DNA from: Flavobacterium sangjuense
GTDB taxonomy: Bacteria; Bacteroidota; Bacteroidia; Flavobacteriales; Flavobacteriaceae
Assembly: GCF_004797125.1 (NCBI RefSeq)
Contig: NZ_CP038810.1
Coordinates: forward strand, 1,798,001-1,862,000
Reading direction: 5' to 3'
DNA: 64,000 bases
The position numbers and the translations under genes were made by a program. Of this stretch, positions 1 to 64,000 are shown in pieces (the first letter of the stretch is position 1; the number at the start of each line of letters is the position of its first letter). The notes beneath the pieces are model-generated. The model was not told the origin of the DNA. It saw only the letters and a list, made by a program, of their open reading frames with translations, and did no database searches.

Positions 1-1471
1 TGCATTATCACCTGAATTGCATCATATTTTCAGACATTATCCAACCCGAACTTTGGCAAATGCTTCGGCAGAATTAAAAGTTTATGTAGACAGAAAGAAA
101 GCTTTATTCAGCACGTGGTATGAATTTTTTCCACGTTCGGCATCACAGGAAAAAGGAAAGCACGGAACGTTTAAAGATTGTGAAAAACTCTTGCCAAGAG
201 TTGCCGCAATGGGATTTGATACCTTATATTTTCCACCGATTCATCCTATTGGAGAAGTCAATAGAAAAGGAAAAAACAATGCTACTAACGCTCAAAAAGG
301 AGATGTCGGTTCACCTTGGGGAATTGGTTCCAAACATGGTGGACATAAAGCGATACATCCTGAATTAGGTTCGTTAGCTGATTTCAAATCATTAGTCAAA
401 GCCGCAAAATCTCTTGGAATTGAAGTCGCCATGGATTATGCGTTGCAGGCAGCACCAGATCATCCTTATGTAAAAGATTTTCCACAATGGTTCAAATGGC
501 GTCCTGACGGAACGGTGCAATATGCCGAGAATCCACCAAAGAAATACCAAGACATTCAGCCAATATATTTTGAAAGCGGCGATTGGAAAAACCTTTGGAA
601 AGAGTTGCTTGACGTAGCTTTGTTCTGGGTGGAAGAATGTGATATCAAAGTATTCAGAGTTGATAATCCACATACAAAACCATTTTATTTTTGGGGTTGG
701 CTGATTGCCGAAATCAAGAAGAAACATCCTGATGTATTGTTTTTGGCGGAAGCTTTTACACGTCCAAAGATTATGCACGAACTTGCGAAACAAGGGTTCA
801 CACAATCCTATACTTATTACACTTGGAGAAATACCAAAGCCGAATTGATTGAATATGTAGAAGAATTAACCAAAACAGAACAGAAAGAATTTTTCCGTCC
901 GAATTTCTGGCCGAATACGCCGGATATTTTACCATACGCATTACAAAGCGGACACGAAAGTGTTTATCTTCACAAATACTTTTTGGCAGCAACCTTGAGT
1001 TCCAGCATTGGAATTTACGGACCAGTTTATGAATATATGGTTTCGGAAGCAATGCCGGGAAAAGAAGAATATCACAATTCTGAGAAGTATGAATTTTTCA
1101 ATTGGGATTGGACAGTTCAAAACAAACTAATCACCGTTATTTCGAGATTAAACCGAATCAGACACGAGCAACCTTCGTTACAGCAAACCAATAACATACA
1201 GTTTTGCGCTACCGATAACGACCAGGTTTTGGCGTATTACAAATATGACGATGATAAATTGGATGAAACCTTGATGATTTGCAGCATCGATCCATATTAT
1301 GCCAAACAAGCTTGGGTTCAATTGCCATTACAGGCATTGGGAATTCATCCGGGACAACCAATTAAGGTTGTAGAATTAATTACTGGTAACAGTTACATTT
1401 GGGATAAAGAATGGAATTTTGTGGAGCTAAATCCGGCATTGCCATTTCATTTATTTAAAATATTGAAATAA
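1..1471 (+). CDS. glgE: GlgE, alpha-1,4-glucan:maltose-1-phosphate maltosyltransferase (5' end missing)
   Basis: GlgE is a GH13 enzyme that extends linear alpha-1,4-glucan with maltosyl units from maltose-1-phosphate. The reading frame is open to the left edge (codons from base 2), so the start lies outside; about 489 residues are visible of a family norm near 650-700. Visible motifs are WYEFFPRS, the PPIHPIG and GKNN phosphate-site region, HKAIHPELG, the nucleophile in FRVDNPHTKP (Asp codon 662-664) and the acid/base Glu in FLAEAFTRP (codon 749-751). The TTG at 17 is internal, because the preceding residues ALSPEL already match the family. A maltokinase gene follows after 21 nt and glgB after that, which fits the GlgE pathway and argues against a plain amylase. 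Confidence 0.93.
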   Translation, partial: ALSPELHHIFRHYPTRTLANASAELKVYVDRKKALFSTWYEFFPRSASQEKGKHGTFKDCEKLLPRVAAMGFDTLYFPPIHPIGEVNRKGKNNATNAQKGDVGSPWGIGSKHGGHKAIHPELGSLADFKSLVKAAKSLGIEVAMDYALQAAPDHPYVKDFPQWFKWRPDGTVQYAENPPKKYQDIQPIYFESGDWKNLWKELLDVALFWVEECDIKVFRVDNPHTKPFYFWGWLIAEIKKKHPDVLFLAEAFTRPKIMHELAKQGFTQSYTYYTWRNTKAELIEYVEELTKTEQKEFFRPNFWPNTPDILPYALQSGHESVYLHKYFLAATLSSSIGIYGPVYEYMVSEAMPGKEEYHNSEKYEFFNWDWTVQNKLITVISRLNRIRHEQPSLQQTNNIQFCATDNDQVLAYYKYDDDKLDETLMICSIDPYYAKQAWVQLPLQALGIHPGQPIKVVELITGNSYIWDKEWNFVELNPALPFHLFKILK

Positions 1472-1492
1472 GCCTGTTTAAAAATAGTAACC

Positions 1493-3115
1493 ATGGAAAA
1501 TTCTAACCAAGATACTTTTTCGACACCATTTGTTTTTAAGGCCGATTGGAAAAATGCTTTTGAAGACGAGGAATTTATCAAAGTTTTTTCTTCGGATATA
1601 TTAGAAAACTATATCATAAACAAACGTTGGTATGGTGGAAAAGCCAGCACTTTGAAGTATATAGAAGTGGTTGATCATTTCAAAATTACTTCCAAAAAAA
1701 ACACCTACTATGGCGTGCTTTTAGAAGTAAATTTTAAAGAAGCATTTTACCAGCACTATTTTATGCCACTTGCATTTATGACTTCTGATGAGTTAGATAC
1801 CAGTACCATTATTTCACCTGCAAAGTTTGGTGCCATCGAAGGTTATCTGGTAGATGCGCTGCATCAGGAAGACTTCAGAAAATTGCTGTTTGATAACATC
1901 GTCCAATCTAAAAATAATCCGGAACTTAAACTGATTTTTCATAAAGGAACCGTGTTTGAAGACAAAGAATATAAGTCGTCAAAATTCATGGGAGTGGAGC
2001 AAAGCAATACGTCTATTATTTATAACGATGCTTTTGTACTGAAGATTTTCAGACGGATTTATGTCAGCACCAATCCTGATTATGAAATCAGTCGTTTCCT
2101 TACTGAAACCATGCATTTCAAAAGCTCTCCGGCTTATACAGGAAGTATTAATCTGGCGTTGTCAGAAGGAAATATTACGCTTGGTTTGATGCAGGAATTG
2201 GTTCCAAATCAAGGTGATGCGTGGAAGTTTATGCTCGAAGAAATTGACGGTGTGTTTAGCAATTTGAAAACCAAAAAAATCAAGATTGACAAACTACCGG
2301 ATATTCCTTTATTCAAACGCGTAAAGATTAATGAAATTCCACCCGAAATTATTGACTGGGTTGGATTGAGTTTATTTCTTCGTTTGCAAACACTGGCAAA
2401 ACGTACAGCAGAAATGCATATTGCACTTGGCGGAGACATACACGATACGGCTTTTACACCAACAACGTATAACGGAGATTACACCGTTTGGTTAAAAAAC
2501 AGAATGTTGTATCAGTTCCAAAACCGATTAAACATCATTGAAAATAGTTTGCATAAATTAGATGGTTTAGCCTTGGATTTGGCGCATCAGTTTATGGAAA
2601 ATAAAAAGTTGGTGCGTAAACATTTTGTCGATTTTGATTGGACAAAAATGAAGTCGGAACGCATCCGAATTCATGGCGATTATCATTTGGGTCAAATTCT
2701 GGTAAACGGTGATGATTTCTATTTATTGGATTTTGAAGGCGAACCCGAAAGTACGATTCGTGACCGAAAAGTAAAACAACCGCCATTGAAAGATGTGGCT
2801 GGCTTGTTCCGTTCGTTTCACTACGCCATTTACGCTACGATTTTCAATAACAAAGACAAATATCCATACGACCAGGAACAGCTTTTTCACGCCGCCGAAG
2901 TTTTGTTTAACTACTTTGTAGGTTGCTTTTTGGAAACTTATGTTGAGAAAGCGCAATCGGGTAATCTGAACATTGGTTACAACCATGAAATCGATTTTCT
3001 GTTAAAGTATTGCCTGATTGAAAAAGCAGTTTACGAATTAGGTTATGAGTTAAACTCACGCCCACGCTGGGCTGTGATTCCGTTGCGTGGAATTCAGAGC
3101 ATCATGGGATATTAA
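1493..3115 (+). CDS. mak: Maltokinase (Mak/Pep2 family)
   Basis: Maltokinase makes maltose-1-phosphate from maltose and ATP, the substrate of GlgE. The protein has 540 residues: an N-terminal cap region (KRWYGGK near residue 45) and a C-terminal kinase-like lobe with the catalytic HGDYHLGQ (Asp396) and the metal-binding DFEGEP (Asp413), followed by RDRKVKQPPLKDVAGLFRS, which is typical of maltokinases. In many bacteria this domain is fused to trehalose synthase TreS; here it stands alone, so any treS must lie elsewhere. The gene sits 21 nt after glgE and 32 nt before glgB, almost certainly in one operon. Family assignment is strong; the trehalose link is inference. Confidence 0.9.
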   Translation: MENSNQDTFSTPFVFKADWKNAFEDEEFIKVFSSDILENYIINKRWYGGKASTLKYIEVVDHFKITSKKNTYYGVLLEVNFKEAFYQHYFMPLAFMTSDELDTSTIISPAKFGAIEGYLVDALHQEDFRKLLFDNIVQSKNNPELKLIFHKGTVFEDKEYKSSKFMGVEQSNTSIIYNDAFVLKIFRRIYVSTNPDYEISRFLTETMHFKSSPAYTGSINLALSEGNITLGLMQELVPNQGDAWKFMLEEIDGVFSNLKTKKIKIDKLPDIPLFKRVKINEIPPEIIDWVGLSLFLRLQTLAKRTAEMHIALGGDIHDTAFTPTTYNGDYTVWLKNRMLYQFQNRLNIIENSLHKLDGLALDLAHQFMENKKLVRKHFVDFDWTKMKSERIRIHGDYHLGQILVNGDDFYLLDFEGEPESTIRDRKVKQPPLKDVAGLFRSFHYAIYATIFNNKDKYPYDQEQLFHAAEVLFNYFVGCFLETYVEKAQSGNLNIGYNHEIDFLLKYCLIEKAVYELGYELNSRPRWAVIPLRGIQSIMGY

Positions 3116-3147
3116 GAAAACAACACAACACTTATATAAAAACAAAA

Positions 3148-5052
3148 ATGAACCAAGTACAAGTACATTCCCTTTTTACCGATTTTGATATCGATTTATT
3201 TAAAGCAGGAAAACATTTTAGGTTATACGAAAAAATGGGTGCGCATCTAACGGAAGTCAACGGCGTGAAAGGCGTTTACTTTGCGGTTTGGGCTCCATCG
3301 GCACGCTCGGTTTCTGTCGTGGGTGATTTCAATTATTGGATACAGGGCGAGCACCAACTAAATGTTCGTTGGGATGCTTCCGGTATTTGGGAAGGATTTA
3401 TTCCGGGTGTTGAAAAAGGCACAACTTATAAATATAAAATCCAGTCAAATAATAACGGAATTATCACTGAGAAAGCCGATCCGTTTGCGTTGTACTGCGA
3501 ACATCCACCACAAACGGCTTCCATAATTTGGGACTTAGATTATAAGTGGAAAGACAAAAAATGGATGGATACGCGAAAAGATAAGAATGGTTTGGACAAA
3601 CCGTTTTCGGTATATGAAGTGCATTTGGGTTCGTGGCGAAGAAATAACGAAGGTAAGTTTTTAACGTATCTCGAATTGGCTGACCAATTGGTTGATTACG
3701 TGAAAGAAACTGGCTTTACTCATGTTGAGTTCATGCCAATAATGGAATATCCTTATGATCCTTCTTGGGGTTATCAGTTGGTAGGCTATTTTGCGCCAAC
3801 ATCCCGTTTTGGAAAGCCACAGGATTTTATGGTTTTAGTAGATAAATTACATCAGGCCGGAATTGGAGTAATCCTCGATTGGGTTCCATCTCACTTTCCA
3901 GATGATGCACATGGTTTAGGATTTTTTGATGGTTCGAATTTATATGAACATCCGGACAGAAGAAAAGGATATCATCCCGATTGGAAGAGTTTGGTGTTCA
4001 ACTATGGAAGAAATGAAGTACGTTCGTTCTTAATTAGCAATGCTATATTTTGGCTGCACCAGTATCATGCTGACGGATTGCGCGTAGATGCAGTGGCATC
4101 AATGTTATATTTGGATTATTCCAGAAAAGATGGCGAATGGGAACCAAATATTTATGGCGGAAGAGAAAACCTCGATACGATTAGTTTCCTAAAAGATTTC
4201 AATGAAGCGGTTTATGCAGATTTCCCAGACACACAAACTATAGCAGAAGAAAGCACGAGTTTTCCAATGGTTTCGCGACCAACATTCATTGGTGGTTTAG
4301 GTTTCGGAATGAAATGGATGATGGGTTGGATGCACGATACCTTGCAATATTTCAAAAAAGAACCGATATACAGACGTTTTCACCAAAATGATTTGACCTT
4401 CTCAATGACGTATGCGTTTACCGAGAATTTCATGTTGCCGTTGTCACACGATGAAGTAGTTTATGGCAAGCAATCAATCTTAGGCAGAATGACTGGTGAC
4501 GAATGGCAGAAATTTGCGAATCTACGTTTGTTGTATGGTTATATGTTTACGCATCCGGGAGCGAATTTATTGTTCATGGGTGCCGAATTCGGACAAAGCT
4601 CTGAGTGGAATTTTGAAGGAAGTTTGGATTGGCATTTGCTGCAGTTTGGTTATCATGACGGAATCAAAAAATGCATCACCGATTTGAATGCGTTATATAA
4701 AAACAATCCGGCTTTGTATGAAAAACAATTCCACGTAGATGGTTTTGAATGGATTAATTATTCCGATAGCGAAAATGCTGTTTTGAGTTACATCCGAAAA
4801 GGAAATAACGAAAAAGAAAACTTGATTATAGTGGCTAATTTCACGCCGGTTGTAAGAGATAATTATAGAATTGGTATACCAACTAAAGGTAAACTAACAC
4901 AGATATTCAACTCTGACAGCACAGAATATGGCGGAAGCGGAGTCGTAATGACCAAACCAATCAAGATTGATAAAACGCCGTGGAATTATAAAGAGTTTTC
5001 AGCGGAATTAGTCTTGCCACCATTAGGCGTTACGGTTTATAAAATTTCATAA
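3148..5052 (+). CDS. glgB: 1,4-alpha-glucan branching enzyme GlgB
   Basis: GlgB introduces alpha-1,6 branches into glucan. The 634-residue protein has an N-terminal CBM48-type beta domain (about residues 25-115, with GDFNYW), a GH13 barrel and a C-terminal beta domain. The catalytic triad is intact: Asp314 in DGLRVDAVASM, Glu367 in AEEST and Asp435 in LSHDEV, with the same relative spacing as in E. coli GlgB. It lacks the extra N1 domain of the long E. coli form (about 730 residues), so it is the short type. It is the last gene of the glgE-mak-glgB operon and is followed by a terminator hairpin. Confidence 0.97.
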   Translation: MNQVQVHSLFTDFDIDLFKAGKHFRLYEKMGAHLTEVNGVKGVYFAVWAPSARSVSVVGDFNYWIQGEHQLNVRWDASGIWEGFIPGVEKGTTYKYKIQSNNNGIITEKADPFALYCEHPPQTASIIWDLDYKWKDKKWMDTRKDKNGLDKPFSVYEVHLGSWRRNNEGKFLTYLELADQLVDYVKETGFTHVEFMPIMEYPYDPSWGYQLVGYFAPTSRFGKPQDFMVLVDKLHQAGIGVILDWVPSHFPDDAHGLGFFDGSNLYEHPDRRKGYHPDWKSLVFNYGRNEVRSFLISNAIFWLHQYHADGLRVDAVASMLYLDYSRKDGEWEPNIYGGRENLDTISFLKDFNEAVYADFPDTQTIAEESTSFPMVSRPTFIGGLGFGMKWMMGWMHDTLQYFKKEPIYRRFHQNDLTFSMTYAFTENFMLPLSHDEVVYGKQSILGRMTGDEWQKFANLRLLYGYMFTHPGANLLFMGAEFGQSSEWNFEGSLDWHLLQFGYHDGIKKCITDLNALYKNNPALYEKQFHVDGFEWINYSDSENAVLSYIRKGNNEKENLIIVANFTPVVRDNYRIGIPTKGKLTQIFNSDSTEYGGSGVVMTKPIKIDKTPWNYKEFSAELVLPPLGVTVYKIS

Positions 5053-5062
5053 AACACACTAA

Positions 5063-5099
5063 AACCTGTCAGATTTCAAACCTTGACAGGTTCTTTTTT
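5063..5099 (+). terminator. Rho-independent terminator after glgB
   Basis: Inverted repeat AACCTGTCA (5063-5071) / TGACAGGTT (5084-5092) with a 12-nt loop, followed by a T-rich tract from 5094. It closes the glgE-mak-glgB operon. The stem resembles the larger palindrome at 20077-20109. Confidence 0.8.
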
Positions 5100-5146
5100 A
5101 TTTATCACCATTCGCAAACGTTATAGTTAAAAACTACTATAATAAG

Positions 5147-5180
5147 TTGCTCTGTTTTAGATTTCATCTTTGTAAATTTG
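5147..5180 (+). promoter_or_regulatory. Promoter of the GH31 alpha-glucosidase gene
   Basis: A -33 type TTG (5147-5149) and a -7 box TAAATTTG (5173-5180) are separated by 23 nt, matching the Bacteroidota pattern TTG-N17-23-TAnnTTTG. The start codon follows 24 nt later. With the upstream terminator, this makes the GH31 gene a separate transcription unit. Confidence 0.65.
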
Positions 5181-5204
5181 GCAACACGACATTAAAAAAT
5201 CATT

Positions 5205-7604
5205 ATGATTACTAATCAAGAACTTGAACATAAAGGCGATCAATTCCCTTCCAAAATTGTTAGTTTTAATCAGGATGTTGACAGCATTTATTTCAATACT
5301 GACAACAATGTAATTCTAAAAATCACCATACTTCGCGATAGTTTAATACGCTTTCGCTATACTACCAAAGGCTACTTCAGCAACGACTTTTCGTATGCAA
5401 TTGACAAAACACAATCACACGGTTACAATCAACTAGAAGTTATAGAAGAGAGTACTTTTTATCTGATAAAAACCAGCAAAGTATTTTGTAAAGTCAACAA
5501 GAAAAACCTAAAAATATCGATTCATGATATTGATGGGTTTACGATTTTAGAAGACGAAATTGGGTTTCACTGGGAAGAAAGTTATGAACATGGTGGGAAT
5601 ATCGTAAAAATGAGTAAAATGTCGAAAGACGGTGAAAGTTTTTACGGAATGGGAGACAAGCCAACGCATTTAAACCTTAAAGGAAAACGCGTTGAAAATT
5701 GGGCTACCGACCAATACGCTTTTCATAAAGACCAGGAACCTTTATACAAAGTTGTTCCGTTTTATATTGGTTTACATCATAACAAAGCTTACGGCGTTTT
5801 CTTTGACAATACCTTCAGAACCTTTTTTGATTTTTGCCATGAGCGACGAAATATCACGAGTTTTTGGGCAGAAGGTGGCGAAATGAATTACTACTTTGTG
5901 TATGGTCCGAAAATGGCAGACGTAGTTACAACCTATACCCATTTGACAGGAAAACCGGAATTACCGCCAATGTGGACTTTGGGATATCACCAATGTAAAT
6001 GGAGTTATTATCCGGAAAGCAAAGTCAAAGAAGTTACAGCAAGATTTAGAGAATTAAAAATTCCTTGCGATGCTATTTATTTAGACATCGATTATATGGA
6101 AGGTTTCCGTTGCTTTACGTGGAGCAAAGAATATTTCCCTGAACCAAAACGAATGGTTGCCGAATTAGCGAAAGACGGTTTCAAAACAGTTGTCATCATC
6201 GATCCGGGAATAAAAATCGATAAAGATTATTGGGTTTACCAAGAAGCATTAGCCAAAGGATATTTCTGCAGACGTGCTGATGGACCGTTTATGAAAGGAA
6301 AAGTTTGGCCGGGCGAATGTAATTTCCCCGATTATACAAATCCTGAAGTTCGCGAATGGTGGGCAGGATTATTCAAAGAATTGATTTCGGAAATAGGAGT
6401 GAAAGGTGTTTGGAATGATATGAACGAACCAGCAGTTATGGACGTTCCCGGAAAAACTTTTCCGTATGATGTACGTCATGATTACGATGGAAATCCGTGT
6501 AGTCACCGAAAAGCACATAATATTTATGGAACCCAAATGGCGAGAGCAACCTATGAAGGTGTGAAGCGATTTGCGTATCCAAAAAGGCCATTTATCATCA
6601 CGCGTTCGGCTTATTCCGGGGCGCAAAGATATACTTCATCATGGACTGGCGATAATGTCGCAAGTTGGGAACATTTGTGGATTGCCAATATCCAAATGCA
6701 GCGAATGTCGATTTCGGGAATGGGTTTCACGGGTTCTGATATTGGTGGATTTGCTGAACAACCTTCGGGCGAATTATACGCAAGATGGATACAGTTAGGC
6801 GTTTTCCATCCATTCTGCAGAACGCATTCATCGGGTGATCATGGCGAACAGGAACCTTGGTCATTTGGTCAGGAAGTAATTGATATTACCAGAAAGTTTG
6901 TTGAATTACGATACGAATTGTTACCTTATTTATACACGATGTTCTGGCAGTATGTCAACGAAGGAACACCAATGTTAAAGCCGTTGGTTTATTTTGACCA
7001 GGAAGATTTCCATACTCATTATAGAACTGATGAATTTATTTTTGGTAACCAAATATTGGTTTGCCCAATATTGGAGCCAAACGCTTTAGGCAGAAGAATG
7101 TATTTGCCAAAAGGAAATTGGTACAACTACTGGACAAACGAATTAACAGAAGGAAAAAAAGAACTTTGGATAAAAACCGATTTTGACCAAATTCCGATTT
7201 TTATCAAAGAAGGTGCTATTATTCCGAAATATCCGGTGCAGCAATATGTGGGTGAATTGCAGTTTGACGAATTGACTTTAGATGTGTATTACAAATTAGG
7301 AAAAGAGAAATCTACTGTTTACGAAGATGCTCAGGATGGTTATGATTATAACAAAGGAAGATTCTCGTTGCGAACATTTACCCTAAACGGAAAAGAGAAA
7401 GAACTTATCATTCAGCAACATAAAGAAGGAACTTTTGAAACAGGTTATTCCAACTTTAAGATTAATCTAAAAGCACTGCCTTTCAAAGTGAAGAAAGTTG
7501 AAGTTGATAATGAAAAAATCTCATTGGATTCTCTAAAATTAAACGGAGAGAACACATTGGTATTATATAAAGATTTCACAGAATTACATATCATAGGCGC
7601 ATAA
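5205..7604 (+). CDS. GH31 family alpha-glucosidase
   Basis: GH31 enzymes release glucose (or xylose) from the non-reducing ends of alpha-glucans. The 799-residue protein shows the family layout: an N-terminal beta-sandwich, a barrel with WSYYPESKV and the nucleophile in WNDMNEP (Asp405), the acid/base in WTGDN (Asp483), FTGSDIGGF, FHPFCRTHS, then C-terminal beta domains. No signal peptide is visible, so a cytoplasmic role in glycogen or maltodextrin turnover is likely, in line with the glg operon next door. Exact substrate specificity cannot be read from the sequence. Confidence 0.93.
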   Translation: MITNQELEHKGDQFPSKIVSFNQDVDSIYFNTDNNVILKITILRDSLIRFRYTTKGYFSNDFSYAIDKTQSHGYNQLEVIEESTFYLIKTSKVFCKVNKKNLKISIHDIDGFTILEDEIGFHWEESYEHGGNIVKMSKMSKDGESFYGMGDKPTHLNLKGKRVENWATDQYAFHKDQEPLYKVVPFYIGLHHNKAYGVFFDNTFRTFFDFCHERRNITSFWAEGGEMNYYFVYGPKMADVVTTYTHLTGKPELPPMWTLGYHQCKWSYYPESKVKEVTARFRELKIPCDAIYLDIDYMEGFRCFTWSKEYFPEPKRMVAELAKDGFKTVVIIDPGIKIDKDYWVYQEALAKGYFCRRADGPFMKGKVWPGECNFPDYTNPEVREWWAGLFKELISEIGVKGVWNDMNEPAVMDVPGKTFPYDVRHDYDGNPCSHRKAHNIYGTQMARATYEGVKRFAYPKRPFIITRSAYSGAQRYTSSWTGDNVASWEHLWIANIQMQRMSISGMGFTGSDIGGFAEQPSGELYARWIQLGVFHPFCRTHSSGDHGEQEPWSFGQEVIDITRKFVELRYELLPYLYTMFWQYVNEGTPMLKPLVYFDQEDFHTHYRTDEFIFGNQILVCPILEPNALGRRMYLPKGNWYNYWTNELTEGKKELWIKTDFDQIPIFIKEGAIIPKYPVQQYVGELQFDELTLDVYYKLGKEKSTVYEDAQDGYDYNKGRFSLRTFTLNGKEKELIIQQHKEGTFETGYSNFKINLKALPFKVKKVEVDNEKISLDSLKLNGENTLVLYKDFTELHIIGA

Positions 7605-7612
7605 AAAATTCA

Positions 7613-7620
7613 TAAATTTG
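7613..7620 (+). promoter_or_regulatory. -7 promoter box before the M48 protease gene
   Basis: TAAATTTG matches TAnnTTTG and lies 22 nt before the start codon. No clear -33 TTG is visible at normal spacing, so only the -7 half supports it. Confidence 0.4.
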
Positions 7621-7642
7621 TTACTCAATAAATAGAAACATT

Positions 7643-8461
7643 ATGAAAAATAGAATTTTACTTTGTGGTGTCTTGGTGATAGCACTTATAGTATCCTGTG
7701 CCAAAAATCCGTTTACTGGAAAACAAACACTTGCTTTAGTTCCGAATAGCGAAATTTTGCCTTCGGCATTTGCTCAATACGGAACATTCTTAAAGGAAAA
7801 TAAGGTTATCAAAGGAACTGCCGATGCCAATAAAGTAGTAAGTGTTGGTACAAAAATAAAAAATGCCGCTGAGAAATGGCTGAATGCAAATGGGTATCAA
7901 GGCTATTTGAAAGATTATCAATGGGAATATAACTTAGTTGAAAACAAAGAAGTTAATGCCTGGTGTATGCCTGGTGGAAAAATTGTAGTGTATTCGGGAA
8001 TTCTTCCAATTACAAAAGATGATGCCGGTTTGGCTACTGTATTAGGTCATGAGGTTTCACATGCTTTGGCGAATCATGGTCAGCAAAGAATGAGCGCAGG
8101 TATGCTTCAACAACTTGGAGCCGTTGGTGTTGCTGCTGCTACAGGTACTAAAAGTGCCGAGACGCAACAAATCGCAATGACTGCATACGGAGCAACAACA
8201 GAAATTGGAGGAATGTTGCCATTTAGCAGAAGTCACGAAACTGAAGCTGATCAAATTGGGCTAACCCTAATGGCAATTGCAGGATATAATCCGGAACAAG
8301 CAGTGGTTTTCTGGTCAAGAATGGCTTCGGCTTCGGGAGGAAACAAACCACCGGAATTTATGAGTACGCATCCATCTGACGAAACAAGGATTGCCAATCT
8401 GAAAAAACTGGTTCCTATAGCAAAAGCAGAAGCGTTGAAGTATGGCGTAACGTTTAAATAA
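7643..8461 (+). CDS. M48 family metalloprotease, predicted lipoprotein
   Basis: A 272-residue Zn-dependent endopeptidase of the M48 family (the small, single-domain group related to the E. coli LoiP and BepA catalytic regions). Residues 1-18 form a lipoprotein signal with the lipobox cysteine at residue 19 (LIVSC), so the mature protein is probably anchored in a membrane facing the periplasm. The zinc site HEVSHALANH starts at residue 136 (His136, Glu137, His140), and the third ligand Glu is in SHETEADQIG. Family members act in envelope protein quality control. It may be cotranscribed with the GH31 gene 38 nt upstream but also has a -7 box. Confidence 0.92.
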   Translation: MKNRILLCGVLVIALIVSCAKNPFTGKQTLALVPNSEILPSAFAQYGTFLKENKVIKGTADANKVVSVGTKIKNAAEKWLNANGYQGYLKDYQWEYNLVENKEVNAWCMPGGKIVVYSGILPITKDDAGLATVLGHEVSHALANHGQQRMSAGMLQQLGAVGVAAATGTKSAETQQIAMTAYGATTEIGGMLPFSRSHETEADQIGLTLMAIAGYNPEQAVVFWSRMASASGGNKPPEFMSTHPSDETRIANLKKLVPIAKAEALKYGVTFK

Positions 8462-8483
8462 CCTATCGATTCCAAAAAAAGAG

Positions 8484-8491
8484 TATATTTG
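8484..8491 (+). promoter_or_regulatory. -7 box directly before a terminator-like hairpin
   Basis: TATATTTG matches TAnnTTTG. Transcription from it would begin at or inside the hairpin at 8496-8519, leaving the stem at or near the 5' end of the mRNA for the MFS gene at 8544. No convincing -33 box. Confidence 0.4.
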
Positions 8492-8528
8492 AATTCCGTC
8501 TCGTTTGTTAATGAGACGGGATTTTTTT
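8492..8528 (+). terminator. Terminator hairpin after the M48 protease gene
   Basis: Stem CCGTCTC (8496-8502) / GAGACGG (8513-8519), extended by A/T pairs and one G-T wobble, then a run of seven T. Its GTCTC core recurs in the hairpins at 10714-10754 and 20143-20164. Confidence 0.8.
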
Positions 8529-8543
8529 ATTTAAAAACATTTT

Positions 8544-9866
8544 ATGCCAATACTTCCTAAAGGTCATCCAAAATTACTCAACGCCTGGGCTTTCTATGAT
8601 TGGGCCAATTCGGTTTATAGTTTGGTAATTGCTTCGGCAGTTTTTCCTATTTTTTACAACAAGCTTTTTGAAATCAGGGATAACCTCTACATTGAAGTTC
8701 TTGGATGCAATTTCAAGAATTCGGCACTGATTAGTTTTGTGACAGCTGCAGCCTTCCTTTGTGTAGCACTTTTTTCCCCGTTGCTTTCCGGTATTGCCGA
8801 TTATATGGGAAATAAAAAGATTTTCATGCGCATCTTCAATTATATTGGCGCTTTATCATGCATTGGATTGTATTTGTTTGATTTAAATAATATTGGACTT
8901 GGTCTGATGTTTTACTTTTTTGGATTGATTGGTTTTTGGGGAAGTTTGGTCTTTTACAATTCCTATTTGCCCGATATTGCTTTCCCGGAACAACAGGATA
9001 AAGTCAGTGCCAAAGGCTATTCTTTAGGTTATATCGGCAGCGTATTGTTATTGATTATCAATTTGGCGATGATAATGAAACCAACACTTTTTAATATTTC
9101 AGGAACACCAGGCGAAGCTTCCATGAAAGCGATGCGTTATTCGTTTATGACAGTTGGTGTTTGGTGGATTGTCTTTAGTAAGTACACTTATTTTTATTTA
9201 CCAAAAGGAAATTCCAATAAAGAGAAAGTAAATTTTTCAGTGATATTCAATGGTTTCAGAGAATTGAAAAAAGTATGGAAATTGCTTCAATCCGAAATTC
9301 CGCTAAAAAGATATCTGTTGAGTTTCTTTGTCTTTAGTATGGCAGTCCAAACTGTTATGCTTATTGCAACTTATTTTGGAGCACAGGAAATTCAATGGAG
9401 CAGTCCGCAAGAAAGCCAAATCGGATTAATAACCTGTATACTTTTAATACAACTAATTGCCATTGCCGGCGCAATTTTAACATCAAAAGCTTCTGCAAAA
9501 TTCGGAAACATAAATGTACTGATTGCCCTAAATGCTTTTTGGGTTTTATTGTGTGGATTTGCCTATTTCATAACAACTCCGATGCATTTTTACATTATGG
9601 CAACTTTGGTTGGATTGGTCATGGGTGGAATTCAGGCATTGGGAAGATCAACCTATTCTAAGCTTTTACCCAAAACCGAAGACACCGCTTCCTTTTTTAG
9701 TTTTTATGATGTTTCCGAAAAAATCGGAATTGTCATCGGAATGATGGTTTATGGGTTAATAGACCAAATTACGGGAAGTCCAAGATTTGCAATCGTGTTT
9801 TTGGGCGTATTTTTCTTAGCCGGATTGTTATTATTGTTGAGAATTCCCAAAAAAGTATTGTCATAA
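8544..9866 (+). CDS. MFS transporter, UMF1 (Atg22-like) family
   Basis: A 440-residue integral membrane protein with about 11-12 hydrophobic segments. The N-terminal NAWAFYDWANSVYSLVI is a signature of the UMF1 group of the major facilitator superfamily, related to the yeast vacuolar amino-acid exporter Atg22. Other visible motifs are GIADYMGNKK in the first cytoplasmic loop and GGIQALGRSTYSKLLP near the C-terminal bundle. The substrate is unknown. The start codon is only 15 nt after the T-tract of the upstream hairpin, so its promoter must be at 8484, further upstream, or inside the upstream gene. Confidence 0.88.
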   Translation: MPILPKGHPKLLNAWAFYDWANSVYSLVIASAVFPIFYNKLFEIRDNLYIEVLGCNFKNSALISFVTAAAFLCVALFSPLLSGIADYMGNKKIFMRIFNYIGALSCIGLYLFDLNNIGLGLMFYFFGLIGFWGSLVFYNSYLPDIAFPEQQDKVSAKGYSLGYIGSVLLLIINLAMIMKPTLFNISGTPGEASMKAMRYSFMTVGVWWIVFSKYTYFYLPKGNSNKEKVNFSVIFNGFRELKKVWKLLQSEIPLKRYLLSFFVFSMAVQTVMLIATYFGAQEIQWSSPQESQIGLITCILLIQLIAIAGAILTSKASAKFGNINVLIALNAFWVLLCGFAYFITTPMHFYIMATLVGLVMGGIQALGRSTYSKLLPKTEDTASFFSFYDVSEKIGIVIGMMVYGLIDQITGSPRFAIVFLGVFFLAGLLLLLRIPKKVLS

Positions 9867-9887
9867 ATCTAAAAAAAATTATATTTG
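9858..9887 (+). promoter_or_regulatory. Promoter of the Gly-linker lipoprotein gene
   Basis: TTG (9858-9860), a 19-nt spacer and TATATTTG (9880-9887), a full match to the Bacteroidota consensus. It overlaps the last codons of the MFS gene. The start codon is 21 nt downstream. The box also decides the start of the next gene, because the in-frame TTG at 9885 lies inside it. Confidence 0.7.
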
Positions 9888-9908
9888 GTCTTTATTAATA
9901 AAACGACT

Positions 9909-10697
9909 ATGAAAAACATAAAATTAATCGCAGGTATTTTTCTGCTTGTTTTTTCTTTCTCTATTACATCTTGTGATGTTGAACCTATTGATAGTTCTAT
10001 CGATTTGGGCGACGGAGGCACTGGCGGTGGCGGTGGCGGAACCGGCGGAGGCGGAACCGGTGGAGGAGGCGGAGGAACTTCAACAGGAGACTATTGGCCA
10101 ACAGCTTTAAACAATCAATGGGTGTTTAAGAATAATGGTGTGCTTCAGGAACCTATGAAAATGATTTCTATCAACAGCATTGGCGGTAATACTTATTATA
10201 CGTTTGATCAATTATTTGGCGCTTCAAGTAGCGGAACTTCAGCTGGAGTTGTAGCCCGATTGAGAAAAAATTCAGGAGATTACTACCTTAAGATTGAAGA
10301 CTTTACTTTCGATACTGGATTGGGAATTACAGGTAATCTTACAGGATACCAAATGTTGATACTGAAAGATTACCTAAACGCAGGTCAAACCTGGACGGGA
10401 AATTTTACACAAACCGCAACTTTTACAGGTTTACCATCCACAACCCAAGCTACAACTTATACAGGACAAATTCTTGAAAGAGATGCCACTGTTACAGTTA
10501 ACGGAGTTAGCTATACTAATGTAATCAAGATGAAAATAACGCAGGTTGTTACTGTTATGGGTGCTCCGGCCAACAATGTGGTAACCGAATATTGGTTCTC
10601 GAAAAATATTGGCCCGGTAAAATCGGTTACTGTTTCTACAGATGATGTGGGGTCAGAAACGACAACAAGTGAACTGGATTCTTATATTTTAAATTAA
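9909..10697 (+). CDS. Lipoprotein with glycine-rich linker, function unknown
   Basis: A 262-residue protein of no family I recognise. Residues 1-21 form a lipoprotein signal ending in the lipobox cysteine (SITSC), so it is membrane anchored. A glycine/threonine linker of roughly 25 residues follows, encoded by GC-rich imperfect GGN repeats, then a folded domain beginning at YWPTALNNQWVF with many beta-strand-like segments, rich in Thr, Asn and Gly. ATG 9909 is the start; the in-frame TTG at 9885 is part of the promoter. The protein is probably surface or periplasmic. A strong terminator follows. Confidence 0.8.
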   Translation: MKNIKLIAGIFLLVFSFSITSCDVEPIDSSIDLGDGGTGGGGGGTGGGGTGGGGGGTSTGDYWPTALNNQWVFKNNGVLQEPMKMISINSIGGNTYYTFDQLFGASSSGTSAGVVARLRKNSGDYYLKIEDFTFDTGLGITGNLTGYQMLILKDYLNAGQTWTGNFTQTATFTGLPSTTQATTYTGQILERDATVTVNGVSYTNVIKMKITQVVTVMGAPANNVVTEYWFSKNIGPVKSVTVSTDDVGSETTTSELDSYILN

Positions 10698-10713
10698 ATA
10701 GGTAATCGCAATT

Positions 10714-10754
10714 AAAAAAAACTGTCTCGTTCTTTATGACGAGACAGTTTTTTT
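10714..10754 (+). terminator. Rho-independent terminator
   Basis: Stem ACTGTCTCGT (10721-10730) / ACGAGACAGT (10739-10748), extended by A/T pairs, with an 8-nt loop and a T-run to 10754. The flanking A-run makes it potentially bidirectional. Confidence 0.9.
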
Positions 10755-10785
10755 GTGGCATAATACTTGACTAATTACCGCACTA

Positions 10786-10847
10786 ATCGATAATAGTAGT
10801 TCTTATATCGATTTTAACCAAATTCAACTGTCGTACATCGATTTTAA
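10786..10847. repeat. Three spaced ATCGAT sites upstream of lon
   Basis: ATCGAT occurs at 10786, 10807 and 10837, spaced 21 and 30 bp; the last two belong to an 11-bp direct repeat ATCGATTTTAA. A second direct repeat, TAATACTTGA, flanks them (10761-10770 and 10850-10859). The placement before the lon -7 box suggests regulator binding sites, but no regulator is identified. Confidence 0.45.
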
Positions 10848-10870
10848 TTTAATACTTGAAAAAGTTGTCC

Positions 10871-10878
10871 TACATTTG
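10871..10878 (+). promoter_or_regulatory. -7 promoter box of lon
   Basis: TACATTTG matches TAnnTTTG and lies 47 nt before the lon start. The nearest TTG (10856-10858) gives a spacer of only 12 nt, so the -33 element is weak or replaced by activator binding. Confidence 0.45.
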
Positions 10879-10925
10879 TTTAGCATTGAATAATTTCTAA
10901 TGTCATTTTGACTTAAATACACACC

Positions 10926-13376
10926 ATGTCAAACCGTAATATCATATCTTTTGACAATCTGTCACTACAAGAATTCGATACCGAAACCGATTTAATTCCA
11001 CTTTTAACACCCGAAGACGAAGAAGAAATGAATAACGAAGAATTACCCAATTCTTTGCCAATTTTGCCGTTGCGTAATACCGTTCTTTTTCCGGGCGTTG
11101 TGATTCCGATTTCAGCAGGAAGGGATAAATCTATCAAACTTATAAACGATGCCAATGCCGGAAATAAAATCATTGGTGTTGTTGCCCAAAAAAATGAAGA
11201 AGACGAAGATCCAACTAAGAATGATATTTATACCGTTGGAACTGTAGCACGGATTCTCCGTGTTTTAAAAATGCCTGACGGAAATATCACTGTAATTCTA
11301 CAAGGAAAAAAGCGTTTTGCCATTGATGCTGTTACTACTGAAAAACCGTATCTAAAAGCTACTATTAAAGAAGTGGAAGAAAAGCGTCCTGGAAAACACG
11401 ATACCGAATTTCAGGCGATAATCGATTCAACAAGAGAGTTAGCTATTGAAATTATAAAGGAAAGTCCAAACATTCCGACCGAAGCTACTTTTGCCATAAA
11501 GAATATAGAAAGTCAATCTTTCTTAGTCAATTTTGTTTCTTCTAACATGAATCTTACAGTTAAAGAAAAGCAAGATTTATTGATGACTAACGCTTTAAAG
11601 GAAAGAGCTTTAGAAACGTTACGTTACATGAACGTTGAGTTGCAAAAACTTGAATTGAAAAACGATATTCAATCTAAAGTTCGTTTCGATTTAGACCAAC
11701 AACAACGTGAATATTTTTTGCACCAACAAATGAAAACCATTCAGGAAGAGTTGGGTGGCGTTTCAAATGAACAGGAAATTGAGGAAATGCGCATGAAAGC
11801 CAAAACCAAAACATGGGATGATAAAACGGCTAAACATTTTGAGAAAGAAATTTCCAAAATGCAACGTATGAATCCACAAGCTCCCGATTTTGGAATACAA
11901 AGGAACTATTTAGAGTTGTTTTTAGAATTGCCTTGGAATGAGTATTCTAAAGATAATTTTGATTTGAAACGAGCTCAAAAAATTATTGACCGCGATCATT
12001 TTGGTTTAGAAGATGTCAAGAAAAGAATCATAGAACATTTGGCAGTATTGAAATTGCGAAATGACATGAAGTCACCAATAATTTGCTTAACCGGTCCTCC
12101 GGGAGTAGGAAAAACGTCTATCGGAAAATCAATTGCAGAATCTTTGGGAAGAGAATATGTTCGAATTTCGCTTGGTGGTTTGCGTGACGAAGCTGAGATA
12201 CGCGGACACCGAAAAACCTATATCGGTGCTATGCCGGGAAGAATTATCCAAAGCCTGAAAAAAGCAGGAACCTCCAATCCGGTTTTTGTTTTGGATGAAA
12301 TTGATAAATTATCAAATTCGCACCAAGGCGATCCATCATCAGCATTGCTCGAAGTTTTAGATCCGGAACAAAATAGCGATTTCTACGATAACTTTTTGGA
12401 AATGGGTTATGATTTATCCAAAGTTATGTTCATTGCAACTTCCAATAATATGGGAAGCATTCAGCCTGCCTTGAAAGACAGAATGGAAGTCATCAAAATG
12501 GCAGGATATACCACCGAAGAAAAAGTTGAAATTGCGCGTCAGCATTTGTTCCCAAAACAATTGAAAGAACACGGTTTAAAGACAAAAGATTTAACTATCG
12601 GCAAAAAACAATTAGAAAAAATTGTGGAGGGTTATACTCGTGAATCCGGTGTTAGAAGTCTGGAGCAAAAGTTAGCTCAGGTTATCCGAAATGCTGCAAA
12701 ATCAGTAGCGATGGAAGAAGCGTATAACACAAAAGTGACAGATGAAGATATTGTCAAAATTTTGGGCGCACCCAAATTAGAGCGCGATAAATCAGAAAGC
12801 AATGATGTGGCCGGAGTCGTTACAGGCTTGGCATGGACATCGGTTGGTGGCGATATTTTATTTATTGAATCGTTGATTTCAGCAGGAAAAGGAAATTTAA
12901 CCTTGACCGGAAATTTAGGAACTGTCATGAAAGAATCGGCAACGATTGCTTTAGAATACATAAAAGCCAACGCAGAAGTTTTTGGATTAGAACCGGATTT
13001 GATTGGAAAATATAACATTCACTTACACGTTCCGGAAGGTGCAACGCCAAAAGACGGACCAAGTGCCGGAATTGCCATGTTGACATCACTAGTTTCACTT
13101 TTGACACAACGAAAAATAAAGAAAAACTTAGCCATGACCGGTGAAATCACTTTACGAGGAAAGGTATTGCCTGTTGGCGGAATTAAGGAAAAAATCCTGG
13201 CTGCCAAAAGAGCTAATATCAAGGAAATTATCTTGTGTCATGAAAACAAAAGCGACATAGATGAAATCAAAGCAGAATATATTGAAGGCTTGACGTTTCA
13301 TTACGTAAAAGAAATGAGCGAAGTTATTGATGTTGCGTTGACAAATCAGAAAGTAAAAAACGCTAAAAAATTGTAA
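10926..13376 (+). CDS. lon: ATP-dependent protease Lon (LonA type)
   Basis: Lon degrades misfolded and regulatory proteins in the cytoplasm using ATP. The 816-residue protein has the N-terminal substrate-binding domain starting around residue 45 ([14 protein letters not shown]), a coiled-coil linker, an AAA+ module with Walker A GPPGVGKT at 390-397 and a Walker B in VFVLDEIDK, and the C-terminal protease with the Ser713-Lys756 dyad ([10 protein letters not shown] and GGIKEK). All catalytic elements are intact and the length is normal. The acidic N-terminal extension of about 45 residues is common in Bacteroidota. It heads a lon-porQ-cmk group but has its own terminator. Confidence 0.98.
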
Positions 13377-13398
13377 CTGTTTTTTGGAAATAAAAGGC

Positions 13399-13437
13399 AA
13401 AGGCATAGGTAAAATAACGCTTATGCCTTTTTCTTTT
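13399..13437 (+). terminator. Terminator after lon
   Basis: Stem AAAGGCATA (13399-13407) / TATGCCTTT (13422-13430) with a 14-nt loop, followed by a T-rich tract. Confidence 0.8.
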
Positions 13438-13508
13438 AACTTTTTTTCATACCATATAAAATAATATCTTCGCATTTCCGTTATAGTATATAGCATAAGT
13501 AATTTTTG

Positions 13509-14540
13509 ATGTTTAAAAAAGCAATTTGTATTGGATTTTGTCTCGCTAATTTGGTCAGTTTTGGTCAAATTGGAGGAAAGTCAATATACCAATTTCTGAA
13601 CTTAGTGACTTCACCCAGGCAAGCGGCTTTAGGCGGAAAAGTGATTACCTTTTATGATGCCGATGTCAACCAGGGACACTTTAATCCGGCAAATATAAAT
13701 CCCGAAATGGATAACAAACTGTCGTTAAATTACGGAAGTTTATTTGGGGAAGTAACTTATGGAACAGCTTCTTATGCTTACACTTATGACCGACATGTGC
13801 AAACATTTTTTGGTGGCGTGAATTATGTGAATTACGGAAAATTTGATGGCTATGACGAAAACGGTCAGCAAACATCGAGTTTTACAGGAAGTGAAATGGC
13901 ATTGACTTTTGGTTATGCTTATAATATTCCGGGTTCTGATTTTTATATTGGTGGTAATGCCAAATTGATTTCTTCCACTTTAGAAAGTTATAATTCATTT
14001 GGTGCTGCTGTTGACATTGGCGCTTTGTTTATTGACACACGCAACGATGTAAATTGGGCAATTTCTATTAGAAATATTGGAACACAAATCACAACATATG
14101 CAGATACACGTGAAAAATTACCTTTAGAAGTAATGATTGGCGTTTCTCAATTGATGGAAAATGTGCCTATTCGTTGGCATTTGACATTAGAAAATATGCA
14201 GCAATGGCAATTGGCATTTTCCAATCCGAACAGGGCAGAAGGCTCTTTAGATGGTGGTTCAACTCCGGAGAAAGTGTCCGTTTTTGGAAATGCGTTGCGT
14301 CACGTAATTGTTGGCGCCGAATTGTTTCCGGATAAAGGTTTTAATTTACGGGTAGGTTATAATTTTAGAAGAGGCGAAGAATTGCGTATCCTAGAGCAAC
14401 GAAATTTCTCCGGAATTTCCGTAGGTTTGGGATTGAAAATGGGGAATATAAAATTCAATTATTCTTATTCACGATATACATTAGCAGCTAATACGAGCTT
14501 GTTTGGATTAACCATTGATTTTTCGGGTAACCAATATTAA
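13509..14540 (+). CDS. porQ: Type IX secretion system protein PorQ
   Basis: PorQ belongs to the PorV/FadL-like family of outer-membrane barrels and takes part in the T9SS attachment complex that processes cargo at the cell surface. The 343-residue protein begins with a signal peptide ending near FGQ, followed by the typical SIYQFLNLVTSPRQAALGG and a FNPANINPEM region, then repeated aromatic/glycine beta-strands to the end. ATG 13509 is preferred over the in-frame TTG at 13506. The position between lon and cmk is, from general knowledge, a common arrangement in flavobacteria. Two T9SS cargo genes in the same window fit a working system. Confidence 0.87.
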   Translation: MFKKAICIGFCLANLVSFGQIGGKSIYQFLNLVTSPRQAALGGKVITFYDADVNQGHFNPANINPEMDNKLSLNYGSLFGEVTYGTASYAYTYDRHVQTFFGGVNYVNYGKFDGYDENGQQTSSFTGSEMALTFGYAYNIPGSDFYIGGNAKLISSTLESYNSFGAAVDIGALFIDTRNDVNWAISIRNIGTQITTYADTREKLPLEVMIGVSQLMENVPIRWHLTLENMQQWQLAFSNPNRAEGSLDGGSTPEKVSVFGNALRHVIVGAELFPDKGFNLRVGYNFRRGEELRILEQRNFSGISVGLGLKMGNIKFNYSYSRYTLAANTSLFGLTIDFSGNQY

Positions 14541-14557
14541 AATAAAAATTTAAAATT

Positions 14558-15250
14558 TTGAAGAAGATTACGATAGCCATCGACGGATTTTCCTCCACAG
14601 GGAAAAGTACATTAGCCAAACAATTAGCCAAACATTTGGGCTATGTATATGTTGATACCGGAGCGATGTATCGTGCGGTGACTTTTTTCGCCATGAAAAA
14701 TGGGTATATCACTGCTGATTTCTTTGACAAACAAACCTTAATTAATAGTTTGCCTTCCATCAAATTGCATTTCGAATTCAATCCGGAATTGGGTTTTGCC
14801 GAAATGTATCTGAATGATGTCAATATCGAAACCGAAATCAGAACACTTGAAGTTTCTAATTTTGTGAGTTTGGTGGCAGAGGTTTCTGAAGTGCGCGCTA
14901 AATTGGTAGAACAACAACAGGAAATGGGAAAAGGGAAAGGCATCGTGATGGATGGTCGCGATATTGGCACCGTAGTTTTTCCAAAAGCCGAACTCAAAGT
15001 TTTTATGACAGCCAGTTCAGAAACGCGTGCGCAAAGACGTTTTGAAGAGTTACAGCAAAAAGGACAAACGGTTTCTTTTGATGAAGTCTTAAAAAATGTT
15101 GAGCAGCGCGATTATATTGATACGCATCGTGATGATTCTCCTTTACGAAAAGCCGATGATGCTATCGAAATTGACAACTCTTATCTTACCCGGGAAGAAC
15201 AATTCAACGCTGTTTTGGAAATGGTGGAAGATGTGACGAAATCGTTGTAA
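14558..15250 (+). CDS. cmk: Cytidylate kinase
   Basis: Phosphorylates CMP and dCMP with ATP. The 230-residue protein starts with the P-loop region IAIDGFSSTGKST (residues 6-18), followed by VDTGAMYRA, VVFPKAELKVF and the C-terminal RDYIDTHRDDSPL, all diagnostic. The start codon is TTG at 14558: there is no in-frame ATG before the P-loop, and the resulting N-terminus MKKITIAID matches the family. The gene lies 17 nt after porQ and is probably cotranscribed with it. Confidence 0.96.
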   Translation: MKKITIAIDGFSSTGKSTLAKQLAKHLGYVYVDTGAMYRAVTFFAMKNGYITADFFDKQTLINSLPSIKLHFEFNPELGFAEMYLNDVNIETEIRTLEVSNFVSLVAEVSEVRAKLVEQQQEMGKGKGIVMDGRDIGTVVFPKAELKVFMTASSETRAQRRFEELQQKGQTVSFDEVLKNVEQRDYIDTHRDDSPLRKADDAIEIDNSYLTREEQFNAVLEMVEDVTKSL

Positions 15251-15316
15251 ATATTTGTTTATCTCGATATAAATAGTAGATTTACGTTCTATTTTAACTA
15301 AATCAAAAACTATTTT

Positions 15317-16570
15317 ATGAGTATAAAATTCAGATTGACTATAATGAGTTTTCTCCAATTCTTCGTTTGGGGAGCGTGGTTGATAACAATAGGAACTTAT
15401 TGTATTAATGCTAAAGGATGGACTTTTTCAGAATTCGGTTCAATTTTTTCGACTTTAGCTATTTCTTCTATATTTATGCCTGCCATTACAGGTATTATTG
15501 CAGATAAATACATTAATGCAGAAAAGCTTTATGGAGTGCTTCATATTTTGTATGGCTTAGTTTTACTATATGTTCCGTCGGTTGATGACCCAAACATGTT
15601 GTTTTATGTTATTTTGTCGGCAATGATATTTTACATGCCAACAATTTCTCTGTCTAATTCAATAGCCTATAATGTCTTAAAGAACAATAATTTTGATGTT
15701 CTCAAATCATTTCCACCCATTAGGGTTTGGGGAACCATCGGTTTTATTATAGCTATGTGGGCGACAAACCTTTCCGGAAGTAAAGACAATGCCAATCAAT
15801 TTTATATTGCTTCAGTATTTGCGATAATATTAGGTATCTACTCTTTTAGTTTGCCTAAATGTCCGCCACAAAAGTTAATAGCAAAGGATGCTACTTTAAT
15901 CCAAAAGCTTGGTTTGGATGCTTTCAAGTTATTTGGAACCTATAAAATGGCTTTATTTTTTATATTCTCAATGTTTTTGGGTGCTGCCTTGCAATTGACC
16001 AATATGTATGGAGATTCATTTTTGTCCAATTTTGAGAATATTCCAAAGTATGCAGATTCTTTCGGGGTTAAATATTCTACAGTTATATTATCTATTTCGC
16101 AGATTTCAGAAACCTTGTTTATTCTGGCAATTCCGTTTTTCTTAAAACGTTTTGGAATCAAACAAGTAATGTTGATTTCAATGTTTGCTTGGGTATTACG
16201 TTTTGCTTTGTTTGCTTATGGCGACCCAGGTGATGGATTGTGGATGATTATTATGTCGTGTATCGTTTACGGAATGGCATTTGATTTTTTCAATATTTCT
16301 GGGTCATTGTTTATTGAAACTACCACAGATTCTAAAATTCGTTCTTCTGCACAAGGACTATTTATGATGATGACTAATGGGTTCGGAGCTTACAGCGGAA
16401 GTAAATTAAGCGGAATTATTATTGATGCTTATTTTGTTCAAGATGGAGTAAAAGATTGGCATAACATCTGGCTTTCGTTTGCCGGATATGCTTTAGTAAT
16501 TGCTATTGCTTTTGCAATTCTGTTTAAACACAAGCACAACCCGAATGATGTCGCCAATGTGAGTCATTAA
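15317..16570 (+). CDS. Nucleoside permease, NupG-like (nucleoside:H+ symporter family)
   Basis: A 417-residue MFS-type membrane protein with about 12 hydrophobic segments. The opening LTIMSFLQFFVWGAWLIT and the LSNSIAYNVL...FPPIRVWGTIGFI segment are typical of the NHS family (NupG, XapB), which imports nucleosides with protons. The neighbouring cytidylate kinase gives a loose nucleotide-salvage context, but there is a 66-nt gap and no clear evidence of cotranscription. The substrate range is inferred. A strong palindromic terminator follows. Confidence 0.85.
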   Translation: MSIKFRLTIMSFLQFFVWGAWLITIGTYCINAKGWTFSEFGSIFSTLAISSIFMPAITGIIADKYINAEKLYGVLHILYGLVLLYVPSVDDPNMLFYVILSAMIFYMPTISLSNSIAYNVLKNNNFDVLKSFPPIRVWGTIGFIIAMWATNLSGSKDNANQFYIASVFAIILGIYSFSLPKCPPQKLIAKDATLIQKLGLDAFKLFGTYKMALFFIFSMFLGAALQLTNMYGDSFLSNFENIPKYADSFGVKYSTVILSISQISETLFILAIPFFLKRFGIKQVMLISMFAWVLRFALFAYGDPGDGLWMIIMSCIVYGMAFDFFNISGSLFIETTTDSKIRSSAQGLFMMMTNGFGAYSGSKLSGIIIDAYFVQDGVKDWHNIWLSFAGYALVIAIAFAILFKHKHNPNDVANVSH

Positions 16571-16573
16571 AAT

Positions 16574-16606
16574 AAAAAAACCTTTCAAATTTGAAAGGTT
16601 TTTTTT
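16574..16606. terminator. Palindromic terminator after the nucleoside permease gene
   Basis: Perfect palindrome CCTTTCAAATTTGAAAGG (16581-16598), preceded by an A-run and followed by eight T. Confidence 0.85.
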
Positions 16607-16621
16607 ATGACAATAAATTAA

Positions 16622-16629
16622 TATATTTG
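16622..16629 (+). promoter_or_regulatory. -7 promoter box of the T9SS type A protein gene
   Basis: TATATTTG matches TAnnTTTG and lies 19 nt before the start codon. No TTG at normal -33 spacing. Confidence 0.5.
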
Positions 16630-16648
16630 ATAATCAAATTGCTGCGCT

Positions 16649-18811
16649 ATGAAAAAACTATACTTTTCCCTGTGTTTTCTTTTTATTGTTCTCGGTTTAA
16701 ATGCACAAACAGTAAGCATTCCTGATCCTGTTTTTAAGCAGTTATTGGTAACTTCAAATAGTAGTAGTAATATATGTGCTTTTGATCTTACCAACAATGC
16801 TTTTTCGGTAGATGCTAATGGTGATGGTGAAATTCAGGTTTCTGAAGCACTTCAGGTGGGTTCTCTTGATATTGATAATGGTTTTGGAACTAGCTCTATT
16901 AGTAATTTAGAAGGAATTCAGTCATTTACAAATCTTATGGATTTAAATTGTGCCAATAATGAGCTTACTTCTTTGAATGTAAGTGGTCTTAGCCAGTTGG
17001 TGAGTCTTGATTGCAGAAGTAACCAGCTGACGTCATTAACTTTAAACGGTTGTGTCGAATTGATGACTATCTATGCCTTCCAGAATCAATTTACCAGCGT
17101 GAATTTGGTTGATTTACCGAGAGCACATATTGTGAACTTTAGTTTTAATCCGCTAACTTCTTTAAATATAAGCGGATGCCCACGTATTACACAAGTGGCT
17201 TGTGATTATACGCAGCTTATTACGCTTGATGTAAGCAATTTACCAATACTAAGTTATATTTATGTAACCCATTGCCCACAGCTGACTTCAATATTTGCTA
17301 AAAACGGAAGTAATGAAAGTAATGCTTTTGATTTTAGTAACTCTCCAAATGTAAGTTACATATGTGCCGATGAAAGTCAGTTAACTACTGTACAAAATCT
17401 GGCAACAACATATGGCAATACTGGTTGTACTGTAAACTCCTATTGCAGCTTTACTCCGGGAGGAAACTATTATACTATGCAGGGAACTAGCACTTATGAT
17501 GGTGATAATAACGGTTGTGGCGGAAGCGATGCTGCTTATCAGGGATTAAGAATGGCAATTAGCGGATCGGCAGTAGGAAGTGTGGTAACGAATGCTTCCG
17601 GAAGCTATGTTTTTGATGTTCCGGCAGGAACTTACACAGTTACTCCTTCTTTAGAAAATCCAACCTATTTTCTGGTTTCTCCAACCAATTTTGCGGTTGC
17701 TTTTCCGGGTTCGGGCAGTCCGTATGTTCAAAACTTCTGCGTACGACCAAATGGAACACATCGTGATTTAGATGTAACGATATTGCCGCTAACTGTTGCA
17801 AGACCGGGTTTTGATGCACGCTATAAAATAATTTATAAAAATAAAGGAACACATCCACAAACAGGTACCGTTGCTTTGACATTTCAGGATGATATGATGG
17901 ATTATGTTTCTTCTGTTCCTTCTTATAACAGCCAATCTGCAAATTTATTTACTTGGGATTATTCGAATTTACTTCCTTTTGAAACAAGGGAAATCCTTAT
18001 AACTTTTAATATTAATTCGCCTTTAGAAACTGCACCGGTTAATATTGGTGACCAGTTGAGTTTTTCAGCAGTAATTAATCCGGTTTCAGGAGATGATACC
18101 ATTGCGGACAATACCAATCCAATCAAGCAAACTGTTGTAGGTTCTTTAGATCCGAATGATAAAATTTGTGTGGAAGGAACGATTGTAACCACAAGTGTTA
18201 TTGGTGAATATGTTCACTATTTGATTCGTTTTGAAAACACTGGAAACTATGCTGCAGAAAATGTAGTGGTTAAAGATATTATTGACACAGGCAAATTTAC
18301 AGCAGCTACGCTCTTGCCAATATCATCAAGCCATCCCATGGTAACCAAATTTTCGTCACCAAATAAAGTAGAATTTATTTTTGAGAATATTAACCTGCCT
18401 TTTGATGATGCTAACAATGATGGTTATGTTGCTTTTAAAATAAGAACCAGAACAAATCTTGTAGTTGGTAGTACATTTAGCAACACCGCCAGTATTTATT
18501 TTGATTACAATGCGCCGATAATTACAAATACGTTTACTTCAACGATTCAGGCGCTGGGGGATCAGGATTTTGAATTTTCGGATTATGTTAGTTTGTATCC
18601 TAATCCGGTTCATGGGATATTGAATATTCAAACTAAAAATGATATTCAGATTTCTTCTGTAAACATTTACAATACTTTAGGGCAATTGGTTTTAGTCCTT
18701 CCGGAAGTGAGAGATGCCGGTATTGATGTTTCCGATTTAGTGACAGGAACTTATTTCATAAAAATCAATTCTGATAAAGGCACTGCAAGCACAAAGTTTA
18801 TAAAAGACTAA
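16649..18811 (+). CDS. Secreted leucine-rich-repeat protein with T9SS type A sorting domain
   Basis: A 720-residue surface or secreted protein. Signal peptide 1-20 (ends LNAQ); about residues 80-240 hold Bacteroidota-type leucine-rich repeats (LTSLNVSGLSQL pattern); 275-345 resemble an SdrD/carboxypeptidase-regulatory beta domain (GSYVFDVPAGTYTVTP); 370-630 contain DUF11/DUF7619-like beta domains with the characteristic LDPNDK; about 648-720 form the C-terminal sorting domain (YPNPVHGILNI, NIYNTLGQLV, TGTYFIKI). It is therefore exported by Sec and then by the type IX system. The binding partner is unknown; LRRs suggest a protein or glycan interaction role. Confidence 0.92.
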   Translation: MKKLYFSLCFLFIVLGLNAQTVSIPDPVFKQLLVTSNSSSNICAFDLTNNAFSVDANGDGEIQVSEALQVGSLDIDNGFGTSSISNLEGIQSFTNLMDLNCANNELTSLNVSGLSQLVSLDCRSNQLTSLTLNGCVELMTIYAFQNQFTSVNLVDLPRAHIVNFSFNPLTSLNISGCPRITQVACDYTQLITLDVSNLPILSYIYVTHCPQLTSIFAKNGSNESNAFDFSNSPNVSYICADESQLTTVQNLATTYGNTGCTVNSYCSFTPGGNYYTMQGTSTYDGDNNGCGGSDAAYQGLRMAISGSAVGSVVTNASGSYVFDVPAGTYTVTPSLENPTYFLVSPTNFAVAFPGSGSPYVQNFCVRPNGTHRDLDVTILPLTVARPGFDARYKIIYKNKGTHPQTGTVALTFQDDMMDYVSSVPSYNSQSANLFTWDYSNLLPFETREILITFNINSPLETAPVNIGDQLSFSAVINPVSGDDTIADNTNPIKQTVVGSLDPNDKICVEGTIVTTSVIGEYVHYLIRFENTGNYAAENVVVKDIIDTGKFTAATLLPISSSHPMVTKFSSPNKVEFIFENINLPFDDANNDGYVAFKIRTRTNLVVGSTFSNTASIYFDYNAPIITNTFTSTIQALGDQDFEFSDYVSLYPNPVHGILNIQTKNDIQISSVNIYNTLGQLVLVLPEVRDAGIDVSDLVTGTYFIKINSDKGTASTKFIKD

Positions 18812-18817
18812 TAGAAC

Positions 18818-20038
18818 TTAATCCAATTCCATTGGGTTTTCAGGGTCAACGAATTCATTTTCGTTTTTAGAGATGACAATGGCAGCAACTCCGTTTCCTA
18901 TGAAGTTGGTGATTGCTCTGGCTTCGCTCATGAATTTGTCAACGCCTAAAAGAAAAGCCAAACCTTCAACAGGAATTTTATGTATGGCTGTCAAGGTGGA
19001 AGCCAAAACAATAAAACCACTTCCGGTTACTCCGGCAGCACCTTTTGAGGTAATCATTAATAACCCGATTATGGTTAGGATTTCCCCAAATGAAAGCGGA
19101 ACATTATACAATTGCGCAAGGAAAATAACCGCCATCGAAAGATAAATGGATGTTCCGTCAAGGTTGAAGGAATAACCGGTTGGAACCACCAATCCAACTA
19201 CCGATTTGCTGCAACCCATGCTCTCCAGTTTGTTCATTAAGTTGGGCAAGGCAGGTTCTGAAGAAGAAGTGCCAAGTACAATCAGCAATTCGGCTTTCAG
19301 GGATTTGATAAAATCCAGTATGCTTATTTTGTAATAACGAAGAATACTCCCAAGAACTACGAATATGAAAATGGCCATCGTGATATAAACCGTAATCATT
19401 AATTTCCCCAGCGGAATGAGCGTTTCAAATCCAAATTTCCCAACGGTATATGCCATAGCACCAAATGCACCAAGTGGCGCCAAATACATGACAAATTTCA
19501 AAGCCCTGAAAACTATTTTAGACCAGTTGTATAAAACCGCTATTACAGTTTCTCTTTTCTTGTGATAGTTGAGTACAAGACCGAAGATGATGGCGACAAC
19601 CAGAACCTGTAGTGTAAAATTGCTCATAAAGAAGTCGAGCCAACTAAAAGCTGTTTTGGCAGAGGAAGTATATTTACTGGCATCTTCAATGGTTAATCCC
19701 GATTTGTCAATTTTACCAGGTTGAATAATATACGCGGCAGCAACACCAATTGCTAAGGCAAATGTGGTTACGATTTCAAAATAGATAAGTGATTTGATTC
19801 CGATTCGCCCCACTTTTTTTAAGTCGCCCATACCTGCGATTCCTAAAACAATGGTTAAGAAGATGATTGGTCCGATAAAAATTTTGACCAATTGGATGAA
19901 TGAATCGCCAACGATTTTCATTTTCTGTCCGTTTTCCGGATGGAAATGTCCAAGAAGAACACCACAGATAATGGCAATCAACACCCAAAAGGTTAGGTTT
20001 GTTGTGGCTTTGAATAAAATGGATTCTGTATTCTTCAT
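18818..20038 (-). CDS. Dicarboxylate/amino acid:cation symporter (DAACS family)
   Basis: A 406-residue inner-membrane symporter of the GltP/DctA family that imports C4-dicarboxylates or glutamate/aspartate with Na+ or H+. Visible features are the N-terminal LGHFHPENG loop, PIIFLTIVLGIAGMGDLKKVGRIG, the serine-rich re-entrant loop LGTSSSEPALP, the NLDGTSIY segment and GVTGSGFIVLASTL. The DctA-type dicarboxylate specificity is likely but not certain. The gene converges with the T9SS type A gene, leaving only 6 nt between them and no visible terminator. Confidence 0.92.
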   Translation of the reverse strand: MKNTESILFKATTNLTFWVLIAIICGVLLGHFHPENGQKMKIVGDSFIQLVKIFIGPIIFLTIVLGIAGMGDLKKVGRIGIKSLIYFEIVTTFALAIGVAAAYIIQPGKIDKSGLTIEDASKYTSSAKTAFSWLDFFMSNFTLQVLVVAIIFGLVLNYHKKRETVIAVLYNWSKIVFRALKFVMYLAPLGAFGAMAYTVGKFGFETLIPLGKLMITVYITMAIFIFVVLGSILRYYKISILDFIKSLKAELLIVLGTSSSEPALPNLMNKLESMGCSKSVVGLVVPTGYSFNLDGTSIYLSMAVIFLAQLYNVPLSFGEILTIIGLLMITSKGAAGVTGSGFIVLASTLTAIHKIPVEGLAFLLGVDKFMSEARAITNFIGNGVAAIVISKNENEFVDPENPMELD

Positions 20039-20076
20039 TTTGATTTTATTGGATTACAATGTACTATTTATTTTTT

Positions 20077-20109
20077 AGACCTGACAGGTTTTCAAAACCT
20101 GTCAGGTCT
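20077..20109. repeat. 33-nt perfect palindrome
   Basis: Arms AGACCTGACAGGTTTT and AAAACCTGTCAGGTCT around a single C. It sits 38 nt upstream of the DAACS start in a divergent region, so it is not a terminator for either neighbour. The terminator stem at 5063-5092 is a shorter relative. Confidence 0.75.
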
Positions 20110-20126
20110 GCAATACAAATCCTAAC

Positions 20127-20219
20127 TAGCCCTGATAGAAGCGGTCTCGTCTTTTGGGACGAGATAGAGCGGATAGCAGGAATATGGTTTCCTAAAATGC
20201 CCTAACCATTCGCTTCTAA
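20127..20219 (+). ncRNA. Candidate structured RNA element, copy 1
   Basis: A conserved 5' block AGCCCTGATAGAAGCGG, a perfect hairpin TCTCGTC (20144-20150) / GACGAGA (20157-20163), a 3' block GAGCGGATAGCAGG, then a second stem ATGGTT / AACCAT and a tail CGCTTCTAA. CCTG and CAGG in the blocks can pair around the central hairpin. A second copy exists at 57265-57350 with matching blocks but a different, still paired hairpin. From memory it may correspond to a known Bacteroidota RNA motif such as Flavo-1; this is unverified. Confidence 0.6.
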
Positions 20220-20246
20220 ATTTTCAATGCCGCTGCTTTAATTTTC

Positions 20247-20307
20247 CTTTGCGACTTCGCGTCTTTGCGTGAAAAATAATTGCTCGCAAAGACGCGAAGG
20301 CGCAAAG
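20247..20307. repeat. Large inverted repeat (23-bp arms)
   Basis: Left arm 20247-20269 and right arm 20285-20307 are complementary at 22 of 23 positions (core CTTCGCGTCTTTGCG / CGCAAAGACGCGAAG) with a 15-nt AT-rich loop. A degenerate relative lies at 62825-62887. It is a typical Bacteroidota intergenic repeat; no gene content. Confidence 0.75.
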
Positions 20308-20364
20308 AAAAGTAAATGTTTATTTTTTGCTTTTATGGATGTTAAATTTCTCTTTGTAAATATT

Positions 20365-20393
20365 TTGTAATTAAGAAATTATGCTTACTTTTG
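20365..20393 (+). promoter_or_regulatory. rpsA promoter
   Basis: TTG (20365-20367), an 18-nt spacer and TACTTTTG (20386-20393) match the Bacteroidota consensus fully. It implies a leader of roughly 110 nt. Confidence 0.7.
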
Positions 20394-20412
20394 CCAACCT
20401 TTTGGCGAAGAA

Positions 20413-20479
20413 GAGTTTCCTTTAGGTATCAAACATTTATATATAAACACTGTTGTGTTTTTATCGCATCAAGAAACTC
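20413..20479 (+). promoter_or_regulatory. Folded rpsA leader
   Basis: Within the predicted 5' untranslated region, GAGTTTC (20413-20419) can pair with GAAACTC (20473-20479), enclosing an inner hairpin AAACAC (20445-20450) / GTGTTT (20455-20460) with loop TGTT. The structure ends 32 nt before the start codon. S1 is known to repress its own mRNA in E. coli; a similar role here is inference. Confidence 0.4.
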
Positions 20480-20511
20480 GAAGAACATAACATACAAATT
20501 ATTTTATCAGC

Positions 20512-22287
20512 ATGGCTGTATTAAACAAAGAACAAGAAGCGTTTTTAAATGAATTCAACTGGCATAATTATGCAGAAGGAATTGACGCAGTAGATGAGAA
20601 AAACTTGCAAGAGTTTGAAAACTTAGTTACAAAAACTTTCATTTCAACTGATCAGGAAGAAGTTGTAGAAGGTGTTGTAGTTAGAATTACTGACAGAGAC
20701 GCAATTGTTGACATCAACGCGAAATCAGAAGGAGTTATCTCTTTAAATGAATTCCGTTACAACCCAAACTTAAAAGTGGGTGACAAAGTAGAAGTATTAA
20801 TTGACATCCGTGAGGACAAAACAGGTCAGTTAGTATTATCTCACAGAAAAGCAAGAACAATCAAATCTTGGGATAGAGTTATTTCTGCAAACGAAACTGG
20901 AGAAATCGTTCAAGGTTTTGTTAAATGCAGAACTAAAGGTGGTATGATTGTAGATGTTTTCGGAATTGAAGCATTCTTACCAGGTTCACAAATTGATGTG
21001 AAACCAATCCGTGATTATGATGTATACGTAAACAAAATGATGGAATTCAAAGTGGTAAAAATTAACCACGAATTCAAAAACGTTGTTGTTTCTCACAAAG
21101 CGCTTATCGAAGCGGATATCGAAGTTCAGAAAAAAGAAATCATTGGTCAATTAGAAAAAGGACAAGTATTAGAAGGTGTTGTTAAAAACATTACTTCTTA
21201 TGGTGTGTTTATTGACTTAGGTGGTGTTGATGGATTAATCCACATTACTGACCTTTCTTGGTCAAGAATCAACCACCCAAGTGAAGTTCTTGAATTAGAT
21301 CAAAAATTAAACGTTGTAATCCTTGATTTCGATGATGAGAAAACAAGAATTCAATTAGGTTTAAAACAATTAAACGCTCATCCATGGGATGCTCTTGATT
21401 CTAAATTAGCAATCGGAGACAAAGTGAAAGGTAAAGTAGTTGTAATCGCTGATTACGGTGCATTTATCGAAGTAGCTGAAGGTGTTGAAGGTTTAATCCA
21501 CGTTTCTGAAATGTCTTGGTCTACTCACTTGAGAAGTGCACAGGATTTCGTAAAAGTTGGAGATACTGTTGAAGCAGTTATCCTTACACTTGACAGAGAT
21601 GACAGAAAAATGTCTTTAGGTATTAAGCAATTAACGCAAGATCCATGGACAGACATCACTGCTAAATATCCTGTAGGTTCTAAACACACAGGTATCGTTA
21701 GAAACTTTACAAACTTTGGTATTTTTGTTGAATTAGAAGAAGGTATTGATGGATTAGTTTACATCTCTGATTTATCTTGGACTAAGAAAATCAAACACCC
21801 ATCAGAATTTGTAAACGTTGGAGACAAATTAGATGTAGTAGTATTAGAGTTAGATGTTGAAGGACGTAAATTATCTTTAGGTCACAAACAAACAACTGAA
21901 AATCCTTGGGACAAACATGAAGATGCTTACGCTGTTGGAACTATCCACAACGGAACTATCGCTGAGATTGTTGACAAAGGTGCTACTGTAGATTTCGGTG
22001 ACGATGTAGTTGCGTTTATTCCAACGCGTCACTTAGAAAAAGAAGATGGTAAGAAATTGAAAAAAGGTGAAGCAGCTGACTTTAAAGTTATTGAATTCAA
22101 CAAAGAATTCAAAAGAGTTGTAGCTTCTCACACGGCTATCTTTAGAGAAGAAGAAGAGAAAAATGTTAAAGCGGTTGCAGAAGCAGTAAGCTCTAACAAT
22201 AATGCTCCGGCTTCAACTCTTGGAGATAACAATGATATCCTTGCCGGATTAAAAGCAAAAATGGAAAAAACAGAGAAAAAGAAATAA
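20512..22287 (+). CDS. rpsA: 30S ribosomal protein S1
   Basis: S1 binds mRNA on the small ribosomal subunit. The 591-residue protein contains six S1 RNA-binding repeats, starting near residues 52, 133, 218, 305, 390 and 478 (for example VLEGVVKNITSYGVFIDLGG and KVKGKVVVIADYGAFIEV), then a low-complexity charged tail ending in Lys. The last repeat is more divergent, as usual. The coding sequence uses a visibly restricted set of codons (many AAA, GAA, GTT, TTA), as expected for a highly expressed gene. It is a single-gene unit with its own promoter and terminator. Confidence 0.98.
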   Translation: MAVLNKEQEAFLNEFNWHNYAEGIDAVDEKNLQEFENLVTKTFISTDQEEVVEGVVVRITDRDAIVDINAKSEGVISLNEFRYNPNLKVGDKVEVLIDIREDKTGQLVLSHRKARTIKSWDRVISANETGEIVQGFVKCRTKGGMIVDVFGIEAFLPGSQIDVKPIRDYDVYVNKMMEFKVVKINHEFKNVVVSHKALIEADIEVQKKEIIGQLEKGQVLEGVVKNITSYGVFIDLGGVDGLIHITDLSWSRINHPSEVLELDQKLNVVILDFDDEKTRIQLGLKQLNAHPWDALDSKLAIGDKVKGKVVVIADYGAFIEVAEGVEGLIHVSEMSWSTHLRSAQDFVKVGDTVEAVILTLDRDDRKMSLGIKQLTQDPWTDITAKYPVGSKHTGIVRNFTNFGIFVELEEGIDGLVYISDLSWTKKIKHPSEFVNVGDKLDVVVLELDVEGRKLSLGHKQTTENPWDKHEDAYAVGTIHNGTIAEIVDKGATVDFGDDVVAFIPTRHLEKEDGKKLKKGEAADFKVIEFNKEFKRVVASHTAIFREEEEKNVKAVAEAVSSNNNAPASTLGDNNDILAGLKAKMEKTEKKK

Positions 22288-22308
22288 TTCTCTGATTCCT
22301 ATAAATAG

Positions 22309-22337
22309 AAAGTCCCGAGCAATCGGGACTTTTTTGT
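22309..22337 (+). terminator. Terminator after rpsA
   Basis: Stem AAAGTCCCGA (22309-22318) / TCGGGACTTT (22323-22332) with loop GCAA and a T-run. The stop codon of the convergent minus-strand gene begins just after it, so the hairpin may serve both sides. Confidence 0.9.
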
Positions 22338-22339
22338 TT

Positions 22340-23056
22340 TTAATTATTATAATATTTTCGCTGCCAAATTTCCTCATTGAAATTTTTCCCCATCATAAAA
22401 AAGTAATAGGCAAACACCGCAAAGATGGATTTAAATGCAAAAAGAAAGATAATAAAAGAAGCCAAAGGAACCGATTTACTCAAATTATTTTCAGGAACTA
22501 ATAATGCTACAACAATACTCAATACTATACTGGTTATTGTAAAGGTTCCTAAATTTTTGATTGGCAAAACCATTAATTTTCTTAACGGGTTAATTTCTGT
22601 TCCCCATTGGTGAATCAAATAATAATAATCGTTTCCAATCGGAACAAACAATAAAGGGTCATCGTAGTTCAACAAGTGAAAAGCTTTGCTTGATGCGATA
22701 ATTTTAAAACCGTCCAGCGAAGTGTTGTGTAGTTTTTCCATCATTCGAATTTTGGAAATGGCTTCTTCCGGAATTTCATTTTTAAAGATATTGCTCTCCA
22801 AAAACCGTAATCGATAGTCGATACAAATAGTTTTGATTTGTTCTAAATGAAAAATCTTATCTGTTTCTAACAAGTCAAATTTCAATCGGTTTATTTTTGT
22901 TGAGCTTTGCTCTTTTAGTTTGTGTATGATTTGCTTTCTGCGAATATCATTTTCTTCAAAAATCGCTTTTACTTCTGCCATAATTGCAGCTTCAGATTTA
23001 AACTTTCTTCTTTTATGAAGCAATTCTTTTTGGAAATTTATACTATTTACTATCAT
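22340..23056 (-). CDS. Conserved-looking membrane protein of unknown function
   Basis: A 238-residue protein I cannot assign. The first 110 residues are charged and likely alpha-helical or coiled-coil (KLKEQSSTKINRLKFDLLETDK). Residues about 112-165 form a mixed domain with FHLLNYDDPLLFVPIGNDYYYLIHQWG. Two hydrophobic helices follow at about 172-190 and 199-222, and the C-terminus FNEEIWQRKYYNN is charged. It is probably an inner-membrane protein with a large cytoplasmic N-terminal part. It stands alone, between rpsA (convergent) and the fasciclin gene (divergent). Confidence 0.75.
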   Translation of the reverse strand: MIVNSINFQKELLHKRRKFKSEAAIMAEVKAIFEENDIRRKQIIHKLKEQSSTKINRLKFDLLETDKIFHLEQIKTICIDYRLRFLESNIFKNEIPEEAISKIRMMEKLHNTSLDGFKIIASSKAFHLLNYDDPLLFVPIGNDYYYLIHQWGTEINPLRKLMVLPIKNLGTFTITSIVLSIVVALLVPENNLSKSVPLASFIIFLFAFKSIFAVFAYYFFMMGKNFNEEIWQRKYYNN

Positions 23057-23138
23057 TTTCTATGTTTTTTTAAAAGCTTGACACAATGTAAATTATACCA
23101 ACTAATTTATAAAATAAATTCTCATTTCAACTTTAGTA

Positions 23139-23154
23139 ACACAATAAATTGTGT
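23139..23154. promoter_or_regulatory. Operator-like inverted repeat
   Basis: ACACAAT-AA-ATTGTGT, a 7-bp perfect inverted repeat in the divergent region between the unknown membrane protein and the fasciclin gene. It could be a regulator site; none is identified. Confidence 0.3.
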
Positions 23155-23253
23155 GTTGACATTTGTTAAAGTTTTTAGAAAAAATAGCATTAGTAAAACC
23201 AGAGAAAAGGTATTGGCGTAAATGGCTATATAACTTTAAAAAAAATAATTATC

Positions 23254-23820
23254 ATGAAAACTAAGAATCTAGTATCGATTGCCTTTTTTGCCTTGACAAT
23301 TTTTACAACCACATCCATTTTTGCCCAAAAAGAAAAAACAGTAACCGTTGGTGGCGCACCAATGTATCCATCAAAAAACATTGTAGAAAATGCTGTGAAT
23401 TCAAAAGATCACACAACTTTAGTTGCGGCAGTAAAAGCGGCCGAATTAGTTGAAACATTACAATCAAAAGGACCTTTTACCGTGTTTGCCCCAACAAATG
23501 CAGCCTTCGACAAATTGCCAAAAGGAACCGTAGAAACATTATTAAAACAGGAAAACCTGAAATTATTACAAACCATTTTGACTTACCATGTTGTAGCCGG
23601 AAAAATGAATTCATCTGATATTGCTAAAGCGATAAAAGCCGGAAACGGAAAAGCAACTTTGAAAACAGTAAGCGGTGGGACCTTAACAGCCTGGATGAAA
23701 GGTTCAGACCTTTATCTGACAGACGAAAATGGGAATAGTGCCAAAGTTACAATTGCTGATGTTAATCAATCTAATGGTGTAATCCATGTTATTGATGCTG
23801 TAGTTACACCTAAATCATAA
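23254..23820 (+). CDS. Secreted fasciclin (FAS1) domain protein
   Basis: A 188-residue protein with a signal peptide (1-24, ends IFAQ) and one FAS1 domain over about residues 48-187. The FAS1 motifs are clear: LVAAVKAAELVETLQSKGPFTVFAPTNAAFDKLP (H1 region), LLQTILTYHVVAGK and the C-terminal NGVIHVIDAVVTP (H2 region). FAS1 proteins are generally secreted adhesion or stress-related proteins; the ligand is unknown. It is a single-gene unit ended by a strong terminator. Confidence 0.92.
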   Translation: MKTKNLVSIAFFALTIFTTTSIFAQKEKTVTVGGAPMYPSKNIVENAVNSKDHTTLVAAVKAAELVETLQSKGPFTVFAPTNAAFDKLPKGTVETLLKQENLKLLQTILTYHVVAGKMNSSDIAKAIKAGNGKATLKTVSGGTLTAWMKGSDLYLTDENGNSAKVTIADVNQSNGVIHVIDAVVTPKS

Positions 23821-23857
23821 TTTTATACTTGTACTTCGAAATACTGTTGTATAAAAG

Positions 23858-23891
23858 AAAAGTCTCCCTTTTAGGTTTGGGAGACTTTTTT
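23858..23891 (+). terminator. Terminator after the fasciclin gene
   Basis: Stem AAAAGTCTCCC (23858-23868) / GGGAGACTTTT (23879-23889) with a 10-nt loop and T-run. Confidence 0.88.
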
Positions 23892-23929
23892 GTTACAAAT
23901 GGTTTTGTCAGTTTTTTAATCTTTGTCAA

Positions 23930-24520
23930 TTATTTTTTAGTAACAGCACCAACCGGCATAATGGTTTTTCCATATACTTCGTTCAATAAGGTTGCCATGC
24001 CGGTATAGATTGCAGAAGCACCACATATAATCCCTTCATAGCCTGTAAATGTTTTAATCGCAGCACTTTCGGTTATATCGCCTAACGCCAATAAAAAAAA
24101 CAATAATGTTAAGCTGGCAAAAACAAATTGCAAGGCCTTGCTAATTTTTAAGGTACCAATAAATAAAAGACCGGTAAATATTCCCCACATTATTAGGTAA
24201 GCAACTATCCCATTAACTGATGGAGCAGGCATTAAGTTCCATTTTGGTAAAAGCAGCAATGCCACAAGTGTAAGCCAGAAAAAACCATAGGAAACAAAGG
24301 CAGTCATTCCGAATGTATTGTTCTTTTTTGATTCTAAAATTCCGGCTACGATTTGCGCTAAACCACCGTAAAAAAGCCCCATAGCAATAATCATCGAATT
24401 CATTTCAAAAAAACCTGCATTGTGCAGATTTAATAAAATAGTTGTCATACCAAAAGCCAAAAGCCCTAATGGTGCCGGATTAGCGGAATTATCTTGGATG
24501 ATTGTTGTTGATTGTTGCAT
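23930..24520 (-). CDS. Acetate uptake transporter (GPR1/FUN34/YaaH family)
   Basis: A 196-residue membrane protein of the AceTr family (E. coli SatP/YaaH), which carries acetate and succinate across the inner membrane. The family signature NPAPLGLLAFGMTTILLNLHNAG is at residues 14-36, and six hydrophobic segments follow in about 170 residues, as in SatP. ATG at 24520 is chosen; an in-frame TTG nine bases upstream is possible. It converges with the fasciclin gene. Confidence 0.9.
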   Translation of the reverse strand: MQQSTTIIQDNSANPAPLGLLAFGMTTILLNLHNAGFFEMNSMIIAMGLFYGGLAQIVAGILESKKNNTFGMTAFVSYGFFWLTLVALLLLPKWNLMPAPSVNGIVAYLIMWGIFTGLLFIGTLKISKALQFVFASLTLLFFLLALGDITESAAIKTFTGYEGIICGASAIYTGMATLLNEVYGKTIMPVGAVTKK

Positions 24521-24529
24521 AATAGTCAA

Positions 24530-24833
24530 TGTATAAAATGATTTAATTTATAAATATCTGTTATTTCTGTGACTTTTCATTAACTTGACTACTATTTTTT
24601 AAGCCATATTGTAATTTCTATTATTGATTGAAGTTTGCTTACTTTTCTGCCATTTAATTCTTTTCCAATTTGGAGTTCTAATAATCGGTTTATCTTCTTG
24701 TGCAGTTAAAAGGTTTTTTTTTGCACTTCACCGACTATTCTTTTTTAAGATAATGGTTGTACATAATATTTTCTTATATTTATAGTACCATACTTCTACA
24801 CGGTATTCGAGGCCTACTCAAAAAAGATATATC
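24530..24833. other. 304-bp AT-rich divergent intergenic region
   Basis: No ORF, RNA gene or strong hairpin is apparent. A near-consensus -7 box, TATATTTA, lies about 55 nt before the T9SS type C gene but lacks the final G, so I do not call a promoter firmly. Confidence 0.6.
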
Positions 24834-27389
24834 ATGAAACCATCTTTACTATCATTAGTAACGGTTTTGGTATTCTCATTAGACTTAAATGCCCAATGTA
24901 CTATCACCGGGACCGTAAATGCCAGCTCTTTAACTTGTAGTTCGTTTAATGGCTGTAGCATTATTTATGTTGGGGACGGAACCTCAGCAACCAGCATTTA
25001 TATGGATGCTAATTTAGACCTGAGTTGTCTGGGGACAATTCAGCTTGTAGTCACAAACAATGCTTCCCTTGATTTTACGCCAGGCAATAACAGGCTTACT
25101 CTTGGAGATGGTTCATCGATGATTATCAACCCGGGAGGTTCCCTCATTGGAGGTTCTTGTAATGCATCAGAACGTATTTACATCGGCACCAATTTGCTGG
25201 CTAGCTGTAACGGAGGGGCAGGGGCAGATTTTAGTTTTTATGACCTTATGACCTTTGGTGGGACAGGTAGCTTAACTTCAAATTCACCTATTTGTACCGG
25301 TAACACTTTAAATCTTTTGGCTATACCACCGCCAAACGGCACTTATACATATTCATTTTTTGGAAACGGACTTCCTGGTGGAGGAACGACTTATTCGTCA
25401 AGTCCAAGTTATAGCTTAGCCGCACCTGCAACTGCGGGTTCCTATGTGTATCAGGTAAAAATGAAATCGTCCTTTCCAGGAAATCCAATAGCAGTTGCCG
25501 AAATAACCGTAGTTGTCAACACAGGTCTAGCAACCGCGACACCGGTGACTATACTTACACAGACTACCTGTACTGTAGCAACGGGAACAATTACAATTAC
25601 TTCACCAACAGGCAGCGGAATGACATACAGTATCAATGGTTTGACCTATACCAATACCACAGGTATTTTCAGTGGCGTTGCCATTGGTACCTATAGTGTA
25701 ACTGCCAAAAATTCATCGGGTTGTATTTCGCCTGCAGCGAGCGTAACCATTAATGGGCAGCCAACCAATACCTGGAATGGAACCTCATGGTCAGCAGGTT
25801 CTCCTCCGACAAGTAGCCAGATAGCGGTTTTTGCTGGAGCTTATTCTTCAACAGGAGATATAACTGCCTGTTCGCTACAGATTAATTCAGGGGTTGCGGT
25901 TACGATGAACGCAGGACATACCTTAACGATAGTCAACGCTGTTACAGTAACCGGCGGTGGCTCATTAACTTTTGAAGATACAGCCAGCCTGTTGCAGACA
26001 AATGATGCCTCAGTAAATACAGGGAACATTACCTATAAACGAAAAACTACTGACTTAAAACAATACGACTATACCTATTGGTCATCTCCTGTGACAGCGG
26101 CTACTTTGAGCCAATTGGCAACCAATTCATTGTTCTACAGTTACAATTCATCATCAAATGGTTGGACATATCAAACCGGATCCACTGTTATGACCCCAGG
26201 GGTTGGTTACATCGGAAGAGCTCCAAGTAACCTGACCTATAATCCAACCCAAATTGTAGAAACCACTTTTACAGGCGTTCCAAATAATGGTGTAATTAAC
26301 GTACCGGTAATTAAAACATCTGTACCAAGCTATAACCTGATTGGAAATCCCTATCCGTCAGCTATAGATCTTGATGTGTTTATTGCAGCAAACTTATCAG
26401 TGATGACAGGAACAGTTTACCTATGGACACATACTACGCCTATTACATATTATCAATATACCATTAACGATTATGCCAAATACAATTTTACCGGATCGGT
26501 AGGAACGGGTATAGCAGCACCTTCAGGAGGACCTGTGCCAACAGGTAAAGTAGCAGCAGCTCAGGGATTTTTTATTGAAGCCGATATCAATTTAGCCAGC
26601 GGAACCTATTCAGCAACGTTTACTAATGCAGCCCGTCTCGCAGGAAACAATAACCAGTTTTTCAAATCCGGGCGCGCTTCTGCTCATACAGCCACTATTT
26701 CAGAGCGTTTGGAAAGACATCGTATCTGGCTGTCATTAAGCGAAGCTGATGGCGCTCGTGACCAAATGCTGCTAGGTTATGTAGAAGGAGCAACGGATGA
26801 TTTTGATGCTGTATTCGACAGTAGAGTGGTGGCAATGGGTAGTCCTGTAACTATGTATACAAAGGTTGGTACTCGTGATTTATCAATTCAGGGAAAAAGT
26901 TTGCCTTTTTCAGATACCGATAGTATTCCAATTGCATACACTACGACAGTTAATGGGGAACTGAGTATTAACCTGGATAATTTCGATGGCATTTTCGACT
27001 ATCAGGATATATATTTATTGGATAAAGCTACTAATACATTACATGACTTAAAAACAGGAACCTATACTTTTGTAACCACAGCAGGTACTTTTGAAAATCG
27101 TTTTGAATTGCGTTTTACTTATGAGAAGTTTAGCGCACCGACTTCATCGCTTAACCCGAATGATGTAAAAATTATAAGTTCAGGTCATCAGCTACAGGTA
27201 GTCTCTTCGGCTATGCCAATGGCACAAGTGGAAGTGTTTGATATTTTAGGGAAATTGTTGTTTAGCCAAAAAGGTTTAAATACCAATCTATTCCAAACCA
27301 CTTCATTAAAAACCACAACTCAGGTTGTTTTGGTGAAAATAAGATTGGAAAATCAAGATAGCATTACGAAAAAAATAGTCATTCAGTAA
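24834..27389 (+). CDS. Large secreted protein with T9SS type C sorting domain
   Basis: An 851-residue surface or secreted protein. Signal peptide 1-20 (ends LNAQ); a cysteine-containing beta region 20-110; Ig-like and SprB-like repeats (TCTVATGTITITSPTGSGMTYSING around residues 245-310); a W-rich NTWNGTSWSAGSPPT segment near 312; a DYTYWSSPV/YNLIGNPYPSAIDL region (around 405-510) common in flavobacterial surface proteins; and a final domain with VEVFDILGKLLFSQKG, typical of the type C T9SS sorting signal. Composition is rich in Thr, Ser and Gly. It is a probable adhesin or gliding-related surface protein; the ligand is unknown. Confidence 0.88.
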   Translation: MKPSLLSLVTVLVFSLDLNAQCTITGTVNASSLTCSSFNGCSIIYVGDGTSATSIYMDANLDLSCLGTIQLVVTNNASLDFTPGNNRLTLGDGSSMIINPGGSLIGGSCNASERIYIGTNLLASCNGGAGADFSFYDLMTFGGTGSLTSNSPICTGNTLNLLAIPPPNGTYTYSFFGNGLPGGGTTYSSSPSYSLAAPATAGSYVYQVKMKSSFPGNPIAVAEITVVVNTGLATATPVTILTQTTCTVATGTITITSPTGSGMTYSINGLTYTNTTGIFSGVAIGTYSVTAKNSSGCISPAASVTINGQPTNTWNGTSWSAGSPPTSSQIAVFAGAYSSTGDITACSLQINSGVAVTMNAGHTLTIVNAVTVTGGGSLTFEDTASLLQTNDASVNTGNITYKRKTTDLKQYDYTYWSSPVTAATLSQLATNSLFYSYNSSSNGWTYQTGSTVMTPGVGYIGRAPSNLTYNPTQIVETTFTGVPNNGVINVPVIKTSVPSYNLIGNPYPSAIDLDVFIAANLSVMTGTVYLWTHTTPITYYQYTINDYAKYNFTGSVGTGIAAPSGGPVPTGKVAAAQGFFIEADINLASGTYSATFTNAARLAGNNNQFFKSGRASAHTATISERLERHRIWLSLSEADGARDQMLLGYVEGATDDFDAVFDSRVVAMGSPVTMYTKVGTRDLSIQGKSLPFSDTDSIPIAYTTTVNGELSINLDNFDGIFDYQDIYLLDKATNTLHDLKTGTYTFVTTAGTFENRFELRFTYEKFSAPTSSLNPNDVKIISSGHQLQVVSSAMPMAQVEVFDILGKLLFSQKGLNTNLFQTTSLKTTTQVVLVKIRLENQDSITKKIVIQ

Positions 27390-27516
27390 GTAAAGCTAAA
27401 CCAAACCAACCATTGCCGGACAATACCACAATTTACATCAGGCAATATGAAATACTAAAAAAATCTTATTTTAGCGAATGAGATTTTTTTTTACTTTTAT
27501 CAAAACTTACAAAATT

Positions 27517-27969
27517 ATGAAAAAGCTATTGTCATTATCGTTTCTATTTATTGTCTTTGCAGCCAATGCCCAAATCAAGGTTGCTAAGGCAGAAGCAAAA
27601 CCGATTATTATTGGAAAAACGGGAACTACCTCACTGAATACAGTGGAAGTAACGAAGACAGGTGACCTGGTAACCTTCAAATACCAAAACGACAATAAAC
27701 CGCAGGTAGCGGAATTTAAAACGTTCTCATTCAGAGACATTGATGGTGCATTGGAAGGGTTTTATGGCCTAATCATTGAGGGTTTTACCAACTTACCGAA
27801 AGAAGATATCAAGATTGAACTTCCCAAAGAAACCGTTAACCTTCAATACACGAAGTCTATGAACATCGCAAGAGTTAAGATGAAGATATCATACAATAAT
27901 GGAGATGAAGGCGGCGTAACCGTTTGGTTAACCAAAAAGCAAATTGATGCGATCTTTGGCAAATCATAA
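27517..27969 (+). CDS. Small exported protein of unknown function
   Basis: A 150-residue protein with a signal peptide (residues 1-18, ends ANAQ) and a mature domain of about 130 residues with alternating beta-like segments (DLVTFKYQNDNKPQ, FRDIDGALEGFYGLI, EGGVTVWLTKKQIDAIFG). I recognise no family. ATG 27517 is preferred over the in-frame ATG at 27478 because it begins directly with a standard signal peptide. It is probably periplasmic. A strong terminator follows. Confidence 0.75.
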   Translation: MKKLLSLSFLFIVFAANAQIKVAKAEAKPIIIGKTGTTSLNTVEVTKTGDLVTFKYQNDNKPQVAEFKTFSFRDIDGALEGFYGLIIEGFTNLPKEDIKIELPKETVNLQYTKSMNIARVKMKISYNNGDEGGVTVWLTKKQIDAIFGKS

Positions 27970-27992
27970 ATTTACGTCCAATTTCCTGCAAT

Positions 27993-28026
27993 AAAAAAAA
28001 GCCTCACATTAGTGAGGCTTTTTTTT
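27993..28026. terminator. Bidirectional terminator between the small exported protein gene and pheT
   Basis: Stem AAGCCTCAC / GTGAGGCTT with loop ATTA, flanked by an A-run (27993-28000) and a T-run to 28026. The T-run overlaps the pheT stop codon (28025-28027, minus strand). Confidence 0.9.
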
Positions 28027-30448
28027 ACTGTCTTAAACTCGCACCAACTTCAGTCTCTAAATTCTTCTGCAGTTTGTTCATGATTTTATCAATCTGTTCG
28101 TCTGTCAAGGTTTTGGTGTTGTCCTGCAAGGTGAAACTCACAGCATAAGATTTCTTGCCTTCCGGAAGATTCTTGCCTTGGTAAACATCAAATAAATTCA
28201 CTTCTTTTAATAACGATTTCTCAGTCTGACGCGCAATAGCATAAATTGCATCAAAAGCTACTGAATCATCTACCAAAAGCGCTAAATCTCTTCTTACTTC
28301 AGGATATTTTGGAATATCAATAAACTTGATTTTATTGTTAATCAGTTTCAGAATCAGATTCCAATTGAAATCAGCAAAGAAAACTTCCTGTTTGATGTCG
28401 AAATGCTTTAGAATTGATTTTTTAACGGTTCCAAATTCAACCAAAGTATCGTTACCGTTAGCAATCGCTATTCCTTCTGCAAACACATCAGAAGCCACAG
28501 GTTTGTTTTCTATTTTGCAAATTCCCAAACGATTTAGAACCGAATCCACAAATCCTTTAAACAAAAAGAAATCAGATGGTTTTTCAGTCGTTGTCCAACT
28601 TTCCGCAACTCTGTTTCCGGATACAAAAAGTGTTAAGTGTTTTGGTTCGTTATAACCCGAAGGTAATTTGTGATATGTTTTTCCGAATTCGAATAATTTC
28701 AAATCACCATTTCTTCTGTTGATATTATAAGATACCGCTTCTAATCCAGAGAACAACAACGATTGGCGCATTGCCGACAAATCATTGCTCAACGGGTTTA
28801 ACATCATCACGTTGTATTCTTCTTTCAACATTTCGGATAATTTTACATAATCCGGCGATGTTAATGAGTTGGCCATCATTTCGTGAAATCCAAGCGAATT
28901 CAACTGAGTCGCCACAATGTTTTGCACTTTATAATCTTCTGTTCTGGCCGAATTGGCAACAGTAGCATTTAATTTTTTGGTGAAATTGATGTTGTTATAA
29001 CCATAAACCCGAAGGATTTCTTCGATAACATCTACTTCGCGTTGCACATCTACACGATAAGAAGGAATGATTAAACCCAAACCGGCATCGGTAACGCTGT
29101 TTACTTTAATATCTAACGAAGCCAAAATTTTCTTGATGGTTTCTTTTGGTAATTCCTGCCCAATCAATTTGGCAGTTTTATCAAAATTTAAGAAAACAGG
29201 AAAGTCTTCAATCTTTTTTGGATAAATATCAACGATGTCAGAAGTGATTTCGCCACCGGCAACTTCTTTGATTAAAAGCGCGGCACGTTTCAATGCAAAT
29301 TCTGTAATGTTTGGATCAATTCCTCTCTCGAAACGGAAAGATGCATCCGTATTCAAAGCATGTCTTTTTGCCGATTTTCTAACAGAAACTGGATTGAAAT
29401 AAGCACTTTCAAGGAAGATTGAATTAGTTGATTCGGTTACTCCGGATCCTTTTCCGCCAAAAACACCAGCGATGCAAAGCGGTCCTTTTTCGTCGCAAAT
29501 CATCAAATCTTCTTCATGTAAAGTTCTTTCCACATCGTCTAAAGTGACAAATTTTGTTCCGGCTGCTACAGTTTTTACGATAATTTTTCCACTGATTTTG
29601 GAAGCATCAAAAGCGTGTAATGGCTGCCCTAAATCGTGAAGAATATAATTAGTGATGTCAACAATATTATTTTTTGGAGTTAAACCAATAGCTTTTAAAC
29701 GGTTTTGCAACCAAGCCGGTGACGATTTTACAGTAACTCCAGAAATGGTTACACCGCAATATCTTGGTGCTAACTTACTGTCTTTAACATCAACATCAAT
29801 TTTGAGTGTTCGTTTGTCAATTCGGAATGTACTTACCGTTGGAGTTATTAACTCGATGCTGCTGTTTTTTTGTAATAAACTGGCACGTAAATCTCTTGCA
29901 ACACCATAATGCGACATAGCATCGGCGCGATTTGGCGTTAAACCAATTTCGAAAACTTCGTCGTTTTCAACATTAAAAACTTTAGCTGCAGGAGTTCCCA
30001 GTTTTAGATTTGCATCCAAAATCATAATTCCGTCATGACTTGTTCCAAGCCCAAGTTCGTCTTCAGCGCAAATCATTCCGTGACTTTCCTGTCCGCGGAT
30101 TTTTCCTTTTTTGATTTCAAACTCAACACCATCCTTGTCAAACAATTTGGTTCCGATAGTAGCTACAGGAACTTTTTGTCCTTTGGCAACATTACTCGCA
30201 CCGCAAACAATTTGCACTGGAGTTCCATCTCCTAAATCAACAGTCGTAATGCTTAATCTATCGGCATCAGGATGTTTTTCACAAGTCAGAACATGACCTA
30301 CGACAACACCTTCCAAACCACCACGAACCGATTGGTATTTTTCAACAACTTCTACTTCCAAACCTAAATCGGTCAGTAAGGTTGCTGTTTCTTCTGATTT
30401 TAAATCTATTTTAATGAATTGTTTTAACCAATTGTATGAAATCTTCAT
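28025..30448 (-). CDS. pheT: Phenylalanine-tRNA ligase beta subunit
   Basis: PheT pairs with PheS to charge tRNA-Phe. The 807-residue protein has the full bacterial layout: N-terminal MKISYNWLKQFI, a tRNA-binding OB domain at about 40-150 (HVLTCEKHPDADRLSITTVD and VCGASNVAKGQKV), the B3/B4 editing domain, a B5 domain, the catalytic-like core and the C-terminal anticodon-binding FDX-ACB domain (YPEVRRDLALLVDD to the end). pheS is not next to it here, which is common in Bacteroidota. It lies downstream of the efflux/bestrophin genes with a 101-nt gap and is probably a separate unit. Confidence 0.98.
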   Translation of the reverse strand: MKISYNWLKQFIKIDLKSEETATLLTDLGLEVEVVEKYQSVRGGLEGVVVGHVLTCEKHPDADRLSITTVDLGDGTPVQIVCGASNVAKGQKVPVATIGTKLFDKDGVEFEIKKGKIRGQESHGMICAEDELGLGTSHDGIMILDANLKLGTPAAKVFNVENDEVFEIGLTPNRADAMSHYGVARDLRASLLQKNSSIELITPTVSTFRIDKRTLKIDVDVKDSKLAPRYCGVTISGVTVKSSPAWLQNRLKAIGLTPKNNIVDITNYILHDLGQPLHAFDASKISGKIIVKTVAAGTKFVTLDDVERTLHEEDLMICDEKGPLCIAGVFGGKGSGVTESTNSIFLESAYFNPVSVRKSAKRHALNTDASFRFERGIDPNITEFALKRAALLIKEVAGGEITSDIVDIYPKKIEDFPVFLNFDKTAKLIGQELPKETIKKILASLDIKVNSVTDAGLGLIIPSYRVDVQREVDVIEEILRVYGYNNINFTKKLNATVANSARTEDYKVQNIVATQLNSLGFHEMMANSLTSPDYVKLSEMLKEEYNVMMLNPLSNDLSAMRQSLLFSGLEAVSYNINRRNGDLKLFEFGKTYHKLPSGYNEPKHLTLFVSGNRVAESWTTTEKPSDFFLFKGFVDSVLNRLGICKIENKPVASDVFAEGIAIANGNDTLVEFGTVKKSILKHFDIKQEVFFADFNWNLILKLINNKIKFIDIPKYPEVRRDLALLVDDSVAFDAIYAIARQTEKSLLKEVNLFDVYQGKNLPEGKKSYAVSFTLQDNTKTLTDEQIDKIMNKLQKNLETEVGASLRQ

Positions 30449-30549
30449 ATATCTACTTTAAGTCAGCAAATATAAGTATTGCTGATGAGAGATAAAACAA
30501 AATAGTGTCGTTTATCGATGATTATTTTTAAAAAAAAGTGGAAAAAGGG

Positions 30550-31413
30550 TTACAATATTTCTCCAACGTGTTTTTTGATGTTTTCAGCCATTTTGTGAGT
30601 TGGTAAATCGTTCTCATCACCGCCAAACGGATCTTCAATTTCTTCGGCAATCAATTCTAAACTTGCCAAAACATAAAAGATAAAAACAATCACCGGTGCA
30701 GTGTAATACCCCAAACTAAAGGAATAGCCAAAAGGCAAAGTCATCACATAAAAGAAAATAAATTTCTTGATAAATGCGCTGTAAGAGTAGGGAATTGGGG
30801 TGTTTTTGATTCTTTCACAGGCGCCACAGATTTCAGTAAAAGACTGAATTTCGGCATTGAGAATGATTAGTTGATCACCTGTAATTTTCTTTTCCAGATA
30901 CAACTCATTTATTTTATGGAACAGTTTTTTTGCAACCTGATTTGGTTTGTGTTTGTGATGGTCAATTTCTAAATCGACATCATCAAAAAGTTGCTTGCTC
31001 GTATCCGAATTATTCAAATGCTCATGAAGTATGGCAGCATAGTTCGGAATCATTTTCCTAAAATAACTTCTGTCTTTTTCCTCTTGTAAAATTCCGGACA
31101 ATTTTATCGAAAAGTTACGGCTGTTGTTGACCAGACTTCCCCAAAGTTTTCGCCCTTCCCACCAACGGTCATAGGCTGTATTGGTTCTGAATACCAACAA
31201 TAACGAGATCACGAAACCTAACATTCCGTGCATAATCGTGATGTTTTTCACATAGCTGTTTTCGGCTAATTTCCAATATTCCACTTCGAGATAACCAATG
31301 GTTGCCGAATAAATGCCAATGGCAATCATGATGGGAAAAAGTGTTCGGAAAGTATCTGCTTTGTGAAAGCGAAAAATAAAGGTAAACCAGTCTTTGGTGT
31401 TGTAGGATATCAT
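30550..31413 (-). CDS. Bestrophin family anion channel
   Basis: A 287-residue membrane protein of the bestrophin/YneE (UPF0187) family, pentameric anion channels in eukaryotes and cation-selective in a studied bacterial member. Visible features are MISYNTKDWFTFIFRFHKADTFRTL at the start, LVFRTNTAYDRWWEGRKLWGSLVNNSRNF with the conserved Arg/Trp cluster, a hydrophobic pair before IEDPFGGDENDLP, and the C-terminal acidic Ca-clasp-like segment. It follows tolC by 29 nt in the same direction, so it may be carried on the efflux transcript. Its ion selectivity is not deducible. Confidence 0.9.
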   Translation of the reverse strand: MISYNTKDWFTFIFRFHKADTFRTLFPIMIAIGIYSATIGYLEVEYWKLAENSYVKNITIMHGMLGFVISLLLVFRTNTAYDRWWEGRKLWGSLVNNSRNFSIKLSGILQEEKDRSYFRKMIPNYAAILHEHLNNSDTSKQLFDDVDLEIDHHKHKPNQVAKKLFHKINELYLEKKITGDQLIILNAEIQSFTEICGACERIKNTPIPYSYSAFIKKFIFFYVMTLPFGYSFSLGYYTAPVIVFIFYVLASLELIAEEIEDPFGGDENDLPTHKMAENIKKHVGEIL

Positions 31414-31437
31414 TTTGATTTTGAATTTAAATCAAAA
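31413..31437 (-). promoter_or_regulatory. Hairpin covering the bestrophin start region
   Basis: Perfect 9-bp arms TTTTGATTT (31413-31421) / AAATCAAAA (31429-31437) with a 7-nt loop, immediately upstream of the start codon. It could modulate translation of the last gene in the efflux operon, or be a regulator site. Confidence 0.35.
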
Positions 31438-31442
31438 ATAAA

Positions 31443-32750
31443 CTAAAAACTCAAATTTCCAGCTAACTCTTTTAGTGTAATTTCAGAAAGTTTTGCCTGA
31501 TACTGCATATTCGTATTTCGGGCTTTTGCATTGATATAATTCAACTGAGCTGTTCTGAATTCAATAGGAGTGATGGTGCCAATTTTAAATTTCGCCATAG
31601 TAATATCCATATTTTGTCTGGCGATGGCTTCATTTTTTTCTTCCAGTTGCATCAAATCTAAATTAGTCAAATACGTTTGATACGAGCTTTCCAATTCTGA
31701 TTTCAATGCCGCAGTTTGTTGATCAATGGCAATTTTGGAATTCTCAAGTTCTATTTTAGCAATCTTCTCATTGCGATGTTGGGCAAAACCGTCAAAAATA
31801 TTCAGGCTGGCGCTAAAACCATAATTCAATCCTCTGGAGTACGATTCAGAAGTGAAGCCTAAACTCGACTGACTTTCGGCAAAATTATAACCTGTATTTA
31901 CTTTAACTGTTGGATAGCGATTGGCTTTAACCTGTTTCAACTGAAGTTCCGCTATTTTTTTATTGATGATTTGAGCTTCCAATACCGGGTTTTGTTTGAT
32001 TGCTAAGTCACTAATCTCAGGAAGTAATAAGGTTTTATCAACGTCAATTTGGTTTACGACAGTATAATCAATTTTTACATCTCTTGCTAAAAGCTGGTTC
32101 AGTAGAATCTTCGTATTTTTCAATGATTCCTTTTGTTTTAAAATAACTGTCTGGTCGGTATTTAAATCGACTTTAGCGTTCAAAACCTCCAATTTAGAAG
32201 CTTTTCCAATACTGTATCTATTTTGTGCCAAGGTAAGTCGCTGATTTGAAATCACCATCGAACTGTCTAAAGCAGCCAATTGCTGCTGCTGTTGTACCAA
32301 ATCAAAATACGTAATGGTAACATCACTGATTTTGGTGATGATGGTAAGCTTTAATTTGGAATCGCCCAGTTTTTTCAATTCGTCTAACTGACTTTTTTTG
32401 GCAAACATTTTAAAACCATCAAAAACTGTCCAATCCAAACTTGCACCATAAGTAAGACTGTTGTTTTTGGCATTATTTAATTCGTTTCTAGTTCCGTCCT
32501 GACGGGTTTGTGTACTATATTGAACGCTGTTGTTATCAACAACATTCGCGGTTACTTTCGGTAGCATACCAGCGTTTCCGGCTGTTGCATTAGCTTCGTC
32601 AATCTTTAAATAGTTTTTGGAAAGTTTGATGTCATAGTTATTTTCCAGAGCAATTTTCACCGCATCTTCCAGTTTCAATAGTTCCTGCGCTTGGATTTTT
32701 GACACAAAAACCAACAGAATTAGACTGATATATAATGATTTGATTTTCAT
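31443..32750 (-). CDS. TolC family outer-membrane efflux protein
   Basis: A 435-residue outer-membrane channel of a tripartite efflux pump. Signal peptide 1-21 (ends IQAQ), then two TolC repeats made of long helices: LEDAVKIALENNYDIKLSKNYL at the first and PVLEAQIINKKIAELQLKQVKANRYP at the second, each followed by beta-strand segments (YGASLDWTVFDGFK and YGFSASLNIFDGFA). The stop and start codons leave one base between this gene and the RND pump gene, so the operon is tightly coupled. Confidence 0.95.
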   Translation of the reverse strand: MKIKSLYISLILLVFVSKIQAQELLKLEDAVKIALENNYDIKLSKNYLKIDEANATAGNAGMLPKVTANVVDNNSVQYSTQTRQDGTRNELNNAKNNSLTYGASLDWTVFDGFKMFAKKSQLDELKKLGDSKLKLTIITKISDVTITYFDLVQQQQQLAALDSSMVISNQRLTLAQNRYSIGKASKLEVLNAKVDLNTDQTVILKQKESLKNTKILLNQLLARDVKIDYTVVNQIDVDKTLLLPEISDLAIKQNPVLEAQIINKKIAELQLKQVKANRYPTVKVNTGYNFAESQSSLGFTSESYSRGLNYGFSASLNIFDGFAQHRNEKIAKIELENSKIAIDQQTAALKSELESSYQTYLTNLDLMQLEEKNEAIARQNMDITMAKFKIGTITPIEFRTAQLNYINAKARNTNMQYQAKLSEITLKELAGNLSF

Positions 32751-32751
32751 A

Positions 32752-35700
32752 CTATTTCTCTAAAGCTTCAATGTTATCAAATTCAGGTCGGTGCTTCTTA
32801 GCTCGCGACCACATTAAGTAAAACGATGGAATCACAAAAAGAGTAAGTATCAACGAGAAAGTTGTTCCGCCAACAATCACAACTCCCATTCCGATTCTGC
32901 TGGTAGAAGCAGCTCCGAGTGACAAGGCAATCGGTAAAGCTCCCAAAGCAATTGCTAAACTCGTCATCAATATTGGACGAAGTCTGGCTTCCGAAGCCTG
33001 AACAATAGCATCATATTTTGATAAGCCCTGCTCTCGTAATTGATTTGCAAATTCGACTATCAGAATTCCGTTCTTCGTGACGAGACCAATAAGCATTACC
33101 GTTCCAATTTGGCTGAAAATATTCCAGGTTTGACCAAATAACCAAAGCGAAAATAACGCTCCGGCTACTGCCATTGGTACTGTTAAAATAATAATAAACG
33201 GATCGATGAAACTTTCAAATTGTGCTGATAATATCAGATAAATCAACAGCAACGCCAAACCAAAAGCAAACATCGTATTCGAACTACTTTCCACAAAATC
33301 TCGTGATTCGCCACCCAAATCGGTAGTAAAACTATCGTCGAGCACTTTGGCTTTGATTTCGTCCATGGCGTCAATTCCGTCACTGATACTTTTTCCGGGA
33401 GCCAAACCTGCAGAAACGGTAGCCGACATATACCTGTTATTGTGATACAATTGCGGCGGATTACTTTGTTCGTCTACTCTGACAACATTGTCTAACTGAA
33501 TTAATTCACCTTTGTTATTTTTGACAAACATCGAAGTCAAATCTAATGGCGCGTCACGATCTTTTTTATCGAATTGTCCGATGACCTGATATTGTTTTCC
33601 GTTTCGCATGAAATAGCCAAAACGCTGTCCGCTCAAGGATAACTGAAGTGTTTGTGCTACATCCAAAACCGAAATGCCGAGACTTTCTGCTTTATCTCTA
33701 TCGATAGTCACATTGATTTCCGGTTTGTTGAATTTCAGATTCACATCCACATTGGAAAACGTTTCATTCTGATTCGCCTCGTCAATAAACTGGGGAATCT
33801 TTTCGCGTAATTTTTCAAAATTTGGAGCCTGAATAATATACTGAATTGGCAAACCACCACGTTTGTTTACGGCAATAGTCGGTTGTTCGGAAACGGTGAC
33901 TTTGGCTTGCGAATATTTTTTGGTCCATTTGGTAAAAGCATCGGCAACTTCTTTTTGAGAGCGCTCTCTATCTTCCGGATTTTTCAAGGCCATACGAATT
34001 CTTCCGCTATTGACCGAAGAGGAGAAAAATCCCGGAGAGGTAATCACCAATGCTATTTTTTTCTCCGGAATAGAATCATCAACCAACTGTGACAACTCCT
34101 GCATAAATCTATCGGTGTAATCATAAGTTGCACCTTCGGGAGTCGTGACACCAACAACGACCAAACTTCGGTCATCATAAGGAGCTGTTTCTTTTGGAAT
34201 GATTTTAAAAAATAAAATTATCAGCCCAATACATGCAATCACTATGGGAAAACTTAACCATTTTTTTTGCATAAAACGCTCCAAAGAACTTGCATAACCT
34301 TTGTTTAAGTTTACAAAAAATGGTTCAGTGAAGGTGTAGAACTTTGTTCTTTTTTGTTCGCCGCCTTTCATTAAATAAGCATTTAACATCGGCGTAAGCG
34401 TTAAAGATACAAATGCCGATATTAAAACAGCAGCACCAATGACGACGCCAAATTCCCTAAATAATCTTCCAACAAATCCTTCCAAAAAGATGATTGGTAA
34501 AAACACGGCTGCCAATGTGATGGAAATGGAAATTACCGCAAAGAAAATTTCGTTCGAACCTTTGATAGCTGCTTCAATAGGTGTCATGCCTTCTTCGACT
34601 TTTTTGAAGATGTTTTCGGTAACTACAATTCCGTCATCGACCACTAATCCTGTTGCCAAAACAATGGCTAAAAGTGTCAATACATTTACGGAGAAACCAC
34701 ACAAATACATGATGAAAAACGTGGCGATAAGTGAAACCGGAATATCAATCAGTGGGCGGAAAGCAATGGCCCAATTCCTAAAAAATAAGTAAATTATCAG
34801 GATTACCAATATAATGGATATCAATAAGGTCTCAGCTACTTCAACTACCGATTTTTTGATAAAAAGCGTGTTGTCCAAAGCGACATTCAGTTTGATGTCT
34901 TTGGGTAAATCTTTTTGAAATGCGTCGTATTGTTTGTAAAACTGTTCGGCAATATCGAGGTAATTCGTTCCCGGCTGTGGAATGATTCCCAAACCTACCA
35001 TCGGTTGTCCGTTTGATTTTAATTGGGTTTCCAGATTTTCGGGACCTAATTCGGCTTTACCGATATCGCTCAGGCGGACAATTTTATCAGCTTCAGCAAC
35101 GATAATGATATTGTTGAATTCCTTTTCATCGGAAAGATTCCCCATGGTTTTCACCGTCAATTCTGTATTGGCACCGGTTAGCTTTCCCGAAGGTAATTCT
35201 ACGTTTTGTTTTTCAAGTGCTGTTCTAACATCTGAAACGGTCACACCATAAGAAGATAATTTTACTGGATCAATCCAAATGCGCATTGAGTAGCGTTTCT
35301 GTCCCCAAATTTGCACGCTGCTCACACCCGGAATGGTTTGTAAACGCTCGGCTATTACATTTTCGGCATAATCACTCAGTTCTAAAGTATTTTTGGTATC
35401 GCTCTGAATTGTCATTGTAATAATCGCATCAGAATCGGCATCAGCTTTTGAAACTACTGGTGGTGCATCAATATCCTGTGGCAAATTTCTAACGGCTTGT
35501 GATACTTTATCACGAACATCATTGGCAGCTTCTTCCAGATTTTTTTCGAGCTTGAATTCGATGGTAATATTACTCGAACCTTGATTACTGGAGGAAGTTA
35601 TATTCCGAATTCCATCAATGGAATTAATTGCTTTTTCTAAGGGTTCGGTGATTTGTGATTCAATAATATCAGCATTAGCACCGGTATAATTTGTTTTCAC

Positions 35701-35838
35701 CGAAATTTGAGCCGGATCAATCGAAGGAAATTCTCTTACGCCCAAATAACTGTAACCAATGATTCCAAAAAGAATAATCGTCAAATTGATGACAATCGTA
35801 AAAACGGGTCGTTTGATGCTTAAAGTGGATAAACTCAT
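32752..35838 (-). CDS. RND efflux pump, HAE-1 family (AcrB/MexB-like)
   Basis: A 1028-residue inner-membrane proton-driven exporter. It shows 12 transmembrane segments in the standard 1+5 and 1+5 pattern with two large periplasmic loops. The TM4 proton-relay pair is intact (Asp401-Asp402 in GLVVDDGIVVTENI), and the N-terminus SIKRPVFTIVINL is typical. Members export antibiotics, detergents or dyes; the substrate is not readable. It is the middle gene of adaptor-pump-TolC, separated by 2 nt and 1 nt from its neighbours. Confidence 0.97.
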   Translation of the reverse strand: MSLSTLSIKRPVFTIVINLTIILFGIIGYSYLGVREFPSIDPAQISVKTNYTGANADIIESQITEPLEKAINSIDGIRNITSSSNQGSSNITIEFKLEKNLEEAANDVRDKVSQAVRNLPQDIDAPPVVSKADADSDAIITMTIQSDTKNTLELSDYAENVIAERLQTIPGVSSVQIWGQKRYSMRIWIDPVKLSSYGVTVSDVRTALEKQNVELPSGKLTGANTELTVKTMGNLSDEKEFNNIIIVAEADKIVRLSDIGKAELGPENLETQLKSNGQPMVGLGIIPQPGTNYLDIAEQFYKQYDAFQKDLPKDIKLNVALDNTLFIKKSVVEVAETLLISIILVILIIYLFFRNWAIAFRPLIDIPVSLIATFFIMYLCGFSVNVLTLLAIVLATGLVVDDGIVVTENIFKKVEEGMTPIEAAIKGSNEIFFAVISISITLAAVFLPIIFLEGFVGRLFREFGVVIGAAVLISAFVSLTLTPMLNAYLMKGGEQKRTKFYTFTEPFFVNLNKGYASSLERFMQKKWLSFPIVIACIGLIILFFKIIPKETAPYDDRSLVVVGVTTPEGATYDYTDRFMQELSQLVDDSIPEKKIALVITSPGFFSSSVNSGRIRMALKNPEDRERSQKEVADAFTKWTKKYSQAKVTVSEQPTIAVNKRGGLPIQYIIQAPNFEKLREKIPQFIDEANQNETFSNVDVNLKFNKPEINVTIDRDKAESLGISVLDVAQTLQLSLSGQRFGYFMRNGKQYQVIGQFDKKDRDAPLDLTSMFVKNNKGELIQLDNVVRVDEQSNPPQLYHNNRYMSATVSAGLAPGKSISDGIDAMDEIKAKVLDDSFTTDLGGESRDFVESSSNTMFAFGLALLLIYLILSAQFESFIDPFIIILTVPMAVAGALFSLWLFGQTWNIFSQIGTVMLIGLVTKNGILIVEFANQLREQGLSKYDAIVQASEARLRPILMTSLAIALGALPIALSLGAASTSRIGMGVVIVGGTTFSLILTLFVIPSFYLMWSRAKKHRPEFDNIEALEK

Positions 35839-35840
35839 AA

Positions 35841-36899
35841 TTATTTAGTTTTTACTTTAATATCGTCTTCATCCTTTAACGACATCACTCCTGAAGTCAA
35901 AACCGTATCGCCAATTTTTAATCCGGAAGTAATAACAACGTCTTTATCGGTTCTGGTTAAGGTTTCTACTTTTACTTCTTTGGCTTTACCATTGTTGGCA
36001 ATAAATACTTTTTTCCCGTCCTGAATAGGTACAATCGCTTCGGTTGGAATAATGATAGCATCTTTGATGTTTTTCAAGGGCAATTCTATGTTAGCAAAAG
36101 TTCCCGGAAGTAGTTTTCCGTTTTTGTTATCCGTTAACGCTCTTATTTGTAATGTTCTTGTAGTAGCTTCAATCGCCGGTTCTAAAGCGTAGATTTTGGC
36201 TGTGAATTTATCAGCTACGTTTGGAACTGTAAAAGTGATTTCGCTGTTTTTGTTGATTTCGGTAGCGTATTTTTCAGGTATGGAGAAAGTAATTTTTAAT
36301 GGATTAGTGCTGACTAATTTGGCAATCAATGTGGTTGGAGTTACATAAGTTCCGGGAGAAATGCTTCGCAAACCAATCTTTCCCGAGAATGGAGCTCTGA
36401 CCGTAGTTTTGCCAATTTGTGCCTGAATGAGTTGGGTTTGTGCTTTTGTAGTTCTGTAATCAGCACTTGCAATATCATATTCTTCCTGACTGATGGCTTC
36501 TTTTTGTAATAACAGTTTGGCTCTTCTTTCGTTTTCAGAAGCTAAACTTTCTTTTGTTTTGGCTTGTACTAATTGTGCTCGGAGTTCAATATCATTGACT
36601 TTGAATAAGATTTGTCCTTTACTGACATTGCTGCCTTCAGTAAAAGAAATCGTTTCAACTATACCTGAAACCTCACTTCTGATTTCAATCTGTTCATTGG
36701 CATCAATAGAACCCGAAAGTGAAATGGTATTCGAAAATTCCTGAGGTTCAACCACAACAGCACTAACACCAATCGGAGGTTTCTTTCCGTTTTTATCGTT
36801 GCCTTTTTCGTTTTCGGCTTTGTTTTTTGTGATTCTGTATACAATCATCCCACCAAGGGCAATGACTAAAATAGCGATAACAATATTTTTTACTTTCAT
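35841..36899 (-). CDS. RND efflux periplasmic adaptor (membrane fusion protein)
   Basis: A 352-residue adaptor that connects the RND pump to TolC. One N-terminal membrane helix (residues 5-22), a barrel-sandwich hybrid lipoyl-type domain (GSIDANEQIEIRSEVSGIVETI and the returning TTVRAPFSGKIGLRSISPG), a helical hairpin between the two halves, and a beta-barrel domain. ATG at 36899 is preferred over an in-frame codon 42 bases upstream, because it begins with the membrane helix. It is the first gene of the operon; no dedicated regulator gene is adjacent. Confidence 0.94.
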   Translation of the reverse strand: MKVKNIVIAILVIALGGMIVYRITKNKAENEKGNDKNGKKPPIGVSAVVVEPQEFSNTISLSGSIDANEQIEIRSEVSGIVETISFTEGSNVSKGQILFKVNDIELRAQLVQAKTKESLASENERRAKLLLQKEAISQEEYDIASADYRTTKAQTQLIQAQIGKTTVRAPFSGKIGLRSISPGTYVTPTTLIAKLVSTNPLKITFSIPEKYATEINKNSEITFTVPNVADKFTAKIYALEPAIEATTRTLQIRALTDNKNGKLLPGTFANIELPLKNIKDAIIIPTEAIVPIQDGKKVFIANNGKAKEVKVETLTRTDKDVVITSGLKIGDTVLTSGVMSLKDEDDIKVKTK

Positions 36900-36938
36900 T
36901 GAAATTCGATTGAATTTAATTTGTTGGAGTTGAGTACA

Positions 36939-36946
36939 CAAAACTA
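36939..36946 (-). promoter_or_regulatory. Possible -7 box of the efflux operon
   Basis: On the minus strand TAGTTTTG matches TAnnTTTG, 39 nt before the adaptor start and in the gap after recG. No -33 TTG at normal spacing. Confidence 0.3.
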
Positions 36947-37011
36947 ATTCTTACCAATGAAAGCAGCAGTACAGTTAATTTTTATTTAACACTTGTAGAT
37001 ACAAATATCTT

Positions 37012-39120
37012 TTAACTGATGTAATTCCAGATATTTTTCTTTTTGGAAAGTTCAATAAATACAGTTCTAAGCGTCTGATGTTCGGGCAAAGTCATTGATG
37101 GATCTTTTTTCAAAAGTTTCAAAGCTTCATTTCGGGCAACCATCAAAATATCTCTGTCTTTTACCAAATCAGCAATTTGAAGTTGCAAAACGCCGCTTTG
37201 CTGTTTGCCCATAATATCGCCAGGACCACGAAGTTTCAAATCAACTTCTGCAATTTCGAAACCGTCATTCGTTTGACACATGGTTTCCAATCGGACTTTA
37301 CTATCACTCGACAATTTAAAGGATGTCATCAATATGCAATAGCTCTGTTCGGCACCACGACCAACACGGCCGCGCAATTGGTGTAATTGTGACAAGCCAA
37401 AACGTTCGGCACTTTCAATAATCATTACACTCGCATTTGGGATATTTACACCAACTTCAATCACGGTTGTCGCTACCATTATATTGGTTTTTCCTTCGGC
37501 AAATCGTTTCATTTCGGCATCTTTATCGGCGGGTTTCATTTTACCGTGAACGATAGAAATGCTGTATTGAGGTAACGGAAAATCTCTCGAGATACTCTCG
37601 TAACCATCCATCAAATCCTTGTAATCCATGGTTTCACTTTCCTGAATCAGCGGGTAAACAATATAGATTTGTCTGCCTTTGGCAATTTCATCTTTGATAA
37701 ATTTCCAAACTTTTAATCGGTTGCTGTCGTAACGATGAACCGTTTGAATTGGTTTTCTTCCCGGCGGCAATTCGTCAATCACAGAAATATCTAAATCGCC
37801 ATACAAACTCATCGCCAAAGTTCGTGGAATAGGCGTAGCAGTCATCACCAAAATATGTGGCGGAATATCATTTTTTTGCCAAAGTTTGGAACGTTGCTCT
37901 ACACCAAATCGATGTTGCTCGTCAATGATGGCTAAACCCAAATTATGAAACTGCACTTTGTCTTCGAGCAAAGCGTGTGTGCCAATAAGAATGTGCAGAC
38001 TTCCATTTTCTAACTCTTCATGGATGATTTTTCTATCGGCAGTTTTTGTTGAGCCAGTCAGTATTTTTATATTGATATTTAATCCTTTAGCCAATTCGGT
38101 TAAACCATTAAAATGCTGATTTGCCAGAATTTCTGTTGGTGCCATTAGGCAACTTTGAAAGCCATTGTCTAATGCAATAAGCATCGCCATCAACGCCACA
38201 ATTGTTTTTCCCGAACCAACATCGCCTTGCAAAAGTCGATTCATTTGGGCATTGGTGCCCATATCGTTTCGGATTTCCTTGAGTACTTTTTTTTGCGCAT
38301 TCGTCAGTTCGAAAGGCAAATGATTTTGGAAGAAATTATTAAAATTTTCACCGACAACAGTAAACGGATGCCCCTTGATTTTATGCTTCCGAACCAGATT
38401 TTTGGTAATCAGTTGCAATTGAATAAAAAATAACTCTTCAAACTTCAAGCGGAATTGCGCTTTGGACAATAGTTCCTGGCTTTTTGGAAAATGGATGTTA
38501 AACAGCGCCGCATTTTTCGGAATCAATTTTAATTCATCCAAAAGATAAGCAGGTAAAGTTTCAATAAACTTGGCTTGTGTTTCCACAAATAATTGCTGCA
38601 TCATTTTATTGACAACCCGATTGGAAATACCACGATTAGTAAGGGTTTCCGTTGATGGATACACTGGCTGCATAGCCGAACGCAGGCTTTGTTCGTGTTC
38701 GGCAAGCAATTCCATTTCGGGATGCGCCATATTGAAAGTGTTTCCAAACGAAGCTACTTTTCCAAAAATAACATACGGAACATTGAGTTTCAAACTGTCG
38801 CGAATCCATTTATGGCCTTGAAACCAGGTGAGTTCAATTTCACCGGTTTCATCCACGAAAGTGGCAACCAATCGCTTTTTGGCTTTACCAAATTCAACTG
38901 TTTTTATGTGAATGATTTTGCCAATGATTTGAACTTCGCTATCGTTTTTTTGGAGTTCATTAATCTTATAATAACGTGTTCTGTCAATGTAGCGGTTTGG
39001 ATAAAAATTGACCAAATCCTCATAACGATGAATGCCCAATTCCTTACGCAGCAACTCACCACGTTGAGGTCCAACGCCTTTAAGGTATTCGATAGGAGTT
39101 TGCAGAAGCGAGTTTGACAT
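37012..39120 (-). CDS. recG: ATP-dependent DNA helicase RecG
   Basis: RecG remodels stalled replication forks and Holliday junctions. The 702-residue protein has the N-terminal wedge domain with an OB fold (about 55-150, IIGKIIHIKTVEFGKAKKRLVATF), then the two helicase domains with Walker A GDVGSGKT, motif II DEQHRFG, motif III TATPIPRTLA, and the C-terminal LRGRVGRG and GPGDIMGKQQSG motifs that are specific to RecG. Complete and of normal length. It is divergent from the M1 aminopeptidase gene. Confidence 0.98.
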   Translation of the reverse strand: MSNSLLQTPIEYLKGVGPQRGELLRKELGIHRYEDLVNFYPNRYIDRTRYYKINELQKNDSEVQIIGKIIHIKTVEFGKAKKRLVATFVDETGEIELTWFQGHKWIRDSLKLNVPYVIFGKVASFGNTFNMAHPEMELLAEHEQSLRSAMQPVYPSTETLTNRGISNRVVNKMMQQLFVETQAKFIETLPAYLLDELKLIPKNAALFNIHFPKSQELLSKAQFRLKFEELFFIQLQLITKNLVRKHKIKGHPFTVVGENFNNFFQNHLPFELTNAQKKVLKEIRNDMGTNAQMNRLLQGDVGSGKTIVALMAMLIALDNGFQSCLMAPTEILANQHFNGLTELAKGLNINIKILTGSTKTADRKIIHEELENGSLHILIGTHALLEDKVQFHNLGLAIIDEQHRFGVEQRSKLWQKNDIPPHILVMTATPIPRTLAMSLYGDLDISVIDELPPGRKPIQTVHRYDSNRLKVWKFIKDEIAKGRQIYIVYPLIQESETMDYKDLMDGYESISRDFPLPQYSISIVHGKMKPADKDAEMKRFAEGKTNIMVATTVIEVGVNIPNASVMIIESAERFGLSQLHQLRGRVGRGAEQSYCILMTSFKLSSDSKVRLETMCQTNDGFEIAEVDLKLRGPGDIMGKQQSGVLQLQIADLVKDRDILMVARNEALKLLKKDPSMTLPEHQTLRTVFIELSKKKNIWNYIS

Positions 39121-39133
39121 TTGTTTTTATTAG

Positions 39134-39220
39134 AGCAAAGAAGAAAGAGTAAAGAAAAAAGAGAAGTGTATTAAGGTCAAATTTTGTCTTTCTTCTTTCT
39201 TCTTTTTTCTATTTTCTTTC
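39134..39220. repeat. Polypurine tract followed by a polypyrimidine tract
   Basis: On the plus strand about 33 nearly pure purines (39134-39166) are followed after 21 nt by about 33 pyrimidines (39188-39220). The arms are imperfectly complementary. They lie between divergent recG and the M1 aminopeptidase gene. Confidence 0.5.
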
Positions 39221-39305
39221 TTAAGCGAAGATAGTTTTTTAATTTGAAAATTTGAAAAGCAGTCAATCCGAAAATGATTATATTCGTATCAGATATTGTA
39301 TTTCA

Positions 39306-41378
39306 ATGCGACATTTATTTTTTCTTCTTTTTACCGTTTTCACTTTTGCACAACAAACCCAAAAAGTAGATTTTAAAACTGCTTATGGGAATATTTCGAT
39401 TAACCCAATTGAGAAGAAAGTTTCGGGTTCAGTCCGTTATGTTTTTGAAGTAAAACATGCTATCGACACCATTAAAATTGATGCGCAGAAAATGGTTATA
39501 ACCAATGTTAGAATTAACAATAAAGCTGTAAAATTCACCAATACAGGAAAAACTCTAAATCTTTTTGAAGGCTTTAAAACAGGCAAAAACACAGTTGCTT
39601 TTAGCTACGAAGCCACTCCAAGACAAACCCTATATTTTAATGGCGATTTTACTTGTGAAAGCTGTAGCAATCAGCAAGTGTGGACACAAGGTCAGGGGAA
39701 ATATACCAGTCATTGGTTTCCGAGTTTTGATGATGTGAATGAAAAAGTGATTTTTAATCTGAACATTAGTTTTGATAAAAAATATCAGGTTTTATCGAAT
39801 GGCGTTTTGCTCGATGAATTGCCAAATAAAAATGAAATGATTTGGAAGTATGAAATGAAAAGCCCAATGAGTTCTTATTTATTGGCTGTTGCCATTGGCG
39901 ATTTTAGGCATCAGGTTATCGCTTCTAAATCGGGAATTCCGTTGCAAATGTTTATCCAGCCTAAAGACACAGCCAAATTTGAAGCAACGTATCGCCATTC
40001 AAAACAAATCTTTGATTATCTGGAAACTGAAATAGGAGTGAAGTATCCTTGGCAAATCTACAAGCAGATTCCGGTGGAAGATTTCCTTTATGCCGGAATG
40101 GAAAATACGTCGGCGACTATTTTCGCGCAGGATTATGTGGTGGACGCTGTTGGTTTTAACGATAGAAATTATGTCAATGTCAATGCGCATGAATTGGCGC
40201 ATCAATGGTTTGGCGATTTGGTTACCGCAAAATCAGGTAAGCATCATTGGTTGCAGGAAGGTTTTGCAACCTATTATGCTTTGTTGGCGGAGCGACAGGT
40301 TTTTGGTGATGATTATTTTTACCATCAATTATACAGAACCTCGTTGCAACTCCGAAATGCCGCAAGAACTGATACGATTCCGGTGATGAATGAAAAAGCG
40401 AGTTCCTTTTCATTTTATCAAAAAGGAGCTTGGGCATTGCACTTAATACGAGAAACTATCGGGCCAAAATTGTTTCAGAAAGCGGTAATCAATTATTTGA
40501 AAAAGTACCAATATCAAAGTGCTGAGACTGATGATTTCCTTGCAGAAGTTAGAAAAGTATCCGATTTTGATACGGAAACATTTAAGAAAGTCTGGCTAGA
40601 AGATTATCGTTTTCGAAGTGATGAAGCCAATGCATTGCTGAAGAAAAACGAATTCATACGGACACTTTTTGAAACCCAAAAAATGCGTTTAAGACCATTT
40701 GTTGAGAATAAAGAAAGATTTGCGGCATTGCTGCAATCGAATGTTTTTTATCCTGTAAAAACGGAGATTTTATATCAGCTAAAAGACCTCCCGTTTGAAG
40801 ATAAAAAAGAATTACTGCTTTTGGCATTGCAGACAAATGATGTCAAAGTGCGGCAATCTGTGGCTGAGTTTACCGATGAAATTCCGTTAGAGTTCAAAGC
40901 TAATTATGAAAGCTTGTTGAATGATGCTTCTTATGACACCAGGGAAATTGCGTTTATGAATCTGTGGAAAAATTTTCCGGAAAACCGAACCATTTATTTG
41001 GCGAAAGCCCAAAATTGGATTGGCGGAAATGATAAAAGTCTGCGCTCCTTATTTTTGACTTTTTCCATCGAAAATCAAAGTCCGGAAAAAGAAAAGTATT
41101 ACAATGAGTTGGTTGATTATACTTCGCCAAAGTATGAAAGTTCCGTTCGCCAAAATGCGATTATCAATGCGTTGGCCATAAATGAAAATGATCCTGTGGT
41201 TTTGAAAAATTTGGTTAATGCAACGACACATTACAAATGGCAGTTCACAAAATTTGCCCGTGATAAAATCCGAGATTTGTTGGTTGGTGGCGCTAAGCCT
41301 CAATTTCAAATGATATATCATACGCTAACTGAAAAGGAAAAAGCACAATTGGACAAACTTTTAGAAGAAAAGAAATGA
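39306..41378 (+). CDS. M1 family metallo-aminopeptidase
   Basis: A 690-residue zinc aminopeptidase. A signal peptide (1-16, ends FAQQ) suggests export. The N-terminal beta domain is followed by the substrate anchor YAGMENTSA and the zinc site HELAHQWFGDLV (His295, Glu296, His299), with the third ligand Glu318 in WLQEGFATYY. The C-terminal part (about 440-690) is helical and HEAT-like. ATG 39306 is chosen because it starts at the signal peptide; the in-frame codon at 39252 would add 18 polar residues in front. The stop overlaps the start of the patatin gene by 4 nt (ATGA). Confidence 0.94.
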   Translation: MRHLFFLLFTVFTFAQQTQKVDFKTAYGNISINPIEKKVSGSVRYVFEVKHAIDTIKIDAQKMVITNVRINNKAVKFTNTGKTLNLFEGFKTGKNTVAFSYEATPRQTLYFNGDFTCESCSNQQVWTQGQGKYTSHWFPSFDDVNEKVIFNLNISFDKKYQVLSNGVLLDELPNKNEMIWKYEMKSPMSSYLLAVAIGDFRHQVIASKSGIPLQMFIQPKDTAKFEATYRHSKQIFDYLETEIGVKYPWQIYKQIPVEDFLYAGMENTSATIFAQDYVVDAVGFNDRNYVNVNAHELAHQWFGDLVTAKSGKHHWLQEGFATYYALLAERQVFGDDYFYHQLYRTSLQLRNAARTDTIPVMNEKASSFSFYQKGAWALHLIRETIGPKLFQKAVINYLKKYQYQSAETDDFLAEVRKVSDFDTETFKKVWLEDYRFRSDEANALLKKNEFIRTLFETQKMRLRPFVENKERFAALLQSNVFYPVKTEILYQLKDLPFEDKKELLLLALQTNDVKVRQSVAEFTDEIPLEFKANYESLLNDASYDTREIAFMNLWKNFPENRTIYLAKAQNWIGGNDKSLRSLFLTFSIENQSPEKEKYYNELVDYTSPKYESSVRQNAIINALAINENDPVVLKNLVNATTHYKWQFTKFARDKIRDLLVGGAKPQFQMIYHTLTEKEKAQLDKLLEEKK

Positions 41379-42277
41379 GAGCATTAGTAATTTCCGGTGG
41401 TGGCAGTAAAGGCGCTTTTGGAGGCGGCGTTGCGCAGTATTTGCTTCAGGAAAAAGGTTGCAAATATGATATTCTTATCGGAAGTTCAACCGGAAGTTTG
41501 CTGATTCCACATTTGGCTTTGGGCGAAGTTGACAAGATTCATCGGATTTACACTAATGTTGACATGGGCAAAATTTTTGATATTAATCCTTTTGTTGTTA
41601 AGCATAAGAATGATGTTGATGTGGTTACGATAAACCATTTTAATGTGCTGTTGCAATTTTTGAAAAGGAAAAGGACTTTTGGCGAAAGCTATAAACTGCG
41701 AAAATATATCAGAAGGAGTTTCACTTTAAAGGAGTTTACCCAGCTAAAAGCTTCGGGTTGTGATATAGTGGTTACGGTTACCAATTTGTCTAAAAACGAG
41801 GTCGAATATAAGTCGATTAAAGATTTTGAATACAGTGAATTTTGCGACTGGATTTGGATTTCCTGCAATTATATTCCGTTTATGAGTTTGGCTAAAAAGG
41901 ACAATTACGAATATGGAGATGGTGGATTTTCGAGTTTGGTGCCCATAAGGGAAGCTATTAATCGTGGTGCTTCTGAGATTGATGTAGTGATATTAGAAAC
42001 CGAAGTGCAGATTTCTCCCAAAAACATTGGCAAAAATCCATTTTCATTGATGATTGATTTATTTCAGATACTCTTAAATCAGGTGGAAAAGCATGATATT
42101 ACGATTGGGAAATTGGCCGCAAACAACAAAGATGTCAAACTCAATTTATACTATACACCAACGACGCTGACCGATAATGCTTTGATTTTTGATAAACGTA
42201 AAATGAAGCAATGGTGGAAACAAGGCTTTGAATATGCTAAAAACAAAAGCGAATTAATGAGTGATAATTTGCAGTGA
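41375..42277 (+). CDS. Patatin-like phospholipase
   Basis: A 300-residue serine lipid acyl hydrolase. The N-terminus carries the oxyanion loop GGGSKGAFGGG, the nucleophile elbow GSSTG (Ser38) and the catalytic Asp in GDGG (Asp182), so the Ser-Asp dyad is complete. No signal peptide is visible, so it is probably cytoplasmic or membrane associated. The ATGA overlap with the upstream aminopeptidase gene indicates translational coupling. The substrate (phospholipid or other acyl ester) is unknown. Confidence 0.93.
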   Translation: MRALVISGGGSKGAFGGGVAQYLLQEKGCKYDILIGSSTGSLLIPHLALGEVDKIHRIYTNVDMGKIFDINPFVVKHKNDVDVVTINHFNVLLQFLKRKRTFGESYKLRKYIRRSFTLKEFTQLKASGCDIVVTVTNLSKNEVEYKSIKDFEYSEFCDWIWISCNYIPFMSLAKKDNYEYGDGGFSSLVPIREAINRGASEIDVVILETEVQISPKNIGKNPFSLMIDLFQILLNQVEKHDITIGKLAANNKDVKLNLYYTPTTLTDNALIFDKRKMKQWWKQGFEYAKNKSELMSDNLQ

Positions 42278-42280
42278 TTT

Positions 42281-43477
42281 TTAGGCTTTAAATTTCAAGA
42301 TAAACTTAGTTCCCACGTCAACAGTAGATTTTACGGTAATTTTTCCATCGGCACGTTCTACTAAACTTTTGACTGTCGAAAGCCCAATACCGGTTCCTTT
42401 GTTATTGAATCTATCAATTTTATCTAATATCACAAACATTCCAAAAATATTTTCCAGTTGGTCTTCTTCAATGCCAATCCCATTGTCTTTTACAATAATG
42501 GTGTAATAACCTTCTTCGGTTAAAACGCTGATGTCAATAATTACTTTTGGTTTATCATTGTATTTTATGGAGTTGCTGATTAGGTTTAAAAAAATTTGTT
42601 CAAAAATCCCTTTGTAATTAAAAATCTCAAGGTTCTCAGGAAGATTAATTTCAAATTCGTTTAGCGGGTTCAACAATTGGATGCAGCCTTTCAAAACAGT
42701 ATTCAAATGGAAAAATTCCTTTTCATCCGATAACAAGGTTTTGTTTTTATAGGCTCTAAGCGTTGCATCTATATAATCTTTCAGTTTTTCTGAAGATTCC
42801 TTTACTAGATCAATATACAATTTTGCCTCAGGATTCTTTATTTGACAATGTTCATCCTTTAGCAAATCGGTAAGCCCTAAAATATTATTTAATGGCGATT
42901 TTATATCATGCGAAACTACCTGGGCAAAGCGTTCTAATTCGGTATAGCTTTCCTTTAAAAGATTGTTTTTGGTAGTTAATTTAAAATTAGCTTTTTTAAG
43001 TTCAATCAGTTTTAGCACCTGATGGCTAAGTGTTCTTAATGCTTTTTCCTGAAACGCATTTAGTTTTTTGGTTTTACTATCAATTACACAAAGTGTCCCT
43101 AAAGCATAACCGTCTTTATCAATCAGTGGAACTCCGGCATAAAATACAATATTTGGATCTCCGGTTACTAGTGGTGAATCATGAAAACGAATGTCTTTTC
43201 GGGCATCTTCTACGACAAACATATCAACGTCGTTTATGGCATGGGCACAAAAGGACAAAGCTCTTGGTGTTTCAGTATCCGATAAACCATGTGCCGATTT
43301 AAACCATTGTCGGTTTGTATCTATAAGGGAAATGGTAGATATTGGACTTTCACATATTTCGGAAGCCAACTTTGTAATGTCATCATATTCGTCTTCCTGT
43401 CCGCTATCTAAAATTTGATATTCTTCTAATATTCTTAAACGACGTGCCTCGTTGAGTGGTATTTTTGGCTCTATCAT
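42281..43477 (-). CDS. GAF-domain sensor histidine kinase
   Basis: A 398-residue kinase without membrane segments. An N-terminal GAF domain (about 25-165, with ISLIDTNRQWFKSAHGL and FYAGVPLIDKDGYALGTLCVID) is followed by a HisKA dimerisation helix (VVSHDIKSPLNNILG, with the phosphorylated His) and a HATPase domain with N box LISNSIKYND, G1 DNGIGI and G2 GTGIGLSTVKSLV. It is cytoplasmic and presumably senses a small molecule or redox state. No partner response regulator is adjacent. It converges with the patatin gene with 3 nt between. Confidence 0.93.
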   Translation of the reverse strand: MIEPKIPLNEARRLRILEEYQILDSGQEDEYDDITKLASEICESPISTISLIDTNRQWFKSAHGLSDTETPRALSFCAHAINDVDMFVVEDARKDIRFHDSPLVTGDPNIVFYAGVPLIDKDGYALGTLCVIDSKTKKLNAFQEKALRTLSHQVLKLIELKKANFKLTTKNNLLKESYTELERFAQVVSHDIKSPLNNILGLTDLLKDEHCQIKNPEAKLYIDLVKESSEKLKDYIDATLRAYKNKTLLSDEKEFFHLNTVLKGCIQLLNPLNEFEINLPENLEIFNYKGIFEQIFLNLISNSIKYNDKPKVIIDISVLTEEGYYTIIVKDNGIGIEEDQLENIFGMFVILDKIDRFNNKGTGIGLSTVKSLVERADGKITVKSTVDVGTKFILKFKA

Positions 43478-43562
43478 AGTGGTATTTGTTTAACAAAGCA
43501 AAAATAAAAATATGCAATTATTAAAATAACTTTTTAGCTTAAGGTTTGTTTAAGATTATCCC

Positions 43563-43763
43563 CTAATCTTCAGTTTCCAGACTAAAAATTTCCTCCACCG
43601 GTTTTTCAAAATACCGCGCCAACTTTAAAGCCAATACGGTTGAGGGAACATATTTTCCTTTTTCCATAGCGTTTATGGTTTGTCGGCTGACGCTGATTTG
43701 TTTGGCTAATTCTTCCTGAGAAATATTTTTAATAGCTCTCAAAACTTTAAGATTATTCGTCAT
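43563..43763 (-). CDS. XRE-family HTH regulator (66 aa)
   Basis: A 66-residue DNA-binding protein that consists of one helix-turn-helix domain: [48 protein letters not shown], with a short C-terminal VEEIFSLE helix. It resembles the small YozG/Cro-like group in which the regulator is paired with a membrane protein. Its start overlaps the end of the upstream membrane-protein gene by 11 nt, so the two are translated together. It likely binds one or both palindromes upstream of the pair (44260-44305) to control its own expression; this is inference. Confidence 0.92.
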
Positions 43764-44232
43764 CGTTTGAAGTTTTATTGAGTTTATAAATCAAATAGTG
43801 AAAGCGTATGATGAAGAAAAGTAATAAGGTAAAAGTATTGAAAAACAATACGTTGAGATAAGAAAACCCGTATACGAATATCGTAAAAAACAAAATCAAT
43901 CCATAGTTTAAATAGGTTGCCCAAACCAAACTTTCATATCTTATTTTGGACGTGAATTCGTCTTCAATTTTTAATTTGGAAAATCCTACCAAAATACCGC
44001 CAATAATTAAACTAAACAGCAATACTTCATCAACAATGCTATTCTGAATCACAGAAAAATAATTATCCTGACTCATAATCCCGGTTTCTGTAAAGGCAAA
44101 AACTTTCACAACCCAATATTTCTCAATATTGAGATTTGCAATAGAAATGATAAGCGAAGCAATAAACGATGGAACGAATAATAACCAGCCTAACTTCTTG
44201 AATTTGTTCGGAAATAAAAAATGTGTTTTCAT
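43753..44232 (-). CDS. Four-helix membrane protein paired with the XRE regulator
   Basis: A 159-residue integral membrane protein of no named family that I can place. Hydrophobic helices lie at about 15-33, 62-83, 100-120 and 124-145, with short charged loops and a polar tail. It is the first gene of a two-gene operon with the XRE regulator and overlaps it by 11 nt. Pairs of a small Cro-like regulator and a small membrane protein are common in Firmicutes and Bacteroidota; the membrane partner might sequester or modulate the regulator. Confidence 0.82.
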
Positions 44233-44259
44233 GTTATAGTTTTTAAATTCATTTCAAAA

Positions 44260-44275
44260 GTAAAATATATTTTAC
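44260..44275. promoter_or_regulatory. Perfect 16-bp palindrome, candidate XRE operator
   Basis: GTAAAATATATTTTAC is a perfect palindrome, 27 nt before the start of the membrane-protein/XRE operon. Small XRE regulators commonly bind such sites in their own promoter. Confidence 0.5.
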
Positions 44276-44287
44276 TAATAGACAAAT

Positions 44288-44305
44288 AAACTTTACAAAA
44301 AGTTT
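44288..44305. promoter_or_regulatory. Second inverted repeat upstream of the XRE operon
   Basis: AAACTTT (44288-44294) / AAAGTTT (44299-44305) around ACAA. It lies 28 bp centre-to-centre from the palindrome at 44260. The half-sites differ, so a second protein or a hairpin is possible. Confidence 0.35.
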
Positions 44306-44395
44306 GTTTTATTTTACATTATATTGAAAAATGTACACTTTTAGCCTACTTTTTGTTTACAGCTTTACGCTATTTTTAGTTTCTAAATAGTAGAA

Positions 44396-45931
44396 ATGTT
44401 AGTAAAAGTTTTTGGAAGTGCCGTTTTTGGAGTGGAAGCAACGACAATTACTGTAGAAGTAAATATCGATAAAGGGGTTGGTTATCATCTGGTTGGCTTG
44501 CCCGACAATGCTATTAAGGAAAGTAGTTACCGAATTGCGGCCGCGTTGAAAAATAATGGTTACTATTTACCGGGAAAGAAAATCACAATAAACATGGCGC
44601 CGGCCGATTTGCGTAAAGAAGGTTCAGCTTATGATTTGACTTTAGCAATCGGAATTTTGGCAGCTTCAGGACAAATAAAAACCGATGAAGTTGACAAGTA
44701 TTTAATCATGGGCGAATTGTCGCTCGATGGTGGTTTGCAACCTATAAAAGGCTCACTTTCCATAGCTATCAAAGCCAAAGCTGAAGGTTTTAAAGGGTTT
44801 TTTCTTCCGATTCAAAATGTAAAAGAAGCTGCGATAGTTGCAGGTTTGGATGTTTATGGTGTTGAAAATGTATTGCAGGTCATTGATTTCTTTGAAGGAA
44901 ATGGAACATTAGAGCCTACGATAATAGATACAAGCGAAGAGTTTAATAAAACGTTAGATTTTCCGGAATTCGATTTTTCGGATGTGAAAGGTCAGGAAAG
45001 TATTAAACGCTGCATGGAAATTGCCGCTGCAGGTGGGCATAATATAATTTTGATTGGTCCACCAGGTTCCGGAAAAACGATGTTAGCCAAACGATTGCCG
45101 AGTATTTTGCCACCAATGACAATGCACGAAGCTTTAGAAACTACCAAAATTCACAGCGTTGCCGGAAAAGTAAAAGACACTGGATTGCTGAATCAGCGAC
45201 CTTTTAGAAGTCCGCATCACACGGCTTCTTCCGTTTCCTTAGTTGGCGGCGGAAGCTATCCGCAACCAGGAGAAATTTCATTGGCACACAATGGCGTTTT
45301 GTTTTTGGATGAATTACCCGAGTTTAAACGGGAAGTTCTCGAGGTAATGCGCCAACCTTTAGAAGACAGAGAAGTGACAATTTCGAGAGCCAAATTCACA
45401 ATTACGTATCCATCATCTTTTATGTTGGTGGCGAGTATGAATCCGAGTCCGAGTGGTTATTTTAATGATAGCGATTCGCCAGTCAGTTCTTCGGCAGCTG
45501 AAATGCAACGCTATTTAAGCAAAATTTCCGGACCATTGTTAGACCGAATTGACATTCATATCGAAGTTACACCGGTTCCTTTTGACAAACTTACCGAAAC
45601 CCGAAAAGGTGAAAGCAGCTTTGAGATAAGAAAGCGGGTAACAGCCGCTAGGGAAATACAGTCAAAACGTTTTGATGTATTTGAAAACATCCATTACAAT
45701 GCGCAAATGGGTACCAAGCAAATTCGCGAGTTTTGTGTTTTGGATGAAAATTCATTACAACTTTTAAAAACCGCAATGGAGCGTTTAAATCTTTCAGCAA
45801 GAGCTTTTGACAGAATCCTGAAAGTGTCGAGAACAATTGCCGATTTGGAAGATTCAGAAATTGTAAATTCCAATCACATTGCAGAAGCTATTCAGTATCG
45901 AAGTTTGGATAGAGATGGTTGGCTGGGTTAA
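44396..45931 (+). CDS. YifB/ComM family Mg-chelatase-like AAA+ ATPase
   Basis: A 511-residue protein of the YifB/ComM family. In Vibrio cholerae ComM is a helicase that helps branch migration during natural transformation. The N-terminal Lon-protease-like fold (about 1-170, including KKITINMAPADLRKEGSAYDL) is followed by the AAA+ core with Walker A GPPGSGKT (221-228), Walker B VLFLDELPEF and a C-terminal Mg-chelatase domain (QRYLSKISGPLLDRIDIHIEV). All motifs are intact. Its stop overlaps that of the convergent mvaS by 3 nt. Confidence 0.93.
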   Translation: MLVKVFGSAVFGVEATTITVEVNIDKGVGYHLVGLPDNAIKESSYRIAAALKNNGYYLPGKKITINMAPADLRKEGSAYDLTLAIGILAASGQIKTDEVDKYLIMGELSLDGGLQPIKGSLSIAIKAKAEGFKGFFLPIQNVKEAAIVAGLDVYGVENVLQVIDFFEGNGTLEPTIIDTSEEFNKTLDFPEFDFSDVKGQESIKRCMEIAAAGGHNIILIGPPGSGKTMLAKRLPSILPPMTMHEALETTKIHSVAGKVKDTGLLNQRPFRSPHHTASSVSLVGGGSYPQPGEISLAHNGVLFLDELPEFKREVLEVMRQPLEDREVTISRAKFTITYPSSFMLVASMNPSPSGYFNDSDSPVSSSAAEMQRYLSKISGPLLDRIDIHIEVTPVPFDKLTETRKGESSFEIRKRVTAAREIQSKRFDVFENIHYNAQMGTKQIREFCVLDENSLQLLKTAMERLNLSARAFDRILKVSRTIADLEDSEIVNSNHIAEAIQYRSLDRDGWLG

Positions 45932-47280
45932 GCGAATTTATAATACCTCGCACCAACCAACATCGGATTTTCTTTTTCAATGCTATCCAAATAAAACTCA
46001 TTTTTCGGACTAATGACCGCTTGCTTTAATTCCTTTTTATGAAGTTTTTCATAAGTTGTAAAATCAATGGCAGTGCAGTTTTCCAATGTTTCAAACAAAG
46101 TTGCTTTTGCGATTTGCTTTTGCCATTCCGATACAACTTCGGCTTCAAACACTTTCGATTTGGAACCGCTTCCATAAGCAACGAAACCAAATTTAGCATT
46201 GGTTAAATCTGATTTTTGTTGGAAATGATAACATAAAGTCGATAATAATCCTAAGAAAATAGAACCGGTATAAATGTTCCCAACTTGTCCCGAAGCGATT
46301 TCAGAAGGAAGAATTTTTTCATTCACAAGCGCTAAATATTCAGGGCTTTTGGCTAACGCTTTGAGTTTGTCTTTGCTAGTTTCACCAATTTGTGCTTCTA
46401 AAAGTTCCGGGTTTTCTTTGGCAAAAATCTCTATAAAAGTTCGTCGACCCTGAAAGCAATAGGGAAGATGCATTAGTATGTTTGCCCAGTTTTCATAGGC
46501 TTTCCCTGTTTGTTTGCTTTCTGATTTGTAATGTTCATATGCTTCGGTAATTCGGTTGATGTAACACTGATTGGAATACTGTCCGTCAAAAACAGGCTGC
46601 TCTTTGTAAATGGAAATTTCGTTTTCTAAAATGCCATTCCATTCCGGATTATTTTCGAGTTGTAAGGCTTCTTCTTTGGTGAAATAACGTCTTGGTTTGA
46701 AGAAATCAAAAACGCCTTGAGTTGAAACGCCAACTTCGTTTGAAAAACTTAGAATTCTTGGATTGGAAGTAATCAACATCGCAATAGAACCTGCACCTTG
46801 TGTGTATTCACCAGTCGAATTTAAATCGTATTTGGCGTTATCTGATGCAATTACAATGGCTTTTTTTGTTGGATTTAACTGAATATAATCCACACAATTT
46901 TGCAAGGCATCAATTGCACCAATGCAGGCAAAAGTCAAATCGACTACATCACAATTTCTGAAACTTGCTTCACCAAAAATCATTTCCAAATTGGACAAAA
47001 CATAAGAACCAACAGGCTTAGAACTATCGACACCACTTTCTGTTCCCACATATATTCTGTTGATTTCAGCCGGATTTAAATTTTCCTGTTGGATAAGTTT
47101 CAGTGCCGCATTCGAAGCCATCGTCACCACATCCTGATGCACATCGGGGAAACTCATTTTGTGCAAACCCAAACCTTTGATAAGTTTGTCAGCTTCAATG
47201 TTACGGTTTTCTGCTAAAGTGGTTATGGGTAAATATAATTGTGGAATATCGAATGCGATACTATCAATTCCTGCTTTCAT
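45928..47280 (-). CDS. mvaS: Hydroxymethylglutaryl-CoA synthase
   Basis: Condenses acetyl-CoA and acetoacetyl-CoA to HMG-CoA, the entry to the mevalonate route of isoprenoid synthesis. The 450-residue protein has YVGTESGVD (general-base Glu81), the catalytic cysteine in VVDLTFACIGAID (Cys119) and SDNAKYDL...YTQGAGSIAML. At 450 residues it is longer than the usual bacterial MvaS (about 390), closer to eukaryotic-type enzymes. ATG 47280 gives the standard N-terminus KAGIDSIAFDIP; an upstream in-frame start would read through the promoter and terminator at 47301-47345. Confidence 0.93.
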   Translation of the reverse strand: MKAGIDSIAFDIPQLYLPITTLAENRNIEADKLIKGLGLHKMSFPDVHQDVVTMASNAALKLIQQENLNPAEINRIYVGTESGVDSSKPVGSYVLSNLEMIFGEASFRNCDVVDLTFACIGAIDALQNCVDYIQLNPTKKAIVIASDNAKYDLNSTGEYTQGAGSIAMLITSNPRILSFSNEVGVSTQGVFDFFKPRRYFTKEEALQLENNPEWNGILENEISIYKEQPVFDGQYSNQCYINRITEAYEHYKSESKQTGKAYENWANILMHLPYCFQGRRTFIEIFAKENPELLEAQIGETSKDKLKALAKSPEYLALVNEKILPSEIASGQVGNIYTGSIFLGLLSTLCYHFQQKSDLTNAKFGFVAYGSGSKSKVFEAEVVSEWQKQIAKATLFETLENCTAIDFTTYEKLHKKELKQAVISPKNEFYLDSIEKENPMLVGARYYKFA

Positions 47281-47300
47281 TTGGTTAATTTTTTGCTTTG

Positions 47301-47308
47301 CAAAATTA
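47301..47308 (-). promoter_or_regulatory. -7 promoter box of mvaS
   Basis: On the minus strand TAATTTTG matches TAnnTTTG, 20 nt before the mvaS start. It overlaps the T-tract of the terminator at 47308-47345. The -33 box is not clear. Confidence 0.4.
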
Positions 47309-47345
47309 AAAAAGGCAACTTCAATTTGTATTGAAACTGCCTTTA
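47308..47345 (-). terminator. Terminator downstream of the metallopeptidase gene
   Basis: Two stacked stems, AAGGCA/TGCCTT and TTCAAT/ATTGAA, separated by an AC/AC internal loop and closed by a 4-nt loop (TTGT on the plus strand). On the minus strand it is followed by six T, so it ends transcripts from the minus-strand gene that stops at 47438. Confidence 0.7.
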
Positions 47346-47437
47346 AAATTACACTGTTGAACACGATTTATGATAAATTCAACAAAGTCGATATAATTTT
47401 TTTAAATTGTGATTTTAACTAAAAATAACTGCGATTT

Positions 47438-48292
47438 TTAATCCAAAAGAGCCGAAAACGTATCGCCTTGTCTGATGTCGCCAGAGTTGTATCCTTTTTT
47501 GAACCATTCAATACGCTGCTTTGATGAACCATGTGTAAACGATTCTTGATTCACGTGACCTTGCATTTTACTTTGAATAGCATCATCGCCAACCGCATTG
47601 GCGGCACTCAGTGCTTCTTCAATATCGCCTGCTTCTAAAAGTTCCTTGTTGTAATGTGCCCAAACTCCGGCATAAAAATCAGCCTGAAGCTCCAGGCAAA
47701 CAGAAAGCTTATTCGCTTCAGTTTCACTTCTCTCTGACTGTAACTGTCGAACCTTATCTGAAGTTCCCATCAGTTTTTGAATATGATGACCCATTTCATG
47801 GGCAATAACATAAGCAATGGCAAAGTCGCCACCTTGAGCGCCAAAACGTGATTTCAATTCTTCAAAAAAGCGTAAGTCCATATAGATTTTTTTATCTCCG
47901 GGACAATAAAACGGACCAGATGCAGAAGTTGCGCTGCCACATGCTGTTTCCACGCCATCATCAAAAATTACCATTCCGGGTTCTTCAAAAGTCATATTGT
48001 TTTCGTCAAAAATGGTCGTCCAGGTTTTGGTATTATACACAAATACCGATTCTGAGAAATCACCTAATTCCTTTTCCTCGGCAGTTAATTCCCTGGTTTG
48101 TGTTTGCTCTTCCGTTTGTGTTCCCTGTGTTTGTTCGATAATATTACCAATTGTTTGACCGGTTTCACCGCCAAACATGTTAAGTAGTAAAACTATAATA
48201 CCAATTGCACCGCCGCCAAGAAGGGCTTTTCCTCCACCTGACATTCCTCTACGGTCTTCAAAATTTCCGCTATCCTGTTTTAACCATTTCAT
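47438..48292 (-). CDS. Neutral zinc metallopeptidase, YpfJ family
   Basis: A 284-residue protein of the YpfJ/KPN_02809 family. The N-terminus MKWLKQDSGNFEDRRG is typical, followed by a glycine-rich stretch and one membrane helix (about residues 24-41), a Gln/Thr-rich linker, and the catalytic domain with HEMGHH (His165, Glu166, His169) and the third-ligand region LELQADFYAG. The C-terminal HGSSKQRIEWFKKGYNSGD is a family signature. It is probably membrane anchored with a periplasmic catalytic domain. The biological substrate is not known. It starts 10 nt after the hybrid kinase stop. Confidence 0.93.
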   Translation of the reverse strand: MKWLKQDSGNFEDRRGMSGGGKALLGGGAIGIIVLLLNMFGGETGQTIGNIIEQTQGTQTEEQTQTRELTAEEKELGDFSESVFVYNTKTWTTIFDENNMTFEEPGMVIFDDGVETACGSATSASGPFYCPGDKKIYMDLRFFEELKSRFGAQGGDFAIAYVIAHEMGHHIQKLMGTSDKVRQLQSERSETEANKLSVCLELQADFYAGVWAHYNKELLEAGDIEEALSAANAVGDDAIQSKMQGHVNQESFTHGSSKQRIEWFKKGYNSGDIRQGDTFSALLD

Positions 48293-48302
48293 AATTGTAA
48301 AG

Positions 48303-51300
48303 TTAGTTAATACTTATCCATTGACTTATGATTTTAATTAAAAAATCTTTATCAATTGGTTTAGGAATGTAGTCGTCCATTCCAAATTGTATGCATTTTT
48401 CTTTTTCTCCAACAATGGTTCCTGCTGTTAGGGCAATTATCGGAATTTTTTCTGCTTTTGGTATTTTTCTAATTTCTACCGTTGCGTCATATCCGTTCAT
48501 AATTGGCATTTGAATATCCATCAAAATCAAATCCGGAATCACGGTCTGTATTTTTTCAAGCGATTGTTTTCCGTTTTCTAATTCAAAAATTTGTGCATTT
48601 GGCAAGATTTGTTTCATCAACGTTTTTGCCAAAAGCATATTTATCTTATTGTCTTCAACTATAAAAATTATCTTTTCTTCGTCACTAACTATATTGTTTG
48701 AAGAACCTGCATTAGAAACGGTTTTAGAACTTTTAGCGATTGCTTGTTGGTTTGAAAAGTCAACTTCAAGCACGAAACTAAATTCACTTCCTTCTCCGAA
48801 TTCACTTCCAAGCTCCAATTTGCTATCCATCAAATTTAAAAGTTGGTTTGAAATCGAAAGCCCTAAACCAGTTCCGCCAAATCGTTTGGTTGTTGAGGTG
48901 TCTTCTTGAGAAAACGCTTCAAAAATTCGCAATTGGTTTTTCTTTTTGATACCAATTCCGGTGTCTTTTACCGAAAATTTTAATTTGATTTTGTGGTCAT
49001 TTATATATTCAAAAACCGAAACTGATAAATCAACTCCTCCTTTTTCTGTGAATTTTACTGCGTTGCTTAATAGATTGATTAAAACTTGTTTCAATCGAAT
49101 ATAATCTACGAATATGTATATTGGTACATTTTGGTCAATCGCTAAATTAATATTGAGCTTTTTTAGATCTGCTTCATATTTTACTAAATCAACTACCTGA
49201 TTCGTAATTTCGGACAGACCGACTTTTTCAATATTGAGTTCTAATTTACCTGATTCAATTTTGGAGAAATCCAGAATATTATTGATAACTTCCATCAATG
49301 AATTTGCCGATTGATTGATTGTATCCATGTATTTCTTTTGGATGTCTTCGAGGTTTGAATTCATCAAAAGCTCAGTAAATCCAATAATCCCATTTAAAGG
49401 AGTTCGGATTTCGTGACTCATATTGGCCAAAAATTCCGATTTTGCTTTGTTGGCAGCCTGTGCATAATTTTTTTCTTTGATGGCTTCTTCGGCTTCCATT
49501 CTTTGGGTAATATCGATGAAAATACCAACGATAAATTCTATTTTTCCGTCTTTAAAAATTGGCTCTCCAAATTCTTCTACCCATATAAAATGACCGTCCT
49601 TATGAACTATTCTATAGATTAAATGGATTTTTTGTTTTTCATTAAATAATTCTTCGGCTTTACTTCTTATGATTTTTATGTCATCCGGATGAACCAAATT
49701 GATATAGTAAATTTTATTTTGCAGAAAATCTTCTTTCGGATAACCCGTTAATTTTTCAATTTCGTCGTTCAGATATATTTTTGACCATTTCTCATCATAT
49801 TTTGAAAGATGAACAGAACCTGGAATATTATTTGCTAAAAGCTGGAACTTTTCCTCACTTTCTTTAATCATTGACTCGTTAAGATTTCGCTCTATCGCAT
49901 AGGATATATTATTGGCTAATGTTTGCAGCGTTGAGATTTCATCACTTGTCCATTCTCTTTCTTTTTGGGTTACTATAAATACGATGAAGCCATACAGGTT
50001 TTCTTTAACAAAAATGGGCAGGAATAATGTTGATTTTGTGTTTAATGATATGAAAAGCTCTCGGGTTACTTCATTTTTTATCTTTTTGGTTACTGAAAAA
50101 TAAGGTTGATTTTGTAGCAAATTTTCCATTACGTCTGCAATTTTATCGTAAGGAACATTCAAAATCATTGGGTTTAACTGGGTCAAAGATTTTGTTTCAC
50201 CTGACCATCTGTATTTTTGGATTAGCGATTTATTTACAGGATCATTTTCAAAAAAAGACAATATATCAACTTGGGTAACATCACCAATATTTTCTAAAAT
50301 ACCATTAAAGATCTCATCATTGTTTTTAGACATTAAAAAGCGCTGTGTATTTTTACTGATAACAGTTAAAATATCACTCTTATAAGACAGCTTTTTATCT
50401 GATTCTAAAAGCAACTGAGATTCTATGGCAATGGCAATCAAATCGGCAACAGAGCGTGAAAAGTTTATATCTTCACTATCCCAGTCTACAGGTTTTTCTA
50501 CTTTCTCAAAGCATAAGATTCCAATGATTTTACCATTTATCACTATTGGAGTATCCAACAAAGATTTGATGTTATATTTTGGAAAATAGTCATAACAAAG
50601 TTCCTGTGTAATATTATTGTCGTATACATTTGAAGCCACAATCTGCATTCCGGTTTCTATATTCGCAAAGTAATTAGGATGCGTTGCTTTATCAATAAAG
50701 AAGTTTTTTTCATAACGGTCACTTTCCAAATAATACATGCTTTCACAACGAATGCCATCGGGAATAGCTACCCAATAACTCACTCGGTCAAGGCTGCAAT
50801 TTGTACTAGCAACTTTTAGAATGTTTTTGAGAATTCCGTTGAAAGTATCTTTGTTAGAATAACTTTGAGATGTTAGTTTTTTTAATGTTTCATTGTGGAC
50901 TCTGACTTTTTTGCTTCTGTTATAATGTTCTATTTCGAGATTTTTTACCAGCGTAACATCTCTTGCAATAGCTGAAAAACCTACAATATCGTCATTTTGG
51001 TTTCTCTTCATGGTTACTTTTTGAGAAACCCAGATGGTGTCTCCGTCTTTTTTAACCAACGGAAAAACCAGGTCAACATATTGATTGCTTTCTTTTGGAA
51101 TATCTTTATAGAAATCGACAACAAAGTCTATGTAATCGTTTCTGATAAACTTAAAAAATGGCATGTCTATAATTTCATCTTTTGAATAACCAGTTGTCTT
51201 TTCTGTATACTGATTGACATAAGTAACATTTGAATTTAAATCAATTTCATAAATCAAATCTGCTGCTGATTCAATTAGGCTTCTATATTGATTCTCAATG

Positions 51301-52256
51301 TTAATTTGCTCTGTTACATCCTGACCGATACCAATAACTACATCATCGGAGTATTTCTTGTCTTTCCACTGAATGTATTTGTAGTCGCCATTTTTACATT
51401 TTAGTTTTCGGACATACAATCGGTCATCAATATAATCATCATGATAACCTTCGCCAACAAATTCGGAATCTTCCGTTAAATCCCAGAATCCCATTCCCAT
51501 TACTTCATCGACAGTATAACCCAAAATATCTTTAATAGATTCGCTGCAAAATGACACTTCTCCTTTTTTGTTGGTTGTCATAATCAATGAATTTCCATTG
51601 TTTACTATGATGTTTGCAAAAAGAAATTTATTTTTTGTTTCAATTAATGCCAAATGCCTAGCGCTATGAATTGTAGTGGTTAGTATAAAAGAACAGATGA
51701 GAATAATAGTGTAGTTATGCGGAATCAATTCAAAACCATACGAACTAATAAGAAGCAACAGGCAGGTAATTACGAATAGCCAATAGTGAAGAATGTTTTT
51801 TAAGACAAAATAGGAAAGGAAGTATATCAATATCAGACTAACATAGCATATCAATTCAAAATCATTAAAAAACACGTACGCAACAATAAGTCCAAAATAT
51901 CCAAAATAACAGAGTAAAAAAATGGATTTAATACGTTTGGCAAAAAATCTTGTTCGGGTACAAAGCAGATAGAAAATTAATAATGCTATTCCAATCAAGA
52001 CATTAGGAACTAGAAAACTGGTAGTGCGTACCTTAAAAACCTCCAGAATCGATTCGACCAGCGGAATTGTAATTCCAAAAAAGAGCAAGTAAAGTTCGTA
52101 TTGTTGCTCTTTTGGTTCAAATTCTGAATGATTGCGCAGGTTTAATTTTTTTTTCAAAGAATTGCTTGTCGCAAAATAAGCTCCATAAAGTAGCAGCAGC
52201 AAAACGGCTATTATTATTAAATTATTGGTGTTTGAAAAAGTAAAAAAATCGGCCAA
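48303..52256 (-). CDS. Hybrid sensor histidine kinase/response regulator (PAS-PAS-GAF-GAF-PAS)
   Basis: A 1317-residue membrane sensor. Order: about 7 hydrophobic helices (residues 10-205), PAS (about 215-320), PAS (322-440), GAF (about 465-615), GAF (about 635-785), PAS with PAC (about 790-920, ending GIFIDITQR), HisKA with the phospho-His in FLANMSHEIRTPLNGIIGF, HATPase (LLSNAVKFTEKG, DTGIGI, GGTGLGLSIS) and a C-terminal receiver (LILMDIQMPIMNG, IPKPID). The input stimulus is unknown. No separate response regulator or Hpt protein is adjacent. Confidence 0.95.
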   Translation of the reverse strand: MADFFTFSNTNNLIIIAVLLLLLYGAYFATSNSLKKKLNLRNHSEFEPKEQQYELYLLFFGITIPLVESILEVFKVRTTSFLVPNVLIGIALLIFYLLCTRTRFFAKRIKSIFLLCYFGYFGLIVAYVFFNDFELICYVSLILIYFLSYFVLKNILHYWLFVITCLLLLISSYGFELIPHNYTIILICSFILTTTIHSARHLALIETKNKFLFANIIVNNGNSLIMTTNKKGEVSFCSESIKDILGYTVDEVMGMGFWDLTEDSEFVGEGYHDDYIDDRLYVRKLKCKNGDYKYIQWKDKKYSDDVVIGIGQDVTEQINIENQYRSLIESAADLIYEIDLNSNVTYVNQYTEKTTGYSKDEIIDMPFFKFIRNDYIDFVVDFYKDIPKESNQYVDLVFPLVKKDGDTIWVSQKVTMKRNQNDDIVGFSAIARDVTLVKNLEIEHYNRSKKVRVHNETLKKLTSQSYSNKDTFNGILKNILKVASTNCSLDRVSYWVAIPDGIRCESMYYLESDRYEKNFFIDKATHPNYFANIETGMQIVASNVYDNNITQELCYDYFPKYNIKSLLDTPIVINGKIIGILCFEKVEKPVDWDSEDINFSRSVADLIAIAIESQLLLESDKKLSYKSDILTVISKNTQRFLMSKNNDEIFNGILENIGDVTQVDILSFFENDPVNKSLIQKYRWSGETKSLTQLNPMILNVPYDKIADVMENLLQNQPYFSVTKKIKNEVTRELFISLNTKSTLFLPIFVKENLYGFIVFIVTQKEREWTSDEISTLQTLANNISYAIERNLNESMIKESEEKFQLLANNIPGSVHLSKYDEKWSKIYLNDEIEKLTGYPKEDFLQNKIYYINLVHPDDIKIIRSKAEELFNEKQKIHLIYRIVHKDGHFIWVEEFGEPIFKDGKIEFIVGIFIDITQRMEAEEAIKEKNYAQAANKAKSEFLANMSHEIRTPLNGIIGFTELLMNSNLEDIQKKYMDTINQSANSLMEVINNILDFSKIESGKLELNIEKVGLSEITNQVVDLVKYEADLKKLNINLAIDQNVPIYIFVDYIRLKQVLINLLSNAVKFTEKGGVDLSVSVFEYINDHKIKLKFSVKDTGIGIKKKNQLRIFEAFSQEDTSTTKRFGGTGLGLSISNQLLNLMDSKLELGSEFGEGSEFSFVLEVDFSNQQAIAKSSKTVSNAGSSNNIVSDEEKIIFIVEDNKINMLLAKTLMKQILPNAQIFELENGKQSLEKIQTVIPDLILMDIQMPIMNGYDATVEIRKIPKAEKIPIIALTAGTIVGEKEKCIQFGMDDYIPKPIDKDFLIKIISQWISIN

Positions 52257-52309
52257 CGTTATTCAGATTTATGAGGTTTTTGGTTTGGTTTTATCAAAAA
52301 TAAATAAAT

Positions 52310-53641
52310 TTAGGACAGCCATTTTAATATTTTCTTTAAAATATTTATTTTTCCTTTATAGGGCGCATACCGAATCGGAATATCAAGCCAATTTGCTTTT
52401 TTGACAACAGCTTTGCGATGCGTAAAAGTATCAAAACTTAACTTACCGTGATAGGCACCAATACCACTATGTCCAACTCCTCCAAATGGCAATCTTTTGT
52501 TGGAAAAATAAACAACTGTATCATTAATGCAGCCACCGCCAAAAGAATAATTTTGGATTATTTTTTTGGCGAAAGCGCTGTTATTGCTAAAAACATAAAG
52601 CGACAAAGGCTTTTCGTATCTTGAAATTATGGAAACCAAATCAGCTTCGTTTTCAAAAGATAAAACAGGAAGAATTGGGCCAAAAATTTCGTCTTTCATA
52701 ATCATGCTGTCCAAAGCAGGCTCGTTAATAAGTGTTGGCGCTATGTAAAAATCGGTTTCATTGATTTGACCTCCGAAAATTACATTTTCATCTTTTATCA
52801 TTAAAGCCAATCTTTTCCAGTTTTTTCCATTGATGATTCTTGCAAAATCGGTAGACTTTTCCGGATTTTCTCCATAAGCAGCTGTGATTTCCTTTTTTAA
52901 TGATTCGATAAAAGCTGCTTTTATTTTATTCGAAACCAACAAATAATCTGGCGCAATGCAGGTTTGCCCAGCATTTAGGAATTTGCCCCAAACGATTCTT
53001 TTGGCTGCCAGTTTTATATTAGCCGTTTCGTCAATAATACACGGATTTTTTCCACCAAGTTCTAATGTTACCGGCGTTAGGTTTTCTGCCGCTGCTTTGG
53101 CTACTATTTTACCAACAGCAACGCTGCCTGTAAAGAAAATATAATCCCAGCGTTGTGCTAATAATTGTTGAGCAATTTCAATACCGCCTTCCACACATTT
53201 TACATGATTTTCATCAAAAGTTTCGTTTATTATTTTGGCAACAATCTTTGAAGTGTTTGGCGTTAGTTCCGAAGGTTTTACCACCACTTCATTTCCTGCA
53301 GCAACGGCAGCGATTAAGGGGCATAATGCCAATTGGTATGGATAATTCCACGGAGCAATAATTAATACTTTACCATAAGGTTCTTTATAGATATAATCTG
53401 TTGACGGGAAATTTAAAAGAGAAGGCAAAACCAGTTGAGGTTTTGCCCATTTATTTATGTTTTTAATGGTATGATTAAGTTCAGTCAGTATGTAAGCTGT
53501 TTCACTTATAACCGCTTCAAAGGCTGGTTTTTTGAAATCATCATAGAGTGCTTTTATGATTTCCTGTTCATGCAACTGAACACAATTCAATAATTTTAAT
53601 AACGATTGTTTTCGGTAATTTATATCTGTTTTAAAATTCAT
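52310..53641 (-). CDS. Aldehyde dehydrogenase (ALDH3-like)
   Basis: A 443-residue NAD(P)-dependent aldehyde dehydrogenase of the class 3/fatty aldehyde type. Visible motifs are IIAPWNYPYQLALCPLIAA, VVKPSELTPNTS, the FFTGSVAVG nucleotide loop, the general base in LELGGKNP (Glu194) and the catalytic cysteine in NAGQTCIAPDY (Cys228). The C-terminus WLDIPIRYAPYKGK matches the ALDH3 group. ATG 53641 is chosen over an in-frame start 24 bases upstream. It probably oxidises medium or long chain aldehydes. Confidence 0.95.
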   Translation of the reverse strand: MNFKTDINYRKQSLLKLLNCVQLHEQEIIKALYDDFKKPAFEAVISETAYILTELNHTIKNINKWAKPQLVLPSLLNFPSTDYIYKEPYGKVLIIAPWNYPYQLALCPLIAAVAAGNEVVVKPSELTPNTSKIVAKIINETFDENHVKCVEGGIEIAQQLLAQRWDYIFFTGSVAVGKIVAKAAAENLTPVTLELGGKNPCIIDETANIKLAAKRIVWGKFLNAGQTCIAPDYLLVSNKIKAAFIESLKKEITAAYGENPEKSTDFARIINGKNWKRLALMIKDENVIFGGQINETDFYIAPTLINEPALDSMIMKDEIFGPILPVLSFENEADLVSIISRYEKPLSLYVFSNNSAFAKKIIQNYSFGGGCINDTVVYFSNKRLPFGGVGHSGIGAYHGKLSFDTFTHRKAVVKKANWLDIPIRYAPYKGKINILKKILKWLS

Positions 53642-53701
53642 AACTTGACCAGATTGGTTGAGCAAGTTACATTTTTAACAAATACAATTCAATTTTATTA
53701 T

Positions 53702-55039
53702 TTATAAAAATGCCCAACGGAATCCGGTGTAAATATCGGCTTGTTTGCTATCGCTGATAAGTGCTGTTACGATAGAGCCTGAGCCAAGGTAGAAACCTCT
53801 GAATCGGAATCCGATGCCGACATTCGTTCCTGAAACTTCATTGTTGTTGATTGGTAAATAGGCTTCAAAAAAACCGATGTTAAATCGCGGTGTGACTGTA
53901 AATGAATTGATTGAAGTGATTTGATCGTTCCCGTCATCATCCTGCATTTTTTGTTGTAAAAATCCGGAAACATAGACTTTAGGTATAATTTTAAAATCAG
54001 CATATAAATTAATCATCGCTGGTAATTTTACTTTGAAATCCTTTTCTCCTGATATTTGGGTTAAATAGCCGTTGTCTAACAGTATTTGCTCTACTTCTCT
54101 TAAATTATCCACATCATCAAATTGACTCAAATCCAATGGGTCAGTACTTGGAATATTCAAAGTATAATTGGTCGATTGGTTATTATCGTCTTTCAAAGTC
54201 ATGCTGCCAAGGTTTTTTATAGCTAAGCCACCTTTGATTTTATAGCCTTTACTTCCGTCTTTATATTGGTAATTAAATCCGATGTCTACAGCAGTACCGT
54301 TTAAACCTCCAAAAACAGATTTTCCATAATCACTAAAATTCGTAAAACTATCTGCTAAATTACCGGAATAAGCAATATTCAATGTTGCCGGAGAGTCTGT
54401 TGTCAGATAAGCACTGCCTAAATTTTCAGTAATTTCTCCGTTTAGATTTTTCAAACCAAAGTTAGAATACGAACCCGGAAATAAAAATTTTAATGTAAGA
54501 CCAGCACTAAAGCTGTGCTTTTCATTTTCGAATAAAGTTCTGGCAGCGGACAGTCCAATTTCTCCATAGGCGACTCCGTTTAAACGCTGATTATTACGGC
54601 TATTGAGCGATGTAGTGCTTAGTATCAAATTATCATTGGCAATAGCATCTCCAATCGCAGGATCAACATCAATAATATTAAAATTTGCATGAGCTTTTGT
54701 GGTAATGCCGAAACCCCATTTCATCCATTTCATGGCAAAACCCGGTCCTAATATCTGTCCGTCAAAACGCATGTCTACGGGTTCTGTTCCCTTAAAAAGT
54801 AAATCTTCAAAATTGGCATCGGAGTTGATATCGCTGAACCCAATTTTGTTATTGGCTACATTAAAACTCAATCCGTAGATATTGACTTCAAATCTTTTAG
54901 AAAGATTGGAGAACTCTGCAGGGTTTTCGGATCCGTTTAAAATTCCAACGCGATTGGAAGTGCTAATTCCGGAGAAATGGTCTTGTGCAAAAGCGTTAAG
55001 ACCAATCAGCAAAGTGAGGCTTACAATTATTCTTTTCAT
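53702..55039 (-). CDS. Outer-membrane beta-barrel-like protein, DUF5723 type
   Basis: A 445-residue exported protein. Signal peptide 1-18 (ends NAFAQ), then a long series of beta-strands with alternating aromatic and polar residues (MKWMKWGFGITTKAHANFNI, DIGFNYQYKDGSKGYKIKGGLAIKNLG) and a C-terminus GSIVTALISDSKQADIYTGFRWAFL that ends in an aromatic strand, as in outer-membrane barrels. It resembles the DUF5723 group seen in Bacteroidota; that name is from memory. Its role is unknown. The leader carries a strong inverted repeat. Confidence 0.78.
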   Translation of the reverse strand: MKRIIVSLTLLIGLNAFAQDHFSGISTSNRVGILNGSENPAEFSNLSKRFEVNIYGLSFNVANNKIGFSDINSDANFEDLLFKGTEPVDMRFDGQILGPGFAMKWMKWGFGITTKAHANFNIIDVDPAIGDAIANDNLILSTTSLNSRNNQRLNGVAYGEIGLSAARTLFENEKHSFSAGLTLKFLFPGSYSNFGLKNLNGEITENLGSAYLTTDSPATLNIAYSGNLADSFTNFSDYGKSVFGGLNGTAVDIGFNYQYKDGSKGYKIKGGLAIKNLGSMTLKDDNNQSTNYTLNIPSTDPLDLSQFDDVDNLREVEQILLDNGYLTQISGEKDFKVKLPAMINLYADFKIIPKVYVSGFLQQKMQDDDGNDQITSINSFTVTPRFNIGFFEAYLPINNNEVSGTNVGIGFRFRGFYLGSGSIVTALISDSKQADIYTGFRWAFL

Positions 55040-55044
55040 AGCTA

Positions 55045-55084
55045 GTATTTTTTACGTGAGGGTTATATATAAACGTAAAAATAC
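55045..55084 (-). promoter_or_regulatory. Long inverted repeat in the barrel-protein leader
   Basis: GTATTTTTTACGT (55045-55057) / ACGTAAAAATAC (55073-55084) with one unpaired base and a 15-nt loop, just upstream of the start at 55039. It may be an mRNA leader hairpin, a terminator for the upstream pseudouridine synthase gene, or an operator. Confidence 0.4.
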
Positions 55085-55095
55085 ACTTTTTAGTA

Positions 55096-55788
55096 TTAAA
55101 TCGAACTCCAAATGGCATCTTTTGGTGTTGGGCCAATAATTTCCAGTACTTCTTTTGAAACCGGATGTGTAAAAACAAGCTTCCGGGCGTGAAGATGTAT
55201 GCCACCATCGGGATTGCTACGGTCAAAGCCATATTTTAAATCGCCTTTTATTGGACAACCAATAGCGGCCAGTTGTGCTCTTATCTGATGATGTCTTCCC
55301 GTATGCAGATTTATTTCAAGCGTAAAATAATTGTCGAGCGTTTTGATGATTTTATAATCCAGACTGGCTTTTTTGCTTTCGGGAACTTCTTTTATATGCG
55401 CTTTGGAAGTATTGTTTTTCTCATTTCTTTTGAGATAATGGACTAAAGTATCGCTATCTTTTTCAGGTTTGTTTTTAACAACTGCCCAATAGGTTTTTTG
55501 TGTTTCCCGATTGGCAAATAATTCATTCAATCGTGTCAATGCTTTTGATGTTCGGGCAAAAACTACAATTCCGGTTGTTGGCCGGTCTAATCTGTGAACC
55601 ACGCCAAGAAAGACTTCTCCGGGTTTGTTGTATTTTTCTTTGATGTATTCTTTAACAACATCCGACAAAGGTTTGTCTCCGGTTTTATCTCCTTGCACAA
55701 TATCGCCAACGCGTTTGTTTACCACAATAATGTGATTGTCTTCGTGAAGAATTTGGAGATTGTCTTTGGTGGAAATTACTTTAGGCAT
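55096..55788 (-). CDS. RluA family pseudouridine synthase
   Basis: A 230-residue enzyme that isomerises uridine to pseudouridine in rRNA or tRNA. The catalytic motif HRLDRPTTG holds the essential Asp68, followed by AKTYWAV-like TQKTYWAVVKNKP, LHTGRHHQIRAQLAAIGCPI and HLHARKLVFTHP, all typical. It lacks an N-terminal S4 domain, so it is the short RluA/TruC type rather than RluD. It lies 2 nt after the upstream lipoprotein gene, in a minus-strand operon with panB. Confidence 0.94.
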   Translation of the reverse strand: MPKVISTKDNLQILHEDNHIIVVNKRVGDIVQGDKTGDKPLSDVVKEYIKEKYNKPGEVFLGVVHRLDRPTTGIVVFARTSKALTRLNELFANRETQKTYWAVVKNKPEKDSDTLVHYLKRNEKNNTSKAHIKEVPESKKASLDYKIIKTLDNYFTLEINLHTGRHHQIRAQLAAIGCPIKGDLKYGFDRSNPDGGIHLHARKLVFTHPVSKEVLEIIGPTPKDAIWSSI

Positions 55789-55790
55789 AA

Positions 55791-56342
55791 TTAATATTTA
55801 ACATCCAACAGTTTCCACGCCCCTTCGTTTTTATACTCATTTATGGCTTGTAAGAAAGAAGCTTTTTTGTCTTCGGAATAATAATCGGATTCTCCCTTAA
55901 AAACATATTTTTTTTTACATTTTATGACGTCCAGACTAACCATTCCGCATTTAACAGTATCCAAGGTTAAAACACTTTCTTCCTCTTCAGAATAATCATC
56001 ATTTGCCGGACCATAAGTTACTTCCTTATCATCATAATCTAAAATAAGTTTTTTGTTTTCAATTTTAAAAGTTCCGGTGTTGTAGCTTTTTAAGGGAATA
56101 CAATAAAAATCACTGATGAAAGTTCCGTTTTTTAAAAACACAATTTTACCATCACAGCAATCACAGCCATCATTATAAGCGATACAATCTTCTGTGTTTA
56201 ATTTAGGTGAAATGTAAAAAACTTTTGAATACAAATCAGAAGTCTGCAAAGTCTCTTCAACAGGTTTTACGATGGTCTCAGTTTCTTTATTTTGACACGA
56301 AACCAAAGCAATAATAAGAAGTAAAACAATACTTTTTCGCAT
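55791..56342 (-). CDS. Small lipoprotein of unknown function
   Basis: A 183-residue predicted lipoprotein. Residues 1-15 form a signal peptide with the lipobox cysteine in LVSC (about residue 16). The mature part has a cysteine cluster (CDCCDG) and several other cysteines, beta-rich segments and a C-terminal helix (FLQAINEYKNEGAWKLLDV). I recognise no family. ATG 56342 is preferred because it begins at the signal; an upstream in-frame start would overlap panB. It lies between panB and the pseudouridine synthase and shares their operon. Confidence 0.78.
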   Translation of the reverse strand: MRKSIVLLLIIALVSCQNKETETIVKPVEETLQTSDLYSKVFYISPKLNTEDCIAYNDGCDCCDGKIVFLKNGTFISDFYCIPLKSYNTGTFKIENKKLILDYDDKEVTYGPANDDYSEEEESVLTLDTVKCGMVSLDVIKCKKKYVFKGESDYYSEDKKASFLQAINEYKNEGAWKLLDVKY

Positions 56343-56352
56343 CAAAGGAGAT

Positions 56353-57171
56353 TTAATATTGCTCTGATTTATTGGGAAAATCTTTAGACTTAACATCCGT
56401 CACATAATTTCCAATCGCAGTAGTCATTAGTTCGTATAAATTCAAGTAGCGTCTAAGGAAACGTGGACTGAATTCATTGTTCATTCCAAGCATATCGTGA
56501 ATAACCAATACTTGTCCGTCAACGCCGCCACCGGCACCAATTCCGATGACAGGAATTGAAATTGTTTTGGCTACTTTTTCGGCAAGTGATGCAGGAATTT
56601 TTTCCAAAACCAACGCAAAACAGCCTAATTTTTCTAACAATTTAGCGTCTTCCAGCAATTGTTCTGCTTCGGCTTCTTCTTTAGCGCGAACTGTGTATGT
56701 TCCGAATTTGTATATAGATTGCGGTGTTAAACCCAAATGTCCCATAACCGGAATTCCGGCGTTCAAAATACGTTTGATGCTTTCCTTGATTTCACTTCCG
56801 CCTTCCATTTTTACTGCATGTCCACCACTTTCTTTCATAATTCTAATAGCTGAACGCAAGGCTTCCTTTGGATCCGATTGGTAACTTCCAAAAGGCAAAT
56901 CAACCACAACCAAAGCACGTTCAATAGCGCGAACAACACCCGAAGCGTGATAAATCATCTGGTCTAACGTTATCGGCAAAGTCGTTTCGTGACCCGCCAT
57001 AACATTACTGGCAGAATCGCCTACCAAAATCACATCAACACCGGCAGTATCAACAATTTTTGCCATCGAATAATCATATGCGGTAAGCATAGATATTTTT
57101 TCGCCATTGGCTTTCATGTCAAATAAGGACTTGGTGGTAATTCTTTTGTAATCTTTTTTTGCTGTAGACAT
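56353..57171 (-). CDS. panB: 3-methyl-2-oxobutanoate hydroxymethyltransferase
   Basis: PanB makes ketopantoate from ketoisovalerate and methylene-tetrahydrofolate, the first committed step to pantothenate and CoA. The 272-residue protein shows [39 protein letters not shown] (Mg and substrate site), [27 protein letters not shown] and [14 protein letters not shown] with DMLGM. Complete and of normal length. It is the first gene of its operon; the structured element at 57265-57350 lies upstream in the same orientation. Confidence 0.97.
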
Positions 57172-57264
57172 AGTTGTTCGTTTTGAAATACAAAAGTATT
57201 AAATCTATTTTTGATGCAACAAAAGTAAGGCTGTTAATCTGAAATTATACTACTTTTGTCAAAA

Positions 57265-57350
57265 CTGATTAGGAGCGAAAGGTTCGGTCTGCAGCATAAA
57301 CCATTTTCCTGCTTTCCGCGTTACAAGGTAACTGCTTCAATCAGGGCTGG
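57265..57350 (-). ncRNA. Candidate structured RNA element, copy 2
   Basis: Read on the minus strand: 5' block AGCCCTGATTGAAGCAG, a hairpin GTTAC-CTT-GTAAC, a 3' block GCGGAAAGCAGGAAAATGG, then a GGTT / AACC stem and the tail TTCGCTCCTAA. It aligns with copy 1 at 20127-20219 across all blocks; the apical hairpin and loop sequences differ but stay paired. It ends 93 nt before panB and lies in the divergent region between panB and the sigma-54 regulator. Confidence 0.6.
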
Positions 57351-57407
57351 ATAGTCAGCTATAAAAGGAATTCAAATAACCGAATAACCAGATAACCAAA
57401 TTTACAA

Positions 57408-58571
57408 ATGCCCAAAATATTAATCATTGAAGACGAAGTATCTATCCGCAGAGTATTAACCAAAATACTTTTAGAAGAGAGTGATACTTATATTGTTGAA
57501 GAAGCCGAAGATGGAAAGCTTGGTTTTGAAAAAATCAAAAACGAAGATTATGACTTGGTGCTTTGTGACATCAAAATGCCAAAAATGAATGGCGAAGAAT
57601 TACTCGAAGCCGTTAAAAAAATCAAGCCCGAAATTCCGATGGTGATGATTTCCGGTCACGGTGATTTGGAAACTGCTGTCAATACGATGCGTCTTGGTGC
57701 CTTTGATTATATCTCAAAACCACCCGATTTGAATCGATTACTGAATACGGTTCGAAATGCTTTAGACAAAAAGCAATTGGTCGTAGAGAATAAAATTTTG
57801 AAGAAAAAAGTTTCCAAAAATTACGAAATCATTGGCGAAAGTGAACCCATCAATCAAATCAAACTGATGATTGAGAAAGTTGCGTTAACCGATGCCAGAG
57901 TTTTAATTACGGGACCAAACGGAACCGGTAAAGAATTAGTGGCGCATCAGTTACACGAAAAAAGTGAAAGAGCAGAAGCTCCAATGATAGAAGTGAATTG
58001 CGCTGCAATTCCATCTGAACTGATAGAAAGCGAATTGTTCGGTCACGTAAAAGGTGCATTTACATCTGCCGTAAAAGACAGAGCCGGAAAATTTGAAGCT
58101 GCCGATGGCGGAACGATTTTTCTAGATGAAATTGGTGATATGAGTCTTTCGGCGCAAGCCAAAGTGTTACGTGCTTTGCAGGAAAGTTTGATACAAAGAG
58201 TTGGTGCCGACAAAGACATCAAAATCAATGTTAGAGTTGTTGCTGCAACCAATAAAGATTTGAAAAAGGAAATTGCAGAAGGAAGATTCAGAGAAGATTT
58301 GTATCATCGTTTGGCGGTAATTTTAATCAAAGTTCCATCGTTGAATGACAGACGAAGTGATATTCCGTTGTTGATTGAACATTTTGCATCTAAAATAGCT
58401 GAAGAACAAGGAAATGCTACAAAAACGTTCTCTAAACAAGCCATTAAATTATTACAGGAATACGATTGGACAGGAAATATTCGTGAACTCCGAAATGTAG
58501 TGGAGCGTTTGATAATCCTTGGTGGAAACGAGATTTCGGAAACCGATGTAAAACTATTTGCCAGTAAATAA
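57408..58571 (+). CDS. Sigma-54-dependent response regulator without a DNA-binding domain
   Basis: A 387-residue NtrC-type activator. Receiver domain 1-120 with phospho-acceptor Asp54 (LCDIKMP) and Lys104; AAA+ domain about 140-375 with Walker A GPNGTGK (169-175), the sigma-54 contact loop GAFTSA (216-221) and Walker B FLDEIGD. The protein ends at NEISETDVKLFASK, immediately after the AAA+ lid, so the usual Fis-type helix-turn-helix is absent. This is not a visible frameshift: the stop overlaps the next start codon by one base. HTH-less activators such as Helicobacter FlgR are known to work without DNA binding. Confidence 0.93.
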   Translation: MPKILIIEDEVSIRRVLTKILLEESDTYIVEEAEDGKLGFEKIKNEDYDLVLCDIKMPKMNGEELLEAVKKIKPEIPMVMISGHGDLETAVNTMRLGAFDYISKPPDLNRLLNTVRNALDKKQLVVENKILKKKVSKNYEIIGESEPINQIKLMIEKVALTDARVLITGPNGTGKELVAHQLHEKSERAEAPMIEVNCAAIPSELIESELFGHVKGAFTSAVKDRAGKFEAADGGTIFLDEIGDMSLSAQAKVLRALQESLIQRVGADKDIKINVRVVAATNKDLKKEIAEGRFREDLYHRLAVILIKVPSLNDRRSDIPLLIEHFASKIAEEQGNATKTFSKQAIKLLQEYDWTGNIRELRNVVERLIILGGNEISETDVKLFASK

Positions 58572-59188
58572 TGAATCTAAAAAAAATAAATCCAAACCTC
58601 CAGAAAGCACTTATTGAAAACGGTTTAACCGAAGCCAATGAAATGCAGCAGGAAACATTTTCTACCATCAAAAGTGGGGCAGATGCCGTAATTCAATCAC
58701 CTGGAGGAACCGGAAAAACAACGACTATTGTTTTAAACGTAATTCAGAAATTAGAAAAAACTTTAGACGAAAGTACCAGAGCTTTAATCATTGTTGAGAA
58801 CAAAGAAAAAGTATTGGAAATGGAAGAACTGTTCTTAAAATACGGAGCTTATACCGATTTGAGTATTTTGGGTGTCCATGATAAAGGCGATCTCGATTAC
58901 GATAAAAATGTGGTTTCTATGGGATTGGATATTTTAATTGGTACGCCAAATAAAATCAATGCCATGTTTTCATCGGCTGGATTTAACAGCAATACCATTA
59001 AGTTGATGATTGTTGATGATGCCGAAGTATTATTCAGAAGCAGAATGGACGCAATTGTCCATCGCTTATCAAACAGTATTGAAAAAACACAACGTTTATT
59101 CTTTTGTTCCCAAATCACCGAAAGAGTAGAATCGCTTGCTGATAAAATCATGATTGAACCGGTTTTCTTCGAAATGGAAGACGAATAA
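58571..59188 (+). CDS. Single-domain DEAD/DEAH-helicase-like ATPase
   Basis: A 205-residue protein that matches only the first RecA-like domain of DEAD-box helicases. It has a Q-motif-like MQQETF (residues 25-30), motif I SPGGTGKT (43-50), a motif Ib-like GTPNKI and motif II VDDAE (148-152) in place of DEAD. The SAT motif is replaced by CSQ, and no second helicase domain exists in any frame downstream. It may bind ATP but cannot be a standard helicase. Its start overlaps the stop of the sigma-54 regulator gene, so the two are translationally coupled. Confidence 0.85.
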   Translation: MNLKKINPNLQKALIENGLTEANEMQQETFSTIKSGADAVIQSPGGTGKTTTIVLNVIQKLEKTLDESTRALIIVENKEKVLEMEELFLKYGAYTDLSILGVHDKGDLDYDKNVVSMGLDILIGTPNKINAMFSSAGFNSNTIKLMIVDDAEVLFRSRMDAIVHRLSNSIEKTQRLFFCSQITERVESLADKIMIEPVFFEMEDE

Positions 59189-59189
59189 C

Positions 59190-59245
59190 TCATAACTCAT
59201 AATTAACTAACGTTCCGTTCGCCAAAAGGCTCGGGTCATAACTCA
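59190..59245. repeat. Small hairpin flanked by 10-bp direct repeats
   Basis: TCATAACTCA occurs at 59190-59199 and 59236-59245. Between them is a short hairpin, CCG-TTC-GCC (59215-59223) / GGC-T-CGG (59228-59234). It separates two genes that otherwise form a compact series. Confidence 0.4.
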
Positions 59246-59250
59246 AAACA

Positions 59251-59466
59251 ATGGGCTTAATAAAAATATTTTCAGGAGAAGAAATTCTGGCAGTTAGCTT
59301 AAAGGAAAAACTGGAAGAATCAGACATCAACGTTGTCATTAGAAATAACAATCAGGCTAATGTTTTGCCAAGCATACAAACGGCTAAAGCAGTCGAATTA
59401 TTCATTCAGGAAATTGATTTTGGTAAAGCACATCCTGTGATTGAGGAGTTTCGATTGAGTATTTAA
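59251..59466 (+). CDS. DUF2007 family protein
   Basis: A 71-residue protein of the DUF2007 type (described as a putative signal-transducing domain, loosely related to PII-like folds). The segment FSGEEILAVSLKEKLEESDINVVIRNNNQA followed by VELFIQEIDFGKAHPVIEEF is typical. No catalytic residues are evident. It follows the sigma-54 regulator and the DEAD-like protein in the same direction, 62 nt apart. Confidence 0.85.
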   Translation: MGLIKIFSGEEILAVSLKEKLEESDINVVIRNNNQANVLPSIQTAKAVELFIQEIDFGKAHPVIEEFRLSI

Positions 59467-59467
59467 G

Positions 59468-59770
59468 GTGAAAAAAATAATCAGAATAGTACCTTTTTTT
59501 CTTTTTGTATTGATTCTCGATCGCTTTTTCTTTTTACCAGGCAGAATGGATGCGACCTGGGAGTATGAAAAAGGAACTAATCTGGGAGATCCAATTACAT
59601 TCGACAATATTGAAATTATCAATAATTTTGAAGTTATGGTTCGAAAGGCAGGAGAATTTAATTCGTGTTATCTTTTAGGATGTTATTTTGGGAACTTGTA
59701 TTTGCTTGATTCAAAAACCTTAAAATACACAAAATATGTTGAGTTGGAAGAATATGTTTTTCTGGATTAA
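59468..59770 (+). CDS. Small membrane-anchored or exported protein, unknown
   Basis: A 100-residue protein starting with GTG at 59468, one base after the DUF2007 stop. An N-terminal hydrophobic segment (residues 4-24, IIRIVPFFLFVLILDRFFFL) suggests a membrane anchor or uncleaved signal. The remainder is beta-rich (ITFDNIEIINNFEVMV, YLLGCYFGNLYLLD). I recognise no family. Tight spacing after DUF2007 supports it as a real gene. It ends exactly where the convergent MFS gene ends. Confidence 0.6.
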   Translation: MKKIIRIVPFFLFVLILDRFFFLPGRMDATWEYEKGTNLGDPITFDNIEIINNFEVMVRKAGEFNSCYLLGCYFGNLYLLDSKTLKYTKYVELEEYVFLD

Positions 59771-61024
59771 CTATTTAAAAATCTTCAATCTACTGACCAA
59801 AACTGAAATAAATACTCCAAAAACACCTATAATAGCAAAGGAGTATTTCAAACTTGTCAGCTCTGCAATAAAGCCAATCAAAGGCGGACCAATTAAAAAC
59901 CCAAGGAAACTAATACTCGACACTATCGTCAACGCAATGCCTGTGGGCACATTTTCGTTGTTCCCGGCAATGCTAATCACTGTTGGAATAACATTGGAGA
60001 CACCAAAACCAACCAACATAAAAGCAAAGGTACACGGAATGAGATAAGGCAGCAGCACCGCCATATATAAACCGGCAGATATAACAATTCCGCTAGTGAT
60101 GAGTACTTTCTTGACGCCATATTTCGCAACAAATACATCACTCAAGAAACGCCCGGAAGCCATGCTAATCATAAACGAGGTATAGCCCAAAACTACTAAA
60201 GCACCGGGAACTTTGACAATCTCTTTAAAATACACACCACTCCAGTCGAACATGATGCCTTCGCTGGCCATGCAACAAAAAGCAATAATACCCAGCCAAA
60301 TCAAACTGGTATCAGGGTTTTTGCGAAATGAATAACTTTCTTTTTTTTCGGTTTTTATGACTTTAGTAGCAATAATGAATTTGTAATTGGTTAAAACAAT
60401 GATAATGACCAACACAAATGCAACTAAGAAATGATGATATGGAGTGAACTTCAAGCTCAACATCAGTAAGCTAACTAATGCGCCACAGAAACCAGCCAAA
60501 CTCCACGAACCATGAAACGAACCCATGATAGGTTTGTCAAATAATTGTTGCGTATGCACGCCTTGTGTATTCACAGCAATGTTGCAAAAGTTTCCACAAA
60601 CGCCAAAGATATACAATCCGGCAGCCAATTGCCATTTGGCAGAAGCCAAGCCCAACAAAGTAAGGAAAAACGAATAGAGTAAAAGTGCAATAATCAATAC
60701 TTTTCGGCTACCATATTTGGTGACAGTTCTACCCGAAAAAGGCATGGCGGAAAGCTGACCCGCAGGCAATGCAAAGAGTAAGGTTCCCAATCCGGCTTCA
60801 CTTAATTGCAGCATCGATTTGATATCCGGAATTCGGCTTGCCCAAGTCGCAAAACAAAATCCCATTCCGAAAAAGAACAAGGCAGTAGCGAGTCGAACCC
60901 TATTCAGATAGGAACGTTTCTTATTTCGAAACTTTTTTTTAATCTTGGCTTTGGGTAAAATCCGCTCTAAAAAACTATAGTCTATTAATGGCATGATTCC
61001 GAATTTATGCTTAAAAGTAAACAT
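59771..61024 (-). CDS. MFS transporter, YbjJ-like
   Basis: A 417-residue membrane protein with about 12 hydrophobic helices. The segments FFFGMGFCFATWASRIPDIK, LGTLLFALPAGQLSAMPFSGRTVTKYGSRKVL and MGSFHGSWSLAGFCGALV are typical of the YbjJ/FucP-like group of the major facilitator superfamily. The substrate is unknown (a sugar or small metabolite is possible). A second in-frame ATG at 60994 could be the real start; the first helix lies downstream of both. It is divergent from the ABC-F gene. Confidence 0.88.
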   Translation of the reverse strand: MFTFKHKFGIMPLIDYSFLERILPKAKIKKKFRNKKRSYLNRVRLATALFFFGMGFCFATWASRIPDIKSMLQLSEAGLGTLLFALPAGQLSAMPFSGRTVTKYGSRKVLIIALLLYSFFLTLLGLASAKWQLAAGLYIFGVCGNFCNIAVNTQGVHTQQLFDKPIMGSFHGSWSLAGFCGALVSLLMLSLKFTPYHHFLVAFVLVIIIVLTNYKFIIATKVIKTEKKESYSFRKNPDTSLIWLGIIAFCCMASEGIMFDWSGVYFKEIVKVPGALVVLGYTSFMISMASGRFLSDVFVAKYGVKKVLITSGIVISAGLYMAVLLPYLIPCTFAFMLVGFGVSNVIPTVISIAGNNENVPTGIALTIVSSISFLGFLIGPPLIGFIAELTSLKYSFAIIGVFGVFISVLVSRLKIFK

Positions 61025-61139
61025 TTCCTTTTGGATAGAAAAGACTCAAAATCTTTATCAACCAATTATAACGTTATTGTTACTAAATTGCCTCTGAAAT
61101 TAATCAGAAAAGAAGCATTTTCTGTTTGCTTAATTAACC

Positions 61140-61147
61140 TATCTTTG
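61140..61147 (+). promoter_or_regulatory. -7 promoter box of the ABC-F gene
   Basis: TATCTTTG matches TAnnTTTG and lies 19 nt before the start codon. The nearest TTG gives a spacer of only 11 nt, so the -33 part is uncertain. Confidence 0.45.
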
Positions 61148-61166
61148 CCGCTTCAAAAAATGCTAT

Positions 61167-62801
61167 ATGATTACTGTTAACGACATAGCCGTTGAATTTG
61201 GCGGCACCACACTTTTTAGCGAGGTAACTTTCGCTATCAATGAAACTGATAAAATTGCCCTTATGGGTAAAAATGGCGCCGGAAAATCAACTTTACTTAA
61301 AATTGTAGCCGGAGAAAACAAACCTACACGAGGCGCAATTACAGCTCCAAAAGAAGCGGTGATAGCTTATCTGCCACAGCATTTATTGGCTGCAGATAAT
61401 TGTACGGTAATGGAAGAAGCTTCAAAAGCGTTTGCTGAGGTTTTCAAAATGAGAGATGATATTGACGAAATCAACGAGCAGCTTACAATTCGCACTGATT
61501 ACGAAAGTGATGAGTATATGAAGCTGATTGAGCGTGTTTCGGAGTTGAGTGAGAAATACTATTCGATTGAAGAAGTGAACTATGAAGCAGAAGTAGAGAA
61601 GGTGTTGAAAGGATTAGGATTTGAAAGAGACGATTTCAATCGCCCAACTTCTGAATTTTCGGGTGGATGGAGAATGCGTATTGAGTTGGCTAAAATTCTT
61701 TTGAAACAACCCGATTTGATTTTGCTTGATGAGCCGACGAATCACCTGGATATGGATAGTATTCAGTGGCTGGAAGATTTCTTAATCAATCAGGCGAAAG
61801 CCGTAATGGTGATTTCGCACGATAGAGCCTTTGTTGATAATATTACCAATCGTACGATAGAAGTTACGATGGGAAGAATTTATGATTACAAAGCCAAGTA
61901 TTCTCATTATTTGGAGTTGCGTAAGGACAGAAGAGTTCACCAACAAAAAGCGTATGATGAACAGCAAAAATTCATCGCAGATAATCAGGCTTTTATTGAT
62001 AGATTTCGTGGTACTTTTTCTAAAACAGATGCGGTTCAGTCACGCGTTAGAATGCTAGAAAAAATTGTTCCGATTGAAGTTGATGAAATCGATAATTCGG
62101 CATTGAAATTGAAATTCCCACCATCAGTTCGTTCGGGACAATATCCTGTAATTGTTCGTGATTTGGAAAAATCCTATGGCGACCATTTGATTTTTAAAGA
62201 TGCTAATATGGTAATCGAGCGTGGTCAGAAGGTGGCTTTCGTGGGAAAAAATGGTGAAGGAAAATCGACTATGATTAAAGCCATCATGAAAGAAATCGAA
62301 ATCAACAGCGGTAACGTTGAGGTTGGGCACAATTCACAGATTGGTTATTTTGCCCAAAACCAGGCTGCATTATTGGATGGAGATGCTACCATTTTTGAAA
62401 CGATTGATAACATTGCCGTTGGTGATGTGAGAACGCAAATCAAGAATATTTTGGGAGCATTTATGTTCCATGGTGATGACATTCAGAAAAAAGTAAAAGT
62501 GCTTTCAGGTGGAGAAAAAACACGTTTGGCAATGATAAAACTATTGCTTGAACCGGTTAACTTATTGATTCTGGATGAGCCTTCTAACCATTTGGACATG
62601 AAAACCAAAGACATTATTAAAGAAGCTTTAAAAGACTTTGACGGAACGCTGATTTTAGTTTCTCACGACAGGGATTTCCTTGACGGATTAGCAACCAAAG
62701 TTTTCGAATTTGGTAACAAACGAGTAAAAGAACATTTTGAAGATATCAAAGGTTTCCTGGCTCATAAAAAGATGGAAAGTCTCAAGGAAATTGAGAAGTA
62801 A
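61167..62801 (+). CDS. ABC-F family ATPase (ribosome-associated)
   Basis: A 544-residue protein with two ABC ATPase cassettes and no membrane segment. First cassette: Walker A GKNGAGKST, signature FSGGWRMR, Walker B LILLDEPTNHLD. A linker of about 80 residues (YSHYLELRKDRRVHQQ onward) matches the P-site tRNA interaction motif. Second cassette: Walker A GKNGEGKST, signature LSGGEKTR, Walker B LILDEPSNHLD. ABC-F proteins act on ribosomes as translation factors or antibiotic-protection proteins. It resembles the YbiT/housekeeping type more than a resistance factor. Confidence 0.95.
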   Translation: MITVNDIAVEFGGTTLFSEVTFAINETDKIALMGKNGAGKSTLLKIVAGENKPTRGAITAPKEAVIAYLPQHLLAADNCTVMEEASKAFAEVFKMRDDIDEINEQLTIRTDYESDEYMKLIERVSELSEKYYSIEEVNYEAEVEKVLKGLGFERDDFNRPTSEFSGGWRMRIELAKILLKQPDLILLDEPTNHLDMDSIQWLEDFLINQAKAVMVISHDRAFVDNITNRTIEVTMGRIYDYKAKYSHYLELRKDRRVHQQKAYDEQQKFIADNQAFIDRFRGTFSKTDAVQSRVRMLEKIVPIEVDEIDNSALKLKFPPSVRSGQYPVIVRDLEKSYGDHLIFKDANMVIERGQKVAFVGKNGEGKSTMIKAIMKEIEINSGNVEVGHNSQIGYFAQNQAALLDGDATIFETIDNIAVGDVRTQIKNILGAFMFHGDDIQKKVKVLSGGEKTRLAMIKLLLEPVNLLILDEPSNHLDMKTKDIIKEALKDFDGTLILVSHDRDFLDGLATKVFEFGNKRVKEHFEDIKGFLAHKKMESLKEIEK

Positions 62802-62824
62802 CAGACACTTTTTATTTTTTGAAA

Positions 62825-62887
62825 CTTTGTGTCTTTGATTCTTTTCGAGAAATAAAAAACAGCTCGCAAAGTCACAAAAGCGCAAAG
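62825..62887. repeat. Degenerate copy of the 20247-20307 inverted repeat
   Basis: Right arm CTCGCAAAGTCACAAAAGCG and the following CAAAGAAAAGT match the right arm at 20284-20312 with few changes. The left arm is complementary at about 18 of 25 positions. It lies between the ABC-F gene and the convergent unknown gene. Confidence 0.55.
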
Positions 62888-62892
62888 AAAAG

Positions 62893-63720
62893 TTATTGTT
62901 TTTTGAGCACTAATTTATAAATAGTCGATACCAATTCCTCGGTATCATTATCCTCACAAAGCAGCAATTCGATTTGAGTTGCTGTTTTTTTGTACAATGT
63001 CAATCCTTCAAATTTATGCTTGTCACTGATTTGTATTGAATTTTCAAGCTTCATCGTTTTTAAATCGATTGTTCCGATGATACTGCCCAGAACTTCACCA
63101 TCTAAATAGGTTGAGGTTGTGTCTTCGGCGGAAGCCAGAAAATAAATTTTATCATCAACTAAGATTGCATCAGTGAAAGTAGCTGGTACATTTTTGATTT
63201 TAGGCAGATTGAAAATCGTAAAGCCTATTTCTGATTTATTTCGACTATTGTAAACGGAAATTATTCCATTTTTGCCTTCAGTTCCATTACCTCTTTGAAA
63301 TAAAAAAAGATTCTTTTTGTTCATAATGAATCCTTCAATATTGAATTCATCATCTGAAAAATTAAGTTGATGCTTAATCTTTTGATATAGATCGGCAATA
63401 TCATTTTGTTTTACAGAATCAGCTTCAATATTGTATTGAAACGAAAGATTACGCTTTTTTGTTGAACCAGATCCAAGAATTGCAATTGCATCTCCATAAA
63501 AGGTAATTGACTCAAAATCGGGTTTATCTTTTTTGGGAATGTTTTCCTGGGCATTCTCTACCAATGGAATTTTGTTCAATTTTTCATTGGCAATATTATA
63601 TTCATACAGATAGGTACTGTTATCTGAAATTATATAAAGCAAATCATTGTGATAGAGTAGGCCTGATGCTGAACCTATACCTATGATTTTGAAAAGTACC
63701 GTGAGTTGAAATTTTTCCAT
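62893..63720 (-). CDS. Beta-propeller-like protein of unknown function
   Basis: A 275-residue protein without signal peptide or membrane helices. It consists of repeating beta-strand units (ASGLLYHNDLLYIISDNSTYLYEYN, FESITFYGDAIAILGSGS, FTDAILVDDKIYFLASAEDT, FEGLTLYKKTATQIELLLCEDND), a pattern typical of propeller proteins. Charged segments lie between blades. I recognise no named family with confidence. It is divergent from the PPK2 gene with 27 nt between the start codons. Confidence 0.75.
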   Translation of the reverse strand: MEKFQLTVLFKIIGIGSASGLLYHNDLLYIISDNSTYLYEYNIANEKLNKIPLVENAQENIPKKDKPDFESITFYGDAIAILGSGSTKKRNLSFQYNIEADSVKQNDIADLYQKIKHQLNFSDDEFNIEGFIMNKKNLFLFQRGNGTEGKNGIISVYNSRNKSEIGFTIFNLPKIKNVPATFTDAILVDDKIYFLASAEDTTSTYLDGEVLGSIIGTIDLKTMKLENSIQISDKHKFEGLTLYKKTATQIELLLCEDNDTEELVSTIYKLVLKKQ

Positions 63721-63747
63721 AGTTTTACAAATATAAATACTTACGTT

Positions 63748-64000
63748 ATGAAAAACATAAATCCGGATGATTTTAGAGTTATCGATAAAATAGAATTGTC
63801 AAAAATTCCGACTGAGCTAAACATTGATGCCGATGATGATGAGAAAGAAGAAGAGTTATTAAAAATTCAGCAAAAGCTGAGTAAGCGACAGGATGCGATG
63901 TATGCTCACAATCGGTATGGTGTTTTGATTTGTCTGCAAGGCATGGACACCAGTGGAAAAGACAGTTTGATTCGTGAAGTTTTCAAAGAATTTAATCCGC
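63748..64000 (+). CDS. PPK2 family polyphosphate kinase (3' end outside window)
   Basis: The first 84 codons of a gene that runs off the right edge. The start ATG 63748 gives MKNINPDDFRVID, an acidic stretch (DADDDEKEEE), a helix KIQQKLSKRQDAMYAHNRYGVLI-type region and the PPK2 Walker A motif LQGMDTSGKDS, followed by IREVFKEFNP. This matches PPK2 enzymes, which phosphorylate nucleotides with polyphosphate. Which PPK2 class it belongs to cannot be told from the visible part. Confidence 0.88.
   Translation, partial: MKNINPDDFRVIDKIELSKIPTELNIDADDDEKEEELLKIQQKLSKRQDAMYAHNRYGVLICLQGMDTSGKDSLIREVFKEFNP

Follow-up and report, generated by a model that had tools for sequence, protein, structure and literature searches.

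The window, a 64,000-nt stretch of the Flavobacterium sangjuense genome (contig NZ_CP038810.1, positions 1,798,001 to 1,862,000), contains two divergent intergenic gaps that carry related elements, referred to here as copies A and B. Copy A lies between a dicarboxylate-symporter-like gene and rpsA, and copy B between panB and a response-regulator-like gene, with the gene names read from the open reading frames (ORFs). An Rfam scan of the window at the normal threshold returned a single match, to Flavo-1 (RF01705) at copy A. In Rfam, this family has the type sRNA and a 76-nt model that covers the stem P1 and short flanks. The first-pass annotation had aligned the two gaps, quoted their shared blocks, and named Flavo-1 as a candidate. 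All quoted blocks are in place, the ORFs confirm that both gaps are divergent, and the cmscan matches to RF01705 bear out the guess, copy B being recovered at a lax threshold only. The features of the two loci are as follows.

20127..20219, + strand: Flavo-1 copy A, whole element, beginning at the T of TAG and ending with TTCGCTTCTAA (Rfam RF01705, sequence reading, conservation profiles)
20124-20187, + strand: Rfam RF01705 match of copy A (44.7 bits, cut-off 42, E = 2.4e-6)
20128..20142, + strand: P1 5' arm of copy A, AGCCC-N1(20133)-GAT-N2(20137)-GAA-GC (pair counts)
20143..20168, + strand: apparently exchangeable tip module of copy A, TCTCGTC...GACGAGA type (tip comparison)
20169..20180, + strand: P1 3' arm of copy A, GC-GGA-N2'(20174)-AGC-N1'(20178)-GG (pair counts)
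20180..20219, + strand: P2 3' hairpin of copy A, long form ATGGTT/AACCAT with the terminal TCGCTTCTAA (sequence reading, class comparison)
20386..20393, + strand: TACTTTTG, likely rpsA promoter -7 box, located downstream of copy A (sequence reading, motif TAnnTTTG)
57352-57301, - strand: Rfam RF01705 match of copy B (32.5 bits, below the cut-off of 42, E = 0.0052, lax threshold only)
57269..57349, - strand: Flavo-1 copy B, whole element, with a GTTAC/GTAAC tip and a long P2 (Rfam RF01705 and the copy in the relative G163)
57220..57227, - strand: TACTTTTG, likely panB promoter -7 box, located downstream of copy B (sequence reading, motif TAnnTTTG)

Copy A starts with the 5' block TAGCCCTGATAGAAGC (20127-20142), followed by TCTCGTC/GACGAGA, GCGGATAGCAGGAA, ATGGTT...AACCAT, and TTCGCTTCTAA, which ends at 20219; its 3' hairpin and tail were read from the sequence, and its ends were set from the conservation profiles of 281 and 270 copies. 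Copy B is counted as a Flavo-1 relative because it has the same blocks and tail and because the same site in G163, a relative that is 86% identical to F. sangjuense around rpsA, holds an intact copy with one compensated pair. Both promoter assignments, like the promoter counts given below, use TAnnTTTG, which we take to be the flavobacterial -7 motif. As the likely rpsA and panB promoters are located downstream of copies A and B, the copies would fall outside the respective leaders. Our best reading of these sequences is that both are old members of the family, positioned upstream of the likely promoters and probably not included in the rpsA and panB transcripts.

Copy A is flanked by two other palindromes. 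One, AGACCTGACAGGTTTT...AAAACCTGTCAGGTCT (20077-20109), directly adjoins its 5' end and is found in an altered form in G163; the other, CTTTGCGACTTCGCGTCTTTGCG ... CGCAAAGACGCGAAGGCGCAAAG (20247-20307), is on its 3' side and is unalignable in the G163 gap. Sub-threshold Rfam matches to Ysr141 and Leu_leader (window positions 38033-38288 and 27994-28069, respectively) score far below their cut-offs and are taken as chance.

Family size and distribution

The first-pass annotation described a two-copy element placed towards core genes. In fact, the F. sangjuense genome (3,130,338 bases in one contig) yields 51 RF01705 matches at E <= 1, including 35 above the Rfam cut-off, and these are dispersed in all orientations. 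The weakest of them need care, since 5 of 14 control genomes also gave matches at this lax limit, none of them over the cut-off. The spacing of the copies is as expected at random, with 4 gaps under 6 kb against 4.7 expected and no sign of clustering.

Among 40 genomes of relatives (89 candidates scored per genome), 26 had matches at E <= 0.001, ranging from 0 to 88 per genome within the genus; a later search found 72 matches in G163. Two genomes that are 97.2% alike around rpsA, G136 and G069, have 116 and 36 copies, respectively (150 candidates scored), so that the combined searches give a genus-wide range of 0 to 116 copies per genome. A pattern scan of named genomes found Flavo-1, among the matches listed, in Flavobacterium, Chryseobacterium, Kaistella, Epilithonimonas, Halpernia, Polaribacter, Algibacter, Tenacibaculum, Tamlana, and Flavivirga, as well as in a metagenome bin named Sphingobacterium.

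A search of a phage collection with one Flavo-1 query gave no match. One query against a plasmid collection gave 3 partial matches in Paraclostridium (approximately 60 of 96 bases, 79-81% identity), which are thought to be chance hits of an AT-rich query. Three Flavo-1 patterns run against viral contigs gave 0, 0, and 1 match; in this single match (L394, 474-500), a Flavo-1 5' arm is found beside phage-like ORFs.

Several observations concern individual copies. L027 (577308) and G163 (C1:677839) contain a variant of Flavo-1 that differs in its foot and 3' end, GCGTTAGNGAT ... GGCCCGAAGGGAAACGCCC, and L023 (1288333) contains a similar one; these may form a separate subfamily. In L045, L047, and L035 (genome positions 2242803, 2533852, and 2806482), ORFs of 1284, 1258, and 1262 amino acids each adjoin a Flavo-1 copy with similar flanks, and in two of these three copies, the internal loop holds an additional insert. 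Another repeat, of the GTCATTTCGAGG...CCTCGAAATGAC type, is scattered in the G136 group and adjoins Flavo-1 copies (L227, 16193-16308 and 1470-1592). Finally, L230 (G136 C3, positions ~900-1300) contains two identical Flavo-1 copies 299 bp apart within a direct repeat, with an N between them, which is probably an assembly artifact near a contig end.

A constant stem with a variable tip

Both ends of the element are sharp. At the 5' end, which is TAGCC, 98% of 281 copies have T as base -1, and positions before -3 are little conserved; the 3' end is GCTYC, followed in the conservation profile by about six A-rich positions. Between them, P1 forms a stem with internal loops, consisting of C-N1-G, then T-N2, the pairs y and z, and the tip. 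Two forms of P2 occur, a mini form (GGAAATAGCTCC) and a longer hairpin, the latter being present in both window copies.

Pairing in P1 is almost invariant. Across 288 distinct copies, the four variable outer pairs make up 1152 cells, of which 1117 (97.0%) are Watson-Crick, compared to 52.2% (maximum 55.1%) when the 3' letters are shuffled. The N1 pair is C-G in 154 copies, T-A in 103, G-C in 14, and A-T in 11, and the N2 pair is A-T in 103, G-C in 90, and T-A in 89, all these being counts of non-independent events in copies that share ancestry. In an alignment made up of window copy A and 44 short copies drawn from the 153 that were eligible (45 rows in total), 96.6% of the cells are paired, versus 89.4% in shuffled data, with a clear peak at slide 0, and RNAalifold recovers the same P1 unprompted. 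Covariance in an alignment of homologs, whose absence the first-pass annotation had named as a refutation, is likewise present, with two-sided changes in 66 cells against 15.5 in the shuffles. Conservation of the unpaired bases is not to be read from either data set: the 288 copies were collected with a pattern that demands the unpaired AGCC, GAT, GnA, GnA, and AGC (9 of the 51 Rfam matches in F. sangjuense do not fit it), and 35 rows of the alignment were taken from a search in which the 5' arm was part of the fixed pattern. A possible outermost TAG/CTA helix is paired in 84.2% of the cells of the alignment with no two-sided change and is thus unproven.

Single-sequence folding does not recover the consensus shape, which therefore rests on comparison. 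Copy A folds better than its shuffles (z = -3.10 as DNA and -2.37 as RNA) but adopts a different shape; for copy B, there is no gain over its shuffles (z = -0.99 and -0.09, respectively), and the consensus shape is not taken either. An alternative pairing between the 5' arm and the 3' tail, thermodynamically preferred in copy A, was dropped, as there is no covariation between these arms.

The tip is 12 to 96 nt long on a constant lower stem and comes in several types: short ones (GCTACCnTGTAGC and its kin), the TCTCGTC...GACGAGA type seen in copy A as well as in the copy at genome position 500435 and two copies of G163, and some palindrome between ATCC and GAT. An exact 15-mer, CTGAGCTTGTCGAAG, occurs 6 times in the genome, every time inside a Flavo-1 tip. 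The genomes of F. sangjuense and G163 often have different tips at one site with aligned flanks; thus, the copy at genome position 1053788 has an TCATTGCGAGG-type tip in the former and a TCTCGTTT...AACGAGA tip in the latter. This fits a central hairpin that is exchanged as one modular unit, both among copies and across species. Such exchange is a better account of TCTCGTC/GACGAGA versus GTTAC/GTAAC, which the first-pass annotation took as covariation, than stepwise compensation; the outer stem, for its part, is upheld by strong covariation. The outer stem also provides one true compensation between the window copies, in the pair after GAT, which is A-T in copy A and T-A in copy B.

Mismatches in the fold depend on the strand. 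On the sense strand, G-T mismatches outnumber A-C by 77 to 16 overall (57:8 in the tips and 20:8 in the outer pairs) and by 24 to 3 in the copies that are antisense to both neighbors, which indicates that the fold of one strand matters. This asymmetry fits a folded single-stranded DNA of the sense strand, and RNA fits it as well. The share of G-U is 1.7% in the outer pairs of Flavo-1 and 8.5% in 14 tRNAs from the same loci, a small calibration.

Pairing could in principle be maintained with no selection at all. In quasi-palindrome correction, one arm is copied from the other during replication. The 84 outer-stem pairs of 21 ortholog pairs (5 further pairs of the 26 misfit the pattern and were left out) include 29 in which both sides have changed, 11 with a change on a single side, and 44 with no change, and this excess of two-sided changes, along with the rarity of G-U intermediates, agrees with arm copying. 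However, it would not account for the G-T over A-C asymmetry, which needs a strand-specific constraint, or for the unpaired AGCC, GAT, GnA, GnA, and AGC being kept in 42 of the 51 Rfam matches, albeit the Rfam model itself favors these bases. We regard arm copying without selection as an extremely improbable explanation of the kept pairing.

Gene context and transcription

A total of 244 copies were placed relative to the neighboring genes with a crude ORF caller, 44 of the 288 being unplaceable. Of these, 85 are antisense to both neighbors, 56 are sense to both, 49 are in divergent gaps, 44 are in convergent gaps, and 10 are within ORFs. The orientation is not wholly neutral, since tandem gaps under 600 nt hold 82 antisense copies versus 53 sense ones (p = 0.016). 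A downstream gene in the same direction is present for 105 of the 244 copies (56 sense and 49 divergent). A role as a 5' cis-regulatory leader is not supported by this count, nor by the window copies, both of which precede a likely promoter. An independent sRNA gene with its own 5' promoter is not supported either: within 60 nt of the 5' end, TAnnTTTG occurs on the sense strand in 13 of 234 copies and on the opposite strand in 20, and little is conserved before position -3.

The fold is maintained equally well in all these contexts. The outer pairs are Watson-Crick in 98.2% of cases in sense, 95.4% in divergent, 95.5% in convergent, and 96.8% in antisense copies, and the tip stems average 10.5 to 11.2 pairs across the four contexts. 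The conclusion of the first-pass annotation that the kept pairing reveals selection on RNA structure does not follow, as pairing is the same where no neighboring gene would transcribe the sense strand. The promoter data, with the motif no more common at the 5' ends and the likely rpsA and panB promoters downstream of the copies, provide no support for it either.

Published data on the transcription of Flavo-1 are mixed. In the available text of the F. psychrophilum transcriptome study (PMC9723704), Flavo-1 matches are described as being indistinctly sense or antisense to the newly defined transcribed regions, with many outside them, and several 5' transcribed regions coincide with such matches. 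The discoverers of the family tabled it in 2010 as a probable RNA (PMC2864571, as far as the accessible part goes), and the portion seen of a 2022 review places Flavo-1 with the most abundant families of small RNAs, giving no function (PMC9029176). A proposal of Flavo-1 as a DNA element was not met in the accessible parts of these three papers, with most subscription journals lying outside the search, and our search for literature on palindromic repeats in Flavobacterium gave no title on this element.

Flavo-1 could still be a true RNA, either an independent sRNA or a part of a transcript, whose fold would serve a function in trans or in cis. Its strong covariation and sense-strand preference for G-T would be those of an RNA, in line with its Rfam type, its original listing, and the transcribed regions mentioned above. 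Against this stand the mixed gene orientation, the promoter motif counts (13 sense versus 20 opposite), and the pairing retained in copies whose sense strand no neighboring gene transcribes. We consider the RNA label doubtful and the RNA reading weak; it is unlikely, and keeps a fifth of the weight because the G-T/A-C pattern fits RNA, too.

Gain, loss, and relation to known elements

Of the 51 F. sangjuense sites, 33 are common to G163 (30 with both flanks assigned to one locus and 3 with one flank), and the Flavo-1 fold is mostly kept there. At 9 of the 42 assessable sites (9 of the 51 could not be judged), G163 has no copy; 5 of these are simple alignments with no remnant, and 4 are rearranged stretches. 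At the rpsA site, among ten relatives covering the gap, 5 have an intact or nearly intact copy, 1 has an eroded one, 3 have no element, and 1 is unclear. In the G136 region, one copy has no counterpart in any of the 6 relatives compared, and a second site carries the element in 3 of 7 genomes. Among the sites compared, no clean empty site at base resolution was obtained; the mobility of Flavo-1 is seen as gain or loss of sites and not as transposition.

For a purely selfish element, the hardest observation to explain is that the fold is retained at the common sites. Stranded copies should decay, yet these folds are kept, which calls for either selection at the site or renewal in place; the exchange of tips favors renewal, without proving it. 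Under site selection, each copy would be a DNA hairpin useful to the host, bound by a chromosome or replication protein and rarely gained. The 33 shared sites and the 29 two-sided changes in the ortholog pairs (against 11 one-sided and 44 unchanged) agree with such a role. An essential site, however, would hardly vary from 0 to 116 copies per genome in one genus or be absent with no remnant at 5 of 42 assessable sites and from 4 more in rearranged stretches; in addition, the copies are spaced as at random and no protein partner is known. We find a host-selected site rather unlikely.

No mobilizing gene for Flavo-1 was found. F. sangjuense encodes a single Y1 transposase with no Flavo-1 beside it. 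The gene is followed by other palindromes, of the AATCCCGTTAGGGATT type (L051, 1489-2340; genome region C1:2342127), perhaps a REP-like family of their own. The Y1 transposase domain (PF01797) is absent from genomes with 88, 44, 20, and 12 Flavo-1 copies. A Y1 (RAYT-like) mobilizer was rejected, as its presence does not track copy number; the Y1 gene may have been lost after Flavo-1 had spread. Direct repeats of at least 5 nt are found at the junctions of 5 of 270 copies, compared to 6.2 in shuffles, that is, there is no target duplication at this length. Enzymes of the IS200/REP-type HUH group insert without duplicating the target DNA. No replichore bias was detected (19 to 24 of the 51 copies under the placements tried, with a poorly placed origin), which counts against a lagging-strand mechanism, as such a mechanism predicts a bias.

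On balance, we think that Flavo-1 is probably a REP-like nonautonomous dispersed DNA repeat, which a putative enzyme would spread and maintain in the form of a folded DNA strand. One strand, when single-stranded, would fold into a fixed two-hairpin shape with the foot TAGCC, P1 with its internal loops and a free choice of tip, P2, and the end GCTYC with its A-rich stretch. The folded form would be single-stranded DNA, and the putative enzyme would recognize this fold and insert copies with no duplication of the target DNA; the tip would be free because the enzyme would read only the foot and the lower stem. As a tentative extension, in which we have little confidence, Flavo-1 might represent a new class of single-stranded DNA mobile elements with a constant recognition stem, tip cassettes, and a non-Y1 enzyme, the tip serving as a dock for other palindromes and helping to explain the rapid turnover of intergenic regions in Flavobacteriales. 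Should Flavo-1 prove to be a DNA element, each such genome would contain dozens of wrong sRNA annotations, and covariation alone would be an unsafe proof of RNA.

Compared to its Rfam description, the family is the same, and copy B has the same blocks and tail in spite of its score under the cut-off. In our data, however, the element includes P2 and the GCTYCTAA end, its tip can be exchanged, and the evidence does not support an RNA. MITEs are short, nonautonomous, and dispersed; Flavo-1 has these properties and is gained and lost as well, but its constraint is strand specific rather than that of a terminal-repeat pair, and a MITE of a DDE transposase is not supported by the count of target-site duplications of at least 5 nt (5 of 270 copies versus 6.2 in shuffles). 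The attC sites of integrons are folded single strands with a constant lower stem and a variable terminal structure, and Flavo-1 shares the constant stem and a variable tip of similar size (12 to 96 nt). An attC-type recombination site, where genes are gained and lost, would also agree with three loci: at genome position 956048, about 600 bases with an ORF beside the element are absent from G163, and at 1024711 and 2439748, G163 has other DNA instead of the element. Three loci make no statistic, however, and the copies are single and randomly spread with no cassette arrays, as judged by the spacing in the F. sangjuense genome alone; such a site is very improbable.

In our preferred reading as a folded DNA repeat, Flavo-1 resembles REPs (palindromic units with RAYT transposases). 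Like the REPs described in the accessible portions of PMC2817692 and PMC3733652, it is a high-copy extragenic hairpin repeat with TAG at the foot that keeps complementary changes and varies widely in copy number; a Pseudomonas mendocina REP (PMC2817692) begins with GTAGCCCGGAT, close to the TAGCCCNGAT of Flavo-1, which is a resemblance only. A GTAG REP in the strict sense was rejected because the foot tag is GTAG in just 1 of 288 copies (CTAG in 137, TTAG in 98, ATAG in 46, CCAG in 4, and TGAG in 2), and a GTAG REP with an associated RAYT (Y1) because the sole Y1 gene has no Flavo-1 beside it and many-copy genomes have no Y1. Flavo-1 also differs from REPs in its length of ~80-150 nt, against 20-40 in REPs, and in having two hairpins, an HTAG tag (almost never GTAG), no clustering, no flanking RAYT, and a TAG that may pair with the terminal CTA. 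Overall, Flavo-1 is a known and correctly guessed family whose behavior is best read as that of a REP-like repeat of DNA hairpins with some distinctive features.
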